Origin: Bacillus sp. Bos-x628
GTDB taxonomy: Bacteria; Bacillota; Bacilli; Bacillales; Bacillaceae
NCBI RefSeq assembly: GCF_040500475.1
Contig: NZ_CP159358.1
Location: forward strand, 248,001 to 312,000
Length of the DNA: 64,000 nt
Direction of reading: 5' to 3'
Shown: positions 1 through 64,000 of the stretch, one piece after another
How the letters are laid out: each line of letters starts with the position of its first letter
How positions within the stretch are numbered: the stretch's first letter is position 1
Program-made: the position numbers and the translations under genes
The notes under the pieces: generated by a model
The model's database searches: none
The model's input: only the letters and a program-made list of their open reading frames with translations
What the model was told of the DNA's origin: nothing

Positions 1-67
1 GATTCTATCTATGAAAAAACAAAGCGGCTTTTTTGGGAGGCGTGCAAGTTCTAAGCGTTGACCGGCG

Positions 68-89
68 GCACCTGTACAGGTGCTTTTTT
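68..89 (+). terminator. Rho-independent terminator of the gene left of the window
   Basis: A perfect inverted repeat GCACCTGTACAGGTGC at 68-83 is followed directly by six T. It closes a transcription unit whose gene lies before position 1. Confidence 0.75.
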
Positions 90-218
90 GATGAAAACAA
101 ATCAATTTCCTATTGTCAATAAAATTAGCAGGGAAGAGATTGACGATAACCTCTCTGTGAGCTATTGTGAAAGAAATAGTTGTAAAAAAAAGGATATGTT
201 TCAGGGGGATGGCATTCA

Positions 219-1472
219 TTGAGTGTACATAGAATGTGGAAAAGGAATTTTACTTACTTATTTATTTCTAAAGTATTTAAAATCACTGCTGATAGTTTAT
301 CTTTTAACACCATCTTATGGCTTTTAGTGTTAGAAGGAAAAGGGGCAATTGGGACGGCTTTTTTTATTGCGGTAAGTTTTGTCCCCCAGGCGATTGTAGG
401 TCCGCTCATCACGCCGATGATGAGACCAAATCAATTGAAATTTTGGATGTGTTTTGCTGATTTAACGCGAGCTACCATTATGATCGTCATTTCGATCTGT
501 TATTTTAATGGTTTCTCTCCATTATGGCTGATCATTGGGTTAATGCTTCTGCATTCATCAACTGGCGGTTCCTACGAACCGGCGTCTGTATCAATTATTC
601 CAAAGCTTGTACATGAGGAAGTGATACAAAAAGCGAATGCAACCATTCAATCGGCGAGTCATGTTGTCCGGCTTGTGACGGTTACTGTGTGTGGTATGAT
701 GATTGCTTTTATAGGTGTGGGTTATACGATGCTTTTCATCATTCCTCTTTATCTCTTGTCAGCCTTATTGGTTCTATTGATTACATATGAGGCAGTAGCT
801 ATCATTGAAAAAGGTAAAAAGGGATTATCGTACGGTAAAAGATTAATAAGGGGATTTTTACTTGTCAGAAAGCATCATATTTTGTTTCCGTTAGCCATTT
901 TTTGTGTGTGTTCTAACTTTGCTGCCGCCCCTTGGGAAGCGTTATCTGTCATCTATTTAACGGAGGAGCTAAATAGCGGACCGGTTGTCTATTCGTTTAT
1001 TAAAGTTACAACTGCGGCAGGCGCTTTTTTGATGGGATTTATATTAACAAAAGTAAAAGTGAATCGTTATGGATTACTGTTTATTGGTGCAGGCATTGTT
1101 GACGGTATTGCATTTTTTATTACGGGAATGAACGCACTATTGCCTCTTGTGTTTATATCTGCATTTGCATTAGGCGCGGCCATTAGTGCAGTCAACGTAC
1201 CTGAACATACGATTATTCAATTATCAGTAAAGGCTGAGGATCAGCCTCAAGTTTATGCAATCATCAACATGATATCATATTTAATGATTCCGCTAGGTGC
1301 TCTTATTGGCGGTTATATGGCAACCCTCTTTGGTTCTGGATATGTCATTGCCGCTGGGGGAGTAATTGAAGCCGTTTCTGGTATATGTCTGCTCCTCTTC
1401 ACAAAAATTGGGAAGGTAGAGAGGACAGATTTAACGCTAGAACGAGAGAAACATGTTGTTAAAGCAACGTGA
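219..1472 (+). CDS. MFS family transporter, probable efflux permease
   Basis: A 417-residue, very hydrophobic protein with about twelve predicted membrane segments, the size of a major facilitator superfamily permease. The overall look (short N-terminus, central basic loop near residues 195-215, small residues in the helices) resembles the MFS_3/EntS-like exporters that pump out siderophores, macrolides or other drugs. No substrate can be read from the sequence. The TTG start at 219 was chosen because a GGGGGAT Shine-Dalgarno lies about 10 bases upstream and the first hydrophobic segment begins soon after. It is a single gene between a terminator and yqgV. It is not part of the B. subtilis order that I recall, so it may be an insertion. 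Confidence 0.8.
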   Translation: MSVHRMWKRNFTYLFISKVFKITADSLSFNTILWLLVLEGKGAIGTAFFIAVSFVPQAIVGPLITPMMRPNQLKFWMCFADLTRATIMIVISICYFNGFSPLWLIIGLMLLHSSTGGSYEPASVSIIPKLVHEEVIQKANATIQSASHVVRLVTVTVCGMMIAFIGVGYTMLFIIPLYLLSALLVLLITYEAVAIIEKGKKGLSYGKRLIRGFLLVRKHHILFPLAIFCVCSNFAAAPWEALSVIYLTEELNSGPVVYSFIKVTTAAGAFLMGFILTKVKVNRYGLLFIGAGIVDGIAFFITGMNALLPLVFISAFALGAAISAVNVPEHTIIQLSVKAEDQPQVYAIINMISYLMIPLGALIGGYMATLFGSGYVIAAGGVIEAVSGICLLLFTKIGKVERTDLTLEREKHVVKAT

Positions 1473-1551
1473 TTATGGCTTTTTCAAACGTTGATGGGGT
1501 ACAATGATAACGAGAAAAAAAGCGGGTGGTATGGAGAAAGGAGCAAGAAAC

Positions 1552-1866
1552 ATGGCAATAGCAGATGTCACAATCATCCCTGTAGGTACAGGTACACCAA
1601 GCGTTAGTGAATATGTAGCAGATGTACAAACGATTTTAGAAGGTTTCCATAAGGAAGGGAAAATCAAATATCAGTTAACACCAATGAACACGTTAATTGA
1701 GGGCGAACTATCCGTTTTGTTTGAGGTCATTCAGCACATCCATGAGGCGCCTTTTCAAAAAGGGGTACACCGAGTAGCGACAAACATTCGCATTGATGAC
1801 AGACGGGATCAAACGACAACACTTGAAAGCAAATTGGCGAGTGTGAATAAGCATTTCAATCAATAA
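1552..1866 (+). CDS. yqgV: Thiamine-binding MTH1187/YkoF-like protein YqgV
   Basis: A 104-residue cytosolic protein of the MTH1187 (DUF77, thiamine-binding) family. The start at 1552 follows an AAAGGAG site with good spacing and gives MAIADVTIIPVGTG, the usual family N-terminus. A longer in-frame opening exists upstream but has no ribosome site of its own. Family structures are small ferredoxin-like oligomers that bind thiamine or a pyrimidine precursor. The physiological role is not settled. The gene is followed at once by a terminator. Confidence 0.82.
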   Translation: MAIADVTIIPVGTGTPSVSEYVADVQTILEGFHKEGKIKYQLTPMNTLIEGELSVLFEVIQHIHEAPFQKGVHRVATNIRIDDRRDQTTTLESKLASVNKHFNQ

Positions 1867-1891
1867 AAAACCTGCTAGATGCAGGCTTTTT
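1866..1891 (+). terminator. Terminator after yqgV
   Basis: AACCTGC and GCAGG arms around a five-base loop (TAGAT), followed by CTTTTT, directly after the yqgV stop codon. Confidence 0.75.
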
Positions 1892-2009
1892 AGCGTGAAG
1901 ACAAACCCAAGCATCCGTTGTCTTGTTATGTGCCGCTGATGCTCACGAATGAAACATTGCGCACAAGTAGCTCATCCCTGCTAGGCTTCAAGGGTTCTCA
2001 ATTCACGCT
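1892..2009 (+). ncRNA. Candidate structured RNA (multibranched) between yqgV and yqgW
   Basis: No reading frame of note runs through this stretch, yet it folds well by eye. An outer perfect stem pairs AGCGTGAA (1892-1899) with TTCACGCT (2002-2009). Inside it are AGACAA/TTGTCT (1899-1904 with 1918-1923), TGTGC/GCACA (1929-1933 with 1961-1965) holding an inner AATG-AAA-CATT hairpin, and a CCCT/AGGG hairpin (1976-1979 with 1991-1994). That is a multi-arm junction followed by a strong hairpin at 2021-2053. It could be a small RNA on either strand, or a mobile hairpin repeat. I do not recognise an Rfam family. Function unknown. Confidence 0.4.
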
Positions 2010-2020
2010 GAAAAGAAGAA

Positions 2021-2053
2021 AAAGGGCTAAAATAAAAACCATTTTAGCCCTTT
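2021..2053. terminator. Bidirectional hairpin terminator downstream of yqgW
   Basis: A perfect 13-base inverted repeat, AAAGGGCTAAAAT at 2021 and its complement ending at 2053, with a seven-base loop. The flanking A-tract gives a T-run on the minus strand, so it should end yqgW transcripts. It also closes the candidate RNA on the plus strand. Confidence 0.7.
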
Positions 2054-2087
2054 GTCAACAACCTGAAAGCTTGCTGTATGCAAGGTA

Positions 2088-2261
2088 TTAATGTGCGGTT
2101 GGATAACCGCTATAGATGATGGTCATGACTGTAAACCACCCAAAAACCAAAAATGTAGCCCCAGCAAAAGCGATTGCTAGTACGTTCACTTTTTTTAGTG
2201 AGCGATATACACCCAAAGCGGCTAAAATCGTGACTAGGCCAAATATTATGACGAGCATCAT
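2088..2261 (-). CDS. yqgW: Small membrane protein, DUF2759 (YqgW)
   Basis: A 57-residue protein with two hydrophobic segments (about residues 2-18 and 28-50) and a conserved C-terminal SGYPTAH. The pattern matches the DUF2759 family found across Bacillus. The start at 2261 follows AAAGGAGG with seven bases of spacing. A second ATG follows directly and could be used instead. The longer upstream frame would remove the ribosome site from a sensible position. Function is unknown. It is convergent with yqgV across the candidate RNA. Confidence 0.7.
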   Translation of the reverse strand: MMLVIIFGLVTILAALGVYRSLKKVNVLAIAFAGATFLVFGWFTVMTIIYSGYPTAH

Positions 2262-2417
2262 ATGAAATCCTCCTTTGTCATCAATCCCCATGATTTCCTT
2301 TCTTTTCATTTTAACCGTTTTCATAAGGCTTGTCGAGTGGATTCAAGTTGAGGATTGTTTGAAAATGTATTGAATAGCCTTCATAATAGAAAAGAATGAA
2401 TAAAGTAGGTGATGAAA

Positions 2418-3056
2418 ATGAATTGGAAAAGAATGCCGCTAGGATATGTGCAAGCGAATGCGTATATTTGGAAAAATGAGCATGGGGAATGTTTAATCTT
2501 TGATCCAGGCGGCGAAGCGCAAAAGCTGATTTCATATGTCAAAGAGAAACAGCTAACGCCGCTTGCCATTTTGCTGACACATGCTCATTTTGATCATATT
2601 GGTGCGGCAGATGAGGTGCGGGCAGAATGGGCAATCCCATTATATGTACATGAAAATGAAAAAGAATGGCTTACAAATGCTGAGTTAAACGGCTCGGCAC
2701 AATTGATTGGAAATGGAATTACCGTAAAAGAAGCTGAAAAGCTCATTACAACAGAAGGAACTCTTCAAATCGGTTCATTTACTTTAGAGGTGTTCCATAC
2801 ACCTGGGCATTCTCCAGGCAGTGTTTCTTACTATTCTCAAAAAGAAGAATTTGTGATTTCTGGGGACACATTATTCCAAGGTGGAATTGGCAGAACAGAT
2901 TTAGTTGGGGGGAGCCAGGAAGTGCTGCTTCAATCAATTCATGACAAACTGTTATCATTGCCAGAATCAACCATTGTATTAAGTGGACATGGCGAGGAAA
3001 CAACTGTTTTAATTGAACAAGAGCAAAATCCGTTTATCAATGGTTTTTCACTATAA
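2418..3056 (+). CDS. yqgX: Metallo-beta-lactamase-fold hydrolase, glyoxalase II-like (YqgX)
   Basis: A 212-residue single-domain hydrolase. It carries the metal-binding THAHFDH motif near residue 57, a second histidine in HTPGHSPGS near residue 129, the aspartate in SGDTLF, and the final histidine in LSGHGEET. This is the full ligand set of the dinuclear zinc family that includes hydroxyacylglutathione hydrolases. The ATG at 2418 was chosen because AGGTG lies six bases before it and the resulting length is close to the family. The earlier GTG and ATG overlap the ribosome site. In Bacillus the enzyme may act on thioesters such as S-lactoyl-bacillithiol; that substrate is inferred. Confidence 0.85.
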   Translation: MNWKRMPLGYVQANAYIWKNEHGECLIFDPGGEAQKLISYVKEKQLTPLAILLTHAHFDHIGAADEVRAEWAIPLYVHENEKEWLTNAELNGSAQLIGNGITVKEAEKLITTEGTLQIGSFTLEVFHTPGHSPGSVSYYSQKEEFVISGDTLFQGGIGRTDLVGGSQEVLLQSIHDKLLSLPESTIVLSGHGEETTVLIEQEQNPFINGFSL

Positions 3057-3094
3057 AAACCATTATGAAGAAGAGATGCTCCAGCGTGCAGAAG

Positions 3095-3130
3095 AAAAGA
3101 GCTAAAATGATATTTATTTTAGCTCTTTTT
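3095..3130. terminator. Bidirectional terminator between yqgX and yqgY
   Basis: AAAAGAGCTAAAAT at 3095-3108 and its exact complement at 3116-3129 form a 14-base stem with a seven-base loop. It has A-rich and T-rich flanks and serves the two convergent genes. Confidence 0.85.
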
Positions 3131-3133
3131 CTT

Positions 3134-3376
3134 TTAATGTCCGGTACCGGGAACCATGATGAAGATCGAATAATATGTAAATCCGGCAAAGAAAATGGTT
3201 AAGTACGCACCGAAAATGTAAATATACATTCTTTCGGATAAATTCAAGTAGGATAAAAATACAAATAGAACGGTTTGACCGAAGAACAGCAAGGATGCAT
3301 CTTTCATATGTCCTAAATAGAACATCACAGCAAAAATACCCGTCCAAAAGCCAAGCACACGGAACATGCGGTTCAT
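3134..3376 (-). CDS. yqgY: Small membrane protein, DUF2626 (YqgY)
   Basis: An 80-residue protein with three hydrophobic stretches (about residues 8-22, 28-43 and 51-72). The MVPGTGH-type C-terminus is typical of DUF2626, which is restricted to Bacillus and relatives. AGGGGAGGG lies just upstream of the ATG at 3376. Function is unknown. It is divergent from mgsR, and the 214-base gap between them holds a perfect palindrome at 3437-3452. Confidence 0.75.
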   Translation of the reverse strand: MNRMFRVLGFWTGIFAVMFYLGHMKDASLLFFGQTVLFVFLSYLNLSERMYIYIFGAYLTIFFAGFTYYSIFIMVPGTGH

Positions 3377-3436
3377 TTCTTTCCCTCCCCTTTCAAAAAC
3401 CCATTTGATTCATATTATAAGCGATAGTTACTTGAT

Positions 3437-3452
3437 ATGTAAACATTTACAT
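3437..3452. promoter_or_regulatory. Perfect palindrome in the yqgY-mgsR intergenic region
   Basis: ATGTAAA-CA-TTTACAT is a perfect seven-base inverted repeat with a two-base centre. It lies about 60 bases upstream of the yqgY start and 70 bases upstream of the sigma-B-type promoter of mgsR. Its spacing does not fit the GlnR/TnrA, Fur or Rex consensus sequences that I know. It may be an operator for an unidentified regulator. Confidence 0.35.
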
Positions 3453-3520
3453 TTTTGACATCGTGTGAACATTTGATTAACAGGATGAAAAAAATTTCTT
3501 TGAAAAAGTAATTAAAAAGT

Positions 3521-3546
3521 GTTTATGCCAAAACACATGAGGGTAC
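3521..3546 (+). promoter_or_regulatory. Sigma-B promoter of mgsR
   Basis: GTTTAT at 3521-3526 and GGGTAC at 3541-3546 are separated by 14 bases. This fits the general-stress consensus GTTTAA-N13/15-GGGTAT closely. mgsR is a known sigma-B target in B. subtilis, so position and identity agree. Confidence 0.8.
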
Positions 3547-3590
3547 TTATTCCATAAGAGAAAAGGCTAACGACCTAAGGAGGAAGACTA

Positions 3591-3971
3591 ATGAATGACA
3601 TTACTTTTTATTCATATCCAAGCTGCACGTCTTGCCGTAAAACGAAACATTGGTTAAAGGCAAATCAAATCGATTTTAAAGAACGCCACCTTTTCAGAGA
3701 AACGCCGACATTAGACGAATTAAAAAAAATTCTATCCTTAACAACGGAGGGAATAGATGAAATTTTAGCCACGCGAAGTCAAGCTTTTAAAAGCTTAAAT
3801 TTAAATATTAATGATCTAAAAATGAATGAATTACTCCAGCTTCTCATTGAAAAACCTAAATTACTACGAAGACCAATTATCATTGATGGTCATAAATTAG
3901 TCGTTGGTTATAATCCTGGTGAGCTAGTGAAAATTTCAAAAAAGAAAGCCATTCATCAATCGGTATCCTAA
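3591..3971 (+). CDS. mgsR: Spx-family regulator MgsR (YqgZ)
   Basis: A 126-residue protein of the ArsC/Spx family. The redox pair CTSC lies at residues 12-15 in the N-terminal thioredoxin-like fold. The LLRRPII motif near residues 90-98 is the part that in Spx proteins faces the RNA polymerase alpha C-terminal domain. In B. subtilis MgsR is switched on by sigma-B and by oxidation of the CxxC pair, and it activates a subset of general stress genes. AAGGAGG lies ahead of the ATG. The sigma-B-type promoter at 3521 and the terminator right after the stop make it a single-gene unit. Spx itself is the other family member, but the yqg neighbourhood fits mgsR. Confidence 0.87.
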   Translation: MNDITFYSYPSCTSCRKTKHWLKANQIDFKERHLFRETPTLDELKKILSLTTEGIDEILATRSQAFKSLNLNINDLKMNELLQLLIEKPKLLRRPIIIDGHKLVVGYNPGELVKISKKKAIHQSVS

Positions 3972-3972
3972 A

Positions 3973-4016
3973 AAAACGAAGATCAGCTGAAACATTCTTC
4001 AGCTATCTTCGTTTTT
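3973..4016 (+). terminator. Terminator of mgsR
   Basis: AACGAAGAT and AGCTGAA pair with TTCAGCT and ATCTTCGTT around a short loop, followed by a T-run. The stem is about 16 bases long with one bulge. Confidence 0.85.
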
Positions 4017-4024
4017 GTGCTGAA

Positions 4025-4095
4025 CTGGGCTAGCTGGATTCGAACCAACGATCACGGAGTCAAAGTCCATTGCCTTACCACTTGGCTATAGCCCA
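4025..4095 (-). tRNA. tRNA-Gln (anticodon UUG)
   Basis: On the minus strand the acceptor arms TGGGCTA and TAGCCCA pair. The D-arm contains AAGTGGTAAGG, and the anticodon loop CTTTGAC reads TTG in the DNA. The T-arm carries the invariant GGTTCGAATCC. The discriminator is G and the CCA end is not encoded. The gene stands alone between mgsR and rsbRD. Confidence 0.95.
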
Positions 4096-4194
4096 ATATG
4101 ATACGTGTATTGATATTGTTCACCTTCTGCTTTCATTTATACATAAAAGTTGCGATGTCACTAGTCTTAAGTGGAAAAGGAGTGAAGAAAGTAA

Positions 4195-5070
4195 ATGAAA
4201 AGAGAGAAATCTGAGCAATTATTTAAATTTATTTTAAAAGAAGCCCCTGCCATGACCGAAGAATGGCTGAAAACAAGAACAGAAGAATTAGGCTCATTAT
4301 ATTCTAAACATGCATCAAAAGAGACAGAAAACAAGCTAAAGGAGCAAAACATTGCGTTTATTCAAACCATTGCTGAGACACTTGTGGCTGAATCAGACAA
4401 AGTAGAGAACCATCTGAAAAAGTGGTCGATTGATATTGCGCGCGATCGTGCAGTTCATGAGGTACCGTTATATGAAATCATTAGGCAATTTAAGGTGTTT
4501 CGTCATATTTTCTGTTCGAGAATTGAATTATTCACGCAACAAACTAAGCTTGAGATTACTCTGAAAGATGTTTGTGCTTGGAATCAGCACTTTCACTCAA
4601 CCTTTGATAATATGATTGAACGTTTATCAAAAGAATATGACCGTGTGACACTGAATCAGTTAAATGCGCAAAGAGAGATGATTCAAGAACTAAGCGCACC
4701 TGTCATTCCAGTGTCTAAAGAGATCGGTGTCTTGCCGCTCATTGGTGAAATTGATACGTACCGAGCCAAAATCATTTTAGAGTCCGTCCTAGAACAGGCT
4801 TCAAGATTGCGGTTGACACATTTATTCATTGATATTTCTGGTGTACCGATAGTTGATACGATGGTCGCTTATCAGTTGTTTAAAGTGGTCGATAGCGCAA
4901 AGCTTCTAGGGATTGAAACAATCATATCAGGCATTCGTCCGGAGATTGCTCAAACCGTTGTGAAACTAGGAATTGATTTCTCAAAAGTGAAAACTGAACA
5001 TAGCCTTGCAAAAGCATTAGAAGAAAGAGGATTCCGTATCTTTGAAGAGCCACAGCAAGAAGCTACATGA
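4195..5070 (+). CDS. rsbRD: Stressosome protein RsbRD (YqhA)
   Basis: A 291-residue RsbR-type protein. Residues 1-150 form the variable non-haem-globin-like sensor half, and residues 165-280 are a STAS domain. That domain contains PLIGEID, a hydrophobic strand with the conserved DTMVA motif (its Thr is a phosphorylation-site position in RsbRA), and ISGIRPEIAQTV. RsbR paralogues co-assemble with RsbS into the 1.8 MDa stressosome, where RsbT phosphorylation releases RsbT to start sigma-B activation. The start follows AAAGGAG with about ten bases of spacing. It is near mgsR, another part of the sigma-B network, but in a separate unit. Confidence 0.87.
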   Translation: MKREKSEQLFKFILKEAPAMTEEWLKTRTEELGSLYSKHASKETENKLKEQNIAFIQTIAETLVAESDKVENHLKKWSIDIARDRAVHEVPLYEIIRQFKVFRHIFCSRIELFTQQTKLEITLKDVCAWNQHFHSTFDNMIERLSKEYDRVTLNQLNAQREMIQELSAPVIPVSKEIGVLPLIGEIDTYRAKIILESVLEQASRLRLTHLFIDISGVPIVDTMVAYQLFKVVDSAKLLGIETIISGIRPEIAQTVVKLGIDFSKVKTEHSLAKALEERGFRIFEEPQQEAT

Positions 5071-5072
5071 TC

Positions 5073-5107
5073 AAAAAAACCTGTACTTGTAAAAGTCAGG
5101 TTTTTTT
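5073..5107 (+). terminator. Terminator of rsbRD
   Basis: AAAACCTG and CAGGTTTT arms with a partially paired interior and seven T, three bases after the rsbRD stop. Confidence 0.75.
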
Positions 5108-5249
5108 ATATGGTGTATTGTTGAAATCGATGAAAACACACACTGTTTTGATGATTTTAACGCTTTATCAATCTCTAAAATGACAGGATACCTTTTTGTC
5201 AGGCTGGCTTCCCCACTTTACAATATGGTCAGAGAAAGGAGTGGACAGC

Positions 5250-6320
5250 TTGTATGGTATTGAATATTTAGGACAAGATCTGCTAGAAGAAGCATGCCGA
5301 ATGAGAGCATCTGATGTGCACATTGTCCCAAGAGAAAAAGAAGCTTCGGTTTCTTTTCGAGTAGACTCAGATTTGATTCAAAAACGAATCATTGATAAAA
5401 AGAGTGGGGAGCGATTAATTGCTCATTTTAAATTTTTATCATCAATGGATATCGGTGAAAAAAGGAGACCGCAAAATGGGTCATTAGCTGTCATGCTAAG
5501 AACTGGTCAAGTCTTTGTTCGGATGTCTACATTGCCAACTGTGTATGATGAAAGTCTAGTTATTAGACTTTTACCGCAAGAACATGTGCCAGAAACCAAA
5601 TATCTCTCCTTATTCCCAAAAGCTTCCGCAAGATTATTATCGTTTCTTAATCATTCACACGGACTTATTTTATTTACTGGACCAACAAATTCAGGAAAAA
5701 CCACGACACTCTATTCGTTGATCCAATTTGCAAAAAAACACTTTAATCGAAATATTATTACGCTTGAAGATCCTGTTGAGACTAGAAATGAAGAAGTTTT
5801 ACAAGTGCAAGTAAATGAGAAAGCTGGCATTACGTATGCGGCAGGTTTACGAGCCATTTTAAGACATGATCCAGACATGATTGTGCTAGGTGAAATAAGA
5901 GATGCTGAAACGGCGCAAACGGCAATTAGAGCTGCGATGACTGGACATTTAGTAATGAGTACATTACATGCGAAAAATGCAAAAGGAGCCCTTTATCGAA
6001 TGCTTGAATTTGGTGTAACGCTGAATGAGATTGAACAAACAATGGTGGCGATTGCCGCACAGCGATTAATAGATATAACATGCCCTTTTTGTGGTGAAAC
6101 GTGCCAGCTTTACTGTAAATTAAACCGAACAGCCAGACGTACAAATGTGTTTGAACTGCTGTACGGAAAAGAGCTTAGTGAGTGTATAAAAGAAGCAAAA
6201 GGAGAACACGCTCATGCATCATATGAAACACTGCAAAGATTAATTCGAAAAGGAGTTGCGCTTGGCTATTTATCTAAAAACACCTATCATCGCTGGGTTT
6301 ATGAAGAATCGACACTATAA
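5250..6320 (+). CDS. comGA: Competence traffic ATPase ComGA
   Basis: First gene of the comG operon; a cytosolic GspE/PilB-type secretion ATPase that drives assembly of the transformation pseudopilus. It shows the Walker A GPTNSGKTTT, an Asp box (ITLEDPVE), Walker B (MIVLGEIRDAET) and the His box (MSTLHAKNAKGA). The family commonly has GPTGSGKT, so the Asn in the loop is a small deviation. The TTG at 5250 is eight bases after AAAGGAG and gives 356 residues, the B. subtilis length. A GTG at 5241 overlaps the ribosome site. Upstream DNA at 5110-5195 is A/T-tract rich, as expected for ComK control, but I could not fit clean AAAA-N5-TTTT boxes. Confidence 0.9.
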   Translation: MYGIEYLGQDLLEEACRMRASDVHIVPREKEASVSFRVDSDLIQKRIIDKKSGERLIAHFKFLSSMDIGEKRRPQNGSLAVMLRTGQVFVRMSTLPTVYDESLVIRLLPQEHVPETKYLSLFPKASARLLSFLNHSHGLILFTGPTNSGKTTTLYSLIQFAKKHFNRNIITLEDPVETRNEEVLQVQVNEKAGITYAAGLRAILRHDPDMIVLGEIRDAETAQTAIRAAMTGHLVMSTLHAKNAKGALYRMLEFGVTLNEIEQTMVAIAAQRLIDITCPFCGETCQLYCKLNRTARRTNVFELLYGKELSECIKEAKGEHAHASYETLQRLIRKGVALGYLSKNTYHRWVYEESTL

Positions 6321-7341
6321 AGCATGGTCTAGAAAAGAACAAGCTGAATTTCTATCGAAACTTGGCCAATTAATTCAATCTGGATATACATTGATTGATG
6401 CACTAACGATGATGAATATTCAGTTAACAGAGAAACAAAATCACCTATTAACAAAAGGAATTCAGTGGTTGATTGAAGGAGAACCATTTTATCTTGTTTT
6501 AGAGAAGCTGTGCTTTCAACGAGAGGTCATTGCGATTCTCTGTTTTTCAGAGAAGCATGGCAGTCTGTCACGTGCTTTAGAACAAAGTTCACTATTCTTA
6601 GAAAAAAAGCTCGTACAAATGGATACGATGAAACGCATGTTACGGTACCCGATCTTCCTCATGTTTACGGTGGGGGTTGTTCTCACACTCGTTCAACAGA
6701 TGATCATACCTCAATTTTCTCTTTTGTATTCCTCTATGGACACCCAAGCATCTTGGTTGATTCAAGGGATGTTTAGCACCTTTCAATTTTTACATTATTT
6801 CTTGATTACAATCGGTGGTGTAAGTATCTGTCTCGCTGGATATTATTATCTCTGTTTTAAGAAAAAAACTGCACTTGAGAAACTGAGAATGATGAGCCGG
6901 CTGCCGATCATGTATAAAGGGATGCAGCTGATGCATACCTATCTTTTTTCCCTTCAACTAAGTGGTCTTCTTCAGGCTGGATTATCTGTATATGAAAGCT
7001 TACAAGCCTTCAAACAGCAAAATTATTTACCCTTTCTTCAAGAGATATCTGAACAGATGATCAAAGATTTAAGAAAAGGAGAGACAATGGAAGCTCAAAT
7101 AGGTCAGTATCCTTTTTTCGAAAGACATTTCGCAGCAGTGATCAAGCATGGTGAAGCAAGCGGGATGCTTGCGAGAGAACTTTACACATACAGTCAGTTT
7201 TTATTAGAGAATGCAGAGTTGAAAATTGAAAAATGGGTTTTATGGTTGCAGCCAGTGATTTATGGTTTGACAGCACTGCTCATTTTAATCGTGTATTTAT
7301 CCATTCTTTTACCTATGTATCAACTGATGGATCAAGTGTAA
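6301..7341 (+). CDS. comGB: Competence pseudopilus inner-membrane protein ComGB
   Basis: A 346-residue GspF/PilC-like polytopic protein. Two repeated cytosolic domains are each followed by membrane helices (about residues 115-145, 160-185 and 310-340). Family motifs such as LRYPIFLM, SLQLSGLLQAG and HGEASGMLARELY are present. It anchors ComGA and the growing pseudopilus. The ATG at 6301 overlaps the end of comGA by 20 bases and has only weak Shine-Dalgarno potential, so translational coupling is likely. An upstream in-frame start at 6256 would add 15 residues. Confidence 0.85.
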   Translation: MKNRHYKAWSRKEQAEFLSKLGQLIQSGYTLIDALTMMNIQLTEKQNHLLTKGIQWLIEGEPFYLVLEKLCFQREVIAILCFSEKHGSLSRALEQSSLFLEKKLVQMDTMKRMLRYPIFLMFTVGVVLTLVQQMIIPQFSLLYSSMDTQASWLIQGMFSTFQFLHYFLITIGGVSICLAGYYYLCFKKKTALEKLRMMSRLPIMYKGMQLMHTYLFSLQLSGLLQAGLSVYESLQAFKQQNYLPFLQEISEQMIKDLRKGETMEAQIGQYPFFERHFAAVIKHGEASGMLARELYTYSQFLLENAELKIEKWVLWLQPVIYGLTALLILIVYLSILLPMYQLMDQV

Positions 7342-7357
7342 GAAGGAGGACTCATGG

Positions 7358-7651
7358 ATGAATGAAAAAGCTTTTACTCTGTTAGAAATGTTAATTGTCA
7401 TGCTCGTTATTTCTATCCTTTTACTCATTACAATACCAAATATCACACGGCATCATCAAAGCATTCAAGCAAAAGGCTGTGACGGTTTAAAGTCAATGGT
7501 AAGTACACAGGTGATGGCTTATGAATTAGAGCATGATGGTAAAACGCCGTCATTATCTGAATTAGAAAAAGAAGGCTATGTCAAAAAGGGGTTAGCATGT
7601 CCTAACGGAAAAGCCATTGTGATTCAAAACGGCGACGTGAAAAATGAATAA
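7358..7651 (+). CDS. comGC: Major competence pseudopilin ComGC
   Basis: A 97-residue prepilin and main subunit of the DNA-uptake pseudopilus. The N-terminus MNEKA-FTLLEM is a type IV prepilin cleavage site for ComC, with Glu at position +5 and a 20-residue hydrophobic helix behind it. The residue before the cut is Ala here, where Gly is usual. Two cysteines (about residues 38 and 85) match the intramolecular disulphide known in B. subtilis ComGC, made by BdbDC. AAGGAGGA lies seven bases before the ATG. It overlaps comGD by eight bases. Confidence 0.92.
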   Translation: MNEKAFTLLEMLIVMLVISILLLITIPNITRHHQSIQAKGCDGLKSMVSTQVMAYELEHDGKTPSLSELEKEGYVKKGLACPNGKAIVIQNGDVKNE

Positions 7652-8090
7652 GTTGGTTTCACAGGAGAAGGGGTTTACACTTATTGAACAGCTCATGATA
7701 TTACTTGTTTTATCTATTCTTCTTTCAATCATCGTAGGAAAGGTTCCAAGCATATTAGAAAGTGCAGAAGCGAAAAAACAAATGAATGTCATTAAACAAG
7801 ATCTCCAGTTAGCCTCTTATACAGCATTTATCGAGAAAACCGGTGTTGACGTTCATTTTCACCAATCGAATTTATCCTATCAGGTGATAGTTAAAAACAA
7901 AGATCGGGTGATTGCTTCATATCAAAATAAAAATGGAAGTATCCAGCAATCTACATTTCAACAACCCATCCATTTTAATGTGAATGGAAATCCAAGCAGC
8001 GGAGGTTCCCTCATTTTACAATTTGGAAGTCAAACGTATAAGCTTACCGTCTATTTAGGGAGCGGACGAATTCATGTTCAAAAACAGTAG
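7644..8090 (+). CDS. comGD: Minor competence pseudopilin ComGD
   Basis: A 148-residue minor pseudopilin. The prepilin signal QEKG-FTLIEQL is followed by a hydrophobic helix to about residue 32, then a beta-rich globular part. Processed by ComC, it belongs to the priming tip complex with ComGE, ComGF and ComGG. Its start lies inside comGC and its end overlaps comGE by 17 bases, so the operon is tightly coupled. Confidence 0.88.
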   Translation: MNKLVSQEKGFTLIEQLMILLVLSILLSIIVGKVPSILESAEAKKQMNVIKQDLQLASYTAFIEKTGVDVHFHQSNLSYQVIVKNKDRVIASYQNKNGSIQQSTFQQPIHFNVNGNPSSGGSLILQFGSQTYKLTVYLGSGRIHVQKQ

Positions 8091-8385
8091 AGGTTTTAGT
8101 ACGATCGAGATGCTTTTTGCCTGTCATCTCTTCATATTCGCTTCTCTCATACTCATCCCCAACTATGAGAAACTAGTGGGTGGGAAAAAAGAATTAAGGA
8201 CAAGGCTTGAAGCCTACCAAGTGTTACATGAACAAATGAATGCCGCTTTCATGACAGGAAGTAAACAATCAGTCAAAGAGAAAAGGGGCGAGATCGTCTA
8301 TGAAGTCAAGTGGAGTGAACAGGAGGGATGCGTATCTTACAAATTGCAAAAACAACAGACCATATGCTTTAGCACTATTGAATGA
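8074..8385 (+). CDS. comGE: Minor competence pseudopilin ComGE
   Basis: A 103-residue minor pseudopilin. The processing site NSRG-FSTIEML is followed by a hydrophobic helix, then a charged globular domain with cysteines near residues 90 and 98. The protein diverges from B. subtilis ComGE, as is normal for minor pilins, so identification rests on the prepilin motif and operon position. The stop overlaps the proposed comGF start. Confidence 0.82.
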   Translation: MFKNSRGFSTIEMLFACHLFIFASLILIPNYEKLVGGKKELRTRLEAYQVLHEQMNAAFMTGSKQSVKEKRGEIVYEVKWSEQEGCVSYKLQKQQTICFSTIE

Positions 8386-8827
8386 TGAGTATGGATTTAC
8401 CCTTGTTCAAGCATTGTGGCAAATTCAACTGTATTTGTTTCTCACCTTTGGTTGTATCATGCTCTTTTCTTTCGCTGAAAAAGCCAAACCATTTGAAGAT
8501 ATCAATCAATTTTCACATATGGAATGGAAACAAACGGTGCAACAATTAGATGATGAACTGAATCGTGCTGTTGCTGTAAGAATGGTGAAAAAAGGAGAAG
8601 CTCTAGAATTTATAACCGAACAAGGCCAAGTTGTGATAATTGAGCAATACAAAGATATGCTTCGAAAACGAATCGATCAGGCAGGACATTTACCTCTTTT
8701 ACAAAAGGTCAAACGCATTCGTGTGAGGACTGATCAGCAAACAGCTATGTTACAAGTCATAGACTTATCTGGAACGTTGCATGAAGCTGTCTTTTTCACA
8801 TATAAAGGAGTGATTCCTAAACCGTGA
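8378..8827 (+). CDS. comGF: Minor competence pseudopilin ComGF
   Basis: Prepilin-like protein with EYG-FTLVQALW close to the N-terminus and a hydrophobic segment after it. Glu at position +5 is replaced by Gln, as happens in some minor pilins. No start is obvious. The TTG at 8378 overlaps the comGE stop (TTGAATGA) and gives 149 residues with the cleavage site eight residues in. An ATG at 8300 would place 35 residues before it, which is unusual for a prepilin. No Shine-Dalgarno is visible at the TTG, so re-initiation after comGE is inferred. Confidence 0.78.
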   Translation: MNDEYGFTLVQALWQIQLYLFLTFGCIMLFSFAEKAKPFEDINQFSHMEWKQTVQQLDDELNRAVAVRMVKKGEALEFITEQGQVVIIEQYKDMLRKRIDQAGHLPLLQKVKRIRVRTDQQTAMLQVIDLSGTLHEAVFFTYKGVIPKP

Positions 8828-9207
8828 GAAATGAGCAAGGGTTTATCTACCCGCACGTACTCGCTTCGATTCTTTTTTTCTTTTTGATTCTCGGCTCAAT
8901 GACGATCAGTATACAAAAAGAGCAAACTAGTGCAGTACTCACCATTTCTTTTTATAAAAAACAGCATTTATTGAGAGTTGGTGTAAGTGATGTCATCAGG
9001 CATTTAGATCACTTTTGCGATCAACGTGATTATCACCTTGAAAGGAAAGAAGGGAATGTGACAATTCAACGTCTCGCGTGTGATCAAAAGAAAAAGCGTA
9101 TACATGTTTCCATTAGTGTAAGAACAAAAGATGGATTAGCTGATAAAAGAGAAATGATGTTTGATTGGCAGAGCAGAGAGATTGTAAAATGGACGATCGC
9201 TAAATAG
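8824..9207 (+). CDS. comGG: Minor competence pseudopilin ComGG
   Basis: Last gene of the comG operon, 127 residues. It starts at the GTG of a GTGA overlap with the comGF stop. After RNEQG comes a hydrophobic helix (about residues 7-27), then a basic globular part with two cysteines near residues 60 and 78. There is no canonical FTLxE motif, as is common for the GspK-like last pilin. Size, order and topology support the call more than similarity does. Confidence 0.82.
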   Translation: MRNEQGFIYPHVLASILFFFLILGSMTISIQKEQTSAVLTISFYKKQHLLRVGVSDVIRHLDHFCDQRDYHLERKEGNVTIQRLACDQKKKRIHVSISVRTKDGLADKREMMFDWQSREIVKWTIAK

Positions 9208-9267
9208 TCTGTGTATAAAACGACACTGCTCTTGGTAACACTTTAAAGAAGAAGGGGTGAGCGTTCG

Positions 9268-9459
9268 TTGAAAACAAATGACTATGTGAAATATATGACA
9301 GAGGAAATCATTAAATATATGAACACACCACGTAAAGAGCGGAAGGAACATAAGCAGGAAAAGATGGATGCGAAGCCGCCATTTTCACAGCGTTTATTTG
9401 GTGTTCTTCCGTTTGGATTGTCAATGCTACTAAAACGTCATCGACATCGACAAAAATAA
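9268..9459 (+). CDS. yqzE: Small conserved protein YqzE
   Basis: A 63-residue, very basic protein starting MKTNDYVKYMTEE, the signature of the YqzE family. It ends in a short hydrophobic stretch followed by RHRHRQK. The TTG at 9268 follows GAAGGGGTG with good spacing. In B. subtilis yqzE lies right after comGG and is reported as ComK-dependent. Here a 60-base gap without a terminator separates them, so co-transcription with comG is likely. Function unknown. Confidence 0.8.
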   Translation: MKTNDYVKYMTEEIIKYMNTPRKERKEHKQEKMDAKPPFSQRLFGVLPFGLSMLLKRHRHRQK

Positions 9460-9460
9460 A

Positions 9461-9482
9461 GCCGCCAACAGGCGGTTTTTTG
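9461..9482. terminator. Terminator between yqzE and yqzG
   Basis: GCCGCC and GGCGGT arms with an AACA loop and six T on the plus strand, just after the yqzE stop. It ends the comG-yqzE unit and faces convergent yqzG. Confidence 0.8.
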
Positions 9483-9487
9483 CTGCA

Positions 9488-9817
9488 TCATTCGCTATAT
9501 TCTTCAACGACAATGACTTTTTTCACTTTGTTTGAGTAGGTATTATAGGAGATGGTCACAAATACCCCAAATTCTTTCGAGCGATCTTTTAATGTAATAT
9601 GATACTGTTTGACAGATTCTTTATCCCGATGCCGGTCCCAAACTTTTTGTTTAAATAGGACGTGAGCTAACGGATAGCGTTTTTTTGCTTCATTAACTGC
9701 CCGTCTTTCCCATTGATCGGCGGGAGACGTTAATGCTAGTGCCTCTACAGTTTTCATGTCTTGTATCATGACGCCTATCAGTAAACTGAATATGATACAG
9801 ATACCTCGAAATTTCAA
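9488..9817 (-). CDS. yqzG: Secreted DUF3889 protein YqzG
   Basis: A 109-residue protein with a signal peptide (basic start, hydrophobic residues 5-20) and a small mature domain. The domain has the pattern WERRAVNEAKKRYP, then FKQKVWDR and a beta-rich end. This fits the DUF3889/YqzG family of Bacillus. No catalytic residues are recognised. It is transcribed toward yqzE and away from the tapA promoter region. Confidence 0.75.
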   Translation of the reverse strand: MKFRGICIIFSLLIGVMIQDMKTVEALALTSPADQWERRAVNEAKKRYPLAHVLFKQKVWDRHRDKESVKQYHITLKDRSKEFGVFVTISYNTYSNKVKKVIVVEEYSE

Positions 9818-9916
9818 TTTACATCACCTCAATAGATATTATCCTTACCAATTCCTACACTTTTATGTTTTTTTTATTAAGTACAATTGATATGAGAAAA
9901 ATTACTGAATGATGGC

Positions 9917-10042
9917 AAAAGAACGAGAAAATGGAAGAATTTTCTCGTAAAAGTTCTCGTTTAAGAACATAATGGACTAATTTGACGTTTTGGATTTTAT
10001 CAGTATTTCCTTATACTGAGCTTAACCGTTCTTTTTAAAGAA
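9917..10042 (+). promoter_or_regulatory. tapA operon control region with SinR-type boxes
   Basis: Several copies of the SinR consensus GTTCTYT are present: AAAAGAAC (9917-9924, reverse), GTTCTCGT (9953-9960), AAGAAC (9963-9968, reverse) and GTTCTTTTTAAAGAA (10028-10042). The last can be read as a palindrome. A possible sigma-A promoter is TTGGAT at 9990-9995 with TATACT at 10012-10017 (spacing 16). The boxes flank it, as expected for repression by SinR, which is encoded at 12139-12474. The control region is thus kept although two of the three genes it serves are broken. Confidence 0.6.
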
Positions 10043-10059
10043 TATTTTTAGAAGAACAG

Positions 10060-10599
10060 TTGTTCAAGGAGTTGAAGAAATTGATGAAACAAGCGCTCTT
10101 TGTTCTCTTTTGTGTCATGAGCTTGATATTCATGTCTCACTGACACCTACATACGCTTCTTTTAATGATGTGGAGCAATCAAACTATATGACGAAAACAT
10201 GTGAGAGTTTTGAGCAAACAGATCAGCATTGTCAGCCTAAGAAATAGGATAAAAGTGATGTGAAGCTAATAGACCAGACGACAATCAAGGAAACGGTTTG
10301 TGCGCCGCATAAGCTAAGTATCACACTTCAAAATATTGGACGAACACTGACACATTTTGAATGGACGTGGGAGCTTCACAAAGTAGCAAGTGAGAAGAAG
10401 CCTTTACAAGATGGTGAAAAGGGATCAGCACCCAACTTTTGATCAAAATAATCGACGATTATTACCTCAGAAAAAGGAAAAACGAATGGAATTTATGCTT
10501 TTTAAAATCTATTATCTAAAGGATTTAGCGTATCTAATAAAACGTTTTTATGGTTTAAACAAATGCAGCTTTCCCAGGTGTCATGAAAAGGTGACCTAA
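10060..10599 (+). pseudogene. tapA: tapA pseudogene (amyloid fibre assembly/anchor protein)
   Basis: Fragments of TapA in different frames. A hydrophobic leader piece begins about 10060-10084 (KQALFVLFCVMSL) and stops at a TGA near 10141. In another frame follow YASFNDVEQSN, TCESFEQTDQHC and then TAG at 10245-10247. This TAG sits where B. subtilis TapA has a Trp (KRWDQSD against KK-stop-DKSD). The same frame continues with DQTTIKETVC and FEWTWELHK to a stop at 10442. A further frameshift brings the remnant of the GIYAFKVY region near 10490-10530. Only short open frames (10260-10442 and 10390-10599) remain, so no full TapA can be made. The C-terminal tail of the B. subtilis protein is not found. 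Confidence 0.85.
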
Positions 10600-10632
10600 A
10601 TCGGGCTGCTTCCATAAAAGGAGAGAAGTATC

Positions 10633-11211
10633 TTGGAAAAATGGGTGAAAATGACCGGAAGTATTCTTTATGTCATTGTTTTCACAGGGATGATTGCATT
10701 TATTATTGTGTTGCTGTCATCAAGAACAGCAGGTGGAGATCCGCAAATTTTTGGTTCTCAGTTTAAGCAAGTGTTATCCGGCTCGATGGAACCAGAGTTC
10801 TCTCTTGGTTCACTGATTGTAGTAAAAGATATGACATTACCTGATGCTCTCAAGGCAGGGGATATTATGACGTTTCAAACAAAACATGATCAGGAAGTAT
10901 CCTTTGTGACCCATCGAATTGTTGATGTGGAAGGAAATGGGATAAGCAAGACCTTCGAGACTAAAGGGGATCACAATAGTTTTCAAAATGGGACGCTGGT
11001 CAAAGCAAATCAAGTCGTTGCACAGGACACAAGAATTGAAATCCCTTATGCCGGAAAGCTTCTTTCATATGCCGGTACGGCAGTTGGAACAGCTCTGCTG
11101 CTCATTATACCAGGTGTCATGCTGCTAGTTTACTCTGCGCTTCATTTTGTTCGCGCCGCGAAGAATCGAAGGCGTGCGAATGATTTACAAATGTCAGAGA
11201 AACAAGCATAA
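10633..11211 (+). CDS. sipW: ER-type signal peptidase I SipW
   Basis: A 192-residue membrane peptidase that in B. subtilis processes TapA and TasA. An N-terminal helix (about residues 10-30) is followed by the catalytic SGSMEP (Ser51), VTHRI (His94, replacing the Lys of ordinary bacterial enzymes) and KGDHN (Asp113). A second hydrophobic helix spans residues 147-168, with a basic tail. The frame is intact and all catalytic residues are present. The TTG at 10633 follows AAAGGAGAGA. It lies between the broken tapA and tasA, so both known substrates are lost. B. subtilis SipW is also reported to have a peptidase-independent role in surface-attached biofilm formation. Confidence 0.93.
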   Translation: MEKWVKMTGSILYVIVFTGMIAFIIVLLSSRTAGGDPQIFGSQFKQVLSGSMEPEFSLGSLIVVKDMTLPDALKAGDIMTFQTKHDQEVSFVTHRIVDVEGNGISKTFETKGDHNSFQNGTLVKANQVVAQDTRIEIPYAGKLLSYAGTAVGTALLLIIPGVMLLVYSALHFVRAAKNRRRANDLQMSEKQA

Positions 11212-11267
11212 ATTTTTCGTTTGTAACTGAGTCAGGTTTCAATAAAACAATTAATGAGGGGGCATTC

Positions 11268-12070
11268 ATGGCAATCAAAAAATCAATTCGTTTAGGTGTA
11301 TTATCAGGGGATTAGGACTGGATTTAATTGGCGGGGTAACTTGGGCTGCTTTTAATGATATCGAAAAGGCAAATGCAGTCTGCTACTCTACAGGGGAGCT
11401 AGATTTATCTCTACAAGAATACCCTGGTGCTATTCACCTTGCAAACTTAAAACCTGGTGACCGTATGAGGAAGGAATTTAACTTTGAAAATAAGGGGTCA
11501 CTTGCAATAAACCAAGTACTGATGAGTCTTGATGATTGTCAGTTTAAAGATGGAACTTCTGCAAAGAAAGGCGAGAAAAATTCAGCGGAAGAATGCCTCA
11601 GCCAATTCCAAGTTAGTGTGCTCACGGTTGGAGCTGAAGGTGGGAATGTTTATCTCCGAAATATCATTTTAGATCATGCGAACCTGATTAACTTGTATCT
11701 GTTAACTTCAAAACAGGATCAGGCGGCATAAGAGAAGCTTCGTCATGCCGTCGATAAGAAGTTTTTACATGAAAATGGTAAAATCAATGTAGCAACCGTT
11801 GATGGAACAACGGCTCCAGAGTATGACGGCATTTTAAAGAACCTATTTGATTACGATAAAATGGAAATGATCATTGAATTTGTCAATGACCAGACGAAGG
11901 ATAAAGATGGCGACTATATCCAAAATAAATACCAAGGCGATGCGATTCAAATTGATCTTTCCTTCGAAGCGACTCAGTGGAATGGTTTCACGATCAATCC
12001 CAAAAAGCATACGGATGAAAAAGGCTATGTGAAAGAAAACGAAAAAGCACACAGCGACGATAAAAAATAA
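11268..12070 (+). pseudogene. tasA: tasA pseudogene (major biofilm amyloid protein)
   Basis: The whole length of TasA can be recognised but is interrupted twice. From the ATG at 11268 (after GAGGGGG) the frame reads MAIKKSIRLGVLSGD and stops at TAG 11313-11315. The true frame resumes one shift away near the GGGG run at 11307-11310 with GLDLIGGVTWAAFND, then NLKPGDR, FNFENKGSLAI and LTVGAEGGN. An in-frame TAA at 11729-11731 interrupts it. The same frame then continues past the stop with KINVATVDG, QNKYQGD, LSFEATQWNG and GYVKENEKAHSDDKK to TAA at 12070. No functional TasA is expected. The long stretches still alike to TasA suggest recent loss. Confidence 0.9.
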
Positions 12071-12112
12071 AGGCAGTCTTTTAGACTGCTATCAACCTCT
12101 GCATAGCAATTG

Positions 12113-12147
12113 GAGGAGTATGCGCTAAAACGAGCGCTTTACTCCTC
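12113..12147. terminator. Hairpin between tasA remnant and sinR
   Basis: GAGGAGTA and TACTCCTC arms with an inner GCGCT/AGCGC pairing overlap the sinR stop region. There is no strong T-run on either strand. A smaller hairpin (GCAGTC/GACTGC) lies at 12073-12089. Together they probably separate the convergent units. The terminator function is inferred. Confidence 0.4.
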
Positions 12148-12474
12148 TTCTTGCTGTTTTTTCCAGATTTGATAATCTAAAAATTCACGAAATTGCTTTT
12201 TCGAAACCCCTGATGTCATTGCATCTCGAACTAGTTTTTCCCATTCACTATCTAATTGACCATCGTATTCGGTTTCATCTTTTTCGTTTAACAGTGTATG
12301 AACCGAGACGTCCAGAACAGCGGAGACTTTTTCAAGAAATTGAATGGAGGGGTTTGTTTGCAAGTTTCTTTCTATTGAACTTAAATAAGACTTCGCTACC
12401 CCAGCCTTTTCGGCCAGTTCTGATAGTGAGTAGCCTTTTTCATTGCGGTATTGTTTAATACGCTGGCCAATCAA
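12139..12474 (-). CDS. sinR: Biofilm master repressor SinR
   Basis: A 111-residue DNA-binding protein. An N-terminal helix-turn-helix (residues about 2-60, with SLSELAEKAGVAKSYLSSIE) is followed by a C-terminal SinI-type dimerisation domain (DSEWEKLVRDAMTSG). It is nearly identical in recalled sequence to B. subtilis SinR. The TTG at 12474 was chosen: it is eight bases after GGAAGG and gives IGQRIKQY at residue 2 and the B. subtilis length. An ATG two codons earlier is too close to the ribosome site. SinR represses the matrix operons (eps, tapA) and is antagonised by SinI, encoded just upstream. Confidence 0.93.
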   Translation of the reverse strand: MIGQRIKQYRNEKGYSLSELAEKAGVAKSYLSSIERNLQTNPSIQFLEKVSAVLDVSVHTLLNEKDETEYDGQLDSEWEKLVRDAMTSGVSKKQFREFLDYQIWKKQQEEE

Positions 12475-12533
12475 TGTCATCACCTTCCTTTCGATATTAT
12501 AGCACATTCAGAAAGGTTTGATAGAATGACTTC

Positions 12534-12671
12534 TTACAGTGGGAGAGACTCAGAGGACTTTTGGTGCGATTTGAGAAAATGACGGACTTCTTCGACTGTT
12601 AGTCCTGCTTTACGAGCTTCGGTTAATAACTGAACCCATTCACTGTCTAGCTTTTTCATTTCCTTTTCCAT
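12534..12671 (-). CDS. sinI: SinR antagonist SinI
   Basis: A 45-residue protein, MEKEMKKLDSEWVQLL..., read directly on the minus strand. It consists of the SinI dimerisation module LDSEWVQLLTEARKAG, VEEVRHFL and a short tail. It pairs with the matching domain of SinR and strips SinR from DNA. AGGAGGT lies just before the ATG. The gap to the sinR start is about 60 bases and holds no clear terminator, so sinI-sinR form one unit. In B. subtilis its promoter is activated by phosphorylated Spo0A, which is encoded at 46404-47204. I could not pin a convincing 0A box in the 184-base region upstream. Confidence 0.92.
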   Translation of the reverse strand: MEKEMKKLDSEWVQLLTEARKAGLTVEEVRHFLKSHQKSSESLPL

Positions 12672-12855
12672 ACAAATACCTCCTAAAATACTGAATCGTG
12701 TATTTCAGGCACTTAACGCATTAAATGGAAAGACAAAGGTGGTAAGTCCTCGTGGTTCGCTTGCGTCATGTTTCCGCCCAATACAAATAGACAAACTTTG
12801 CTTTTGATTGATCGAAAATTGTATGTCACATCAAGGGGAGGGAGTTGGATTTTAG

Positions 12856-13653
12856 TTAACCGCCCCTTTTTTGTTGTAAGTAGAAAAGTCCGCCATTTTC
12901 AATCGTAAGACTGATTTTTGGTTCATATAAAGTTTTGAGTGCTTGTCTTTCTATTTCATATTCTACAGATGTATCTGAAGTCCCTTCATAAAATTGGTTT
13001 AAAAGTTCCGAATCTTCCTTCCACTTTTGAACAGCCCTTATCGCCCAATCGTCCGGTTCTTCGTGGGCATACCGCTCCATCAGGCCATAGAGGCGTTTGA
13101 CTCCGCTTTCAGGCTTAATCATTGTACTCATCGTAAAACAATAATCAGGTATTTGCGAAGACAGCTTGCGTGTTTCCAGCTTTTCTTGAAATTGTTCTAC
13201 GACCTCGCCTCGTATGAGATGAAGTCCAAGAGACAGCAGCTTATCCTTTTTGCGATCTGCAAGATATGATATTTTCACATTAATCCCAAGCCAAGGCTCC
13301 AATGCGATTTGGGTCTTAGTCAGTGGTGTTACTTGTTCATAGAGGCGGATAAATCGGCCTTGTTGTTTGACAGCCTCGAAAATTTGAAACAAGCGAGGGG
13401 AGCCGAAATGAATAAATTCACCTTCGATCGTGTCGCCTGCTTTCTGCTGATCTGTGATAAGTGTCAATTGACGCGGCTCAGGCACACCGCCTGTTTTTTC
13501 AAGCCAATGCCAATAAAAAGGGCGGTTCATGATCATTTTATCCATTTCAATGGTTAGCTGTACGGTGAGATGGCCTGCACTTTCTTCGAGAATGTCACAT
13601 TGATTCGCCTGAAAAAAACGTAGAAGAAATGCGTGAATGTCATGCTGCTTCAT
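12856..13653 (-). CDS. yqhG: YqhG family protein, unknown function
   Basis: A 265-residue soluble protein with no signal peptide or membrane segment. Family hallmarks include FLRFFQANQCDI near the start, a central WLGINVKISY, and the C-terminal EYEIERQAL..LYEPKISL. AAGGAGAG precedes the ATG. It lies 14 bases after yqhH in the same direction, so the two are one operon, as in B. subtilis. Co-transcription with an SNF2 helicase hints at a nucleic-acid role, but nothing in the protein itself shows this. Confidence 0.8.
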   Translation of the reverse strand: MKQHDIHAFLLRFFQANQCDILEESAGHLTVQLTIEMDKMIMNRPFYWHWLEKTGGVPEPRQLTLITDQQKAGDTIEGEFIHFGSPRLFQIFEAVKQQGRFIRLYEQVTPLTKTQIALEPWLGINVKISYLADRKKDKLLSLGLHLIRGEVVEQFQEKLETRKLSSQIPDYCFTMSTMIKPESGVKRLYGLMERYAHEEPDDWAIRAVQKWKEDSELLNQFYEGTSDTSVEYEIERQALKTLYEPKISLTIENGGLFYLQQKRGG

Positions 13654-13667
13654 AGATCAACTCTCCT

Positions 13668-15398
13668 TTATGAGCCTTGTTGTCTTTTTTCCAAAAGCGG
13701 GGTTTGTACTTTTGATAAGTAGGAAGCAAATTGGCTTAATTTCTTTTTCATGTCCCCGTCAGATTGGGGTTGATATAAAATGTGATGAAGTTCCGTTTCT
13801 GCCTCTTTAATATCAATACGTGTTAAAATATCGTCTAAATCTCCAATGACGTTTTCAAATAGTTGGATTTTTTCATAAAGAAGCTTCAAAATATGCTCCT
13901 CGACTGTTCCATTCGTTGCCATATTATAAATGTGGACATCTCGCTTTTGCCCAAGGCGGTGGATACGCCCAATTCGCTGTTCTAAGCGCATAGGGTTCCA
14001 TGGGAGATCATAATTGATGATCTGGTTACAAAACTGAAGGTTGATTCCCTCACCGCCTGCTTCTGTCGCAATTAATACTTGAGCACGCTCTCTAAATAAA
14101 TCTTTCATCCAGTCTTTCTTACTCCGTTTAAAACCACCTCTAAAAGGAACAGAGCTGATCCCATTTTGTTGCAGAAACCATTGTAAATAAATTTGTGTAG
14201 CGCGGTATTCAGTAAAGATAATGACCTTCTCGTTAAGCTGCTGAATGAGTTTTACCACTTCTAGTGCCTTTGAGTTTTGCTCGACTTGGTTGATTTTCTC
14301 CATAATTCGCTCGATGGCTAAAGAACCGAGAATGTGTTTCCCCTGTTCCTGCATTTTTTTGATCGTCATGTATACCGCTTCACGGCTTGAACAACATTCT
14401 CGTTCTAATGTCATGATGGAGAACATGTGCTTTGTATAAGATGGATTTTCTTTTAGACGACAGATTTCATCGTATAAAGCTTGTTCTGTCGGAGAAAAAT
14501 CGATAGAGATCGTCTTTACGTGGCGTTTTGACCACTCAATCCCAGTGTCTTGCCGGCGATTTCGAATCATGACTTTGTTGACTAGCTGTTTTAACCGGTC
14601 ATGGTCTTCAAGCTGCAAGTCTTTTTTTGCAAATACATCTTTAAATTGGTGTTCATTTCCTAGATGACCAGGCTTCAGAAGGGATACAAGATTAAAAATT
14701 TCTCCAATTCGATTATGAATTGGCGTGGCTGTCAGCAGAAGGCAGAATTTCTTGTTTAAATTTCTCACAAACTCATAATTTTTCGTTTTGTTGTTTTTCA
14801 ACTTATGTGCTTCATCGATAACGACCATATCGTAGGCGATTGATAAAATCGTATTGCGATGCGGCTCTCTTTTCGCTGTATCAAGCGAAGAAACAACGAC
14901 GTCACATTGCTCCCAGACATAGCTTTTTTTCTGTTCGACAGCATCAATATAAAATTTCGTCCGAAGCTCTTGTACCCATTGAGAAACAAGAGAAGCGGGT
15001 ACGAGAATGAGAATTTTCTTGGCAAGCCCTCGAATCATATATTCTTTTATAATTAGTCCTGCTTCAATCGTTTTTCCAAGCCCAACTTCATCTGCTAAAA
15101 TGGCTTTTCCGTTCATTTCTTCTACAACTCTTCTAGCTACTTCAAGCTGGTGCTGTAAAGGGGTGAAGGCGGGCAGATGTGCCGGTGCCTGCAAGCCCTC
15201 GAACGAGTCAATCGCAGTGATTTTTTGAACTTGCGCAGCCAACCGATACATGTCCCAGTTCGCCCAGGGACCGTCATTTGCAAGACGATGTTGAAATTCA
15301 TTTGTCCATTCTTGGTCAAAAATCGTTTGAATATTCAATGTAAATGCCTGCCTTTCTATCAAGTACTGAAGAAATTGTTCTGTTTTTAAACGCTTCAT
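13668..15398 (-). CDS. yqhH: SNF2/RapA-like DEAD/H ATPase YqhH
   Basis: A 576-residue SNF2-family ATPase without extra DNA-binding domains. It shows Walker A ADEVGLGKT (about residue 97), Walker B VIDEAHKLKN (about 193), motif III LTATPIHNR, motif V TEAGGEGINLQ and motif VI QRIGRIHRLGQ. The organisation resembles RapA/HepA, which recycle RNA polymerase, but the RapA-specific N-terminal domains are missing. No clear Shine-Dalgarno precedes the ATG at 15398, so the start is less certain. It is divergent from the gcv riboswitch. Confidence 0.88.
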   Translation of the reverse strand: MKRLKTEQFLQYLIERQAFTLNIQTIFDQEWTNEFQHRLANDGPWANWDMYRLAAQVQKITAIDSFEGLQAPAHLPAFTPLQHQLEVARRVVEEMNGKAILADEVGLGKTIEAGLIIKEYMIRGLAKKILILVPASLVSQWVQELRTKFYIDAVEQKKSYVWEQCDVVVSSLDTAKREPHRNTILSIAYDMVVIDEAHKLKNNKTKNYEFVRNLNKKFCLLLTATPIHNRIGEIFNLVSLLKPGHLGNEHQFKDVFAKKDLQLEDHDRLKQLVNKVMIRNRRQDTGIEWSKRHVKTISIDFSPTEQALYDEICRLKENPSYTKHMFSIMTLERECCSSREAVYMTIKKMQEQGKHILGSLAIERIMEKINQVEQNSKALEVVKLIQQLNEKVIIFTEYRATQIYLQWFLQQNGISSVPFRGGFKRSKKDWMKDLFRERAQVLIATEAGGEGINLQFCNQIINYDLPWNPMRLEQRIGRIHRLGQKRDVHIYNMATNGTVEEHILKLLYEKIQLFENVIGDLDDILTRIDIKEAETELHHILYQPQSDGDMKKKLSQFASYLSKVQTPLLEKRQQGS

Positions 15399-15589
15399 TT
15401 TTTAAGAGGACTTTAAAAGTCTGCATATAACGATAAAAGCGAACGATAGTGAATAATTATTTTAAAAATGTTAATGATTTTTATATTGCTCTCTATCCGT
15501 TTCTAATGGTAGGATGTTGTTAAGTGATCTAGAAAATCAGTCACTCATTTTGATAGTATGTCCAATAAATATGAAGAATATGAGCGGAT

Positions 15590-15790
15590 GATGGTATGGG
15601 GAGAGACTTGGCGGTTATTCAGCACTGGCAGGCGCCGAAGGAGCAAGCTGAAATGGTTCAGTGAATCTCTCAGGCAAAAGTACTCTTACCGGACGCAACT
15701 CTGGAGAGTGTTTGCTCATTGCTTTAGCAAACCACCAAAGGGGAAAACGCACAATGATGCTGTGCTGTAAACTTTCAGGTGCAAGGACAG
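15590..15790 (+). ncRNA. Tandem glycine riboswitch (gcvT leader)
   Basis: Two aptamers in a row. The first, about 15595-15680, has the core GGGGAGA, GGCGCCGAAGGAGCAAGC and CTCAGGCAAAAG. The second, about 15680-15785, has TACCGGACG, CTCTGGAGAG, ACCACCAAAGGGG and TTTCAGGTGCAAGGACAG. The layout matches the cooperative glycine sensor in front of Bacillus gcvT. Glycine binding prevents the terminator that follows, so the glycine cleavage operon is on when glycine is plentiful. The whole stretch from 15399 to 15894 has no gene. Confidence 0.95.
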
Positions 15791-15830
15791 AGACTTCTTT
15801 TTGATAAAAGGGAGCCCTCTGTCCTTTTTT
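15783..15830 (+). terminator. Riboswitch-controlled terminator before gcvT
   Basis: AAGGACAGAG at 15783-15792 pairs with CTCTGTCCTT at 15817-15826, followed by T residues. The left arm overlaps the end of the second aptamer, which is how ligand binding can block hairpin formation. Confidence 0.85.
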
Positions 15831-15894
15831 GCTGTAATTTTTCTGAAAATTCAGCTTGTGTTTCGCACTGTAAGAAAAAAGGGGGAAACGATTG

Positions 15895-16992
15895 ATGTTG
15901 AAACGAACACCGCTTTTTCATGTGTATGAAATGTTTGGCGCAAAGACCATTGACTTCGGGGGCTGGGAATTACCTGTCCAATTTTCTTCCATTAAAGAAG
16001 AACATGAAGCTGTCAGAACAAAAGCAGGGCTTTTTGATGTCTCTCACATGGGAGAGGTTGAAGTAAAAGGCAATGATGCTTTTCACTTTTTACAAAGATT
16101 ATTAACCAATGATTTGTCTAAACTGACAGACGGCAAGGCACTGTATACAGCTATGTGTTATGAAAATGGCGGGACGGTGGATGACCTGCTCGTCTATCAA
16201 AAAGAAAAAAACAACTATTTGCTTGTTATTAATGCATCAAATATTGAAAAAGATGTTGACTGGTTGTTGAAACACCAGAATGAAAGTGACGTGTCTATTC
16301 AAAACGTCTCTGATCAAATCGCCTTGTTAGCATTGCAGGGACCTCTTGCTGCTGACATCATTAAGGAAGTTTCAGATGATAGTGTGACATCATTGAAACC
16401 ATTTACGTTTCAATTACAAGCGACAGTTGCTAACAAAAAAGTGCTTGTCTCAAGAACTGGCTACACAGGAGAAGACGGCTTTGAAATCTACTGCCAGTCA
16501 GAAGATGCAGTTCACATTTGGTCGGCTTTATTAGAAGCGGGCCATCCTAAAGGGTTAATACCGTGCGGGCTCGGTGCACGTGACACCTTAAGATTTGAAG
16601 CGAAGCTGCCTCTTTATGGTCAGGAGTTGACAAAGGATATTTCTCCTTTAGAAGGCGGGATTGGTTTTGCTGTGAAAATAAATAAAGAAACAGATTTTAT
16701 CGGGAAAGACGTGCTCAAAAAGCAAAAAGAAGAGGGAACGAAGCGAAAGCTTGTCGGGATCGAAATGATAGATAAAGGAATTCCGCGGACAGACTATCCG
16801 GTCTTTTCAGGAGACGAACAAATTGGTTTTGTGACAACGGGCACACAATCTCCAACCTTAAAGAAAAATGTAGGACTTGCCTTGATTCAAACGTCCTTTG
16901 CTCAGCTTGGGAAAGAAGTTGAAGTGCAAATTCGTAAAAAGCGTTTGAAAGCAAAAATCGTCGCAACACCATTTTATAAAAGAGCCGAATAA
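15895..16992 (+). CDS. gcvT: Aminomethyltransferase, glycine cleavage T-protein
   Basis: T-protein, 365 residues. It transfers the one-carbon unit from aminomethyl-lipoyl H-protein to tetrahydrofolate and releases ammonia. Seen: [13 protein letters not shown], the [10 protein letters not shown] and SHMGEVEV motifs of the N-terminal folate-binding fold, [11 protein letters not shown], the [10 protein letters not shown] stretch, and a C-terminal barrel with [14 protein letters not shown]. The ATG at 15895 was chosen after GGGGGAAA; an in-frame TTG one codon upstream is less likely. First gene of gcvT-gcvPA-gcvPB. The H-protein gene is elsewhere, as usual in Bacillus. Confidence 0.96.
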
Positions 16993-17008
16993 CGAGGGGG
17001 AATAGAGG

Positions 17009-18355
17009 ATGAAGCACAGGTATTTGCCGCAAACAGAGCAAGATCAAAAAGAAATGCTGGATGTCATCGGCGTCCAGTCGATTGACGAACTTTTTTCAGA
17101 TATCCCAGAAAAGGTGAGATTTAAAGGATCATACAACATTAGACAGGCAGCATCTGAGACAGAACTTGAGAGGGAGTTATCTCGTCTTGCTGCAAAGAAC
17201 AAGGATACCGTGTCGTATGCATCTTTTCTTGGCGCTGGTGTGTATGATCATTATCAGCCCGTCATAGTGGATCATGTGATCTCACGTTCTGAATTTTATA
17301 CAGCGTATACGCCGTATCAGCCGGAGATTTCTCAAGGTGAATTGCAGGCCATCTTTGAATTTCAAACAATGATCGCCGAACTCACTGGAATGGATCTTGC
17401 CAACTCCTCCATGTATGATGGCGGAACGGCATTAGCTGAAGCGGCAATGCTGGCGGCTGGACATACAAGAAAGAAAAAAATCGTTGTCTCTGAGACCGTT
17501 CATCCTGAATCAAGAGCTGTTTTGAAAACATACGCAAAAGGGCAGCATATCGACGTGGTCGAAGTGCCTGCTGTAAAAGGGCAGACTGACTTAGCCGCAT
17601 TAGAAGAGGCTGTTTGCGAGGATACAGCGGCGGTACTTGTGCAATATCCAAACTTTTTCGGTGTGGTAGAACCACTGAAAGACATTGAACCGATTGCGCA
17701 TAAAGGAAAAAGTTTATTCATCGTATCGAGTAATCCGCTTGCACTTGGTTTACTGACGCCTCCGGGAAAACTTGGGGCAGATATTGTCGTCGGTGATGCA
17801 CAGCCATTTGGGATTCCAGCTGCATTTGGCGGACCTCATTGCGGTTATTTCGCCGTCACTAAAAAATTAATGCGCAAAGTCCCAGGCCGTTTGGTCGGGC
17901 AAACAGAGGATGAAAATGGTGTTCGCGGATTTGTGCTGACACTTCAAGCACGTGAACAGCACATTAGAAGAGATAAAGCGACATCGAATATTTGTTCCAA
18001 TCAGGCATTAAATGCGTTAGCAGCTTCTGTTGCCATGACGGCGCTTGGCAAAACAGGTATTAAAGAAATTGCGTATCAAAACGTGCAAAAAGCCCATTAT
18101 GCCAAAGCGCAGGCACAAAAATACGGCTTACAGGCTGATGTAGATGGAGCCATTTTTAATGAATTTGTAATTAAGCTAAAAGAGCCTGTGAAAGAAGCAA
18201 ATAGAAGATTGCTTGAAAAAGGGATCATTGGAGGATATGACTTAGGTCTAGACTATCCAGAGTTTCAGCAGCACATGCTTGTTGCAGTGACAGAGCTAAG
18301 AACAAAAGAAGAGATTGATACGTTCATCAAAGAATTGGGGGATCGTCATGAGTAA
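17009..18355 (+). CDS. gcvPA: Glycine dehydrogenase (decarboxylating) subunit 1
   Basis: A 448-residue N-terminal half of the split P-protein. It has [12 protein letters not shown] at the start, the [14 protein letters not shown] motif, [24 protein letters not shown] and GRLVGQTED. This subunit lacks the PLP lysine, which is in GcvPB. Together they decarboxylate glycine and load the aminomethyl group onto lipoyl H-protein. The gene starts 17 bases after gcvT behind GAGGGGG and overlaps gcvPB by eight bases. Confidence 0.96.
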
Positions 18356-19808
18356 ACAAGACCAGCCGCTTATTTTTGAAGTGTCCAAAGAAGGAAGAAT
18401 TGGTTATAGTCTGCCTGAGCTAGACGTACCTGTGCAGGAGCTCCCAGCTTTGTTTGATGACACCTATATCCGTCAAGAGGATGCTGCGCTTCCTGAAGTA
18501 TCTGAACTTGATATTATGCGTCATTACACAGCACTTTCAAGACGTAATCACGGGGTCGATTCCGGATTTTATCCTCTTGGCTCTTGTACGATGAAATACA
18601 ATCCAAAGATTAACGAAAAAGTCGCACGCTTTGCCGGCTTTGCGCATATTCATCCACTTCAAGATGCAGACACTGTGCAAGGCGCATTAGAATTACTCTA
18701 TGACCTTGGTGAGCATCTTGAAGAAATTACTGGGATGGATGCAGTGACGCTGCAGCCTGCTGCAGGAGCGCATGGTGAATGGACGGGGCTTATGATGATT
18801 CGTGCATACCACGAAGCACGAGGTGATCATAAACGGACAAAAGTCATTGTTCCTGATTCTGCTCATGGAACGAATCCTGCATCTGCTACAGTGGCTGGAT
18901 TTGAGACGATTACAGTCGCATCTGATGAAAATGGTCTCGTTGATTTAGAGGATTTAAAGCGCGTTGTCAATGATGAAACAGCAGCTCTTATGCTCACAAA
19001 CCCCAATACGCTTGGATTATTCGAAGAAAATATATTAGAAATGGCAGAAATTGTACATGGAGCGGGCGGAAAGCTTTACTATGACGGTGCCAACTTAAAT
19101 GCTGTTTTAAGCCGCGCAAGACCGGGGGATATGGGATTTGATGTCGTTCACTTAAACCTTCATAAAACCTTTACAGGTCCCCACGGAGGCGGAGGTCCTG
19201 GATCAGGTCCAGTCGGAGTGAAAAAGGACTTGATTCCTTACTTGCCAAAGCCAGTGCTTGTGAAGAAGGAAGGGCGTTTTCTATTTGATTACAATTGTCC
19301 AGAATCAATTGGACGGGTGAAGCCGTTCTATGGCAACTTTGGCATTAACGTCAGGGCATATGCGTACATTCGCTCTATGGGTCCTGATGGACTGAAGGCT
19401 GTAACAGATCATGCTGTGTTAAATGCGAACTATATGATGCGCCGTTTATGTGCTCATTATGATTTGCCATTTGATCGTCATTGTAAGCATGAATTTGTCC
19501 TTTCAGGTAAACGTCAGAAGAAATTAGGCGTTCGGACGCTTGATATTGCCAAACGTTTACTTGATTTTGGCTATCATCCGCCAACGATCTACTTCCCGCT
19601 CAATGTAGAGGAATGTATCATGATTGAACCAACTGAAACAGAATCAAAAGAAACACTAGATGCCTTCATTGAAGCGATGATTCAAATTGCAAAAGAAGCA
19701 GAAGAGAATCCAGAAGTGGTTCAGGAAGCACCGCATACAACAGTTGTCAAACGAATGGACGAAACAAAGGCTGCGCGGCATCCGGTACTTGTTTTTGAAA
19801 GAAAATAA
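18348..19808 (+). CDS. gcvPB: Glycine dehydrogenase (decarboxylating) subunit 2
   Basis: A 486-residue PLP-binding half of the P-protein. The PLP lysine sits in [17 protein letters not shown], near residue 270. Also visible are [33 protein letters not shown] and [10 protein letters not shown]. The ATG at 18348 overlaps the gcvPA stop (ATGAGTAA) and follows GGGGGAT. A longer in-frame opening from 18315 lies inside gcvPA and is not expected to be used. Confidence 0.96.
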
Positions 19809-19810
19809 AA

Positions 19811-19861
19811 TAAGACTCAAGGAGGGGGGGGCGCAATAGCCCCCAGCCCCAGAGTCTTTTT
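19811..19861. terminator. Terminator of the gcv operon
   Basis: AAGACTC pairs with GAGTCTT. An inner GGGGG tract also pairs with CCCCC around CGCAATAG, and a T-run follows. The interior is very G/C rich for this genome. It faces convergent yqhL and can serve both. Confidence 0.8.
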
Positions 19862-19862
19862 G

Positions 19863-20249
19863 CTAGTTCTTCGTTTTAATGCGGCCGCCCCATTTTTTAA
19901 AGCCGCCTTTTAAATTATAAATCTCACGACAGCCGTTTTTGCGTAAAATTTGAGCTGCTTTTCCGCTTCTCAAATGATTTTGACAATAAAGATAAACAGG
20001 CTTGTCAGGACGTATTTCATTTTTCCGTTGCTTCATTTGTGAAAGCGGGATGTTTCTTGCCCCTAAAATATGTCCGCCTTCAAACTCATTTGGCTCTCTC
20101 ACGTCAATGAGTTGTGCTTTGCGGTAACCTTTAATAAATTCTTCTTCCGTCAACGTTTTCATTATACGTTGCTGATAAATGTAATTACCGATTGAATAAA
20201 GAATAAAAAGTCCACAAAGTGAGAGGACGATATAATTAAATATTGGCAA
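19863..20249 (-). CDS. yqhL: Membrane-anchored rhodanese domain protein YqhL
   Basis: A 128-residue protein with one N-terminal membrane helix (residues 3-22). A rhodanese domain follows, with LIDVREPNEFEGGHI and the active-site Cys in LYCQNHLRSG. Rhodaneses carry sulfane sulfur on that Cys, but the acceptor here is unknown. It starts at a TTG behind AAGGAG. Convergent with the gcv operon and upstream of lipM in the opposite direction. Confidence 0.87.
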   Translation of the reverse strand: MPIFNYIVLSLCGLFILYSIGNYIYQQRIMKTLTEEEFIKGYRKAQLIDVREPNEFEGGHILGARNIPLSQMKQRKNEIRPDKPVYLYCQNHLRSGKAAQILRKNGCREIYNLKGGFKKWGGRIKTKN

Positions 20250-20466
20250 TACGGCTCGACTCCTTCTTGAACATCAGCACAGGGTGAACTGTCCGATGGT
20301 ACGTTTTAGACAAATACTATTATAGTAAAGCAAAAGAAACTTGTCATCATAAATGGTAAGAATTATTTTCAATTCCTTCCCTATTTGATAGACTGATGGT
20401 GAGAGAAAGCTGGTGGTGGCTAGCATCATCTAATATTGACTATGTAAAAAGAGAAGGGATTTTTAT

Positions 20467-21303
20467 ATGCAAAAAGAGAAATGGTGTTTCATTGATACAG
20501 GAAATCAAGATCCTGCCTTTAACATGGCGATGGACGAAGCCCTGCTTTATTGGCACAGCGAGAAGCTCATCCCGCCTGTCATCCGTTTTTATGGTTGGAA
20601 TCCGGCGACATTGTCTATCGGGTACTTTCAACATGTTGAAAAAGAAATTAACATGGAAGCTGTCCAAAGATATGGCTTAGGTTTTGTCCGCAGACCAACA
20701 GGAGGGCGAGGTGTTCTTCATGATCAGGAGTTGACCTACAGTGTGATTGTGTCTGAAGAGCACCCGGAGATGCCAGCGACAGTTACAGAGGCGTACCGTG
20801 TGATTTCAGAAGGAATATTAGAGGGCTTTAAAGAACTGGGACTCGATGCGTATTTTGCCATTCCTCGTACAGAAAAAGAAAAGGAAAGCTTAAAAAATCC
20901 AAGATCTTCTGTGTGCTTTGATGCCCCATCTTGGTATGAGCTTGTTGTAGAGGGCAGAAAGGTAGCAGGCAGTGCTCAAACGAGACAAAAAGGGGTGATC
21001 TTGCAGCACGGCTCAATCTTAATTGACTTAGATGAGGAGAAATTGTTCGATTTGTTTATTTACCCAAATGATCGGGTGAGAGAACGCATGCAACGCAGCT
21101 TTAAAAATAAAGCCGTCGCTATTAATGAAATCTCCGACAAAACATGTACAATAGATGATGCACGTGTTGCATTTAAACGAGGCTTTGAAAAAGGACTCAA
21201 CATTGAGCTTGTGCCATATGAGCTGACAGATGAAGAATTAGCTTTTGTCCACCATCTTGCCAAAACAAAATATGCCTCGGATGATTGGAATTACAAGCGC
21301 TAA
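20467..21303 (+). CDS. lipM: Octanoyltransferase LipM
   Basis: A 278-residue biotin/lipoate ligase-like protein. It moves octanoate from acyl carrier protein to the H-protein GcvH, the first step of lipoate synthesis in Bacillus. The nucleophile is Cys150 in [16 protein letters not shown], exactly the position known for B. subtilis Lip[19 protein letters not shown] and [11 protein letters not shown] are the substrate-pocket motifs. It lies close to the gcv genes and in the same window as the lipoate-dependent branched-chain dehydrogenase. The start lies behind AGAAGGGA. Confidence 0.94.
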
Positions 21304-21388
21304 GCCAACTTGCAGTTCTTGTTTTTTAATTGGCAATGGTGTAGAATTGTTATGATTATTAAGTAAAGGTGCATTTTGGAGGGGTTTT

Positions 21389-21823
21389 ATGACGACACCT
21401 AGTATGGAAGATTATATTGAACAAATTTATATGCTGATAGAAGAAAAAGGATATGCAAGAGTATCTGATATTGCAGAAGCACTCACTGTCCATCCCTCCT
21501 CTGTAACAAAAATGGTTCAGAAGCTAGATAAAGATGAATACCTCATTTATGAGAAATACCGTGGTCTCATTTTAACCCCTAAAGGCAAAAAGATTGGAAA
21601 ACGTCTCGTATACAGACATGAACTGCTAGAGCAATTTTTAAGAATCATTGGTGTAGATGAAGAGAAAATTTATGATGATGTAGAAGGCATTGAGCATCAT
21701 CTAAGCTGGAATAGCATTGACCGCATTGGGGATCTCGTTCAATTCTTTGAAGAAAATGAAGAGCGTTCCGTCCAGCTAAAAGCGATTCAAAAGAAAAATG
21801 AACAAACGAATCAAGAATCTTAA
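21389..21823 (+). CDS. mntR: Manganese-responsive repressor MntR
   Basis: A 144-residue DtxR-family regulator. It has an N-terminal winged helix ([12 protein letters not shown] as recognition helix) and a dimerisation domain. All manganese ligands of B. subtilis MntR are in place: Asp8, Glu11, His77, Glu99, Glu102 and His103. With manganese it represses mntH and mntABCD and activates efflux genes; none of these are in the window. GGAGGGG precedes the ATG and a strong terminator follows. Confidence 0.95.
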
Positions 21824-21826
21824 GAT

Positions 21827-21857
21827 AAGGACACTCATCAACGGAGTGTCCTTTTTT
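21827..21857 (+). terminator. Terminator of mntR
   Basis: A perfect ten-base stem AAGGACACTC/GAGTGTCCTT with a seven-base loop and six T. Confidence 0.9.
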
Positions 21858-21930
21858 GAATAAAGTTCTAACTGAAGGAGAAAGCTCCTACACTATTAAT
21901 AGTGTGACCATGAAAAGGGGGGCTCCTTTG

Positions 21931-22806
21931 ATGAAGATTGACGGTGTTTTCTCAGGTGGAGGCATTAAAGGTGCAGCGCTTGCTGGGGCTTATGAAGCAC
22001 TTGAGGCGAGAGGTTTTCAATTTGTTCGACTTGCCGGTACAAGTGCAGGAGCCATCATTGCCTCGCTCATCGCAGCAGGTTTTACAAGTCAGGAAATAGG
22101 GGAGCTCTTAGATGAAATGAATGAGCATCAATTGCTCGATCGCAGGTGCCGTTTCATCCCTTTTAAAGTGATCAGATGGGTGTCCATTTATTGGCGTCTC
22201 GGTCTTTACAAAGGGGACCAGCTAGAAAAATGGCTCACAGAAGTTCTAAAACGAAAAGGGGTGACTGTGTTTGGGGATCTCAAAAAGGATTCTTTAAAAA
22301 TCGTTGCTTCTGACTTAACAAATGGAAAAATCCTCGTATTACCTGACGATCTTCCCTCATATGGCTTAAATCCAGATCATTTTTCCGTTGCTCGGGCAAT
22401 CCGCATGAGCTGCAGCCTTCCTTATTTTTTTGAACCTGTAAAACTGAAGTCCTCAAAAGGAATATGTACCATTGTTGATGGGGGAGTTCTTAGTAATTTT
22501 CCTATTTGGTTATTTGCTGAAGAGAAAAAAAGACCTGTGGTAGGCGTCACTTTAACGCCAAATGAAAAAGAACGCCCTCAACACTCCATCCGCAATGCGT
22601 TTGAACTGTTTGGCGCTCTTTTTGAAACGATGCGTGGTGCTCATGACGCAAGACACATTGCCACAAAACACGAACGTCATATTATTTTCATTCCTGTAGA
22701 ACACGTCATTGCCACTGATTTTCAACTGATGACTGAAAAGAAAAGGGCGCTCGTCAATCTAGGTAGACAGAAAGCCGAGCAATTTTTAAAGAGCTGGACA
22801 TTTTAA
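21931..22806 (+). CDS. yqhO: Patatin-like phospholipase YqhO
   Basis: A 291-residue alpha/beta hydrolase of the patatin/RssA type. The oxyanion loop is GGGIKGAAL (about residue 10), the nucleophile elbow GTSAG has Ser near residue 37, and the catalytic Asp is in VDGGVLSNFP (about residue 182). This Ser-Asp dyad cleaves lipid acyl esters; the substrate is unknown. The ATG at 21931 was chosen after AAAAGGGGGG and gives the B. subtilis length. An upstream in-frame ATG at 21856 lies in the mntR terminator. Its end overlaps convergent yqhP by four bases. Confidence 0.87.
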   Translation: MKIDGVFSGGGIKGAALAGAYEALEARGFQFVRLAGTSAGAIIASLIAAGFTSQEIGELLDEMNEHQLLDRRCRFIPFKVIRWVSIYWRLGLYKGDQLEKWLTEVLKRKGVTVFGDLKKDSLKIVASDLTNGKILVLPDDLPSYGLNPDHFSVARAIRMSCSLPYFFEPVKLKSSKGICTIVDGGVLSNFPIWLFAEEKKRPVVGVTLTPNEKERPQHSIRNAFELFGALFETMRGAHDARHIATKHERHIIFIPVEHVIATDFQLMTEKKRALVNLGRQKAEQFLKSWTF

Positions 22807-23198
22807 AATAAAGCTCGATTTTTCTTTTTATTTTTCTTGCCTTCAATCACAGTCAAATGTGTTTGGCTTTTCTTTTTGAGAAGGACGGGCTTTGCCTTGT
22901 GGTCAGTCGGCACGCTTCGCAAATGGGTGACCCGATTTTTCATCTGGTTTTTCGTTTTCGGCTTAGGCTGCTGGTAGCGACGTTTCGATTGTTTGACTGC
23001 CTTACGGTATAGATTGCCTTCTGTCCCTTTGCTTCGATTCATCAGCCATTTAAATAGGAAAAACAAAACCGCTCCAACAATCACAACTGATAGCAGCATC
23101 GTAAAAAGCCTGCCAGGGTTTGTTGTGAGTAAATACACAAAACCCAAAATACCTAAAGCAAAAATAATGGTAAAAGCAGGATGTGCTCGGCGATTCAT
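22803..23198 (-). CDS. yqhP: Small membrane protein YqhP (SA1362 family)
   Basis: A 131-residue protein with two hydrophobic helices (about residues 7-25 and 31-50). A long, strongly basic cytosolic tail with many Lys, Arg and Gln follows (NRSKG, PKPKTKNQMKNRV, KKNKKKNRAL). Conserved in Bacillus and Staphylococcus, function unknown. GGAGGTG precedes the ATG. It lies downstream of yqhQ in the same direction with a 43-base gap. Confidence 0.75.
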   Translation of the reverse strand: MNRRAHPAFTIIFALGILGFVYLLTTNPGRLFTMLLSVVIVGAVLFFLFKWLMNRSKGTEGNLYRKAVKQSKRRYQQPKPKTKNQMKNRVTHLRSVPTDHKAKPVLLKKKSQTHLTVIEGKKNKKKNRALF

Positions 23199-23241
23199 AA
23201 CTGTCCACCTCCGAAGGAATTTACCGGATTTATAAGTTAGA

Positions 23242-24192
23242 TCACTTGATGAGCTTCTCTGACGCTTGCTTCTCTGACGCTTCCTCTAAACGAAGCAATT
23301 CATTGAAGCTTGCAATGGCTACCTCGATTTGGTCACTAGATGGTTCCTTTGTTGTAAGCAATTGCAACCAAAGGCCAGGGTAGCCAAGCACTTTTAACAC
23401 TGGCACTTCTCGAAGCTTGTTCGTGAGTTGTAGAACTTCAAAGGAAATTCCAAGTACAACCGGAATGAGTGCCAAGCGGTTCAGAACTCTCACCCATAAA
23501 GGATCTGTCGGTACGAGTAAATAGACGAACATCCCGACAATGACAGTGAATAGAATAAAGCTACTGCCACAGCGATAATGAAGCCGAGATTGACTTTGGA
23601 CATTTTTCACTGTGATGTCAAGACCCTGTTCATAGCAGTTTATGACTTTATGTTCTGCCCCATGATACTGAAATACCCTTTTAATTAAAGGAGTCATGGA
23701 AATAAAATAAATATAGCTTAATAACAACACCAATTTAAAGAATGTCTCTACTGCGATTTGCGCGAAATTTCCTGAAAAGATCGGTCGCACAAGCTCAGCT
23801 AAAAAGACAGGTACAAGTGTAAAGACGAATTTGCTAAAGACAAGAGAAAGAACTCCGATTACAGCAATGCCGAAGATCATCGACAATTTTGAGCCTTTTT
23901 GTTCTTTTTCAAGAGTATGATCTTCAGAAGGGTCTAAATCATAGCGCTCGCTGGAGAAATGTAAATGCTTACTGCCATTTGCACTTGCTTCCACAAGTGC
24001 GGCGACACCCCTGACAAAAGGGATTTTCTTGAGAAAGGCGGTCTGTTGATTGGAGTTCCTAGGAAGTTTTAGAAACTCAATGGACTGATCCTTACGCCGA
24101 ATTGCTGTCACATAGTTCTTTTTACCTCCAAACATGACACCCTCGACAACTGCCTGTCCTCCATATGCTGGAGGTTTTGTTTGATTGGACAT
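23242..24192 (-). CDS. yqhQ: DUF1385 membrane protein YqhQ
   Basis: A 316-residue polytopic protein. It opens with YGGQAVVEGVMFGGKKN, the signature of DUF1385. Also present are a central YHGAEHKVINCYE and RLHYRCGSSF, and about four to five membrane helices between residues 97 and 260. The histidine- and cysteine-containing motifs hint at a metal site, but no activity is known. It is divergent from yqhR across 218 bases and probably co-transcribed with yqhP. Confidence 0.82.
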   Translation of the reverse strand: MSNQTKPPAYGGQAVVEGVMFGGKKNYVTAIRRKDQSIEFLKLPRNSNQQTAFLKKIPFVRGVAALVEASANGSKHLHFSSERYDLDPSEDHTLEKEQKGSKLSMIFGIAVIGVLSLVFSKFVFTLVPVFLAELVRPIFSGNFAQIAVETFFKLVLLLSYIYFISMTPLIKRVFQYHGAEHKVINCYEQGLDITVKNVQSQSRLHYRCGSSFILFTVIVGMFVYLLVPTDPLWVRVLNRLALIPVVLGISFEVLQLTNKLREVPVLKVLGYPGLWLQLLTTKEPSSDQIEVAIASFNELLRLEEASEKQASEKLIK

Positions 24193-24410
24193 ATTTCATC
24201 AACCTACGTTTCCTGTAATTTACTTGCAATTCCGTATACTTTTATTGTACAGGAATTTAATCGAAATCACTAGCACACAGGTCGATTATCTACTAGAATT
24301 CTATCTACCTCTTTTTAGCCAGTATACCCTTATATAAAAATTTTACACACACGACTTGAAATCCTTTTTTTCATTACATTTTGGGCATACTACTTGTTGG
24401 AGGTGTTCGT

Positions 24411-24938
24411 ATGAAACGTGATGAAAAGAAAAACAAAGAAGAGAAAAATCAGCCGACCCAAACCACTTTTATGCTTGGAAGAGTAGCTGCTACAGGCGTT
24501 TTCGGCGGTGTTTTTTGGGGGTTTATTGGGTTTTTGACCCATATGTTTCATTTTTCAGAAGTGAGTCCGAATATGCTTTTGCAGCCTTTTGTGCTCGGAG
24601 AGTGGAAAAAAGGCGGACTGGGGACATTTATCAGCCTCATGATATTAGGCATTTTATCCATTGGAGCGGCTTTTATTTATTACGCCCTTTTAAAAAGGAT
24701 AAAAGGTTTCTGGATGGGTTTAATTTATGGAGCCATATTATGGGTGCTTGTATTTTATGTATTTAATCCTATTTTTCCTGATGTCAAGCATGTTCAGGAT
24801 TTAAAGCAAAGCACCATTGTGACGACATTTTGCCTATATATTTTATATGGCATGTTTGTTGGGTACAGCATTTCATTTGAATACAATGAATTAACGAGTG
24901 ACAAGCTGGCGAGAGCGCTCGGGAAAAGATTAGAATAA
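24411..24938 (+). CDS. yqhR: Membrane protein YqhR
   Basis: A 175-residue protein with a basic cytosolic start and four hydrophobic helices (about residues 25-48, 72-95, 101-122 and 142-160). The ATG at 24411 follows GGAGGTG with five bases of spacing. A longer frame from 24381 would include the ribosome site. The YqhR family is confined to Bacillus-type spore formers. Function unknown. Confidence 0.8.
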   Translation: MKRDEKKNKEEKNQPTQTTFMLGRVAATGVFGGVFWGFIGFLTHMFHFSEVSPNMLLQPFVLGEWKKGGLGTFISLMILGILSIGAAFIYYALLKRIKGFWMGLIYGAILWVLVFYVFNPIFPDVKHVQDLKQSTIVTTFCLYILYGMFVGYSISFEYNELTSDKLARALGKRLE

Positions 24939-25030
24939 AGTGTAAATCAACCATTCATATGGTAATATATTTTCTAAAGAAAAAGAAACAGATATCTATA
25001 TGGATTGAATTAGGGTGAAGGAGTGGTCAT

Positions 25031-25474
25031 ATGCCTCATTTTCTCGTGCTGAATGGACCAAATCTAAATAGGCTTGGCAAAAGAGAGCCTGCAGTTTACG
25101 GAAACAAGACGCTGACGGATTTAGAAACCGATTTGTTTCAGTTTGCAGAAAGAGCAAATATTCAATTAACATTTTTTCAATCTAATCACGAAGGTGATTT
25201 GGTCGATGCCTTGCACGAAGCAGAGGATCAATACGATGGTGTTGTGTTTAACCCGGGTGCTTTTACCCATTATAGCTATGCGCTGAGAGATGCTATTGCA
25301 AGTATTTCTTTATCTGTCATCGAAGTACATATAACAAATGTTCATAAGAGAGAGGAATTCCGCCATCATTCTGTTCTTGCTCCAGTATGTCAGGGTCAAA
25401 TTGTTGGACTTGGTTTAGAAGGATATAAATTGGCGATCCGTTATTTAGTCAGTGAAGGGGGAGCAGCATCATGA
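25031..25474 (+). CDS. aroQ: 3-dehydroquinate dehydratase, type II
   Basis: A 147-residue enzyme for the third step of the shikimate pathway. Type II hallmarks: LVLNGPNLNRLGKREP at the N-terminus, QSNHEGDLVDALHEA, NPGAFTHYSYALRDAI, and EVHITNVHKREEFRHHSV with the catalytic His. The family forms dodecamers. B. subtilis calls this gene yqhS. It overlaps the next gene by ATGA, so the two are translationally coupled. Confidence 0.95.
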   Translation: MPHFLVLNGPNLNRLGKREPAVYGNKTLTDLETDLFQFAERANIQLTFFQSNHEGDLVDALHEAEDQYDGVVFNPGAFTHYSYALRDAIASISLSVIEVHITNVHKREEFRHHSVLAPVCQGQIVGLGLEGYKLAIRYLVSEGGAAS

Positions 25475-26535
25475 AGCTTGAGAAACTAAGAAAGCTGTTA
25501 ACCGAATTGAAGATTGATGGTCTTGTCATTACAAGCAGCTTTAATTTACAATACATGACGAGCTTTACTGGATCAGCAGGTCTTGCAGTGGTATCAAAGG
25601 ATCGTGCGGCATTTATTACTGATTTTCGCTACACAGAACAAGCCAAAGATCATGTAAAAGGTTATGACATCATTGAACATAAAGGAAACATTGTTGAAAC
25701 AGCAGCCCAAACGGCAAAGGAATTTGGGGTGAAACGTCTTGGTTTTGAACAAAATTATATGACATTTGCAACTTATCAGCAGTATGTGGACAATGCAAGT
25801 GGAATAGAGCTTGTTCCTGTCTCAGAATCGGTTGAAAAGTTGCGCTTGATTAAGTCAAGTGAAGAGATTAAGATATTAGAGGAAGCTGCGAAGATTGCAG
25901 ATCGTGCCTTTGAACATATTCTCACTTACATCAAGCCGGGGCTGACAGAGATTGCGGTCATGAACGAGCTTGAATTTTTCATGAGAAAAGAAGGTGCGGA
26001 AGGATCTTCATTCGATATGATTGTGGCCTCAGGGGTTCGTTCAAGCCTCCCGCATGGTAGAGCTAGTGAAAAGGTGATCCAATCTGGTGATATGGTTACA
26101 CTAGATTTTGGTGCCTACTATAAAGGTTATTGTTCTGATATGACAAGAACGATTGCAGTAGGAAAGCCAAGCGACAAATTGAAGGAAATTTATCATATCG
26201 TATTAGAAGCAGAAAACGCTGGTGTGGATAGAATCAAGCCAGGCTTAACAGGAAAAGAAGCTGATCGCATCACACGTGACATCATTGAAAAGTATGGCTA
26301 CGGTCAATATTTCGGCCATTCGACTGGTCACGGGCTAGGAATGGAAGTACATGAAGCACCTGCTCTGTCCTCTCGCTCACAGGTCGTGTTAGAAGAGGGC
26401 ATGGTTGTGACCGTTGAGCCTGGGATTTACTTGCCGGATGTCGGCGGCGTGAGAATTGAGGATGATATTGTCCTAACAGCTAACGGCAATAAACGATTAA
26501 CCCACTCACCGAAAGAATTAATCATATTAACATGA
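25471..26535 (+). CDS. yqhT: M24 Xaa-Pro aminopeptidase YqhT
   Basis: A 354-residue creatinase-fold protein. The N-terminal domain (residues 1-125) is of the non-catalytic prolidase type, and the C-terminal pita-bread fold carries the five metal ligands: Asp pair in LDFGAYYKGYCSDMTRT, His in STGHGLGMEVHE, Glu in TVEPGIY and Glu in GVRIEDD. It should remove the residue before proline from peptides. Because it directly precedes efp, whose product helps ribosomes through proline runs, the shared proline theme is suggestive but unproven. Confidence 0.9.
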   Translation: MKLEKLRKLLTELKIDGLVITSSFNLQYMTSFTGSAGLAVVSKDRAAFITDFRYTEQAKDHVKGYDIIEHKGNIVETAAQTAKEFGVKRLGFEQNYMTFATYQQYVDNASGIELVPVSESVEKLRLIKSSEEIKILEEAAKIADRAFEHILTYIKPGLTEIAVMNELEFFMRKEGAEGSSFDMIVASGVRSSLPHGRASEKVIQSGDMVTLDFGAYYKGYCSDMTRTIAVGKPSDKLKEIYHIVLEAENAGVDRIKPGLTGKEADRITRDIIEKYGYGQYFGHSTGHGLGMEVHEAPALSSRSQVVLEEGMVVTVEPGIYLPDVGGVRIEDDIVLTANGNKRLTHSPKELIILT

Positions 26536-26560
26536 TGATGAAATGTAGGAGGAAGACAAA

Positions 26561-27118
26561 ATGATTTCAGTAAACGATTTTCGTACAGGCCTGACAATTG
26601 AAGTGGATGGCGGTATTTGGCGTGTCGTCGATTTCCAACACGTAAAACCAGGAAAAGGCGCAGCGTTTGTACGTTCTAAATTACGTAACTTACGTACTGG
26701 AGCCATTCAAGAAAAAACATTCCGTGCTGGTGAAAAAGTAGCAAAAGCTCAAATCGAAACAAAAACGATGCAGTATTTATATGCAAATGGTGATCAGCAT
26801 GTATTTATGGATACAAGCTCATACGAACAGCTTGAATTAAATGAAGCACAAATTAAAGATGAGCTGAAATACTTGCTTGAAAATATGTCTGTTCAAATCG
26901 TCATGTACGGTTCTGAAACACTTGGCGTTGAACTTCCAAACACAGTAGAACTAGAAGTAGTAGAAACTGAGCCTGGTATAAAAGGTGACACAACATCAGG
27001 TGGAACAAAACCTGCGAAAACAGAAACGGGTTTAATCGTCAACGTTCCTTTCTTTGTCAATAAAGGAGATAAACTAGTAATTAATACAACAGACGGTTCA
27101 TACGTATCAAGAGCTTAA
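26561..27118 (+). CDS. efp: Elongation factor P
   Basis: A 185-residue translation factor with three beta-barrel domains. It binds between the P and E sites and rescues ribosomes stalled at polyproline. The tip loop [10 protein letters not shown] carries Lys32, the residue modified with 5-aminopentanol in B. subtilis. The C-terminal [11 protein letters not shown] and [10 protein letters not shown] are standard. TAGGAGG lies before the ATG. It follows yqhT by 25 bases and ends at a terminator. Confidence 0.97.
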
Positions 27119-27125
27119 TGAAGTG

Positions 27126-27160
27126 AAAAGCTGTAAACCTTGTGTTTGCAGCTTTTTTTT
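27126..27160 (+). terminator. Terminator after efp
   Basis: AAAAGCTG and CAGCTTTT arms, with inner AAAC/GTTT pairing around CTTGT, then eight T. Confidence 0.85.
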
Positions 27161-27291
27161 ATTTGAAGTAATGTTTGTTCCTTCGCATGTCTCTTCACTA
27201 TCTATTCTCTCATCTTTTTCTCTTACTTTTTGAAAAAAAGACTACTTCCAGAGATTGAAGCATATAGTGTTAAAAAAGCTGGAGGTTCTTT

Positions 27292-27576
27292 ATGAAACAA
27301 TTTCTTTTCCCAGGCATTCATCCGTCAGTTGCTCTAATGGCAGGTATGAGGTTTTTATCTGCAACGATTGAACTGACGGCTGCCATCCTCATCTTAATCA
27401 CAAATGATGTACGCAAAGCTGTTGTGATAAATAGTATTTTAGCGATGATTGGACCCCTCATTTTTATTATCACAATGACCATTGGAATCTATCAAATTGC
27501 AGGACAGTTCTCCTATGCAAAACTCATTTTGATTTTCCTTGGGGTCGTATTTATTCTCGTTGGGATTTATAAATAA
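27292..27576 (+). CDS. yqhV: Small membrane protein YqhV (DUF2619)
   Basis: A 94-residue protein with three hydrophobic segments (about residues 15-35, 42-65 and 72-92), matching the DUF2619 family. GGAGG precedes the ATG. It lies just upstream of the spoIIIA operon, as in B. subtilis, but the sigma-E-like promoter at 27586 begins after its stop, so it need not be part of that operon. Function unknown. Confidence 0.78.
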   Translation: MKQFLFPGIHPSVALMAGMRFLSATIELTAAILILITNDVRKAVVINSILAMIGPLIFIITMTIGIYQIAGQFSYAKLILIFLGVVFILVGIYK

Positions 27577-27585
27577 AAGGGCTTG

Positions 27586-27613
27586 GCATAATTCACAACA
27601 CACATCATACATT
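27586..27613 (+). promoter_or_regulatory. Sigma-E promoter of the spoIIIA operon
   Basis: GCATAAT at 27586-27592 fits the -35 pattern KMATATT with one mismatch. CATACATT at 27606-27613 is an exact -10 match to CATACAMT, and the spacer is 13 bases. spoIIIAA starts 30 bases further on. The spoIIIA operon is transcribed in the mother cell by sigma-E. Confidence 0.75.
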
Positions 27614-27642
27614 TTAGAGAAGAAAAAAAGGAGGGGGATTCG

Positions 27643-28566
27643 TTGCGGAGTTTGTTGGATATTCTCCCGCACTCTATTGGACAAGAACTCAGCTTGCTAA
27701 AAGAAGCAGAATGGGCGCAAATAGAAGAAATCCGCATTCGAACTTGCCGCCCCATTGAACTGATTCAAGGGGGAAACCCGCACTTTCTTTCCTATTATAC
27801 AACAGCAGAAGATGCTTCTCAGTTGTTAGGCAGGCTAAGCAATTACAGCATGTACACACTTGAAGAAGAATTGAAACAAGGCTATATCACCATATCGGGC
27901 GGACATAGGGTAGGGCTTGCAGGAAAGGTGATCGTCGAAAACGGATCAGTCAAAGGCTTAAGAGATATTTCTTCATTTAATATTCGAATAGCAAAAGAAA
28001 AGATAGGAATTGCACTCCCGTTTCTTCCTTATTTATATGAAAAAAATTGGTGCAACACGCTCATCATTGGTCCTCCCCAAACAGGTAAAACGACCTTGCT
28101 ACGTGATTTGGCACGTCTGATTAGTACTGGAACAAAAGAGATTCCGTCCAGAAAAACAGGGATTATTGATGAGCGCTCCGAGATTGCCGGGTGTATCAGA
28201 GGGGTGCCGCAGCATCATTTTGGACACCGGATTGATGTGCTGGATGCGTGTCCAAAGGCAGAAGGATTGATGATGATGATTCGCTCCATGAGCCCTGAAG
28301 TCATCATTGTAGATGAAATCGGAAAAAGTGAAGATGTACAGGCACTTTTAGAAGCCATTCATGCAGGTGTGACCATCATCGTGTCAGCCCATGGGTACTC
28401 ACTTGAAGATATATGGAAACGCCCCTCTTTTCAAACATTGCGGCAGCATCGTGTATTTAATCGATATGTCGAATTAAACAGGGAAAATGGTCCTGGAACC
28501 ATTGGGCGGATTTATGACCAAAACGGACAAGAGATGAAATGGAGGCGAGGAGTGGACGTATGTTAA
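27643..28566 (+). CDS. spoIIIAA: Stage III sporulation ATPase SpoIIIAA
   Basis: A 307-residue secretion-type ATPase, related to the GspE/FliI motors, with Walker A GPPQTGKTTLLRD (about residue 144) and Walker B VIIVDEIGKSEDV. It sits on the mother-cell face of the SpoIIIA-SpoIIQ channel and is needed for sigma-G activity in the engulfed forespore. The TTG start follows GGAGGGGG. It overlaps spoIIIAB by seven bases. Confidence 0.94.
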   Translation: MRSLLDILPHSIGQELSLLKEAEWAQIEEIRIRTCRPIELIQGGNPHFLSYYTTAEDASQLLGRLSNYSMYTLEEELKQGYITISGGHRVGLAGKVIVENGSVKGLRDISSFNIRIAKEKIGIALPFLPYLYEKNWCNTLIIGPPQTGKTTLLRDLARLISTGTKEIPSRKTGIIDERSEIAGCIRGVPQHHFGHRIDVLDACPKAEGLMMMIRSMSPEVIIVDEIGKSEDVQALLEAIHAGVTIIVSAHGYSLEDIWKRPSFQTLRQHRVFNRYVELNRENGPGTIGRIYDQNGQEMKWRRGVDVC

Positions 28567-29075
28567 AACTCATTGGCGCTATTTTCATTGTCGCAGCAAC
28601 GACATGGGGAGGCTTTGAGTTTGCTAAAAGATACAGCGACCGGCCAAAGCAAATTAGGCAGCTTCGGTTTGCCTTGCAGTCTCTTGAAGCCGAAATTATG
28701 TATGGACAAACACCTCTAGAGCGTGCTGCAGACCAAATTGCTTCGCAAGTAGGTCCGCCCATTAGCCGTCTGTTTGAGCAATTTGCAGAAAAGCTCAAGG
28801 TCGGTACCTTTTCTGCTAGGCATGCATGGAATGAAAGTTTGGAAGAGGTGTGGAAAATGACCGTTTTGAAAAAAGGCGAGTATGAAGCGCTTAAGCACTT
28901 TGGAGAAACACTTGGCCAGCATGATGTCATTGCCCAGCAAAAGTATATCAAACTTGCTTTAGGACATTTGGAATCAGAGGAGAAGGAGGCTGAAATCGCT
29001 CAAGCTAAAAACGAAAAGATGGTAAGAAGCCTCGGGTTTTTAAGTGGATTGCTACTGATTCTTTTATTGATGTGA
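28560..29075 (+). CDS. spoIIIAB: Stage III sporulation protein SpoIIIAB
   Basis: A 171-residue membrane protein, distantly GspF-like. One N-terminal helix (MLKLIGAIFIVAATTW) and one at the C-terminus (FLSGLLLILLLM) bracket a helical cytosolic domain with RQIRQLRFALQSLEAEIMYG. The ATG at 28560 sits inside the spoIIIAA stop region and gives the B. subtilis length and N-terminus. GGAGGCGAGG is the likely ribosome site. Confidence 0.93.
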   Translation: MLKLIGAIFIVAATTWGGFEFAKRYSDRPKQIRQLRFALQSLEAEIMYGQTPLERAADQIASQVGPPISRLFEQFAEKLKVGTFSARHAWNESLEEVWKMTVLKKGEYEALKHFGETLGQHDVIAQQKYIKLALGHLESEEKEAEIAQAKNEKMVRSLGFLSGLLLILLLM

Positions 29076-29094
29076 CAGGAAGGGAGTCGAGAGC

Positions 29095-29301
29095 ATGGGC
29101 GTTGATGTAGACGTCATTTTTCAAATTGCGGGAGTGGGCATTGTGGTGGCCTTTCTCCATACCATTTTAGATCAAATGGGAAAAAAGGAGTATGCCCAGT
29201 GGGTGACGCTGCTTGGGTTTATTTACATTTTGTTTATGGTGGCAACCATTGTGGATGATTTGTTTAAAAAGATTAAAGCCGTATTTCTATTTCAAGGGTA
29301 G
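29095..29301 (+). CDS. spoIIIAC: Stage III sporulation protein SpoIIIAC
   Basis: A 68-residue membrane protein with two helices (about residues 7-25 and 37-55), the exact B. subtilis length. The sequence opens MGVDVDVIFQIAGVGIV and includes LDQMGKKEYAQW. It is a small export-apparatus-like part of the SpoIIIA complex. GGGAGTCGAGAGC precedes the ATG. Confidence 0.93.
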   Translation: MGVDVDVIFQIAGVGIVVAFLHTILDQMGKKEYAQWVTLLGFIYILFMVATIVDDLFKKIKAVFLFQG

Positions 29302-29309
29302 GGGAGGGC

Positions 29310-29711
29310 TTACAAATCGAAATTATACAAATTGTCGGACTTGGTTTAATCGCCACTTTTTTAGCATTAATCGTCAAAGAGCAAAAGCCGACCTTCGCCT
29401 TTATGCTAGTTGTGTTTACAGGGTGTGTCATTTTTCTTTATTTAATTGATCAAATCTATGCCATTATCTCGATGATTGAAAAAATTGCCGCAAATGCCGG
29501 CGTGAACATGAAGTATGTTGAGACCATTTTAAAGATTATTGGGATTGCCTATATTGCAGAATTTGGATCTCAGCTGACAAAGGATGCCGGACAAGGAGCT
29601 ATTGCTTCAAAAATAGAACTTGGCGGTAAAATCCTCATATTGGCCATGGCAGTCCCCATTTTAACAGTCATCATTGAGACCATATTAGGCATGATTCCTT
29701 CCATGACTTGA
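29310..29711 (+). CDS. spoIIIAD: Stage III sporulation protein SpoIIIAD (non-canonical start)
   Basis: A 133-residue membrane protein with about four helices. The conserved N-terminus QIEIIQIVGLGLIATF is present in frame from 29313. The codon where the start should be (29310-29312, three bases after GGGGAGGG) is TTA, however, not TTG, GTG or ATG. ATC at 29316, seven bases after the ribosome site, or ATT at 29322 could serve as rare starts. The first ATG is at 29403 and would remove 31 residues, including the first helix. The rest (IDQIYAIISMIEKIA, LTKDAGQGAIASKIELGGK) is intact. Coordinates include the whole conserved reading. Confidence 0.85.
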   Translation, partial: LQIEIIQIVGLGLIATFLALIVKEQKPTFAFMLVVFTGCVIFLYLIDQIYAIISMIEKIAANAGVNMKYVETILKIIGIAYIAEFGSQLTKDAGQGAIASKIELGGKILILAMAVPILTVIIETILGMIPSMT

Positions 29712-29731
29712 TTGAAAAGAGGTGAAGAGGG

Positions 29732-30925
29732 GTGAAACAGATTATTGCCGCAATTGGGCTCATGCTTTCCTTATGGCTGATTGCCCCGCTTGCTTATGCA
29801 GAGGGAAAGGAACCTGAAAAAAGTGAAGAACCAGTCGCAGAAGAAGTGGCTAATGGACAGGCTGATGCACTTGAGCTTAGTTCCATCAGTGACTTCTGGG
29901 AAACGATTTTGGACGAGTATGGCGGCTTTCTGCCAGAAAGCCAAAAAGGCACAGTGAAAGAAATGATTGATGGCGACAAAGAACTGTCTCCACAAACGTG
30001 GCTCAAAGCGTTTGTTCAATATCTCTTTCACGAGGTCATTGCAAATGGGAAACTGTTAGGAACCCTTATTTTACTTACCATCTTTTGTTCTCTTTTGCAA
30101 CTACTGCAAAATGCCTTTGAACAAAGCACTGTCAGCAAAGTCGCTTATGCACTTGTTTATATGGTGCTGATCATTATTGCGCTCAACAGCTTTCATGTTG
30201 CGATCTCCTATGCAACAGAAGCTATTCAAACGATGACCAGTTTTATTCTTGCTCTTATTCCTCTTTTATTAGCACTCATTGCTTCATCAGGAGGGCTTGT
30301 CTCAGCCGGCTTTTTTCATCCTGTTATTTTATTTCTGATGAACACGAGCGGCATTTTTATTCAATCTGTTGTCCTTCCGCTGATCTTCTTGTCGGCCATT
30401 TTAAGCATCGTAAGCACCCTGACCGAACAATACAAAGTTACGCAGCTTGCCCAGTTGTTAAGAAACGTTGCCCTCGGCGGACTTGCGGTCTTTCTGACCG
30501 TTTTCCTTGGCGTCATTTCAGTACAAGGTGCATCTGCTGCCATCAGTGATGGAATCGCGTTGCGTACTGCAAAATTTATTACTGGAAATTTCATTCCTGT
30601 CTTAGGAAGGATGTTTACGGATGCAACTGATACAGTCATCAGTGCTTCTGTGTTGCTGAAAAACACCGTTGGACTTGTTGGTGTCGCCATTTTGATTTCA
30701 ATTGCTGCCTTCCCAGCCATTAAAGTCTTGTCGCTTGCCCTTATCTACAAGCTTGCGGCTGCCATCCTTCAGCCTCTAGGCGGCGGACCAATCATTAGCT
30801 GTCTTGATGTGATATCGAAAAGTGTTCTCTATATATTTGCCGCACTTGCTGTTGTGTCGCTCATGTTCTTTTTAAGCATCACCGTCATCATCACCGCCGG
30901 TAACCTCACAATGATGATGAAGTAA
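29732..30925 (+). CDS. spoIIIAE: Stage III sporulation protein SpoIIIAE
   Basis: A 397-residue polytopic protein. A signal-like first helix ends in LAYAEG, a 75-residue extracytoplasmic acidic part follows, and then about seven helices from residue 105 on. It is one of the channel-forming parts of the SpoIIIA complex and essential for forespore sigma-G activity. The GTG at 29732 lies behind GAAGAGG. Confidence 0.93.
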   Translation: MKQIIAAIGLMLSLWLIAPLAYAEGKEPEKSEEPVAEEVANGQADALELSSISDFWETILDEYGGFLPESQKGTVKEMIDGDKELSPQTWLKAFVQYLFHEVIANGKLLGTLILLTIFCSLLQLLQNAFEQSTVSKVAYALVYMVLIIIALNSFHVAISYATEAIQTMTSFILALIPLLLALIASSGGLVSAGFFHPVILFLMNTSGIFIQSVVLPLIFLSAILSIVSTLTEQYKVTQLAQLLRNVALGGLAVFLTVFLGVISVQGASAAISDGIALRTAKFITGNFIPVLGRMFTDATDTVISASVLLKNTVGLVGVAILISIAAFPAIKVLSLALIYKLAAAILQPLGGGPIISCLDVISKSVLYIFAALAVVSLMFFLSITVIITAGNLTMMMK

Positions 30926-30939
30926 GGGGGGGAACACCT

Positions 30940-31569
30940 TTGGGCTTTCTCACAGAATGGATTACGAGCATTATCTTATTTATCCTATTTGCGATTGTCA
31001 TTGATCTTTTGCTTCCTAATTCAAGCATGCAAAAGTATGCAAAAATGGTTGTCAGCTTACTATTAATTGTGGTAATGCTTAATCCCATCTTTGCCTTATT
31101 TCGAGCTGATCCTGATCAAATCTTCTCAGAATTAATGAAAGGCAAGCAAGAAGCACAGTCAGATGAAATAAAAAATCAGATGAAATTAGAAAAAAAAGAA
31201 ATACAAGCTTCTCAGCGTGCATATATTTTAAAGCAAATGGCTGTCCAACTAGAAAAAAGCGCAAAGGAGTCACTGGAGAAAGAGAACTATGAAATGAAAC
31301 AGGTAGAAGTGTTGACAGATGAGGAGCACCTTGATCAGAACATGGAAGCAAATCAGTTTCGTATCAAAGCGGTCATTTCTCCATTAACTCAGGATGCTGT
31401 AGAAACTGTGGCAAAGGTTGAAATTGATCTCTCCAGTCAAAAGGAAGAGAGAGCTGGATCGTCACAAGAGATGGTGAGGGTGAAAAAGGAGCTTGCAGAG
31501 ATATGGAATATGAATCCTGAACACATTACAGTGCATATTGAGGGAGGTGACACGGTAGATCATGAATAA
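30940..31569 (+). CDS. spoIIIAF: Stage III sporulation protein SpoIIIAF
   Basis: A 209-residue protein with two N-terminal helices (about residues 6-22 and 33-53). A soluble domain in the intermembrane space follows, with a charged coiled-coil-like stretch (residues 60-115) and a ring-building-like fold (RIKAVISPL, VEIDLSS). The TTG start follows GGGGGG. It overlaps spoIIIAG by eight bases. Confidence 0.92.
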   Translation: MGFLTEWITSIILFILFAIVIDLLLPNSSMQKYAKMVVSLLLIVVMLNPIFALFRADPDQIFSELMKGKQEAQSDEIKNQMKLEKKEIQASQRAYILKQMAVQLEKSAKESLEKENYEMKQVEVLTDEEHLDQNMEANQFRIKAVISPLTQDAVETVAKVEIDLSSQKEERAGSSQEMVRVKKELAEIWNMNPEHITVHIEGGDTVDHE

Positions 31570-32233
31570 TCAAGACTGGAAACAGAAGCTGAAAGCATTG
31601 TTCCAAGCACCTGAAAAGGGTGAGGGAAAACCGAAATTAACCAAACATCATTACTTGTTACTCGTTTTCATTATCGGGGTGTCTTTCATGCTAGTCAGTC
31701 AAATGCTGTCACCGCCATCAAGCAATAAACAGGCAGTCGTTCCCGCTTCTAAAAAAACACATTCAGAAGAGCAAGCGGTGTTTAAACCTTCATCAACAGG
31801 TAAATCGAAGGACTCCATTGAGGATGTTGAGCAAGAATATGAAAATCAGTTAAAAGAAATTTTAGAGACCATCATTGGGGTCGAAGATGTTTCTATTGTT
31901 GTCAATGTGGACGCAACTTCTTTGAAAGTATTTGAAAAAAACACATCCAATAAAAGCACAACAACTGAAGAAACAGATAAAGAAGGCGGAGTGAGAAGTG
32001 TAACCGACCAGACAAAGGAAGAAGAGATTGTGATTATCAAAAATGGCAATGAAGAAACACCAGTCGTCGTTCAAACGAAAAAACCAGAAATTCGTGGTGT
32101 CCTCGTTGTTGCTCAAGGAGTAGACAACGTTCAAATAAAAAAAACCATCATTGAAGCTGTTACACGAGTGCTTGATGTACCGAGCCATAGAGTAGCTGTT
32201 GCCCCTAAAAAAATCAAGGAGGATTCGGAATGA
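31562..32233 (+). CDS. spoIIIAG: Stage III sporulation protein SpoIIIAG
   Basis: A 223-residue protein with a single membrane helix (about residues 29-47). Its FliF/EscJ-like ring domain (VEQEYENQLKEIL, GVEDVSIVVNVDA, RGVLVVAQGVDNVQIK) forms the large SpoIIIAG ring between mother cell and forespore. The Thr/Glu-rich insert (residues 130-150) is typical. AGGGAGG precedes the start, and it overlaps spoIIIAH by four bases. Confidence 0.93.
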   Translation: MNNQDWKQKLKALFQAPEKGEGKPKLTKHHYLLLVFIIGVSFMLVSQMLSPPSSNKQAVVPASKKTHSEEQAVFKPSSTGKSKDSIEDVEQEYENQLKEILETIIGVEDVSIVVNVDATSLKVFEKNTSNKSTTTEETDKEGGVRSVTDQTKEEEIVIIKNGNEETPVVVQTKKPEIRGVLVVAQGVDNVQIKKTIIEAVTRVLDVPSHRVAVAPKKIKEDSE

Positions 32234-32865
32234 TGTTAAAAAAACAAACGGTTTGGCTATTAACGATGCTAAGTTTAGTTGTCGTATTAAGTGTGTACTA
32301 TATTATGTCTCCGCAAGGTGAGAACGCAGTGACAGTAGAGGATACAAAATCAAAAGGAACTGAAGAGAAAAAGACAGAAACAGAAAAAGGAACTGATAAA
32401 GGAACAGAAAAAGGCAGTGACTTAAAGTCTTCTGACAAAGAAACAAGCGGTGAACAAGAGGATGTTGAAACAAGTGGTGAAGAAGGAAAAGCTGTTTCAG
32501 AGCAAACAGACGACGAACTCTTTACAACTTATCGGCTAGAGCTTGAAGACAAACGAAGCAAGCAGCGCGAAGAATATAATGAGATCGTCTCTAGTGACGA
32601 TGCAACAGCTCAAGAAAAAAGTGAAGCCTATGATCAAATGACGGCACTCAGCGAGGCAGAAGGAACAGAGCGCCAGTTGGAAACATTGATCAAAACAAAA
32701 GGCTATAAAGATGCGCTTGTAAGTGCTGAAGGAGATAAAGTGAGCATTACAGTGCGTTCTGATAAAAAATCAAAGTCTCAAGCAGCGGATATTATTGATA
32801 TGGTCACAAATGAAATCAAAGGATTAGATAACGTTGCCGTCACGTTTGAGCCGTCCAATCAATAA
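32230..32865 (+). CDS. spoIIIAH: Stage III sporulation protein SpoIIIAH
   Basis: A 211-residue protein with an N-terminal helix (KKQTVWLLTMLSLVVVLSVYY). A long Glu/Lys/Thr-rich linker (about residues 35-95) of low complexity follows, then a C-terminal YscJ/FliF-like domain that docks onto forespore SpoIIQ across the septum. Two adjacent ATG codons at 32230 and 32233 could start it, and AAGGAGG fits either. The B. subtilis protein begins MLKKQTVW, favouring the second. Confidence 0.93.
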   Translation: MMLKKQTVWLLTMLSLVVVLSVYYIMSPQGENAVTVEDTKSKGTEEKKTETEKGTDKGTEKGSDLKSSDKETSGEQEDVETSGEEGKAVSEQTDDELFTTYRLELEDKRSKQREEYNEIVSSDDATAQEKSEAYDQMTALSEAEGTERQLETLIKTKGYKDALVSAEGDKVSITVRSDKKSKSQAADIIDMVTNEIKGLDNVAVTFEPSNQ

Positions 32866-32871
32866 AAAAAT

Positions 32872-32907
32872 GAAAAAACGTCCTTGACCAAAAAGGGCGT
32901 TTTTTCA
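32872..32907 (+). terminator. Terminator of the spoIIIA operon
   Basis: AAAAAACG and CGTTTTTT arms with inner CCTT/AAGG pairing around GACCAA, seven bases after the spoIIIAH stop. Confidence 0.8.
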
Positions 32908-33003
32908 TGCGGTTTGACGCCTTGTTTAAGAGGTGCGTACAATGTGCCTGATCACAATAGTAGTTGAATTCAACGAAATCCTCCTGTAAGATGATTATAG
33001 TAT

Positions 33004-33016
33004 GTACTTTTAGTAC
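33004..33016. promoter_or_regulatory. Inverted repeat upstream of accB
   Basis: GTACT-TTT-AGTAC is a perfect five-base inverted repeat 44 bases before accB, next to TATAGT (a possible -10). Its half sites vaguely resemble FapR half sites, but spacing and core do not match the FapR consensus. A role in accBC control is only a suggestion. Confidence 0.3.
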
Positions 33017-33059
33017 TAGCCTATAAAAAAGATAAATCCATACATAGAGGTGCAAATCC

Positions 33060-33542
33060 ATGTTAAAAATTGAAGAAATTCATGAACTGATTAAATTAAT
33101 TGACGAATCCACAATTGATGAATTTACGTACGAAAACGAAGGAGCAAAAATTAATCTCAAAAAAAATAAAGAAATCGTTCAGCAAGTTGCGGCACCTGCA
33201 CAAGTGGCTCCTGTCCAAGCAGCTCCAGCACAACAAGCTCCTAAAGCACAAGCTTCTGCTCAGACCGAAGCCCCTGCGCAAGAGGCAACTGCATCTGAAA
33301 ATCTGCATAAAATTACATCCCCAATGGTTGGCACATTTTATGCTTCATCTTCACCAGAAGCAGATCCTTACGTGACAACAGGGTCTAAGGTGAAGGAAAA
33401 TACAGTTGTATGTATCGTTGAAGCGATGAAACTGTTTAATGAAATCGAAGCAGAAGTAAAAGGCGAGATCGTCGAAGTGTTAGCGGAAAACGGTCAGCTT
33501 GTAGAATTTGGACAACCCCTCTTTCTAGTGAAAGCAGAGTAA
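33060..33542 (+). CDS. accB: Biotin carboxyl carrier protein of acetyl-CoA carboxylase
   Basis: A 160-residue BCCP. An N-terminal assembly part ([17 protein letters not shown]) is followed by an Ala/Pro/Gln-rich hinge (about residues 43-80). The biotinyl domain has [19 protein letters not shown] and [13 protein letters not shown], whose Lys carries biotin. It shuttles carboxybiotin between AccC and the carboxyltransferase AccAD in the first step of fatty acid synthesis. First gene of accB-accC-yqhY. Confidence 0.96.
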
Positions 33543-33553
33543 GGAGTACGATC

Positions 33554-34903
33554 ATGATTAAAAAGCTATTAATTGCAAACAGAGGAGAAATCGCAGTTAG
33601 AATCATCCGCGCTTGCAAAGAGCTAGGAATAGAAACAGTGGCAGTATTTTCTGAGGCAGATCGCGATGCACTGCATGTTCAAATGGCTGATGAAGCATAT
33701 TGCATCGGACCAAAGGCATCAAAGGACAGTTACCTAAATGTTACAAACATTGTCAGTGTGGCAAAGCTTACGGGTACTGATGCTATTCACCCAGGATACG
33801 GCTTCCTAGCTGAAAATGCGGACTTTGCAGAGCTATGCGAAGAGTGTAATGTGATCTTTGTTGGTCCAACTGCATCAGCTATTTCTAAAATGGGAACCAA
33901 AGATGTGGCAAGAGAAACAATGAAACAAGCAGGTGTACCAATTGTTCCTGGTTCTCAAGGAATTGTAAAAGATCTTGATGATGCGGTTTCAACGGCAGCA
34001 GATATTGGGTATCCTGTTATTATTAAAGCAACTGCAGGCGGCGGTGGTAAAGGTATCCGCGTGGCTCGTACAGAAGAAGAGCTGATTAACGGAGTGAAAA
34101 TCACCCAGCAAGAAGCCGCACAAAACTTTGGGAACCCAGGAGTCTACTTGGAGAAATTCATTGAAGACTTTAGACACGTAGAAATTCAAGTGCTTGCAGA
34201 TCAGCATGGCAATACCATTCACCTAGGTGAGCGTGATTGCTCGATTCAAAGAAGAATGCAAAAGCTCCTTGAAGAAACGCCTTCTCCAGCCTTGAATGCA
34301 GATATTCGCGAGCAAATGGGTGAAGCAGCAGTGAAAGCCGCCGAGGCTGTTGAATACACAGGAGCAGGAACGGTCGAATTCATTTACGATTATAATGAAG
34401 AGAAGTTTTACTTCATGGAAATGAATACACGTATCCAAGTGGAGCATCCTGTTACGGAAATGGTCACAGGTGTCGATTTAATCAAAGAACAAATTAAAGT
34501 TGCATCAGGTGAGCCGCTTTCTCTTACGCAAGATGAAGTGGTCTATGAAGGCTGGGCAATTGAATGCCGTATTAACGCAGAGAACCCGGAGAAAAACTTT
34601 ATGCCTTCTGCTGGTGAGATTAAAATGTATCTTCCACCAGGCGGTTTGGGTGTACGTGTTGATTCTGCAGCTTATCCAGGATATGTCATTCCGCCATATT
34701 ACGATAGCATGATTGCAAAAGTAATCACGTATGCTAAAACGAGAGAAGAAGCCATTGCAAAGATGAAACGTGCACTTCAAGAATTTGTCATTGAAGGAGT
34801 GTACACGACAATTCCATTCCACTTAAGACTGCTGGAGCATGAAACGTTTGTGAGCGGTCATTTTAATACGAAGTTTTTAGAAACGTATCAAATCATGAAA
34901 TAA
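33554..34903 (+). CDS. accC: Biotin carboxylase subunit of acetyl-CoA carboxylase
   Basis: A 449-residue ATP-grasp enzyme that carboxylates BCCP biotin using bicarbonate and ATP. Motifs: [15 protein letters not shown] at the start, the glycine-rich lid [48 protein letters not shown], and the C-terminal ECRINAENP. It starts 11 bases after accB, behind AAGGAG. Confidence 0.97.
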
Positions 34904-34928
34904 TCACAGTTTTCGGAGGTGAATGATC

Positions 34929-35336
34929 GTGTCAGAAAACAATTTGCTTGAAATGAACCTTGATGAAGATCAATTGGGGAAAGTGCAAATTGCACCAGAA
35001 GTGATTGAAGTAATTGCAGGGATTGCAGCTTCAGAGGTTGAAGGAGTCGCTGAAATGCGCGGCAACTTTGCTGCTGATGTAGCAGAACGTTTTGGAAAGA
35101 AAAATCACCGTAAAGGTGTAAAGGTAGATGTCTCTGATGAAGGCATTACAATTGATGTGTATTGCGTGGTTGAATTTGGTCTATCCATTCCAAAAGTATC
35201 CACTGCTGTTCAAGAAAATATTCGTCAAACCCTTTTAAACATGACTGCCTTAACCATTAATGAAATAAACATTCATGTGGTCGGCATTCAGTTTGATACA
35301 AAATCACCTGAGGCTGAAGTAGATCAAGAAATGTAA
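34929..35336 (+). CDS. yqhY: Asp23/Gls24-family protein YqhY
   Basis: A 135-residue DUF322/Asp23 protein with QIAPEVIEVIAGIAASEVEGV and VDVYCVVEFG-type strands. In B. subtilis it is clustered with accBC, and its loss is reported to give acetyl-CoA carboxylase suppressor mutations, which suggests a link to malonyl-CoA supply. The GTG at 34929 has CGGAGGTG at the right distance and gives the B. subtilis length. An ATG two codons earlier sits within two bases of the ribosome site and is rejected. Confidence 0.9.
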   Translation: MSENNLLEMNLDEDQLGKVQIAPEVIEVIAGIAASEVEGVAEMRGNFAADVAERFGKKNHRKGVKVDVSDEGITIDVYCVVEFGLSIPKVSTAVQENIRQTLLNMTALTINEINIHVVGIQFDTKSPEAEVDQEM

Positions 35337-35351
35337 AAGCGGTTTGAAATG

Positions 35352-35384
35352 AAACCAAGGAGGTATCCCCTCTTTGGTTTTTTA
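35352..35384 (+). terminator. Terminator of the accBC-yqhY unit
   Basis: AAACCAAGGAGG pairs with CCCCTCTTTGGTTT (one or two mismatches) around TAT, followed by T residues. Confidence 0.8.
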
Positions 35385-35546
35385 AAATCTTATTTTTGGG
35401 CAAGTTCCGAATATTGATTACGTCACGTGTTTATTTATTCGTTTTTTATCAAAGCTGGCATGGATCTTGGTGCGACCTCGGTCAAAATATGTTATGATCT
35501 CTGTATGGCTTAACGACAAGCGGATAAATGGTTAAAGGAGTAAATG

Positions 35547-35942
35547 ATGAAGAGAAGAACTGCAAGAGAAAAGGCGCTACAAACATTATTCCAAATTGAT
35601 GTCAGCAATATTGATCCGAAAGAAGCAATCACGCATGCTCTTGATGAACAAGAATCAGACCCTTTTTTTGAGGAGCTGGTTTTCGGTGTGCTTGAATACA
35701 AGGATAAGCTAGATGAAATGATTTCAAAGCATCTTGTGAATTGGAAGTTTGATCGTATTGCAAATGTAGACAGAGCCATTTTAAGATTGTCTGTTTACGA
35801 AATGGTTTATCAAGAAGATATTCCGGATAGTGTCTCAATGAATGAAGCCATTGAGCTGGCCAAACTGTTTGGTGATGATAAAGCGCCGAAATTTGTAAAT
35901 GGTGTCCTTTCGAATATTAAAAATGACCTAAAGCAGCAATAG
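35547..35942 (+). CDS. nusB: Transcription antitermination factor NusB
   Basis: A 131-residue all-helical RNA-binding protein starting [18 protein letters not shown]. It has [14 protein letters not shown] and [25 protein letters not shown]. With NusE (S10) it binds boxA of rRNA leaders. The second of two adjacent ATG codons (35547) is eight bases from GGAG and matches the B. subtilis N-terminus and length. First of a unit running into folD and xseA. Confidence 0.95.
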
Positions 35943-35953
35943 GAGGATTTGAC

Positions 35954-36805
35954 ATGACAGCAACGATCATTGATGGGAAAGAAACAGCAAAAGAAAAGCG
36001 TAAGCAATTAGCACAAGAAGTAGAAGAGCTAAAACAAAAAGGCGTCACACCTGGTCTTGCCGTTATTCTGATCGGGGATGATCCAGCCTCACTTTCTTAT
36101 GTACGCGGGAAGAAAAAAGCAGCGGAAGCGATGGGTATGCACTTTCAGCTTGATCATTTAGATGCTTCTTTAACAGAAGAAGAATTGCTAAAGCTTATTG
36201 ATCAATATAATGCTGATGATCAATTCCATGGGATTCTTGTTCAGCTTCCACTGCCAAAACACATTTCTGAAAAAGCCGTCATTGAACGTATTTCACCAGA
36301 GAAAGATGTTGATGGTTTTCACCCATTAAATATCGGGAAAATGTTACTTGGGGAAGACACATTCCTTCCTTGTACACCAGCGGGTATTATTGAGCTGCTC
36401 AACAAAACAGGTGTTGATCTTTCTGGGAAAGAAGTTGTTGTGGTCGGACGAAGCAATATTGTTGGCAAACCTGTTGGTCAATTGCTCTTGAACGAAAATG
36501 CAACTGTCACCTATTGCCATTCAAAAACAGCTAATATTTCAGAACACACGTTAAAAGCGGATATTCTAGTTGTTGCCGTCGGTCGAGCAAACTTTATGAA
36601 AGCTGACCAAATAAAAGAGGGCGCTATTGTCATTGATGTAGGAGTGAATCGTTTGGATAATGGTAAACTTGTGGGAGATGTTGATTTTGAAGAAGCGAAA
36701 GAGAAAGCTTCATATATCACACCTGTTCCTGGCGGAGTCGGTCCAATGACCATTACCATGCTTGCACATAATACTGTCAAATCAGCAAAACGTACATTAG
36801 CATAA
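35954..36805 (+). CDS. folD: Methylenetetrahydrofolate dehydrogenase/cyclohydrolase FolD
   Basis: A 283-residue bifunctional enzyme. It oxidises 5,10-methylene-THF with NADP and hydrolyses the product to 10-formyl-THF. Seen: [11 protein letters not shown] with the catalytic Tyr and Lys, [39 protein letters not shown] (dinucleotide site) and PGGVGPMT. It uses the one-carbon units that GcvT also makes. TAGGAGG precedes the ATG. Confidence 0.97.
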
Positions 36806-36815
36806 GCTTTATTCA

Positions 36816-36844
36816 TTCATCCACCTGCATCTTGCTGGTGGATG
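36816..36844 (+). terminator. Hairpin between folD and xseA
   Basis: TCATCCACC and GGTGGATGA form a perfect nine-base stem with an 11-base loop, but only a short, delayed T-run follows. It may act as a partial terminator or an mRNA-stabilising hairpin within the operon. Confidence 0.5.
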
Positions 36845-36875
36845 AATGTGCGTTTTTGAAGAGGAGGAATACGTC

Positions 36876-38222
36876 ATGAGTGAAAGAGCCTTTGTGACGG
36901 TCACAGCCCTTACAAAATACATAAAAAGAAAATTTGATGTTGACCCTCATTTAGAAGACATCTGGATTAAGGGTGAGTTATCTAATGTAAAAATTCACTC
37001 TAGAGGTCACGTTTACTTCACCTTGAAAGACGAGCATGCTCGAATGCAAGCTGTCATGTTCCAGCGTTCTGCATCGAAGCTGCCTTTTTCACCAGAGAGC
37101 GGAATGAAGGTGTTAGTGCGCGGCGGAATCCAAGTATATGAGCCGAGCGGCAACTATCAATTATATGCAAAGGAAATGCAGCCTGATGGTGTGGGGGCGC
37201 TTCATCTTGCTTATGAAGAGCTGAAGAAAAAATTGGCAAGTGAAGGCTTATTTGATGTGCGATATAAAAAGCAAATTCCTGAATATCCAGAAGTAGTTGG
37301 CGTCATTACATCACCAACTGGTGCAGCGGTTCGTGATGTCATTACAACCATCAACCGGCGCTACAAGCAAGCCAAAATCATTGTGCTTCCGGCGTTAGTC
37401 CAAGGAGAAAATGCGACTCGTTCCATCGTTGAACGAATCAAAGAAGCAAACGAAAAAAAGCTGTGTGATGTCTTGATTGTCGGAAGAGGCGGAGGTTCGA
37501 TTGAAGAGCTTTGGGCTTTTAATGAAGAAGCAGTCGCAAGAGCAATCTTCGCTTCAGACATTCCGATCATTTCTGCGGTAGGACACGAAACGGACTTTAC
37601 GATCAGTGATTTTACCGCCGACATGAGGGCACCTACACCAACAGCAGCAGCCGAGCTGGCTGTTCCAAGTACAACCGATTTAATTGAACGAATCAAATCC
37701 ATTGATGTCCGCTTAACAAGGGCTGTGAAAAATCGATCCTCCCAAGCAAGGGAGCGACTTGTTGCTCTTCAATCTTCATATGCTTTCCGTTTTCCAAAAC
37801 GATTACAAGAGCAAAAGGAACAGCAATTCGATATGGTATACGACCGTTTTCAAAAACAACTGTTGAGACAGATAGAATTAAAACGTGGTCAACTTGAGCG
37901 CCAGATATACAAACTAAAACCTCTTCATCCAAAAGAGCAACTGCTTCAGGCGAAAAAACGTCATGCAAAGGAAACAGACCAACTCATCCGCGGGATGAAT
38001 GTACAATTAAAATCAATTCATTCGCAGTTCCAATCCGTTCTTGGTAAACTAAATGCATTAAACCCGCTTCAGGTGATGGAAAGAGGCTACAGTTTAGCTT
38101 ATAAAGAAGATGAACTGATTAAAAGCGTGAATCAAGTAGAAACGCAAGATCAACTGACGATTACGATGAAAGACGGACGTCTCATTTGCGAAGTGATTGA
38201 AAAGGAGGGGCAGTCATCATGA
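36876..38222 (+). CDS. xseA: Exodeoxyribonuclease VII large subunit
   Basis: A 448-residue protein. The N-terminal OB-fold ([23 protein letters not shown]) is followed by the catalytic domain with [31 protein letters not shown] and [14 protein letters not shown] long coiled-coil region (about residues 275-400) that binds many XseB copies comes last. It degrades single-stranded DNA. The ATG at 36876 follows GAGGAGG; the longer frame from 36846 begins inside the hairpin region. Confidence 0.95.
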
Positions 38223-38479
38223 CAGAATCAAACAAAACAAAAAAAGAACAAATGACATTTGAAGAAGCAATGAAAGGTCTTGAAGAGATTGTAGGCAAGC
38301 TCGAAGAAGGAGACGTTCCACTTGAACAAGCCATTCATTATTTCCAAGAAGGCATGACACTTTCAAAGCTTTGTCATGAAAAATTACAACATGTTGAAAA
38401 GCAAATGGACTTCATTTTAAAAGAGGACGGTGAGCTCGCTCCTTTTTCAGTGAAGGAGGCAGATGCTGGTGACAAATAA
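38219..38479 (+). CDS. xseB: Exodeoxyribonuclease VII small subunit
   Basis: An 86-residue helical hairpin protein with [28 protein letters not shown], the family signature. It wraps the XseA coiled coil. It overlaps xseA by ATGA and ispA by 11 bases, so the three are translationally coupled. Confidence 0.95.
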
Positions 38480-39359
38480 ATTAAATGAATTTTTAATCAC
38501 ACGAAAACAGACCATTGAAGATTACCTATTTACATATGTTCAAAAATTACACATCCCAGAAAATCTGAAATCTTCTATGCTCTATTCACTAGAAGCAGGC
38601 GGAAAAAGGCTCCGTCCTATTCTTGTCCTAGCACTATTACATGCTTATGGGAAAAATGAGAAAGACGGTATACCGGTAGGCTGTGCAGTTGAAATGATTC
38701 ATACGTATTCTTTAATTCATGATGATCTTCCATGCATGGATGATGATGATCTCCGCCGAGGAAAGCCAACCAATCACAAAGTATACGGCGAAGCAACGGC
38801 TGTTCTTGCCGGTGATGCACTTTTAACCGAAAGCTTTCGCCTGATCACCTCTCATTTATCTGATCATGTACCCGCAGAGAAAAAGTTGAAAATCATAGAT
38901 GAGCTGGTACAGTCAGCCGGTGCGCGAGGAATGGTTGGTGGTCAATTTGATGATATGGAAGCAGAGCAAAAACAAGTATCTCTTGCTGAGCTAGAATCAA
39001 TCCACGCCCGAAAAACAGGAAAACTGCTGACATTCAGTGTGACTGCGGGTGCTATTTTAGCAGGCGCACCTGATGATGAAATCGAAAAGTTGAAAGAATT
39101 TAGCTATCATATTGGGATTGCATTCCAAATACGTGATGATATTTTAGACCTTGAAGGAAGCGAAGAAAAAATAGGGAAGCGTGTAGGCTCTGATACAGCA
39201 AACGAAAAGTCGACATACCCTTCTTTATTAACGCTTTCAGGAGCAAAAGAAAAACTAGATGAGCATATGACTTGTGCGAAAGAGATTGTCTCAAAGCTTA
39301 AGCTAGAGCAGCACTTGTTGCATGATTTATGTGATCTGATTGCCTCAAGAGATCATTAA
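38469..39359 (+). CDS. ispA: Farnesyl diphosphate synthase
   Basis: A 296-residue trans-prenyltransferase that joins IPP to DMAPP and GPP to give farnesyl diphosphate. The first Asp-rich motif is [14 protein letters not shown] and the second is [17 protein letters not shown] binds IPP. The GTG at 38469 is nine bases after AAGGAGG and gives the B. subtilis length. An ATG at 38463 is only three bases from the ribosome site. It is followed by dxs, so two isoprenoid genes adjoin. Confidence 0.94.
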
Positions 39360-39510
39360 AAACAGCCTAGATTTGGGGGTTCTCAAGCAATTGTGGTAAA
39401 CTGTAAACAGCTTATCATGATGAGACAACTCTTATCCTTTTTTTGATTTGTGCAGGGATAAGGCATTATATATGTTTATAGAAATTTTGTTGAAAGCGAG
39501 TTGATCCTGA

Positions 39511-41412
39511 TTGGATCTTTTATCAATAAAAAATCCAACGTTCCTAAAGGGTATGTCAATTGCAGAATTAGAGGAGCTAAGTGCTGACATTCGTACGTTT
39601 TTAATTGAGTCACTGGCTAACTCTGGCGGTCACATTGGTCCAAATCTTGGTGTAGTCGAACTCACTATTGCACTTCATAAAGTATTTGACAGCCCGAAAG
39701 ACAAATTCCTTTGGGATGTTGGGCATCAGTCTTACGTTCACAAGCTATTAACTGGAAGAGGTGCGGAGTTTGATACACTTCGTCAATATAAAGGTCTCTG
39801 CGGTTTTCCTAAACGAAATGAAAGTGAACATGATGTATGGGAGACTGGTCACAGTTCAACCTCATTATCAGGGGCAATGGGTATGGCGGTTGCACGTGAT
39901 ATAAAAGGAACAGATGAATATATTCTCCCAATCATTGGAGATGGTGCATTAACGGGCGGTATGGCATTAGAAGCTTTAAACCATATCGGTGATGAAAAGA
40001 AAGACATGATTGTGATTTTAAACGACAATGAGATGAGTATTGCACCGAATGTAGGCGCAATTCACACGATGCTTGGCAGACTGCGGACAGCGGGTAAATA
40101 TCATTGGGTAAAGGACGAGCTCGAATATTTATTCAAGCGAATTCCTGCAGTGGGCGGAAAACTTGCCGCAACAGCAGAGCGCATTAAAGACAGCTTAAAA
40201 TACTTGCTTGTCTCCGGCATGTTTTTCGAGGAAATGGGATTTACCTACTTAGGTCCTGTAGATGGTCATTCCTATGAAGATTTATTTGAAAACCTTGAAT
40301 ACGCTAAAAAAACAAAAGGTCCTGTCCTTCTTCATGTGATCACGAAAAAAGGAAAAGGCTACAAGCCAGCAGAATCCGATAAAATTGGAACTTGGCATGG
40401 TACAGGTCCTTACAAAATTGATACAGGAGATTTTGTCAAACCGACAGCAGCGGCTCCGTCATGGAGCAGTCTGGTAAGTGAGACAGTTAGGAAACTTGCG
40501 CGAGAAGACGAACGAATTGTCGCCATCACACCGGCTATGCCTGTAGGCTCAAAGCTAGAAGGATTTGCAAAAGAATTCCCAGAGAGAATGTTTGATGTCG
40601 GGATTGCAGAGCAGCATGCGGCAACAATGGCAGCTGGACTTGCAACACAAGACATGAAGCCATTTCTGGCGATTTATTCAACCTTTCTTCAAAGAGCCTA
40701 TGACCAGGTGCTTCATGATATTTGCCGGCAGAATCTCAATGTGTTTATCGGTATCGACCGTGCAGGTCTCGTTGGAGCAGATGGAGAAACGCACCAAGGC
40801 GTGTTTGACATTGCTTTCTTGCGTCATATGCCGAATATGGTGTTAATGATGCCAAAAGATGAAAATGAAGGACAACATATGGTTCATACAGCAATTCAAT
40901 ATGATGACGGTCCAATCGCAATGCGCTTCCCGCGTGGGAATGGATTAGGTGTCAAAATGGATGAACAGCTAAAAACCATTCCGATTGGGTCATGGGAAGT
41001 TCTTCGTCCAGGTAAGGATGCTGTTATTTTAACTTTCGGTACAACAATTAAAATGGCATTGCAGGCAGCAGAAGAATTACAAAAAGAAGGGAAATCTATT
41101 CGTGTGGTCAATGCTCGTTTTATCAAACCGCTTGATGAACACATGCTAAATGATATATTATCCGAAGGGATTCCGATTTTGACCATTGAAGAAGCTGTTC
41201 TCCAAGGCGGTTTTGGAAGTGCAGTACTAGAATATGTACATGACAAAAAAGCATCACATATAAAGGTAGAACGTATGGGAATCCCAGATGAATTTATTGA
41301 GCATGGAAGTGTGGATGCGCTGCTCGAAGAAATTGGTCTGACAAAAACACAGGTTGCTCAGAACTTACGTGACCTGCTTCCCGCAGCACCAAGAAAAGGA
41401 ATTGGATCATGA
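39511..41412 (+). CDS. dxs: 1-deoxy-D-xylulose-5-phosphate synthase
   Basis: A 633-residue thiamine-diphosphate enzyme. It condenses pyruvate and glyceraldehyde-3-phosphate in the first step of the MEP isoprenoid pathway. Seen: [16 protein letters not shown], the ThDP motif [16 protein letters not shown]...NDN, the transketolase C-half ([31 protein letters not shown]) and a C-terminal domain from about residue 500. The TTG start gives the B. subtilis length. It overlaps the next gene by ATGA. Confidence 0.96.
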
Positions 41413-42257
41413 CTTCAAAGAAAGAACGACTTGACGTTTTATTAGTCGAAAAAGGACTAATGGACACGAGAGAGAAAGCAAAACGAGCCATTATGGCAGG
41501 GATCGTTTACTCGAATGAAAATCGCTTGGATAAACCTGGAGAGAAGATCGACCGTGATACACCGCTTACCGTAAAAGGGAATCCTTTGAAATATGTAAGC
41601 CGCGGTGGTTTAAAACTTGAAAAAGCGCTAAAGGAATTTGACTTAACTGTAGAAGGGAAGCTGCTTATCGATATCGGCTCATCAACGGGCGGTTTCACAG
41701 ATTGTGCACTCCAAAATGGCGCAGTCAAATCATACGCAGTGGACGTTGGATACAATCAGCTTGCTTGGAAACTAAGGCAGGATGACCGTGTAATTGTCAT
41801 GGAACGCACCAATTTCCGTCATTCCGTTCCAGCGGATTTTACTGAAGGTTTGCCTGAGGTTGCGTCAATTGATGTTTCCTTTATTTCACTTAAGCTGATC
41901 CTCCCAGCATTAAAGCATATTCTTGTTCCGGGCGGTGACTGTATCGCTCTAGTCAAACCTCAATTTGAGGCAGGCAGGGAGCTTGTTGGGAAAAAGGGAA
42001 TTGTACGAGACCCTTTCGTTCACCTTGGTGTGCTAGAAGAAATAAATCAATTTGCTTCAAAGCAAGGATATGACGTAAAGAATGTTTCTTATTCACCAAT
42101 TACTGGCGGTGACGGGAACATTGAATTCCTGCTTCATTTGGTGCTTCGTCCAGATCAAGAGAAGAATACGGCTTTGCCGTTTTCAGCGCTCGAAGAGATA
42201 GTAAAAGAAGCCCATTTAGCACTGAAAGAAAAGAAAAACAATCCGAAAGCTGAGTGA
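41409..42257 (+). CDS. yqxC: TlyA-family rRNA methyltransferase YqxC
   Basis: A 282-residue protein. An S4 RNA-binding domain (residues 1-65, [22 protein letters not shown]) is followed by an FtsJ-like methyltransferase fold with [21 protein letters not shown] (SAM site) and [11 protein letters not shown]. The family includes TlyA, which 2'-O-methylates 16S and 23S rRNA and is also annotated as a hemolysin in older records. The activity in Bacillus is inferred from the family. Confidence 0.9.
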
Positions 42258-42277
42258 GATCAGATCAATTGATACAG

Positions 42278-42308
42278 AAGGAATAATAGCTCGCTATTAT
42301 TCCTTTTT
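42278..42308 (+). terminator. Terminator of the nusB-to-yqxC unit
   Basis: A perfect 12-base stem AAGGAATAATAG/CTATTATTCCTT with a CTCG tetraloop and a T-run. Confidence 0.85.
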
Positions 42309-42425
42309 ACATGGCAAAAAGACGAGAATTGACAGTTTCTAACGTAATGCTTGTTTTTTAAAGTGCGCATCATATAACATAGAACGTAAAGACATTCTGA
42401 GAAGAAAACGCCTAGGGGGGTCAAA

Positions 42426-42875
42426 ATGAATAAAGGTCAAAGGCATATTAAGATAAGAGAGATCATTGCGAGTCAAGAAATAGAAACGCAAGATGAATTA
42501 GTAGATATTTTGAAAGCTGATGGATATAACGTCACACAAGCAACCGTTTCAAGAGATATTAAAGAATTGCATTTAGTGAAAGTGCCGACGAACAATGGAA
42601 CGTATAAATACAGTCTTCCTGCCGATCAACGATTTAACCCACTTTCAAAACTAAAGCGTGCCCTCATGGATGCATTCATTAAAATGGACGCAGCCAGCCA
42701 CTTAATCGTACTGAAAACAATGCCGGGCAACGCTCAGGCCATCGGTGCCTTAATGGATAATTTAGACTGGGAAGAAATCATGGGAACAATTTGTGGTGAT
42801 GATACCATTTTGATCATTTGCCGTACAACGGATGATGCTGAAACGGTCTCTACCAAAATTCTAGAGCTTCTATAA
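42426..42875 (+). CDS. ahrC: Arginine regulator AhrC/ArgR
   Basis: A 149-residue hexameric arginine sensor. A winged-helix N-terminus ([19 protein letters not shown], with the SR signature) is followed by the C-terminal arginine-binding domain ([26 protein letters not shown]). With arginine it represses biosynthesis and activates catabolism. A good ARG box is seen before artP at 62181, about 19 kb away. AGGGGGG precedes the ATG. It is followed by recN, the widespread Firmicute pair. Confidence 0.95.
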
Positions 42876-42911
42876 AAAGCGATAAGGATGACAAAAAGAG
42901 GTGTCAAATGA

Positions 42912-44645
42912 GTGTTAGCAGAACTAACCATTAAAAACTTTGCAATCATTGAAGAGTTAACGGTTTCATTTGAAAAAGGGCTCACGGTCTTAACGGGGGA
43001 AACAGGTGCAGGGAAATCGATTATGATTGATGCTGTTTCACTTCTCGTAGGAGGAAGAGGATCTTCTGAATTTGTTCGATATGGAGAAAAAAAAGCAGAG
43101 CTAGAAGGACTTTTTCTTGTGCCGGAACATCATCCAGTTTTTGCCTTGTGTGAAGAACAAGGGATTGAAGCGGCTGATGGAATGATAATCCTTCACCGCG
43201 ATATTAATAGCAACGGGAAAAGTATCTGCCGCATTAATGGCAAGCTAGTGACCATCTCACTTTTAAGAGAAGTAGGGAGGCTGTTGCTTGATATTCATGG
43301 GCAGCACGATAATCAGCTATTGATGGAGGATGAAAATCATCTGCACTTGCTAGACCAATTCGGGGAAGAAGAAATTGCACCTGCCTTGTCTCAATATCGT
43401 GAAGTATATGATCAATATATCAAGACCGCCAATAAGCTAAAGAAGCTGTCTGAAAATGAACAAGAAATGGTGCAACGATTAGACTTGTTGCAATTTCAGT
43501 TTAAAGAGATTGAAGCGGCTCAATTAGAGCCAGGTGAAGATGAAAAGCTTCAAGAAGAGCGCCACCAAATTAGTAATTACGAAAAAATCTATTCTTCTCT
43601 TCAAAATGCTTATAATGCTTTGCGTAATGAGCAAGGAGGGCTGGATTGGGTTGGCATGGCTTCAAGTGAGCTTGAGCAGGTATCTAATATCAACGATGAT
43701 CTAAAGAAGCTGTCGGAGCAAGTCTCGAATTCCTATTACTTATTGGAGGATTCAACTTTCCAAATGCGCGGACTGCTTGATCAATTGGAATTTGACCCAG
43801 CACGACTTGATTTTATTGAGTCTAGGCTAAATGAAATGAAGCAGCTGAAGCGAAAATATGGCTCAACTGTCGAGGAAATTTTAGAATATGCTGCAAAAAT
43901 CGAAGAAGAGATAGATCACATTCAAAATCGAGACAGCCACTTGCAAACGCTCAAAAACAAGTTGGATGCGATAAGTCGAGATGCATTACTGGAAGCACTT
44001 AACGTATCTGAACTTCGCAAAAAATGGGCCAAAAAGTTAGCAAAACACATTCAAGCTGAATTAAAGGATTTATATATGGAGAAGTCATCCTTTGATACGG
44101 ATTTTGCGATTCGCTATGCGCCTTTTGGCAGCAGTGATTGCCCATTTTTAGATGGAAAACCGGTTCAGCTTGGGAAAAACGGAATAGACCAAGTGCAATT
44201 TGTGATCTCAACAAATCCCGGTGAACCGATGAAATCTTTATCAAAAGTAGCATCAGGCGGAGAAATTTCACGTGTTATGCTTGCAGTGAAGAGCATTTTT
44301 TCTGCCAAACAAGATGTCACGTCCATTATTTTTGACGAAGTTGATACAGGTGTCAGCGGCAGAGTAGCACAGGCCATTGCTGAAAAAATTCATAAAGTTG
44401 CGGCAGGCTCACAAGTGCTATGCATCACGCATTTACCGCAAGTTGCTGCGATGGCTGATACACATCTGTTTATATCTAAACGTTCTAAAGCTGGACGAAC
44501 ATTAACAAGTGTGAAGCCATTAAGTCACGAAGAGAAAATCAATGAAATCGGGCGAATGATTGCGGGTGTTGAAGTAACCGAGTTGACAAAACAGCATGCA
44601 AAAGAATTATTACACCAAGCAAATAATGTTAAAACGACAGGGTAG
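42912..44645 (+). CDS. recN: DNA repair protein RecN
   Basis: A 577-residue SMC-like ATPase. Walker A is in LTGETGAGKSIMIDAVSLL (about residue 30). Two coiled-coil stretches (about 170-220 and 300-375) flank a shorter central part. The ABC signature SKVASGGEISRVMLAVKS and Walker B SIIFDEVDTGVSGRVA come last. It acts early in double-strand break repair. The GTG start lies 36 bases after ahrC, behind AAAGAGGTG. Confidence 0.96.
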   Translation: MLAELTIKNFAIIEELTVSFEKGLTVLTGETGAGKSIMIDAVSLLVGGRGSSEFVRYGEKKAELEGLFLVPEHHPVFALCEEQGIEAADGMIILHRDINSNGKSICRINGKLVTISLLREVGRLLLDIHGQHDNQLLMEDENHLHLLDQFGEEEIAPALSQYREVYDQYIKTANKLKKLSENEQEMVQRLDLLQFQFKEIEAAQLEPGEDEKLQEERHQISNYEKIYSSLQNAYNALRNEQGGLDWVGMASSELEQVSNINDDLKKLSEQVSNSYYLLEDSTFQMRGLLDQLEFDPARLDFIESRLNEMKQLKRKYGSTVEEILEYAAKIEEEIDHIQNRDSHLQTLKNKLDAISRDALLEALNVSELRKKWAKKLAKHIQAELKDLYMEKSSFDTDFAIRYAPFGSSDCPFLDGKPVQLGKNGIDQVQFVISTNPGEPMKSLSKVASGGEISRVMLAVKSIFSAKQDVTSIIFDEVDTGVSGRVAQAIAEKIHKVAAGSQVLCITHLPQVAAMADTHLFISKRSKAGRTLTSVKPLSHEEKINEIGRMIAGVEVTELTKQHAKELLHQANNVKTTG

Positions 44646-44665
44646 CTGGATAATTAGCTACCCTT
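44640..44665 (+). terminator. Hairpin after recN
   Basis: GGGTAGCT pairs with AGCTACCC around GGATAATT; the tail TTATTATG is only partly T-rich. It overlaps the recN stop. Probably a weak terminator. Confidence 0.5.
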
Positions 44666-44846
44666 ATTATGTTGTCTCAAATTCGCTGTATATACGCATG
44701 AAATCGCCTTTTTCTTTTATCAATTTATCCAATCATTTTCTAAACGACTCGGTTATAAATCCAAGCTAAGAAGGCAAAAGTAAAGATGTAGCCAAAACAA
44801 TCACATTGTTCTGGTGTGGGTAAGGAGCGAGGAGAGTGAAAAATGA

Positions 44847-46124
44847 ATGCCCGAAAAGATGAGAAAAGCCATTGGTGTAATTCTCCTTGTTTCTTTAATA
44901 AGTACAGGGTTTATGAGCATAGTGAAGCAATATGTCAGTATTCCAACGAATGTCACTGTATTTGAAAAAGAGCAGCAATCGATTAAAACATCAATTGAAG
45001 CTACAGCAAATGCCTCTTCAACTGCCTTTCGTCTGTCAGAGAAAAAGAATCAGCTTGAAGTGACTGGGCAAAAGGCTGGAAAAGCCGAAATTGTTTATGA
45101 TTTTAAAGGGTTTCCTATTAAGAAAACAAAAGTCGATGTTCTTCCAGAATTAAAAGTCGTTCCTGGAGGACAGTCCATTGGTGTCAAGCTCCATTCCGTT
45201 GGTGTTCTCGTTGTGGGGTTTCATCAAATCACAACGGCAGACGGCAAAAAATCGCCAGGTGAAGCCGCAGGTATTCAATCAGGGGATATGATTATGGAAA
45301 TTAACGGTCAAAAAATGGAGAAGATGAATGACCTCACCCCATTTATTCAAAAAGCAGGTAAAACAGGAGAAACACTTTCTTTACTGATTAAAAGAGATCA
45401 TAAAACGTTTCAAACAAGATTAACACCAGCAAAAGATGAAAGTGAAGGAATTTATCGCATTGGTCTCTACATTCGTGATTCCGCAGCAGGGATCGGAACC
45501 ATGACATTCTTTGAACCGACATCTAAAAAGTATGGTGCACTCGGACATGTAATTTCTGACATGGATACAAAAAAACCAATCATTGTCGATAACGGAGAAA
45601 TTGTGAGATCGACTGTGACCTCAATTGAAAAAGGGTCAGATGGTAATCCTGGAGAAAAATTAGCCAAATTCTCAACAGAACGAAAAACAATTGGTGATAT
45701 CTCACGCAACAGTCCATTCGGTATATTCGGTAAACTAACTGAAAAGCTCGAAAATCATGTAGTGGATAAACCACTTCCAGTCGCTTTATCGAATGAAGTA
45801 AAAGAGGGACCGGCAGAAATTTTAACGGTTGTCGATCATGATAAAGTGGAAAAATTTGATATCAAAATTGTCAGTACAACACCACAAAAGTTCCCAGCGA
45901 CAAAAGGGATGGTACTAAAGATAACAGATGAACGGTTGCTCAGCAAAACCGGCGGCATTGTTCAAGGCATGAGTGGAAGTCCAATCATCCAAAATGGCAA
46001 AATCATTGGTGCAGTTACTCACGTATTCGTGAATGACCCAACAAGCGGTTATGGAGTACACATTGAATGGATGCTTTCAGAAGCAGGGATTGACCTTTAT
46101 CAAAAAAACAAAAAAGCTAGCTGA
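44847..46124 (+). CDS. spoIVB: SpoIVB serine peptidase
   Basis: A 425-residue protein made in the forespore. It crosses into the intermembrane space and cleaves SpoIVFA to release pro-sigma-K processing. An N-terminal signal/anchor helix (residues 6-25) and a PDZ domain (about 100-190, ending near the [11 protein letters not shown] strand) precede the S55 peptidase domain. That domain has [12 protein letters not shown] (catalytic His) and [16 protein letters not shown] (catalytic Ser near 377). The ATG at 44847 matches the family start MPEKMRKA. An overlapping ATG at 44843 is in another frame. Confidence 0.95.
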
Positions 46125-46127
46125 AGA

Positions 46128-46157
46128 AAAACTGCCGAAAATGAGGCAGTTTTTTTC
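46128..46157 (+). terminator. Terminator of spoIVB
   Basis: AAACTGCC and GGCAGTTT arms around GAAAATGA, followed by T residues. Confidence 0.85.
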
Positions 46158-46160
46158 TCC

Positions 46161-46343
46161 CTTACTTTCTAGGTAATCATGTTATAATATAGGAAAAAGA
46201 GATTTTTCGACAAAATGGAAAATGAAATGTTGTCAAATTGTATTTATCGTCGAATAGTTAAGAAAAACGTAGAAAAAGCTAGATAATGCTCTATTATTCG
46301 GAAATTTAAAGTTTTTTAAAGGGGATAGCTTGGTTTTGTCGAA
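46161..46343 (+). promoter_or_regulatory. spo0A control region with 0A boxes
   Basis: TATAAT at 46183-46188 with a weak CTTACT 16 bases upstream looks like the vegetative sigma-A promoter. Matches to the Spo0A box TGTCGAA follow: TTCGACA (46206-46212, reverse, exact), TGTCAAA (46231-46237), CGTCGAA (46248-46254) and TGTCGAA (46337-46343, exact). This arrangement fits the known autoregulation of spo0A, with a vegetative promoter upstream and a sporulation promoter downstream. I could not place the sigma-H promoter with confidence. Confidence 0.65.
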
Positions 46344-46403
46344 TTGAACACTCAGAAGAGAATTTCAAAAGAATAAAGGAATCGACATTGGGGAGGAAAG
46401 AAC

Positions 46404-47204
46404 GTGGAGAAAATTAAAGTGTGTGTAGCTGATGACAATCGAGAACTTGTTGGCCTTTTGACAGAGTACATTGAAGGACAAGAAGATATGGAAGTACTTG
46501 GCGTGGCGTATAATGGTCAGGAGTGTCTGACGTTATTTAAAGATAAAGAGCCTGACGTTCTCCTCTTAGATATTATCATGCCTCATTTAGACGGTCTTGC
46601 AGTACTTGAACGACTTCGTGATTCTGATATGACTAAACAGCCAAGTGTTATTATGCTGACGGCGTTTGGACAAGAAGATGTGACGAAAAAGGCAGTCGAT
46701 TTAGGCGCTTCCTACTTCATTTTAAAGCCATTTGATATGGAAAACCTTGTAGGTCATATTCGTCAAGTCAGTGGAAACGGCACACAAATCACACATCGAT
46801 CTTCATCTATCCAAAGCAGTGTCCTTCGAAACAAACCTGAACCGAAACGTAAAAACTTAGATGCCAGTATTACAACGATTATTCATGAGATCGGTGTTCC
46901 AGCCCATATTAAAGGGTATCTATACTTAAGGGAAGCCATTTCAATGGTTTACAATGACATTGAACTTCTTGGGAGCATCACAAAAGTTTTATATCCAGAC
47001 ATTGCAAAGAAATTCAACACCACCGCTAGCAGAGTGGAGCGAGCGATTCGTCATGCAATTGAAGTAGCTTGGAGCAGAGGAAATATTGATTCCATTTCTT
47101 CGCTCTTTGGCTATACTGTGAGTATGTCTAAAGCCAAACCAACTAACTCCGAATTCATTGCCATGGTTGCAGACCGCCTGCGTCTAGAGCATAGAGCAAG
47201 CTAA
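46404..47204 (+). CDS. spo0A: Sporulation master regulator Spo0A
   Basis: A 266-residue response regulator. The receiver domain (residues 1-120) has Asp10, Asp11, the phospho-acceptor Asp56 in [12 protein letters not shown], and the ILKPF lysine. A short variable linker (about 125-150) follows, then the DNA-binding sigma-like domain with the recognition region [22 protein letters not shown]. Phosphorylated through the phosphorelay, it controls sporulation, biofilm (through sinI) and competence. The GTG start follows GGGGAGGAAAG, as in B. subtilis. A rap-phr cassette follows. Confidence 0.98.
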
Positions 47205-47217
47205 TACTTTACCACAT

Positions 47218-47249
47218 AAAAAGCGTTTCTTGATTGAAACGTTTTTTTA
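47218..47249 (+). terminator. Terminator of spo0A
   Basis: AAGCGTTTC and GAAACG arms around TTGATT, then seven T. Confidence 0.85.
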
Positions 47250-47608
47250 TTTTGTCTAGGTCAAAAAATGGTTCGATTATTTTCATAAGAAAATGAAAAG
47301 AAAGCATGAATGTAAATAAGATGACATAAAGTAGTGATAATCAGCTACGTTATTCAATCAATGGTATTGTGTGAAAGAACAAAAAAATCTCGACCATCAG
47401 AAAAGGGTGGGAGAACAAGATCTTATGTGTTGGAAGATAAATCAAATAAGATCAAAAGTTCTATTTCTATTTACCTGATTGATTGACGTTTTAAAGTCAA
47501 TGGCTTCTTTGAGGTTGTGCCATTTGTACTGAATATTCCCCTTGACGAATTTAATAATTTTCACAATCTTTTACTATGCTATAATAATGAAAAGAAGAGG
47601 GTGAGGTT
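47250..47608 (+). promoter_or_regulatory. Intergenic region upstream of rap, with extended -10 promoter
   Basis: No gene is seen in this 359-base A/T-rich stretch. Near its end TGC-TATAAT (47577-47585) is an extended -10 element with only a weak TTTTCA-like -35, placing transcription start just before the rap ribosome site. A hairpin-forming TTGAC/GTCAA repeat lies near 47483-47500. I searched by eye for ComA and 0A boxes and saw none that convinced. Confidence 0.45.
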
Positions 47609-48709
47609 ATGGGAAAGCTGAAGATCCACTCTGCTGAGGTTGCGAACGAAATTAGCAAGTGGACGAGGGTCATTTCTCAAAATGATCTAGAAAAATCTGC
47701 TGTCTATAAAAATAAAATTCAGAATTTGCTAAAAAATACAGACGAGGACAGAGAAGTTCTCCTTTATTACCAGCTCGTTGATGGCAGGCATGAAATGTTA
47801 CTTGGAAATATTGAAAAAGCCAATCAAATCATGAAAAGTGTCGGAACGTTAGATGAAAAAGCAGATGATATTATCAATTTTTACTTTTATTTTTACAAAG
47901 GCCAATATGCCGCCTATGTGAAAAAGTATGATGAGGCGATAAGTTTCTACAAGATTGCAGAACAGCGTTTAAAACGTGTGAATGAAGATCTGGAAGTAGG
48001 AACATTTCACCACAAAGTCGCTTCCATCTATTACGAGTTGAAGCAAAACTTTATTTCCATTAACCATATTAAAAAAGCGATCGATACATTCAAAGCGCAT
48101 GAAGAATATACAGCGCAGGCGATTGATAGTTTAATTTTACATGCGAGCAATTGTATTGATCTATTCCAATTTGATGAAGCGGAGTCTAAATACCAGGAGG
48201 CTTTGGAAAAAAGTAAGCGCATTAACAATGAAGTGCTTATTGGAAAGTGTTATCACAATTTGGCTGTGCTGTATTATGCAAAGCGCGATTATGAGAAATG
48301 TTTGGAATATGCAAAAAAAGGAATGGGGATTCAAATTCATCGTGACAATAGCCATTATTACATTCAATCTTTATATGTGCTGACGAACGCCATGGTTCAT
48401 TTAGGACTTCATGAGGCGAAAGAATACGTAAAACAGGGGATTCAATACAGTTGCAATATCCAAAATGATGAATATATAGTAAAATTTGAAATTTTAGATT
48501 TAATGTGCGAAAATAGTGAAGCGGCAGACATATTCTCTGAAAAATTAGACTACATAGAAAAAAATAGATTATATGTGGAGCTTGAGGATTTGTCTGAACA
48601 AATATCGAAATATTTCAAGGAACGAAATGATTATCAAAATGCCATGCGTTTTCTTGAAAAGAAATTCGATGCGCAAATACTTCAAAAGAAAGTGGAGGTT
48701 ATTCTATGA
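47609..48709 (+). CDS. Rap-family response regulator aspartate phosphatase
   Basis: A 366-residue all-helical protein. It has an N-terminal three-helix part (residues 1-70, KLKIHSAEVANEISKW) and a series of TPR-like repeats (FYKIAEQRLKRV, YQEALEKSKRI, GKCYHNLAVLYYAKRDYEKCLEYAKKGM). This is the Rap/RRNPP build. Rap proteins dephosphorylate Spo0F or block ComA and are inhibited by a pentapeptide from the phr gene downstream. GAGGGTGAGG precedes the ATG. The phr overlaps the stop codon. Which Rap of B. subtilis it matches best, and its target, cannot be said by eye. Confidence 0.9.
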   Translation: MGKLKIHSAEVANEISKWTRVISQNDLEKSAVYKNKIQNLLKNTDEDREVLLYYQLVDGRHEMLLGNIEKANQIMKSVGTLDEKADDIINFYFYFYKGQYAAYVKKYDEAISFYKIAEQRLKRVNEDLEVGTFHHKVASIYYELKQNFISINHIKKAIDTFKAHEEYTAQAIDSLILHASNCIDLFQFDEAESKYQEALEKSKRINNEVLIGKCYHNLAVLYYAKRDYEKCLEYAKKGMGIQIHRDNSHYYIQSLYVLTNAMVHLGLHEAKEYVKQGIQYSCNIQNDEYIVKFEILDLMCENSEAADIFSEKLDYIEKNRLYVELEDLSEQISKYFKERNDYQNAMRFLEKKFDAQILQKKVEVIL

Positions 48710-48816
48710 AAAAGTTGTTGTTAGGTGTAACAGTCGTTACAGCAGTCGCAGTTGTTTCTTCCCTTTTTGCTCTTGACGCAGAGACGACAGAGCAAGCCAT
48801 CAGAGCGATTACGTGA
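48706..48816 (+). CDS. Phr signalling peptide precursor
   Basis: A 36-residue peptide that starts inside the rap stop (ATGA overlap), behind GTGGAGG. The sequence has a basic start MKKLLL, a hydrophobic export segment to about residue 22, then LDAETTEQ and the C-terminus AIRAIT. The architecture is that of Phr precursors, which are exported, cut to a C-terminal pentapeptide and re-imported by Opp. By analogy with ARNQT and ERGMT the predicted mature form is IRAIT, with the typical basic residue at position two and final Thr. The exact cut is inferred. Confidence 0.85.
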   Translation: MKKLLLGVTVVTAVAVVSSLFALDAETTEQAIRAIT

Positions 48817-48832
48817 TCGAAAACGTCTATAC

Positions 48833-48867
48833 AACCTCTTCTGTCTCTGTAGGAAGAGGTTTTTTTA
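48833..48867 (+). terminator. Terminator of rap-phr
   Basis: AACCTCTTC pairs with GAAGAGGTT, loop of 11 bases, then seven T. Confidence 0.85.
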
Positions 48868-48939
48868 TATGTCTTCAAACTGGAAAAATAGAAAAAAACA
48901 CGTCATAATAGATGTACGCATTATACTTAGAGGTGACAT

Positions 48940-49677
48940 ATGACGAAAATTTTTGCGCATAGAGGCTTTAAAGGAATTTATCCTGAAAACACCATGATAG
49001 CCTTTGAACATGCAATGAACTCTGGAGCCGACGGGATTGAGCTTGATGTTCAGCTGACGAAAGACGGCAGACTGGCTGTCATTCACGATGAAAAGCTAAA
49101 CCGTACAACGAATCTAAAAGGCTTAGTAAAAGACCATACATATGAAGAATTAAAAGCAGCGGATGCAAGTCATACTTTTTTTGAAGAAACAGGAGCTGTA
49201 TCGATCCCACTTTTAGAGGAAGTATTAGAGCTTGTCGTGCCAAAATCGTCTTTACTCATCAATATCGAACTGAAAAACTCGATTTTTCGATATCCAGGTA
49301 TAGAAGAAAAAGTGAAAGAACAAATTGAGCACTTTCAAATAGAGGATCGGGTGCTTGTCTCTTCATTCCACCACGGAAGTTTAGCCCATTTCCACAAGCT
49401 CATGCCAGATGTTGAGCTTGCTGTGCTGACAATGGATGTCATTTATCAGCCTGAAGTGTATATTAAGACGATACCGGCAAAGGGTTACCATCCGAATATG
49501 AAGGGAGCAGGGGTGACAAAAGAGGTCGTAACCGCTCTTCAGTCAACGCATCAAGCGATCAGACCATTTACTGTCAATAGTGAAAAACAAATGAAAAAGA
49601 TGTTTTCCTTAGGTGTAGATGGCATTTTCACTGATTTCCCTGACCGTGCAGTAAAAATAAGAGATGAAATGAAATGA
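48940..49677 (+). CDS. yqiK: Glycerophosphodiester phosphodiesterase YqiK
   Basis: A 245-residue TIM-barrel enzyme without a signal peptide, so cytosolic. Seen: FAHRGFKGIYPENTMIAFEHA with the catalytic His, DGIELDVQLTKDGRLAVIHDEKLNRTT (metal Glu/Asp and second His), NIELKNS, and GVDGIFTDFPDRA near the end. It should split glycerophosphodiesters into glycerol-3-phosphate and an alcohol. AGAGGTG precedes the ATG. Confidence 0.9.
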   Translation: MTKIFAHRGFKGIYPENTMIAFEHAMNSGADGIELDVQLTKDGRLAVIHDEKLNRTTNLKGLVKDHTYEELKAADASHTFFEETGAVSIPLLEEVLELVVPKSSLLINIELKNSIFRYPGIEEKVKEQIEHFQIEDRVLVSSFHHGSLAHFHKLMPDVELAVLTMDVIYQPEVYIKTIPAKGYHPNMKGAGVTKEVVTALQSTHQAIRPFTVNSEKQMKKMFSLGVDGIFTDFPDRAVKIRDEMK

Positions 49678-49679
49678 AA

Positions 49680-49712
49680 TAAAGACTTGCCGATTATGGC
49701 AAGTCTTTTTTA
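49680..49712. terminator. Terminator between yqiK and yqzF
   Basis: AAAGACTTGCC and GGCAAGTCTTT arms around GATTAT, with T-runs on both strands. It overlaps the end of yqzF and serves both convergent genes. Confidence 0.85.
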
Positions 49713-49954
49713 ATTGTTCGCTTTTGTTTAAAGCGATTTGCGACTTTATTTCGTTTGCGGTCTCTGTATAAAATAAATCCAGCCAGAACATACAGACCTG
49801 CTCCTAAAAATAATAACCCTGCAATTCCTTGTAACCATAAAAATGGAAATGGCGCAATAATGATCCCAAACACGGTATCACGGAGCAGCTTAATCCCAAG
49901 AGCAGCTAAGGCGCCAGGTATCAATATAATGACTAATGCAAGTATTCTCCCCAT
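49694..49954 (-). CDS. yqzF: Small membrane protein YqzF (DUF2627)
   Basis: An 86-residue protein with two membrane helices (about residues 3-20 and 38-62). A strongly basic cytosolic tail (RDRKRNKVANRFKQKRTIKK) follows. The family DUF2627 is small and Bacillus-specific. The ATG at 49954 follows AAGGGGA; a TTG one codon earlier is closer to it. Function unknown. It lies next to bkdR, as in B. subtilis. Confidence 0.75.
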   Translation of the reverse strand: MGRILALVIILIPGALAALGIKLLRDTVFGIIIAPFPFLWLQGIAGLLFLGAGLYVLAGFILYRDRKRNKVANRFKQKRTIKKDLP

Positions 49955-50006
49955 CAAATGTCCCCTTAAACATCATTTACTTTTATTGTCTAATTCAAAA
50001 AATATT

Positions 50007-50056
50007 TTGTCAAGAAAGGAAAACGTGGTAATATAAGAGTTGTGCAATTTTTTGCA
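50007..50056 (+). promoter_or_regulatory. bkdR promoter with palindrome at the start site
   Basis: TTGTCA at 50007-50012 and TAATAT at 50029-50034, 16 bases apart, form a plausible sigma-A promoter. TGCAA-TTTT-TTGCA at 50043-50056 is a palindrome lying at the expected transcription start. The same half sites and spacing recur before ptb at 52190. The position would suit negative autoregulation by BkdR. Confidence 0.6.
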
Positions 50057-50103
50057 ACGGAAGAATATAGTATGCAAAATTTTTCATAAAAAGGGGTAAT
50101 GGG

Positions 50104-52176
50104 ATGCAGAGAGTCTTGATTGTCGGTGCAGGACAAGGTGGATCAGCTTTGCTGGAAACATTGTTGAAAACAAATATGATTCAAATCATTGCAATCGCCG
50201 ATCTTGATCTTGGGGCACCGGGGATGGTAGAGGCGAAAAAGAATGGAATTAGGACGACAACAAATTGGAAAGAATACATAAAAGATGATATTGATATCAT
50301 CATTGAAACAACAGGAAGCTCAACTGTCTTAAAAGAGCTGATTGAAGAAAAGCCTGAGGATGCCGTCATTGTACCTAGTTCCATGGCATACGTGATTTCT
50401 GAGTTAATGGAAGAAAAACAACAGCTTATCCAAATGCTAAAGGAACAAACCTATAAACATGACCGCATTTTTAATGCGACCAATGATGGCATGATTTTTA
50501 TTAATATGGACGAACAAGTTGTTCTGTTTAATCGCTCAGCTGCTAAGATGGTGGGGTGTTCTCAAAAAGACGCAATAGGCCGACACATTAGAGAAGTGAT
50601 TCCGAACACGAAACTTCCTGATATTTTAAGATCAAGAGAGCCGGAATTTAACCAAAAACAATTTTTGAATCAACATATACAAATTGTGACAACGCGTCTT
50701 CCGATCATTGATGATGCTGGGAAAATGTTAGGGGCCTTGTCTATTTTTAAAGATATTACAGATGCGGTAGAGCTTGCTGAGGAAGTGACGAACCTAAAGG
50801 AAGTTCGTACGATGCTAGAAGCTATCATTCAATCATCAGATGAAGCCATATCGGTCGTCGATGAAGAGGGCAAGGGTATTCTAATTAACCGTGCTTATAC
50901 GAAAATGACCGGTTTAACGGATAAAGAGGTTGTTGGTAAGCCTGCGGGTGCAGACATTTCTGAAGGGGAAAGTATGCATTTGAAGGTACTTGAAACAAGA
51001 AGACCGGTTCGAGGCGTGAGAATGAAGGTGGGTCCGAATAAAAAAGATGTGATCGTGAACGTAGCACCTGTCATTGTTGATGGCATTCTTAAGGGCAGTG
51101 TAGGGGTGATTCACGACGTGTCTGAAATTCAATCACTCACCAATGAATTAAATAAAGCGAGACAACTCATTCGCACACTTGAAGCGAAGTACACCTTTGA
51201 AGACATCATTGGAGAAAGTGAACAAATGCTTGTTGCGCTAGAACAGGCAAAGCTTGGTGCGAAAACACCTGCAACGATTTTACTCCGAGGGGAATCAGGT
51301 ACCGGGAAAGAACTGTTTGCGCACGCCATCCATAATGAAAGTGATCGGAAATATAACCGATTTGTCCGGGTGAACTGTGCGGCATTGTCAGAGACTCTCT
51401 TAGAATCAGAGCTTTTCGGATATGAAGAGGGGGCGTTTTCTGGTGCAAGACGCGGCGGGAAAAAAGGTCTGTTTGAAGAAGCGAATCAAGGCAGTATCTT
51501 TCTTGATGAGATTGGTGAAATGACCCCAAGTACACAGGCGAAATTACTTCGCGTCATGCAAGAGAAGGAAATCGTCAGAGTGGGCGGAACAAAGGCAATT
51601 CCAGTAGATGTCCGTGTAATTACGGCGACAAATGTCAATATTGAAAAAGCAATGGCGGAAGGAAAATTCCGTGAGGACTTATATTATCGAATGAACCGAT
51701 ATCCGATATCGATTCCCCCGCTTAGGCAACGTCTCGAAGATATTGAGTCATTAAGTAAACGATTGATTCAAAAAATTAATTTAGATTATGGACGGAATGT
51801 CCGCGGTTTAACAGAGAAAGCACTTCATAGGCTGCGTACGTACAGTTGGCCTGGGAATGTAAGAGAGCTCGAGAATGTTCTAGGACGAGCTATGATCTTT
51901 TTAAATCCACAAGAAGAGTGGATAGATGAAGGGCATATTGCTTTCATGGAGACGGAAGAAAATGAAGAAAAAGAGAAAAATGGTTTTGTTATAGATCAGT
52001 ATGAGGGCGAAACATTGTCAGACGCTGTAGAAGCATTTGAAGCTCAGCTCATCAAAAAAACCCTTGAAAAGCATCAATTCAATCGGACGAAAACAGCTAA
52101 AACATTAGGGATTAGCATTCGGAACCTTTACTATAAAATGGATAAATATGAACTTGCAAAAGATAGCATGCAATAA
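50104..52176 (+). CDS. bkdR: Sigma-54-dependent activator BkdR
   Basis: A 690-residue enhancer-binding protein. An N-terminal Rossmann-like part ([17 protein letters not shown]) is followed by two PAS-type domains (about residues 120-220 and 235-345). The AAA+ domain has Walker A GESGTGKE, Walker [11 protein letters not shown] and the sigma-54 contact loop GAFSGA (the common form is GAFTGA). A Fis-type helix-turn-helix ([19 protein letters not shown]) ends it. It activates the ptb-bkd operon with SigL when branched-chain amino acids are present. AAGGGGT precedes the ATG. Confidence 0.95.
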
Positions 52177-52189
52177 AATGCACGTTACC

Positions 52190-52260
52190 TGCAAAGAATT
52201 GCACTGTGCGATAGCTAAAAGGTATTTTACCTATAGTTTTAAGCTGGCACACAACTTGCA
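52190..52260 (+). promoter_or_regulatory. Sigma-54 promoter of the ptb-bkd operon with upstream palindrome
   Basis: TGGCAC at 52245-52250, five bases, then TTGCA at 52256-52260 is an excellent -24/-12 promoter. TGCAA-AGAA-TTGCA at 52190-52203 is a palindrome about 42-55 bases before the -24 element. Further TTGCA and TGCA copies occur at 52154-52182 inside the end of bkdR. These are probable BkdR sites. The promoter is unusually close to its activator gene, which ends at 52176. Confidence 0.85.
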
Positions 52261-52299
52261 TAAGAAAAGGTGAACCGTCATAAGGAAAGGTGGGCATGT

Positions 52300-53205
52300 A
52301 TGAAGCTTGACGATCTGATTATTAAAGCCTCTAAGCTTCAGAATAAAACAGCGGCTGTAGCTCATGCAGAAGACGAAGAGGTGCTTCTTGCCATTAAAAT
52401 GGCCATTGAACGAAAGGTTGCTCGCTTCTTGCTGGTTGGCAACAAACGCAACCTAAAAGAGCTAGTAAAACAGCATGAGATCAATGAAGGCTGGATAGAT
52501 ATTATACATTCTGATTCACCCGAAGAATCTGCGAAAATCGCCGTGCAGGCAGTCAGTGAGAACCATGCAGATATATTGATGAAGGGCCATGTGCCAACTG
52601 CAGTACTTTTAAAAGCCGTGTTAAATAAAGAATACGGTCTCCGTACAACCAGTGTTTTATCACATGTTGCGGCATTTGAAGTACCGGGATTCGACCGCTT
52701 TATTTATGTAACGGATTCTGCGATGAATATCGCACCGGACTTAAAAATGCTCAAAGAAATTACGATCAATTCAGTTCAAGTAGCGCATGCCGTCGGTAAC
52801 GACAGGCCAAAGGTGGCTGTATTATCTGCGATAGAGGTTGTAAACCCTGCAATGGATTCAACCTTGACGGCAGCAAGTCTTGCACAAATGAATCGACGAG
52901 GTCAAATTTCCGGCTGTCTGATTGATGGGCCTCTCGCTTTAGATAATGCCATTTCTCAATCGGCTGCTTCTCATAAAAATATTACGAGTGATGTAGCCGG
53001 AGATGCAGATATTTTGCTTGTTCCAACAATTGAAGCAGGCAACATCTTATATAAATCACTTATTTACTTTGCGCACGCAAAAGTGGGAGCAGTGGTAGCA
53101 GGGGCAAAGGCACCGATTGCTTTAACAAGCCGGTCCGACTCAGCCGAAAGTAAGCTTTATTCAATTGCACTTGCCATCTGTACATCAAATGAAGTGGAAC
53201 AATAG
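52300..53205 (+). CDS. ptb: Phosphate butyryltransferase
   Basis: A 301-residue phosphotransacylase-fold enzyme converting branched acyl-CoA plus phosphate to acyl-phosphate and CoA. Motifs: ADILMKGHVPTAVLLKAVL, SHVAAFEVPGFDRFIYVTD, SGCLIDGPLALDNAIS and GAVVAGAKAPIALTSRSDS. The ATG at 52300 was chosen behind AAAGGTGG; the longer frame from 52270 overlaps the promoter exit region. First gene of the bkd operon. With buk it can make ATP from branched-chain keto acids. Confidence 0.93.
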   Translation: MKLDDLIIKASKLQNKTAAVAHAEDEEVLLAIKMAIERKVARFLLVGNKRNLKELVKQHEINEGWIDIIHSDSPEESAKIAVQAVSENHADILMKGHVPTAVLLKAVLNKEYGLRTTSVLSHVAAFEVPGFDRFIYVTDSAMNIAPDLKMLKEITINSVQVAHAVGNDRPKVAVLSAIEVVNPAMDSTLTAASLAQMNRRGQISGCLIDGPLALDNAISQSAASHKNITSDVAGDADILLVPTIEAGNILYKSLIYFAHAKVGAVVAGAKAPIALTSRSDSAESKLYSIALAICTSNEVEQ

Positions 53206-53218
53206 GAGGATATGAACA

Positions 53219-54313
53219 ATGGAGCTTTTTAAATATATGGAAAGATATGATTATGAACAGCTTGTATTTTGTCAAGATGAACAGTCTGGCTTAAAGGCCA
53301 TTATTGCCATACATGATACGACACTTGGTCCAGCACTTGGTGGAACGAGAATGTGGACATATGAAAATGAAGAAGCAGCGATTGAAGATGCTCTTCGTCT
53401 TGCAAAAGGGATGACGTATAAAAATGCAGCAGCAGGGTTAAATCTAGGCGGTGGGAAAACGGTCATCATTGGCGATCCGAGAAAGGACAAAAATGAAGAA
53501 ATGTTTCGAGCGTTTGGGCGGTACATTCAAGGACTTAATGGCCGCTACATCACAGCAGAAGATGTAGGAACAACTGTAGAAGATATGGATCTCATTCATG
53601 AGGAAACCGACTTCGTAACAGGTATTTCTCCTGCATTCGGCTCATCTGGGAATCCATCTCCTGTGACAGCCTACGGTGTGTATAAAGGCATGAAAGCCGC
53701 TGCAAAAGCCGCATTCGGCACAGATTCACTAGAAGGAAAAACGATCGCCGTACAAGGTGTTGGGAATGTCGCCTACAATCTTTGCAAACATCTTCATGAA
53801 GAAGGTGCACAGCTGATTGTAACAGATCTCAACAAAGACTCTGTTCAGCGTGCCGTCGAGGACTTTGACGCAAAGGCTGTAGACCCTGACGATATTTATG
53901 ATCAAGATTGTGATATTTACGCACCGTGTGCACTTGGCGCAACAATCAATGATATGACGATTCCGAAATTAAAGGCAAAAGTCATCGCTGGTGCTGCGAA
54001 TAATCAATTGAAAGAAACCCATCACGGTGATTTGATTCATGAAATGGGCATTGTGTATGCACCTGATTATGTCATCAATGCAGGTGGTGTGATTAACGTT
54101 GCAGATGAGCTGTATGGATATAATGCTGATCGTGCCATGAAAAAGGTCGAAGGCATCTATCAAAATATTGAGCGTGTCATTGAAATCTCAAACCGTGATG
54201 CTATCCCAACATATAAAGCAGCAGACCGTTTAGCTGAAGAGCGAATTGAAAGAATGCGTAAATCAAGAAGTCAATTTCTGCAAAATGGTCAACATATTTT
54301 AAGCCGTCGCTAA
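53219..54313 (+). CDS. bcd: Branched-chain amino acid (leucine) dehydrogenase
   Basis: A 364-residue Glu/Leu/Phe/Val dehydrogenase. It reversibly deaminates leucine, valine and isoleucine to keto acids with NAD. The catalytic Lys80 is in [11 protein letters not shown], the NAD site is [15 protein letters not shown], and AGAANNQL follows. It feeds the keto acid dehydrogenase encoded downstream. It starts 14 bases after ptb, behind TAGGAGG. Confidence 0.96.
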
Positions 54314-54346
54314 TTTGATGAATGAGTTGAAACGGAGGTTTTGTTT

Positions 54347-55468
54347 TTGCTGACAAAAGAATGGCGTATTCTCACTATTAATCCAGGCTCTACTTCAACA
54401 AAAATTGGTGTGTTTCATAACGAGCGATCGATCTTTGAAACAACACTTAGACATACAGATGAGGAATTGAAGAAATTTCCTCATATCATTGATCAATTCT
54501 CATTTCGTAAGGAAAAGATTTTGGAAACACTTCATGAGCAGGGAATGAACATCTCTAAATTTGATGCAGTTTGTGCCCGCGGCGGTCTTCTTCGTCCGAT
54601 TGAAGGCGGGACGTATGAAGTGAATGAGCAGATGGTTCAGGACTTAAAAGAAGGTTATGCAGGTCAGCATGCTTCCAATTTGGGCGGAATCATTGCAAGA
54701 GAAATTGCACTTGGTCTCAATATACCTGCGTTTATTGTTGATCCAGTTGTGGTGGATGAACTAAAGCCGATTGCTCGAATATCTGGTTTGCCAACCATTG
54801 AACGTAAAAGTATTTTCCATGCACTGAATCAAAAAGCTGTCGCAAGAAGAACAGCTGCTTCATTTGGGAAACGTTATGAGGATTTAAACATGATCATTAC
54901 GCATATGGGCGGCGGCATTACAATCGGTGTTCATGAAAAAGGGAAGGTCATCGATGTCAATAATGGACTGCATGGTGAAGGTCCTTTTAGTCCAGAACGG
55001 GCAGGTACAATCCCAACAGGAGATCTCGTCAATCTTTGCTTCTCTGGAGAATACACACAAGAGGAGATGCTTAAGCGCATTATTGGTGAAGGCGGTCTTG
55101 CAGGCTATCTTGGCACGACAGATGCTGTAAAAGTAGAGAAAATGATTGCAGCAGGTGATGAGCGTGCTGCACTCATCTATGAAGCGATGTGCTATCAAAT
55201 CGCAAAAGAAATTGGGGCCGCAAGTGCTGTCTTAAAAGGAGTAGTTGATGTCATTGTCTTAACGGGCGGTCTTGCGTACAGCAAAAAAATCACCTCAAGT
55301 ATTAGAGGCTATATCGACTGGATTTCAGATGTCGTGGTATATCCAGGTGAAAACGAATTGCAATCCTTAGCAGAAGGTGCACTACGTATTTTAAAAGAAG
55401 AAGAAGCACCGAAAGAATATCCAAATGATCAAAGGGAGAAGAAAGGAGTGACAAGTCATGGCAACTGA
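54347..55468 (+). CDS. buk: Butyrate kinase
   Basis: An acetokinase-family enzyme (373 residues from 54347). It transfers phosphate from branched acyl-phosphate to ADP. Seen: [15 protein letters not shown], the [16 protein letters not shown] phosphate loop, [16 protein letters not shown] and [14 protein letters not shown] is eight bases before the TTG at 54347; the TTG at 54341 is only two to three bases away and is less likely. It overlaps lpdV by 11 bases. Confidence 0.93.
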
Positions 55469-56882
55469 ATATGACCTCGTCATTCTTGGTGGAGGCACAG
55501 GCGGCTATGTTGCTGCCATTCGCGCCTCGCAACTTGGATTGAAAACAGCAGTTGTAGAAAAAGCAAAGCTTGGAGGAACATGTCTTCATAAAGGCTGTAT
55601 TCCATCTAAAGCGTTACTTAGAAGCGCAGAAGTGTACCAAACAGTAAAGCGTGCAGCAGATTTTGGCGTTGAGACAAATGAAGCAACCTTACAGTTCAAA
55701 GGCGTACAAAAAAGAAAATCAGATATTGTTGACAAATTAGCTGACGGCGTCAAACATTTGATGAAGCAAGGGAAAATTGATGTATACGAGGGGATTGGCC
55801 GTATCCTCGGTCCTTCTATTTTTTCACCCATGCCGGGAACCATTTCAGTCGAAATGGCGAATGGAGACGAAAACGAGATGCTTATCCCAAAGCAGGTCAT
55901 CATTGCTACTGGATCAAGACCGCGTGTACTGCCGGGTCTTGAGGTAGATGGTACGCACATTTTATCATCAGATGAAGCACTTGAACTAAATGAACTTCCT
56001 CAGTCTATGTTGATTGTAGGCGGCGGTGTTATTGGTATTGAATGGGCATCAATGATGAATGATTTTGGTGTGAAAGTGACTGTGATCGAGTTTGCTGATC
56101 GCATTTTACCAACAGAGGACAGGGACATTTCTAAAGAAATGGAAAAGCTCTTATCAAAAAAAGGCATTACATTTATCACAAATGCGAAAGTCCTTCCGGA
56201 TACAGTAGAAAAGCATGAACACCTTGTCAAAATTCAAGCTGAAAAAGGTGGAGACATCCAGTCCTTTGAAGCGGAAAAACTGTTACTTTCTGTTGGGCGT
56301 GTTCCAAATATTGAAGGAATTGGTCTTGAAAACACTGAGATCCAAACAGAGAAACATGGCATTGTGGTGAATGAACATTATCAAACGAAAGAATCTCATA
56401 TTTATGCGATAGGAGATGTGATCGGTGGACTTCAGCTTGCGCATGTGGCATCGCATGAGGGCTTAATTGCCGTGGAACATATGGCTGGAAAAAAGCCGAA
56501 ACCGCTTGATGAAACACTTGTGTCAAAATGTGTATACTCTCATCCTGAAACAGCAAGTGTTGGACTGACTGAACAGGCAGCAAAAGAGCAAGGCTATGAA
56601 GTCAAGATTGGCAAGTTTCCTTTCATGGCTATTGGAAAAGCGCTTGTATTTGGCGAGTCAGATGGATTTGTCAAAATCATTGCAGACAAAAAAACAGATG
56701 ACATTTTAGGGATTCATATGATTGGTCCTCATGTAACAGATATGATATCTGAAGCTGGATTAGCCAAAGTGCTTGATGCAACGCCGTGGGAAGTGGGGCA
56801 AACGATTCACCCGCACCCAACCTTGTCAGAGGCGATTGCAGAAGCAGCACTTGCTGTTGACGGTAAGGCGATCCATTTTTAA
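55458..56882 (+). CDS. lpdV: Dihydrolipoyl dehydrogenase (E3) of the bkd complex
   Basis: A 474-residue flavoprotein. FAD site [15 protein letters not shown], redox disulphide [16 protein letters not shown] site [12 protein letters not shown], second FAD motif [10 protein letters not shown], and the catalytic His-Glu pair in HPHPTLSEA. It reoxidises the lipoyl arm of BkdB and passes electrons to NAD. The gene is translationally coupled to buk. Confidence 0.96.
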
Positions 56883-56899
56883 TCAAGGAGGGAAACATG

Positions 56900-57892
56900 A
56901 TGAGTAACATGCGTCATCAAGAATTAGGATTATCAGATGAACAAGCAATTGACATATATAAGACGATGCTTCTTGCGAGAAAAATCGATGAACGGATGTG
57001 GCTGTTAAATCGTTCAGGAAAAATTCCGTTCGTGATTTCTTGCCAAGGACAGGAAGCGCAGCAAGTCGGAGCTGCCTTTGCATTAGATAGAGAACAGGAC
57101 TACTTATTACCTTACTACCGTGACATGGGACTTGTACTTGCGTTTGGAATGACGGCCAAAGATTTGATGATGTCAGGTTTTGCGAAAAAGGATGATCCGA
57201 ACTCAGGTGGAAGACAAATGCCAGGTCATTTTGGGCAAAAATCAAACCGCATTGTGACAGGATCGTCTCCTGTGACGACACAAGTGCCGCATGCAGTTGG
57301 TATTGCACTCGCTGGGAGACTAGAGCAAAAGAACTTTGTCAGCTTTGTCACATTTGGAGAGGGCTCTTCAAACCAAGGTGATTTCCATGAAGGAGCAAAC
57401 TTTGCTGCTGTGCATAAATTGCCCGTCATTTTCATGTGCGAAAATAATAAATATGCGATTTCCGTTCCATATGACAAACAAGTGGCATGTGAACGCATTT
57501 CTGATCGAGCGATTGGTTACGGTATGCCGGGCGTAACAGTGGATGGGAATGATCCGCTTGAAGTATATGCAGCAGTCAAAGAGGCAAGAGACCGTGCGAT
57601 AAGAGGTGAAGGTCCAACATTGATCGAGGCAATTTCCTACCGCTTAACTGCGCATTCAAGTGATGACGATGATTCAAGCTATCGAGAAAAAGAAGAAGTG
57701 CTCGAAGCAAGAAAGAAAGACCCGCTCCTTCAATATGAAACCTACTTAATTGAAGGAAACATCATGACCTCTGATATGAAAGAAGAGATGTCTAAAGAAA
57801 TCATGCAAATTGTAAACGAAGCTACTGATGAAGCGGAAAACGCAGCTTATGCAGATGCAGAAAGTGCGCTTCGTTATGTGTATGCGGAGTAA
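56900..57892 (+). CDS. bkdAA: Branched-chain alpha-keto acid dehydrogenase E1 alpha
   Basis: A 330-residue thiamine-diphosphate-binding subunit. ThDP motif GEGSSNQGDFHEGANFAAVHKLPVIF... ending in ENN, phosphorylation-loop-like YRLTAHSSDDDDSSY, and GRQMPGHFG near the active site. With BkdAB it decarboxylates the keto acids from valine, leucine and isoleucine. The resulting acyl-CoAs prime iso and anteiso fatty acids. Of two adjacent ATGs, 56900 has the better spacing from AAGGAGG. Confidence 0.96.
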   Translation: MSNMRHQELGLSDEQAIDIYKTMLLARKIDERMWLLNRSGKIPFVISCQGQEAQQVGAAFALDREQDYLLPYYRDMGLVLAFGMTAKDLMMSGFAKKDDPNSGGRQMPGHFGQKSNRIVTGSSPVTTQVPHAVGIALAGRLEQKNFVSFVTFGEGSSNQGDFHEGANFAAVHKLPVIFMCENNKYAISVPYDKQVACERISDRAIGYGMPGVTVDGNDPLEVYAAVKEARDRAIRGEGPTLIEAISYRLTAHSSDDDDSSYREKEEVLEARKKDPLLQYETYLIEGNIMTSDMKEEMSKEIMQIVNEATDEAENAAYADAESALRYVYAE

Positions 57893-57905
57893 GGGGGAAG
57901 AAAAA

Positions 57906-58889
57906 GTGCCTGTTATATCATATATAGACGCCATTACACTGGCGATGAAAGAAGAAATGGAACGTGATCCGAAAGTGTTTGTGCTCGGAGAGGATGTTGG
58001 GAAAAAAGGCGGCGTGTTTAAAGCGACATCTGGTCTTTATGAACAATTTGGAGAAGCGCGCGTGATAGATACACCACTTGCAGAATCAGCCATTGCTGGT
58101 GTTGGCATCGGGGCAGCCATGTATGGAATGCGCCCGATTGCAGAAATGCAATTTGCGGATTTTATTATGCCTGCTGTCAACCAAATTATTTCAGAGGCTG
58201 CAAAGATTAGATACCGCTCAAATAATGATTGGAGTTGTCCAATGGTCATCCGTGCACCTTATGGTGGCGGTGTTCATGGTGCGCTGTATCATTCTCAATC
58301 GGTTGAAGCCATTTTTGCAAATCAGCCTGGTTTAAAGATTGTCATGCCTTCTACACCTTATGATGTAAAAGGGCTGCTGAAGGCCGCAGTGCGTGATCCG
58401 GATCCTGTATTGTTCTTTGAACACAAACGTGCATACAGACTCATTAAAGGCGAAGTGCCGGAAGAGGATTATACTCTCCCAATTGGGAAAGCAGATGTGA
58501 AACGTGAAGGGGACGATATCACTGTGATGACGTATGGCTTATGTGTACACTTTGCCATGCAAGCAGCAGATCGTCTTGCGAAGGACGGCATTTCTGCTCA
58601 TATCCTAGATTTACGAACAGTTTACCCGCTTGATCAAGAAGCGATTATCGAAGCGGCATCGAAAACAGGGAAAGTTCTTCTATTAACGGAAGATACAAAA
58701 GAAGGAAGCATTATGAGTGAAGTTGCGGCCATTATTTCGGAACATTGCTTATTTGATTTAGATGCGCCAATTAAACGACTAGCAGGCCCTGATATTCCTG
58801 CAATGCCTTATGCGCCGACAATGGAGAAATTTTTCATGGTTAACCCAGATAAAGTAGAAGCTGAAATGAGAGCGCTAGCTGCATTTTAA
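57906..58889 (+). CDS. bkdAB: Branched-chain alpha-keto acid dehydrogenase E1 beta
   Basis: A 327-residue transketolase-like beta subunit. It has VFVLGEDVGKKGGVFKAT, DTPLAESAIAGVGIGAAMYG, MQFADFIMPAVNQI and RAPYGGGVHGALYHSQS. The GTG at 57906 follows AAGGGGGAAG and yields exactly the B. subtilis length. The longer frame from 57828 is the tail of bkdAA read in another phase. Part of the mitochondrial-type E1 heterotetramer. Confidence 0.96.
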   Translation: MPVISYIDAITLAMKEEMERDPKVFVLGEDVGKKGGVFKATSGLYEQFGEARVIDTPLAESAIAGVGIGAAMYGMRPIAEMQFADFIMPAVNQIISEAAKIRYRSNNDWSCPMVIRAPYGGGVHGALYHSQSVEAIFANQPGLKIVMPSTPYDVKGLLKAAVRDPDPVLFFEHKRAYRLIKGEVPEEDYTLPIGKADVKREGDDITVMTYGLCVHFAMQAADRLAKDGISAHILDLRTVYPLDQEAIIEAASKTGKVLLLTEDTKEGSIMSEVAAIISEHCLFDLDAPIKRLAGPDIPAMPYAPTMEKFFMVNPDKVEAEMRALAAF

Positions 58890-58907
58890 GAAAGAGGAGG
58901 ATTTCAA

Positions 58908-60173
58908 GTGGCTATTGAACAAATGAAAATGCCTCAGCTAGGTGAAAGTGTAACAGAAGGAACCATTAGCAAATGGCTCGTTGCACCTGGCGATCATGTG
59001 AATAAATACGATCCGATTGCAGAAGTGATGACGGATAAAGTAAACGCAGAGGTTCCGTCATCCTTTACGGGGACGATTGCAAAGCTATCGGCTGAAGAAG
59101 GCGATACACTTCAAGTAGGAGAAGTGTTTTGTGAAATTGAAGTAGAAGGCAGCGGGAGCCCACAACAGAGCGCAAAAGAAGAAAGAGTACCTGAACAAAA
59201 AGAATCGGCGGCTGTTGATCAAATAGAGACAGATCAAAGTCAAAAGAAGCGTTATTCCCCAGCAGTACTACGTTTAGCAGAAGAGCATGGAATTGATTTG
59301 TCAACTGTTCAAGGGACAGGAGCAGGCGGACGAATTACAAGAAAAGATTTATTGCAAGTGATAGAAAATGGAGGCACTGAAGAGAAGGCAGCTTCCATGA
59401 CAAATCATACAGACGTTCAAACGGAGCCTGTGCAGTCAACTCAAGAACAAACTGCATCTTCTATCGCGACAATGTCTGGTGACGTCGAGCTACCAGTGAC
59501 ACCGATCAGACAGGCGATTGCAGCAAATATGCTAAGAAGCAAACATGAAATTCCGCATGCATGGACCATGATGGAGGTTGACGTGACAAACCTTGTGTCG
59601 CGAAGAAATCAACTGAAGGACCAGTTTAAAGCAAAAGAAGGGTTTAATTTGACATTCTTTGCGTTCTTTGTAAAAGCTGTGGCACAGGCATTGAAGGAAT
59701 TCCCAGAAATAAATAGCATGTGGGCAGGAGATAAAATTGTCCAAAAGAAAGCTATCAATATATCCATTGCAGTTGCGACAGAGGATGCTCTTTTTGTACC
59801 AGTTATTAAGGATGCTGATGAAAAGACAATTAAAGGCATTGCCAAAGAAATCCATGAGCTGGCAGTCAAAGTTCGCCAAGGTAAGCTAAAGCAGAGTGAT
59901 ATGGAAGGCGGCACGTTCACGGTGAACAACACTGGATCATTTGGTTCTATTCAGTCGATGGGTATTATTAATTATCCTCAAGCGGCGATCTTGCAGGTTG
60001 AGTCCATCGTGAAGCGACCAATGATTGTAAATGGGATGATTGCAGCAAGAGATATGGTCAATCTTTGTTTATCACTGGATCACAGGGTACTCGATGGTCT
60101 TGTATGCGGCCGCTTCCTTCAGAGAGTGAAACAAATTCTTGAAGGAATTGACGAACAAACATCAGTTTATTAA
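58908..60173 (+). CDS. bkdB: Branched-chain keto acid dehydrogenase E2 (lipoamide acyltransferase)
   Basis: A 421-residue E2 core protein. The lipoyl domain (residues 1-78) has the modified Lys in EVMTDKVNAEVPS. A hinge follows, then a subunit-binding domain (RYSPAVLRLAEEHGIDLSTVQGTG, about 120-150), a second hinge, and a catalytic domain (about 190-421) with LSLDHRVLDG. It carries acyl groups to CoA. Its lipoate depends on the LipM pathway (lipM is at 20467). The GTG start lies behind AGAGGAGG. Confidence 0.95.
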   Translation: MAIEQMKMPQLGESVTEGTISKWLVAPGDHVNKYDPIAEVMTDKVNAEVPSSFTGTIAKLSAEEGDTLQVGEVFCEIEVEGSGSPQQSAKEERVPEQKESAAVDQIETDQSQKKRYSPAVLRLAEEHGIDLSTVQGTGAGGRITRKDLLQVIENGGTEEKAASMTNHTDVQTEPVQSTQEQTASSIATMSGDVELPVTPIRQAIAANMLRSKHEIPHAWTMMEVDVTNLVSRRNQLKDQFKAKEGFNLTFFAFFVKAVAQALKEFPEINSMWAGDKIVQKKAINISIAVATEDALFVPVIKDADEKTIKGIAKEIHELAVKVRQGKLKQSDMEGGTFTVNNTGSFGSIQSMGIINYPQAAILQVESIVKRPMIVNGMIAARDMVNLCLSLDHRVLDGLVCGRFLQRVKQILEGIDEQTSVY

Positions 60174-60184
60174 ACGACTTTTCC

Positions 60185-60214
60185 CCCTCCATACGATGAG
60201 AGGGGGATTTTCCA
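60185..60214 (+). terminator. Possible terminator of the bkd operon
   Basis: CCCCCTC pairs with GAGGGGG around ATACGATGA, followed by ATTTTCC. The T-run is short, so read-through into the next small gene is possible. Confidence 0.5.
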
Positions 60215-60238
60215 TCAAAGAGAAAGGAGCGGCAAAGT

Positions 60239-60532
60239 ATGTCGGGATTAGACTTTTTTGCGTTTCTGACAATCGGACTCATGTTTATAACGGCGATTGC
60301 ATTCGCATTTCTACGATATATTTCGAAATCACGCAATCATCCTGAGAAATTATTCCTCTTATTATCCATCGTTTCGTTTATTCAAATGGCGTACTGCTTG
60401 TTCATTGTCGGCGGATTTAAAGGGGCTGCGAATAGCTTTCTAGGCGTCTCGTTGCTGCTTGGCACGCTGTTTGGATATACACTTGAATATTTATACAGAC
60501 GCTGTATCAGAAAAACGCCCGAATCCAAATGA
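60239..60532 (+). CDS. Small membrane protein of unknown function
   Basis: A 97-residue protein with three predicted helices (about residues 5-25, 37-57 and 64-83). Between the first two is the basic loop RYISKSRNHPEK, and the end is charged (YRRCIRKTPESK). AAAGGAG precedes the ATG, and a bidirectional terminator overlaps the end. I do not recognise a family. It occupies the place where B. subtilis has bmr/bmrR between bkdB and bmrU. Its position 66 bases after bkdB with only a weak hairpin between suggests possible co-expression. Confidence 0.7.
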   Translation: MSGLDFFAFLTIGLMFITAIAFAFLRYISKSRNHPEKLFLLLSIVSFIQMAYCLFIVGGFKGAANSFLGVSLLLGTLFGYTLEYLYRRCIRKTPESK

Positions 60533-60548
60533 CTCCGGGCGTTTTTTT
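60511..60548. terminator. Bidirectional terminator between the small membrane gene and bmrU
   Basis: AAAAACGCCCG and CGGGCGTTTTTTT arms form an 11-base stem with a loop near 14 bases; A-rich and T-rich flanks serve both convergent genes. Confidence 0.85.
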
Positions 60549-61440
60549 ATTCTGCTGGAACAATAAAGGTCAGGTGCTGTTTAAGAACTTCAAGATGTGA
60601 GGGTGCTTTCATGTAGACTTCACCATCTGTATCTGCATCCATCTCCGTTTTTGTGAGAATATTGATGTGAGACGCCTGTATGAGGGATAAGTCACCTGTG
60701 AAATCCTCTAGTTCTTCTCGATTCATTGAAAAAATTTCTTTTAAAGCAGAGAAACTTGTGTTTCTGCAAATCAAAATTTCGGCTTTTCCATCATCAATCG
60801 CTGCATTCGGTAAATCGATTTTATTTGTTCCGATGTATTGCCCATTCATGACGAGAACGATGACGGCTTCTTCTTCCCAGTTTTCCTTTTCAGTTTCAAT
60901 CCGAACGTGAAAAGGCTCGGTTTGCTGAAGTGTCCGAATGGCGCTTGTGAAATAACTGATTTTACCGAGCACGGCTTTTTCTTTGTCATTAATATTATTT
61001 GAGGTTTCTGCAATGAGCCCGATTCCCCAGAAGTTTAAAAGGTATCGATCCTCGGCTTTGATCAAGTCAACCTTTTTTTCAGTTCCATCCACGATCATTT
61101 GAGCCGCTTTTTGTATTTGTTGCGTGATTCCAAGTGTTCTAGAGAAATCATTGCACGTCCCTCCCGGCAAAATGGCAACGGCAGGCCTTTTCGTTAAACC
61201 GCCAATTCCATTAATACACTCATGAACGGTTCCATCACCGCCTAATATGATCAACAACTCAATCGTCTCATCAATCGTGCGGCAAAAATGATAGGCATCC
61301 TCAGGCTGTCTAGTAGGTTTAAGAATGAGTTCATCGATATGTAGAGAGAGGAGAGGCACTGTTTGAGCTAGTATTTTTTCAATGTTTTTTTGTCCAGCAT
61401 TTCCATTATAAATGAGCATTGCTTGATTAAATTGTGCCAT
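60547..61440 (-). CDS. bmrU: Diacylglycerol kinase family lipid kinase (BmrU-like)
   Basis: A 297-residue lipid kinase-like protein. The ATP site is LGGDGTVHECINGI (about residue 80) and the phosphate loop is AILPGGTCNDFSRTLG. MNGQYIGTNKIDLPNAAIDDGKAEI is the usual C-terminal domain. In B. subtilis bmrU lies in an operon with the multidrug exporter bmr and regulator bmrR; both are absent here. The substrate is unknown. GAAGGGAGAA precedes the ATG. Confidence 0.85.
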   Translation of the reverse strand: MAQFNQAMLIYNGNAGQKNIEKILAQTVPLLSLHIDELILKPTRQPEDAYHFCRTIDETIELLIILGGDGTVHECINGIGGLTKRPAVAILPGGTCNDFSRTLGITQQIQKAAQMIVDGTEKKVDLIKAEDRYLLNFWGIGLIAETSNNINDKEKAVLGKISYFTSAIRTLQQTEPFHVRIETEKENWEEEAVIVLVMNGQYIGTNKIDLPNAAIDDGKAEILICRNTSFSALKEIFSMNREELEDFTGDLSLIQASHINILTKTEMDADTDGEVYMKAPSHLEVLKQHLTFIVPAE

Positions 61441-61527
61441 GGCGCAGTTCTCCCTTCCAGCTTTTTATTCATCACTTTTCCCCAATTTGGCATCTCATAA
61501 ACGATGGTGCTGAAAAAGACAACACAT

Positions 61528-61556
61528 TTGCCCGTTCCAGCTTTCCTTGATATGAT
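61528..61556 (+). promoter_or_regulatory. Sigma-A promoter of brxB
   Basis: TTGCCC at 61528-61533 and TATGAT at 61551-61556 are separated by 17 bases, 41 bases before the brxB start. Confidence 0.6.
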
Positions 61557-61597
61557 GAAGTAAAATGGTGAAGGATACGTAGAAGGAGTGAAAGGAT

Positions 61598-62035
61598 TTG
61601 AATATTGATTTTAACTTATTTATGAATGATATTGTCAGACAAGCAAGAGAAGAGATCAGGCAAGCAGGTTACACAGAACTTACAACACCTGAAGAAGTGG
61701 ATGAAGCGCTTACTAAAAAAGGAACGGCACTTGTGATGGTGAATTCAGTGTGCGGATGTGCAGGGGGAATAGCAAGACCAGCAGCTAGCTATTCTGTTCA
61801 TTACGATAAGCGCCCAGATCAATTACTGACAGTGTTTGCTGGTCAGGATAAAGAAGCGACTGCGAGAGCACGTGAATACTTCGAGGGCTATCCGCCATCC
61901 TCTCCCTCTTTTGCACTTTTAAAGGATGGGAAGATCATTAAAATGATAGAACGTCATGAAATTGAAGGGCACGAGCCTATGGAAGTGGTCTCGAAACTTC
62001 AGGCGGCTTTCGATGAGCATTGTGAAGAATTTTAA
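61598..62035 (+). CDS. brxB: Bacilliredoxin BrxB (YqiW)
   Basis: A 145-residue DUF1094 thioredoxin-like protein, exactly the B. subtilis YqiW length. The active site is NSVCGCAGG with Cys52 and Cys54. Bacilliredoxins remove bacillithiol from mixed disulphides on proteins after oxidative or hypochlorite stress. The TTG start lies behind AGAAGGAG. Single-gene unit with its own promoter and terminator. Confidence 0.92.
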
Positions 62036-62068
62036 AGAACCCCTACAATTGTACTAAATAGATGTGAA

Positions 62069-62101
62069 ACAGTCTGGTCTTTAGATCGGACTGTTTTTTT
62101 G
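62069..62101 (+). terminator. Terminator of brxB
   Basis: AACAGTC and GACTGTT arms with a partly paired interior, followed by seven T. Confidence 0.8.
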
Positions 62102-62144
62102 TTTTATATGACATTAGAATCAAAATGATTTTAGCAAAATACTA

Positions 62145-62198
62145 TTGCATCTCAAAAAGAAAGTGTTTAAAATACATTATAGTGAATAAATATTCAAA
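62145..62198 (+). promoter_or_regulatory. artP promoter with ARG box
   Basis: TTGCAT (62145-62150) and TAAAAT (62168-62173), 17 bases apart, make a sigma-A promoter. Directly after it, AGTGAATAAATATTCAAA at 62181-62198 fits the AhrC/ArgR box consensus (CATGAATAAAAATTCAAG type) closely. A site at the transcription start implies repression by arginine-loaded AhrC, which is encoded at 42426-42875. artPQR is a known AhrC target in B. subtilis. Confidence 0.75.
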
Positions 62199-62234
62199 CC
62201 TACACATGAGTTTAAATACTGGGAGGCATTTTAT

Positions 62235-63002
62235 ATGAAAAAGTGGTTATTATTACTTATGACAGTTGGTCTTGCAACTGCACTCGCAGCTTGCGGAACT
62301 TCTTCTAATAATTCAAACGCATCAGGAGATGACAAAACACTCGTGATGGCGACATCAGCAGACTATCCGCCATTTGAATCTAAAGATGGCGATAAAATTG
62401 TCGGTTTTGATGTAGACCTTGCAAAAGCACTTGCGAAAAAAAATGGCTATAAGCTAGAAATTCAAGACATGGACTTTGCGAGCCTTGTATCAGCCCTAAA
62501 AACGAACAAAGCAGACATTGTTCTTGCGGGGATGACACCGACAGAAAAACGTAAAAAACAAGTCGATTTTTCAGACATTTACTACAATGCAACAAACATG
62601 CTCGTAACTAAGAAAGATAGCGGTATTCAATCTGAAAAAGACCTTCAAAACAAAACAGTAGGTGCTCAGTTAGGCTCTATTCAGCTTGATGATGCCAATG
62701 CAATGAAAGATAAATATCACTTGAAAGTAGAAGATCGTAATAAAATTTCTGATTTAGTGCAAGAAATTAAAGCAGGTCGCTTTGATGCAGCGATCATCGA
62801 AGATAAAGTGGCTGCTGGCTATTTGAAAAAAGAAAAAGATTTCCAAGCATTTCAATTAAATAGTTCAAACGAAGGCTCAGCGATTGCATTTAAAAAGAAT
62901 AGCGATTTAACAGCGAAATTTAATCAATCATTAAAAGAAATGAAAAAAAATGGCGAGCTTGATCAATTAATTGAAAAATGGTTTGTGAAAGAAGACAAAT
63001 AA
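62235..63002 (+). CDS. artP: Arginine ABC transporter substrate-binding lipoprotein
   Basis: A 255-residue family 3 solute-binding protein. The lipobox LATALAAC places the lipidated Cys at residue 20. After it come a Ser/Asn-rich linker and the two-lobed domain with ADYPPFESKDGDKIVGFDVDL, DMDFASLVSALKTNKADIVLAGMTPT and AAIIEDKVAAGY. It delivers arginine to ArtQ/ArtR. GGGAGGC precedes the ATG. Confidence 0.94.
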   Translation: MKKWLLLLMTVGLATALAACGTSSNNSNASGDDKTLVMATSADYPPFESKDGDKIVGFDVDLAKALAKKNGYKLEIQDMDFASLVSALKTNKADIVLAGMTPTEKRKKQVDFSDIYYNATNMLVTKKDSGIQSEKDLQNKTVGAQLGSIQLDDANAMKDKYHLKVEDRNKISDLVQEIKAGRFDAAIIEDKVAAGYLKKEKDFQAFQLNSSNEGSAIAFKKNSDLTAKFNQSLKEMKKNGELDQLIEKWFVKEDK

Positions 63003-63055
63003 ACCATCATAAAAGGTCAGCGTCATCTTATTTAAGCTCATGCACAATCACGCTG

Positions 63056-63083
63056 AAAAGTTCAACATGTGTTGAGCTTTTTT
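63056..63083 (+). terminator. Intra-operon attenuator between artP and artQ
   Basis: AAAAG...CAACA pairs with TGTTG...CTTTT around a TG centre, with a T-run. A partial terminator here would let artP be made in excess over the membrane and ATPase subunits, a common layout for binding-protein operons. The function is inferred. Confidence 0.65.
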
Positions 63084-63128
63084 CCTTTTATTTTAATCAT
63101 TGCCTTTTTATGAAGGCAAAAAGGAGAT

Positions 63129-63788
63129 TTGAAAATGAATTTCACAGAAGTTATTCCTCAAATGCCATTTATTTTAGAAGGGTTAAAGGTAACACTCTCA
63201 ATTGTTGTTGTTTCTCTTTTTCTCGGATTTATTCTTGGTGTTTTATTAACCCTATGTAAAATTAGTGTGTTTACACCACTCATTTGGATTGCAGATTTTT
63301 ATACATCGATTTTTCGAGGCACACCACTTGTTCTTCAGCTATTAATTATTTATTTTGGATTACCTCAATTGATTGGTTTTCAAATTGATCAGTACTGGGC
63401 AGCAGTAGCGGCATTTTCATTAAACTCAGCAGCGTATGTATCAGAGATTATTCGTGCAGGCATTAATGCGATTGATAAAGGTCAGAAAGAAGCTGCGATC
63501 GCTCTAGGTGTTCCTTATGCTAAAATGATGAAGGACTTACTGCTTCCACAGGCATTTAAGAATATTTCACCAGCCCTTGTGAACGAAATGATTACACTGA
63601 CAAAAGAATCCGCTATTGTGACCGTCATTGGACTAGGTGATGTCATGAGGCGTGCCTATCAAGCAGGGGCGATTACGTATAGTTATCTCGAACCGCTTAT
63701 TTTTGCCGGTCTCATTTATTATGTTATCGTGCTGATTCTCACCTTTGTCGGCAAAGCGGTGGAAAGGAAGTTAACAATAAATGATTAA
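63129..63788 (+). CDS. artQ: Arginine ABC transporter permease
   Basis: A 219-residue HisMQ-type permease with five to six helices. The EAA loop contacting the ATPase is [22 protein letters not shown] (about residues 139-160). [19 protein letters not shown] is the family signature. The ATG at 63129 is used; AAGGAG lies eight bases before. It overlaps artR by eight bases. Confidence 0.93.
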
Positions 63789-64000
63789 AATAGAAAAGCT
63801 CACAAAATCATTTGGGAAAAATGAAGTATTGAAAGGAATCGACACAACCATTGAAGAGGGACAAGTTGTGGCAGTCATCGGACCGTCTGGTTCAGGAAAA
63901 TCTACGTTCCTTCGCTGCATGAACTTACTTGAGAAACCGACTTCCGGCGTCATTACGATTAAAGATACTGAAATCACTAACCCTAAGACAAATGCATTAA
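63781..64000 (+). CDS. artR: Arginine ABC transporter ATP-binding protein (partial)
   Basis: The first 73 codons of an ABC ATPase, open to the window end. It begins [20 protein letters not shown] and has Walker [10 protein letters not shown] near residue 40, then [14 protein letters not shown]. Signature and Walker B lie beyond position 64000. It starts inside artQ. Confidence 0.92.

Follow-up and report, generated by a model that had tools for sequence, protein, structure and literature searches.

The stretch of DNA analysed here (the window, 64,000 nucleotides, C1:248001-312000) belongs to the genome of Bacillus sp. Bos-x628, which comprises 3.33 Mb in three contigs, and harbours the remains of a tapA-sipW-tasA operon next to sinR and a sinI-like frame (Table 1). 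As in the operon of B. subtilis and the B. pumilus group, the genes stand in the order tapA, sipW, tasA, SinR-box-like motifs lie upstream and sinR/sinI-like genes are neighbours; moreover, the pieces match the NCBIfam models for TapA and TasA and the open frame matches the SipW model. In contrast to that operon, tapA and tasA are pseudogenes in the window, and sipW starts with TTG and carries Asn119 as well as private changes. Over the window, nucleotide identity is 85.65% to the relative G008 and 84.97% to the relative G003, i.e. the genome represents a separate species, and in a tree based on the operon, yqzG and sinR the window groups with G008 (locus L024) with a support of 100. The reference set consisted of 14 loci of the pumilus group, a label based on the named relatives L002-L007; in all 14 the three genes are open, their TapA, SipW and TasA codons being present and stop-free. 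A plasmid collection searched with the locus yielded no match, and neither the titles and opening parts of abstracts listed from the open-licence literature nor passages of PMC10438812 describe the locus as pseudogenes.

Table 1. Features of the tapA-sipW-tasA locus, with positions counted in the window
Feature	Position	Strand	Basis and remarks
Region 5' of tapA, SinR-box-like motifs	9918..10060	+	Motif and alignment
tapA pseudogene	10084..10590	+	Alignment to pumilus-group loci, NCBIfam
sipW, open 192-codon frame, TTG start	10633..11211	+	S51, H94, D113 present; Asn119; K2E, V27L, Y42S, G134R
tasA pseudogene	11268..12070	+	Alignment, family models
sinR, open	12139..12507	-	98-99% identity to G003 and G008; name by resemblance
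sinI-like 45-aa frame, open	12534..12671	-	Name by resemblance and position

Upstream of tapA the motif GTTCT(C/T) is found at 9953 and 10028 and (A/G)AGAAC at 9919, 9963 and 10052, all of them resembling the SinR box consensus. The palindrome 9953-9968 and the motif at 10028 are common to five aligned relatives, and the SinR-box-like motif at 10052 sits inside a window-specific insertion.

The leader frame of tapA starts with the ATG at 10084 and runs, via a 4-bp deletion, into a TGA at 10141, which bears out the frameshift after the leader reported in the first-pass annotation of this DNA. The same holds for the stop at a conserved Trp, as the codon aligned to TAG 10245 encodes Trp in the four relatives displayed, and for a further frameshift, since small indels are found at or before TAA 10503 and TGA 10584. 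These two stops, together with TAG 10245, TGA 10440 and TAA 10449, interrupt the main frame, which has also suffered an in-frame 9-bp deletion. The damage had even been undercounted, tapA alone containing six stops, some of them reached via indels. The fragments flanking the breaks still match NCBIfam TapA with 18.8 and 52.6 bits. In tasA, the leader has suffered a 1-bp deletion, which we place near 11310 rather than near 11307 as before, and through it the frame starting with ATG 11268 ends at TAG 11313. A 3-bp insertion near 11380 is in-frame, and TAA 11729 interrupts the main frame with TasA sequence on both sides, in agreement with the earlier claim and with both the alignment and NCBIfam TasA, which the flanking fragments match with 124.7 and 127.3 bits. 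A TasA match is present in 43 of 44 genomes of the genus; the 42 others are all stop-free and that of the window genome contains the TAA. A second intact copy of either gene, which would have spoken against the loss, was not found by family searches of the own genome, TIGR04087 (tapA) giving one match with four stops and PF12389 (tasA) one match with a stop. Both genes are pseudogenes. A functional TasA fibre operon requires that their frames be open and include export signals, which is not the case here.

The sequence stems from a single assembly, and in principle the breaks might be sequencing or assembly errors in an operon that works. We consider this very improbable, as about eight frame-breaking lesions are all located in two adjacent genes, several of the stops arose by substitution, identity to B. 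pumilus TapA is only 57% in the tapA remnant as compared to 72-94% in the other species, and the branch-test statistic of tasA is the highest of the 67 triads described below. Moreover, nothing comparable is seen in the other genes compared. A survey covered the 77 G003 ORFs that match the window, a flag being raised by a stop, a second frame or a coverage below 0.9; nine were flagged, tapA and tasA among them. Five of the others were inspected: in two the stop lies only in an extension upstream of the start codon, another corresponds to a tandem glycine riboswitch and two more were judged to be non-genes; the last two are an ORF truncated at the window edge and another lacking its first 8 residues only. 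For G008, 16 of 78 ORFs carry raw, individually unvetted flags. General decay of the region was rejected on the G003 survey, which revealed no in-gene breaks among the other flags inspected. It is harder still to believe that the tapA and tasA fragments are in use, e.g. by reinitiation or readthrough, for even if the tasA pieces are still recognisable by NCBIfam, in both genes a frameshift plus a stop separates the leader start from the sequence of the mature protein, and several stops are spread across tapA.

The tandem glycine riboswitch aptamers themselves occupy window positions 15588-15792 on the + strand (Rfam RF00504, 65.1 and 35.7 bits) and lie 5' of a run of genes starting near 15892.

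sipW had been called intact, and this is correct as far as the frame is open and Ser51, His94 and Asp113 are present, these three being identical in all 30 rows of the SipW alignment. As a description of the gene it is incomplete, the first-pass annotation having passed over the start codon and residue 119. The start codon is TTG; in the four relatives displayed it is ATG. The window protein has six private residues, four of which (K2E, V27L, Y42S and G134R) fall on the 61 columns that are invariant in the other 29 rows, whereas the corresponding counts are 0/2 for Bacillus sp. NPDC093026 (P0001), 0/5 for L024 and 3/52 for 21 other pumilus-type rows pooled, six of which lack any private residue. 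The difference between window and pool is significant in a one-sided Fisher test (p=0.001) that treats rows as independent, which they are not. With 187.1 bits, the window SipW scores just below the curated cut-off of 190 of the NCBIfam SipW equivalog model NF046067; its relatives reach 195.5 (NPDC093026), 211.6 (L024) and 212.4 (L002). As synteny is preserved and the protein is 77% identical to B. pumilus SipW, it is still an orthologue and the low score reflects divergence, not membership in another family.

Part of this change is older than the window lineage. NPDC093026 SipW is 93% identical to that of the window and shares 20 residues with it, three of which (I79M, D119N and Y132D) are located at otherwise invariant columns, i.e. 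they predate the split of the two. Among the 18 hits of the TapA search, the clusters of which are only partly named, neither NPDC093026 nor Bacillus sp. NPDC077027 is named, and the TasA of NPDC093026 could be an unnamed member of the 175-member cluster P0022. SipW from NPDC077027 (P0009) is 64% identical to that of the window and has 21 private residues, and the TasA of this strain is 87% identical to L024 TasA.

Window SipW resembles the ER-type signal peptidases, a family comprising SipW, archaeal Sec11 and human SEC11A/C: it retains Ser51, His94 and Asp113, scores 135.2 bits with TIGR02228 (cut-off 51.85) and matches SEC11A/C chains in the PDB. It differs from them in that the second conserved Asp is replaced by Asn119. 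Asn is found here in the window and NPDC093026, Asp in 28 of the 30 rows; in another set of 26 rows, which includes one Bathyarchaeota and one Erysipelotrichaceae contig, Asp was counted by eye in 24. phmmer aligns residue 119 to the second Asp of SEC11A, presumably the Asp of its catalytic triad. Counting from Ser56 in the numbering of PMC13385932, this Asp is residue 122, and that paper names a Ser-His-Asp triad. According to PMC2913515, the eukaryal enzyme has two important Asp residues and yeast requires both, and one alone is essential in archaea. Ser52, His122 and Asp148 are given as crucial in a table row of PMC4343526; the row is labelled FlaK and cites a study that PMC2913515 classes as signal peptidase work. 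The spacing of 26 between His122 and Asp148 equals that between His96 and Asp122 in SEC11A, which suggests that, of the two Asp residues, it is the second that is essential. The active site of window SipW is thus probably impaired, as judged from its sequence.

Among proteins of the own genome, SipW-type signal peptides were detected up to E=1 only in the tapA and tasA remnants, so that the search proposed in the first-pass annotation produced none besides the two pseudogenes, and in six relatives those above the cut-off are limited to tasA and tapA. That SipW is kept for processing another, unrecognised substrate is improbable given these searches and the loss of the conserved Asp. A divergent substrate might escape the model, which is short and performs weakly on TapA: the tapA of G008 scores 12.9 bits, i.e. 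below the cut-off, and that of G021 is absent from the list. In the 68 genomes surveyed (44 of the genus and 24 of the order, related to each other and with some weak SipW matches at order level), matches to both SipW and the TasA family are present in 54, neither in 14 and one alone in none, the window genome being scored as having both via its tasA pseudogene. One genome of the genus, G027 (4.6 Mb), has neither match, and joint loss may thus have occurred in another lineage.

Selection on the three genes was assessed with codon models, and the comparison of dN/dS between sipW and the tapA and tasA remnants that had been called for gives a divided answer. In a two-ratio model with 15 taxa, ω on the window branch and in the background is 0.19 and 0.11 for sipW, 0.17 and 0.094 for the tasA pieces and 0.33 and 0.24 for the tapA pieces. 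A value of 1 along the entire window branch can be rejected both for sipW (16.5 lnL) and for the tasA pieces (19.1 lnL). A branch mixture model for the same number of taxa lets the window branch end in a neutral portion. The best estimate of this portion is 0.07 for tasA (range within 2 lnL, 0 to about 0.21) and 0.12 for sipW, where 0.07 fits almost equally well (range just above 0 to about 0.25); for tapA and the neighbour yqzG the best value is 0 (up to 0.5 and 0.25, respectively). By this model sipW is relaxed about as much as the tasA remnant, within wide limits.

The second test used triads of the window, G003 and G008. Of the 67 triads, 62 served as controls once those of the three operon genes, of sinR, which has hardly diverged, and of an ORF at 3120 that we consider a non-gene had been set aside. 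The ratio of window to background ω is 5.19 for tasA, which is unusual (1/62 controls as high), 1.98 for sipW, which is not (15/62), and 2.07 for tapA (13/62), not unusual either. Better conservation of sipW than of tasA is thus suggested by the three-genome test and not by the 15-taxon mixture, in which sipW behaves like tasA. Branch tests of this kind have low power, as tapA, which is certainly dead, escapes detection by both its ratio and its neutral part of 0. The second highest triad statistic belongs to an open, comGB-like frame at window positions 6301-7338 (+) (ratio 2.90, LRT 10.3). Window positions 3117-3431 are strongly conserved among G003, G008 and the window, and ω exceeds 1 in any reading, for which reason the stretch is probably non-coding DNA under conservation; it matches no Rfam family at gathering score.

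How long a frame such as sipW would stay open without selection was simulated on the assumption of 0.03-0.12 frameshifts per substitution. At the time fitted for tasA (0.072 changes per codon) the chance of an open frame is 0.40-0.12, and at the time fitted for sipW itself (0.12-0.18 changes per codon; simulation rows 0.109 to 0.177) it is about 0.26-0.005, i.e. the open frame is at most mild evidence for retention.

sipW is open yet bears signs of relaxed constraint. In our view the operon is probably no longer maintained, with sipW being a relic whose frame has so far escaped interruption by neutral change. Maintenance of tapA-sipW-tasA would have ended on the window lineage, and any SipW still made would probably be poorly translated, is predicted to be a weak or dead peptidase and would have no known substrate left. 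The first-pass annotation had left open whether sipW is decaying last or serves another job; the former is now better supported by the TTG start, the private changes, the score below 190 and the tasA-like relaxed time, as well as by the lack of other SipW-type signal peptides and of any genome with SipW or TasA alone, and the latter is weakened, not refuted. Two results argue mildly against a relic, namely the triad test, which shows no unusual relaxation of sipW, and the low probability that the frame is open by chance. More generally, the case of sipW illustrates that an open frame with the Ser/His/Asp set is by itself not evidence of a maintained enzyme.

SipW has reportedly been described as a bifunctional peptidase, and a regulatory function in matrix gene expression is cited in PMC9486643. 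SipW might be kept as a pseudoenzyme on account of the regulatory role, independent of peptidase activity, that it is reported to play in surface biofilms; we regard this as unlikely, if the strongest of the alternatives. It would agree with the open frame and its mildly improbable survival by chance, with the weaker relaxation of sipW than of tasA in the triads and with open EpsG, BslA and SinR genes, and Asn119 in both the window and NPDC093026 would fit a protein that was retained after catalysis was lost. Against it stand the TTG start and the private changes at invariant columns, the relaxed-time estimate resembling that of tasA, and the absence, among the 68 genomes, of any that matches SipW and not the TasA family. 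A little less likely again is the more specific idea that both the window lineage and NPDC093026 lost the catalytic Asp and kept a peptidase-dead SipW for regulation after substrate loss. If true, such a protein would constitute a natural separation of the two reported functions of SipW.

The sipW remnant makes the proposed peptidase-independent role testable where the known substrates are already absent, and the natural loss of the TasA fibre genes in one pumilus-group species with EpsG, BslA and SinR genes open offers a test of how far biofilms work without TasA. The EpsG and BslA genes are open in the own genome, and the matrix, if made, would rest on exopolysaccharide and BslA without TasA fibres. 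The eps-like operon, at locus L064 (4566-18396; G000 C1 2680566-2694396), consists of 13 consecutive open frames; by the B. subtilis gene order an EpsJ-like frame would stand between the pyruvyl-transferase-like and flippase-like frames, and at this locus it was not seen.
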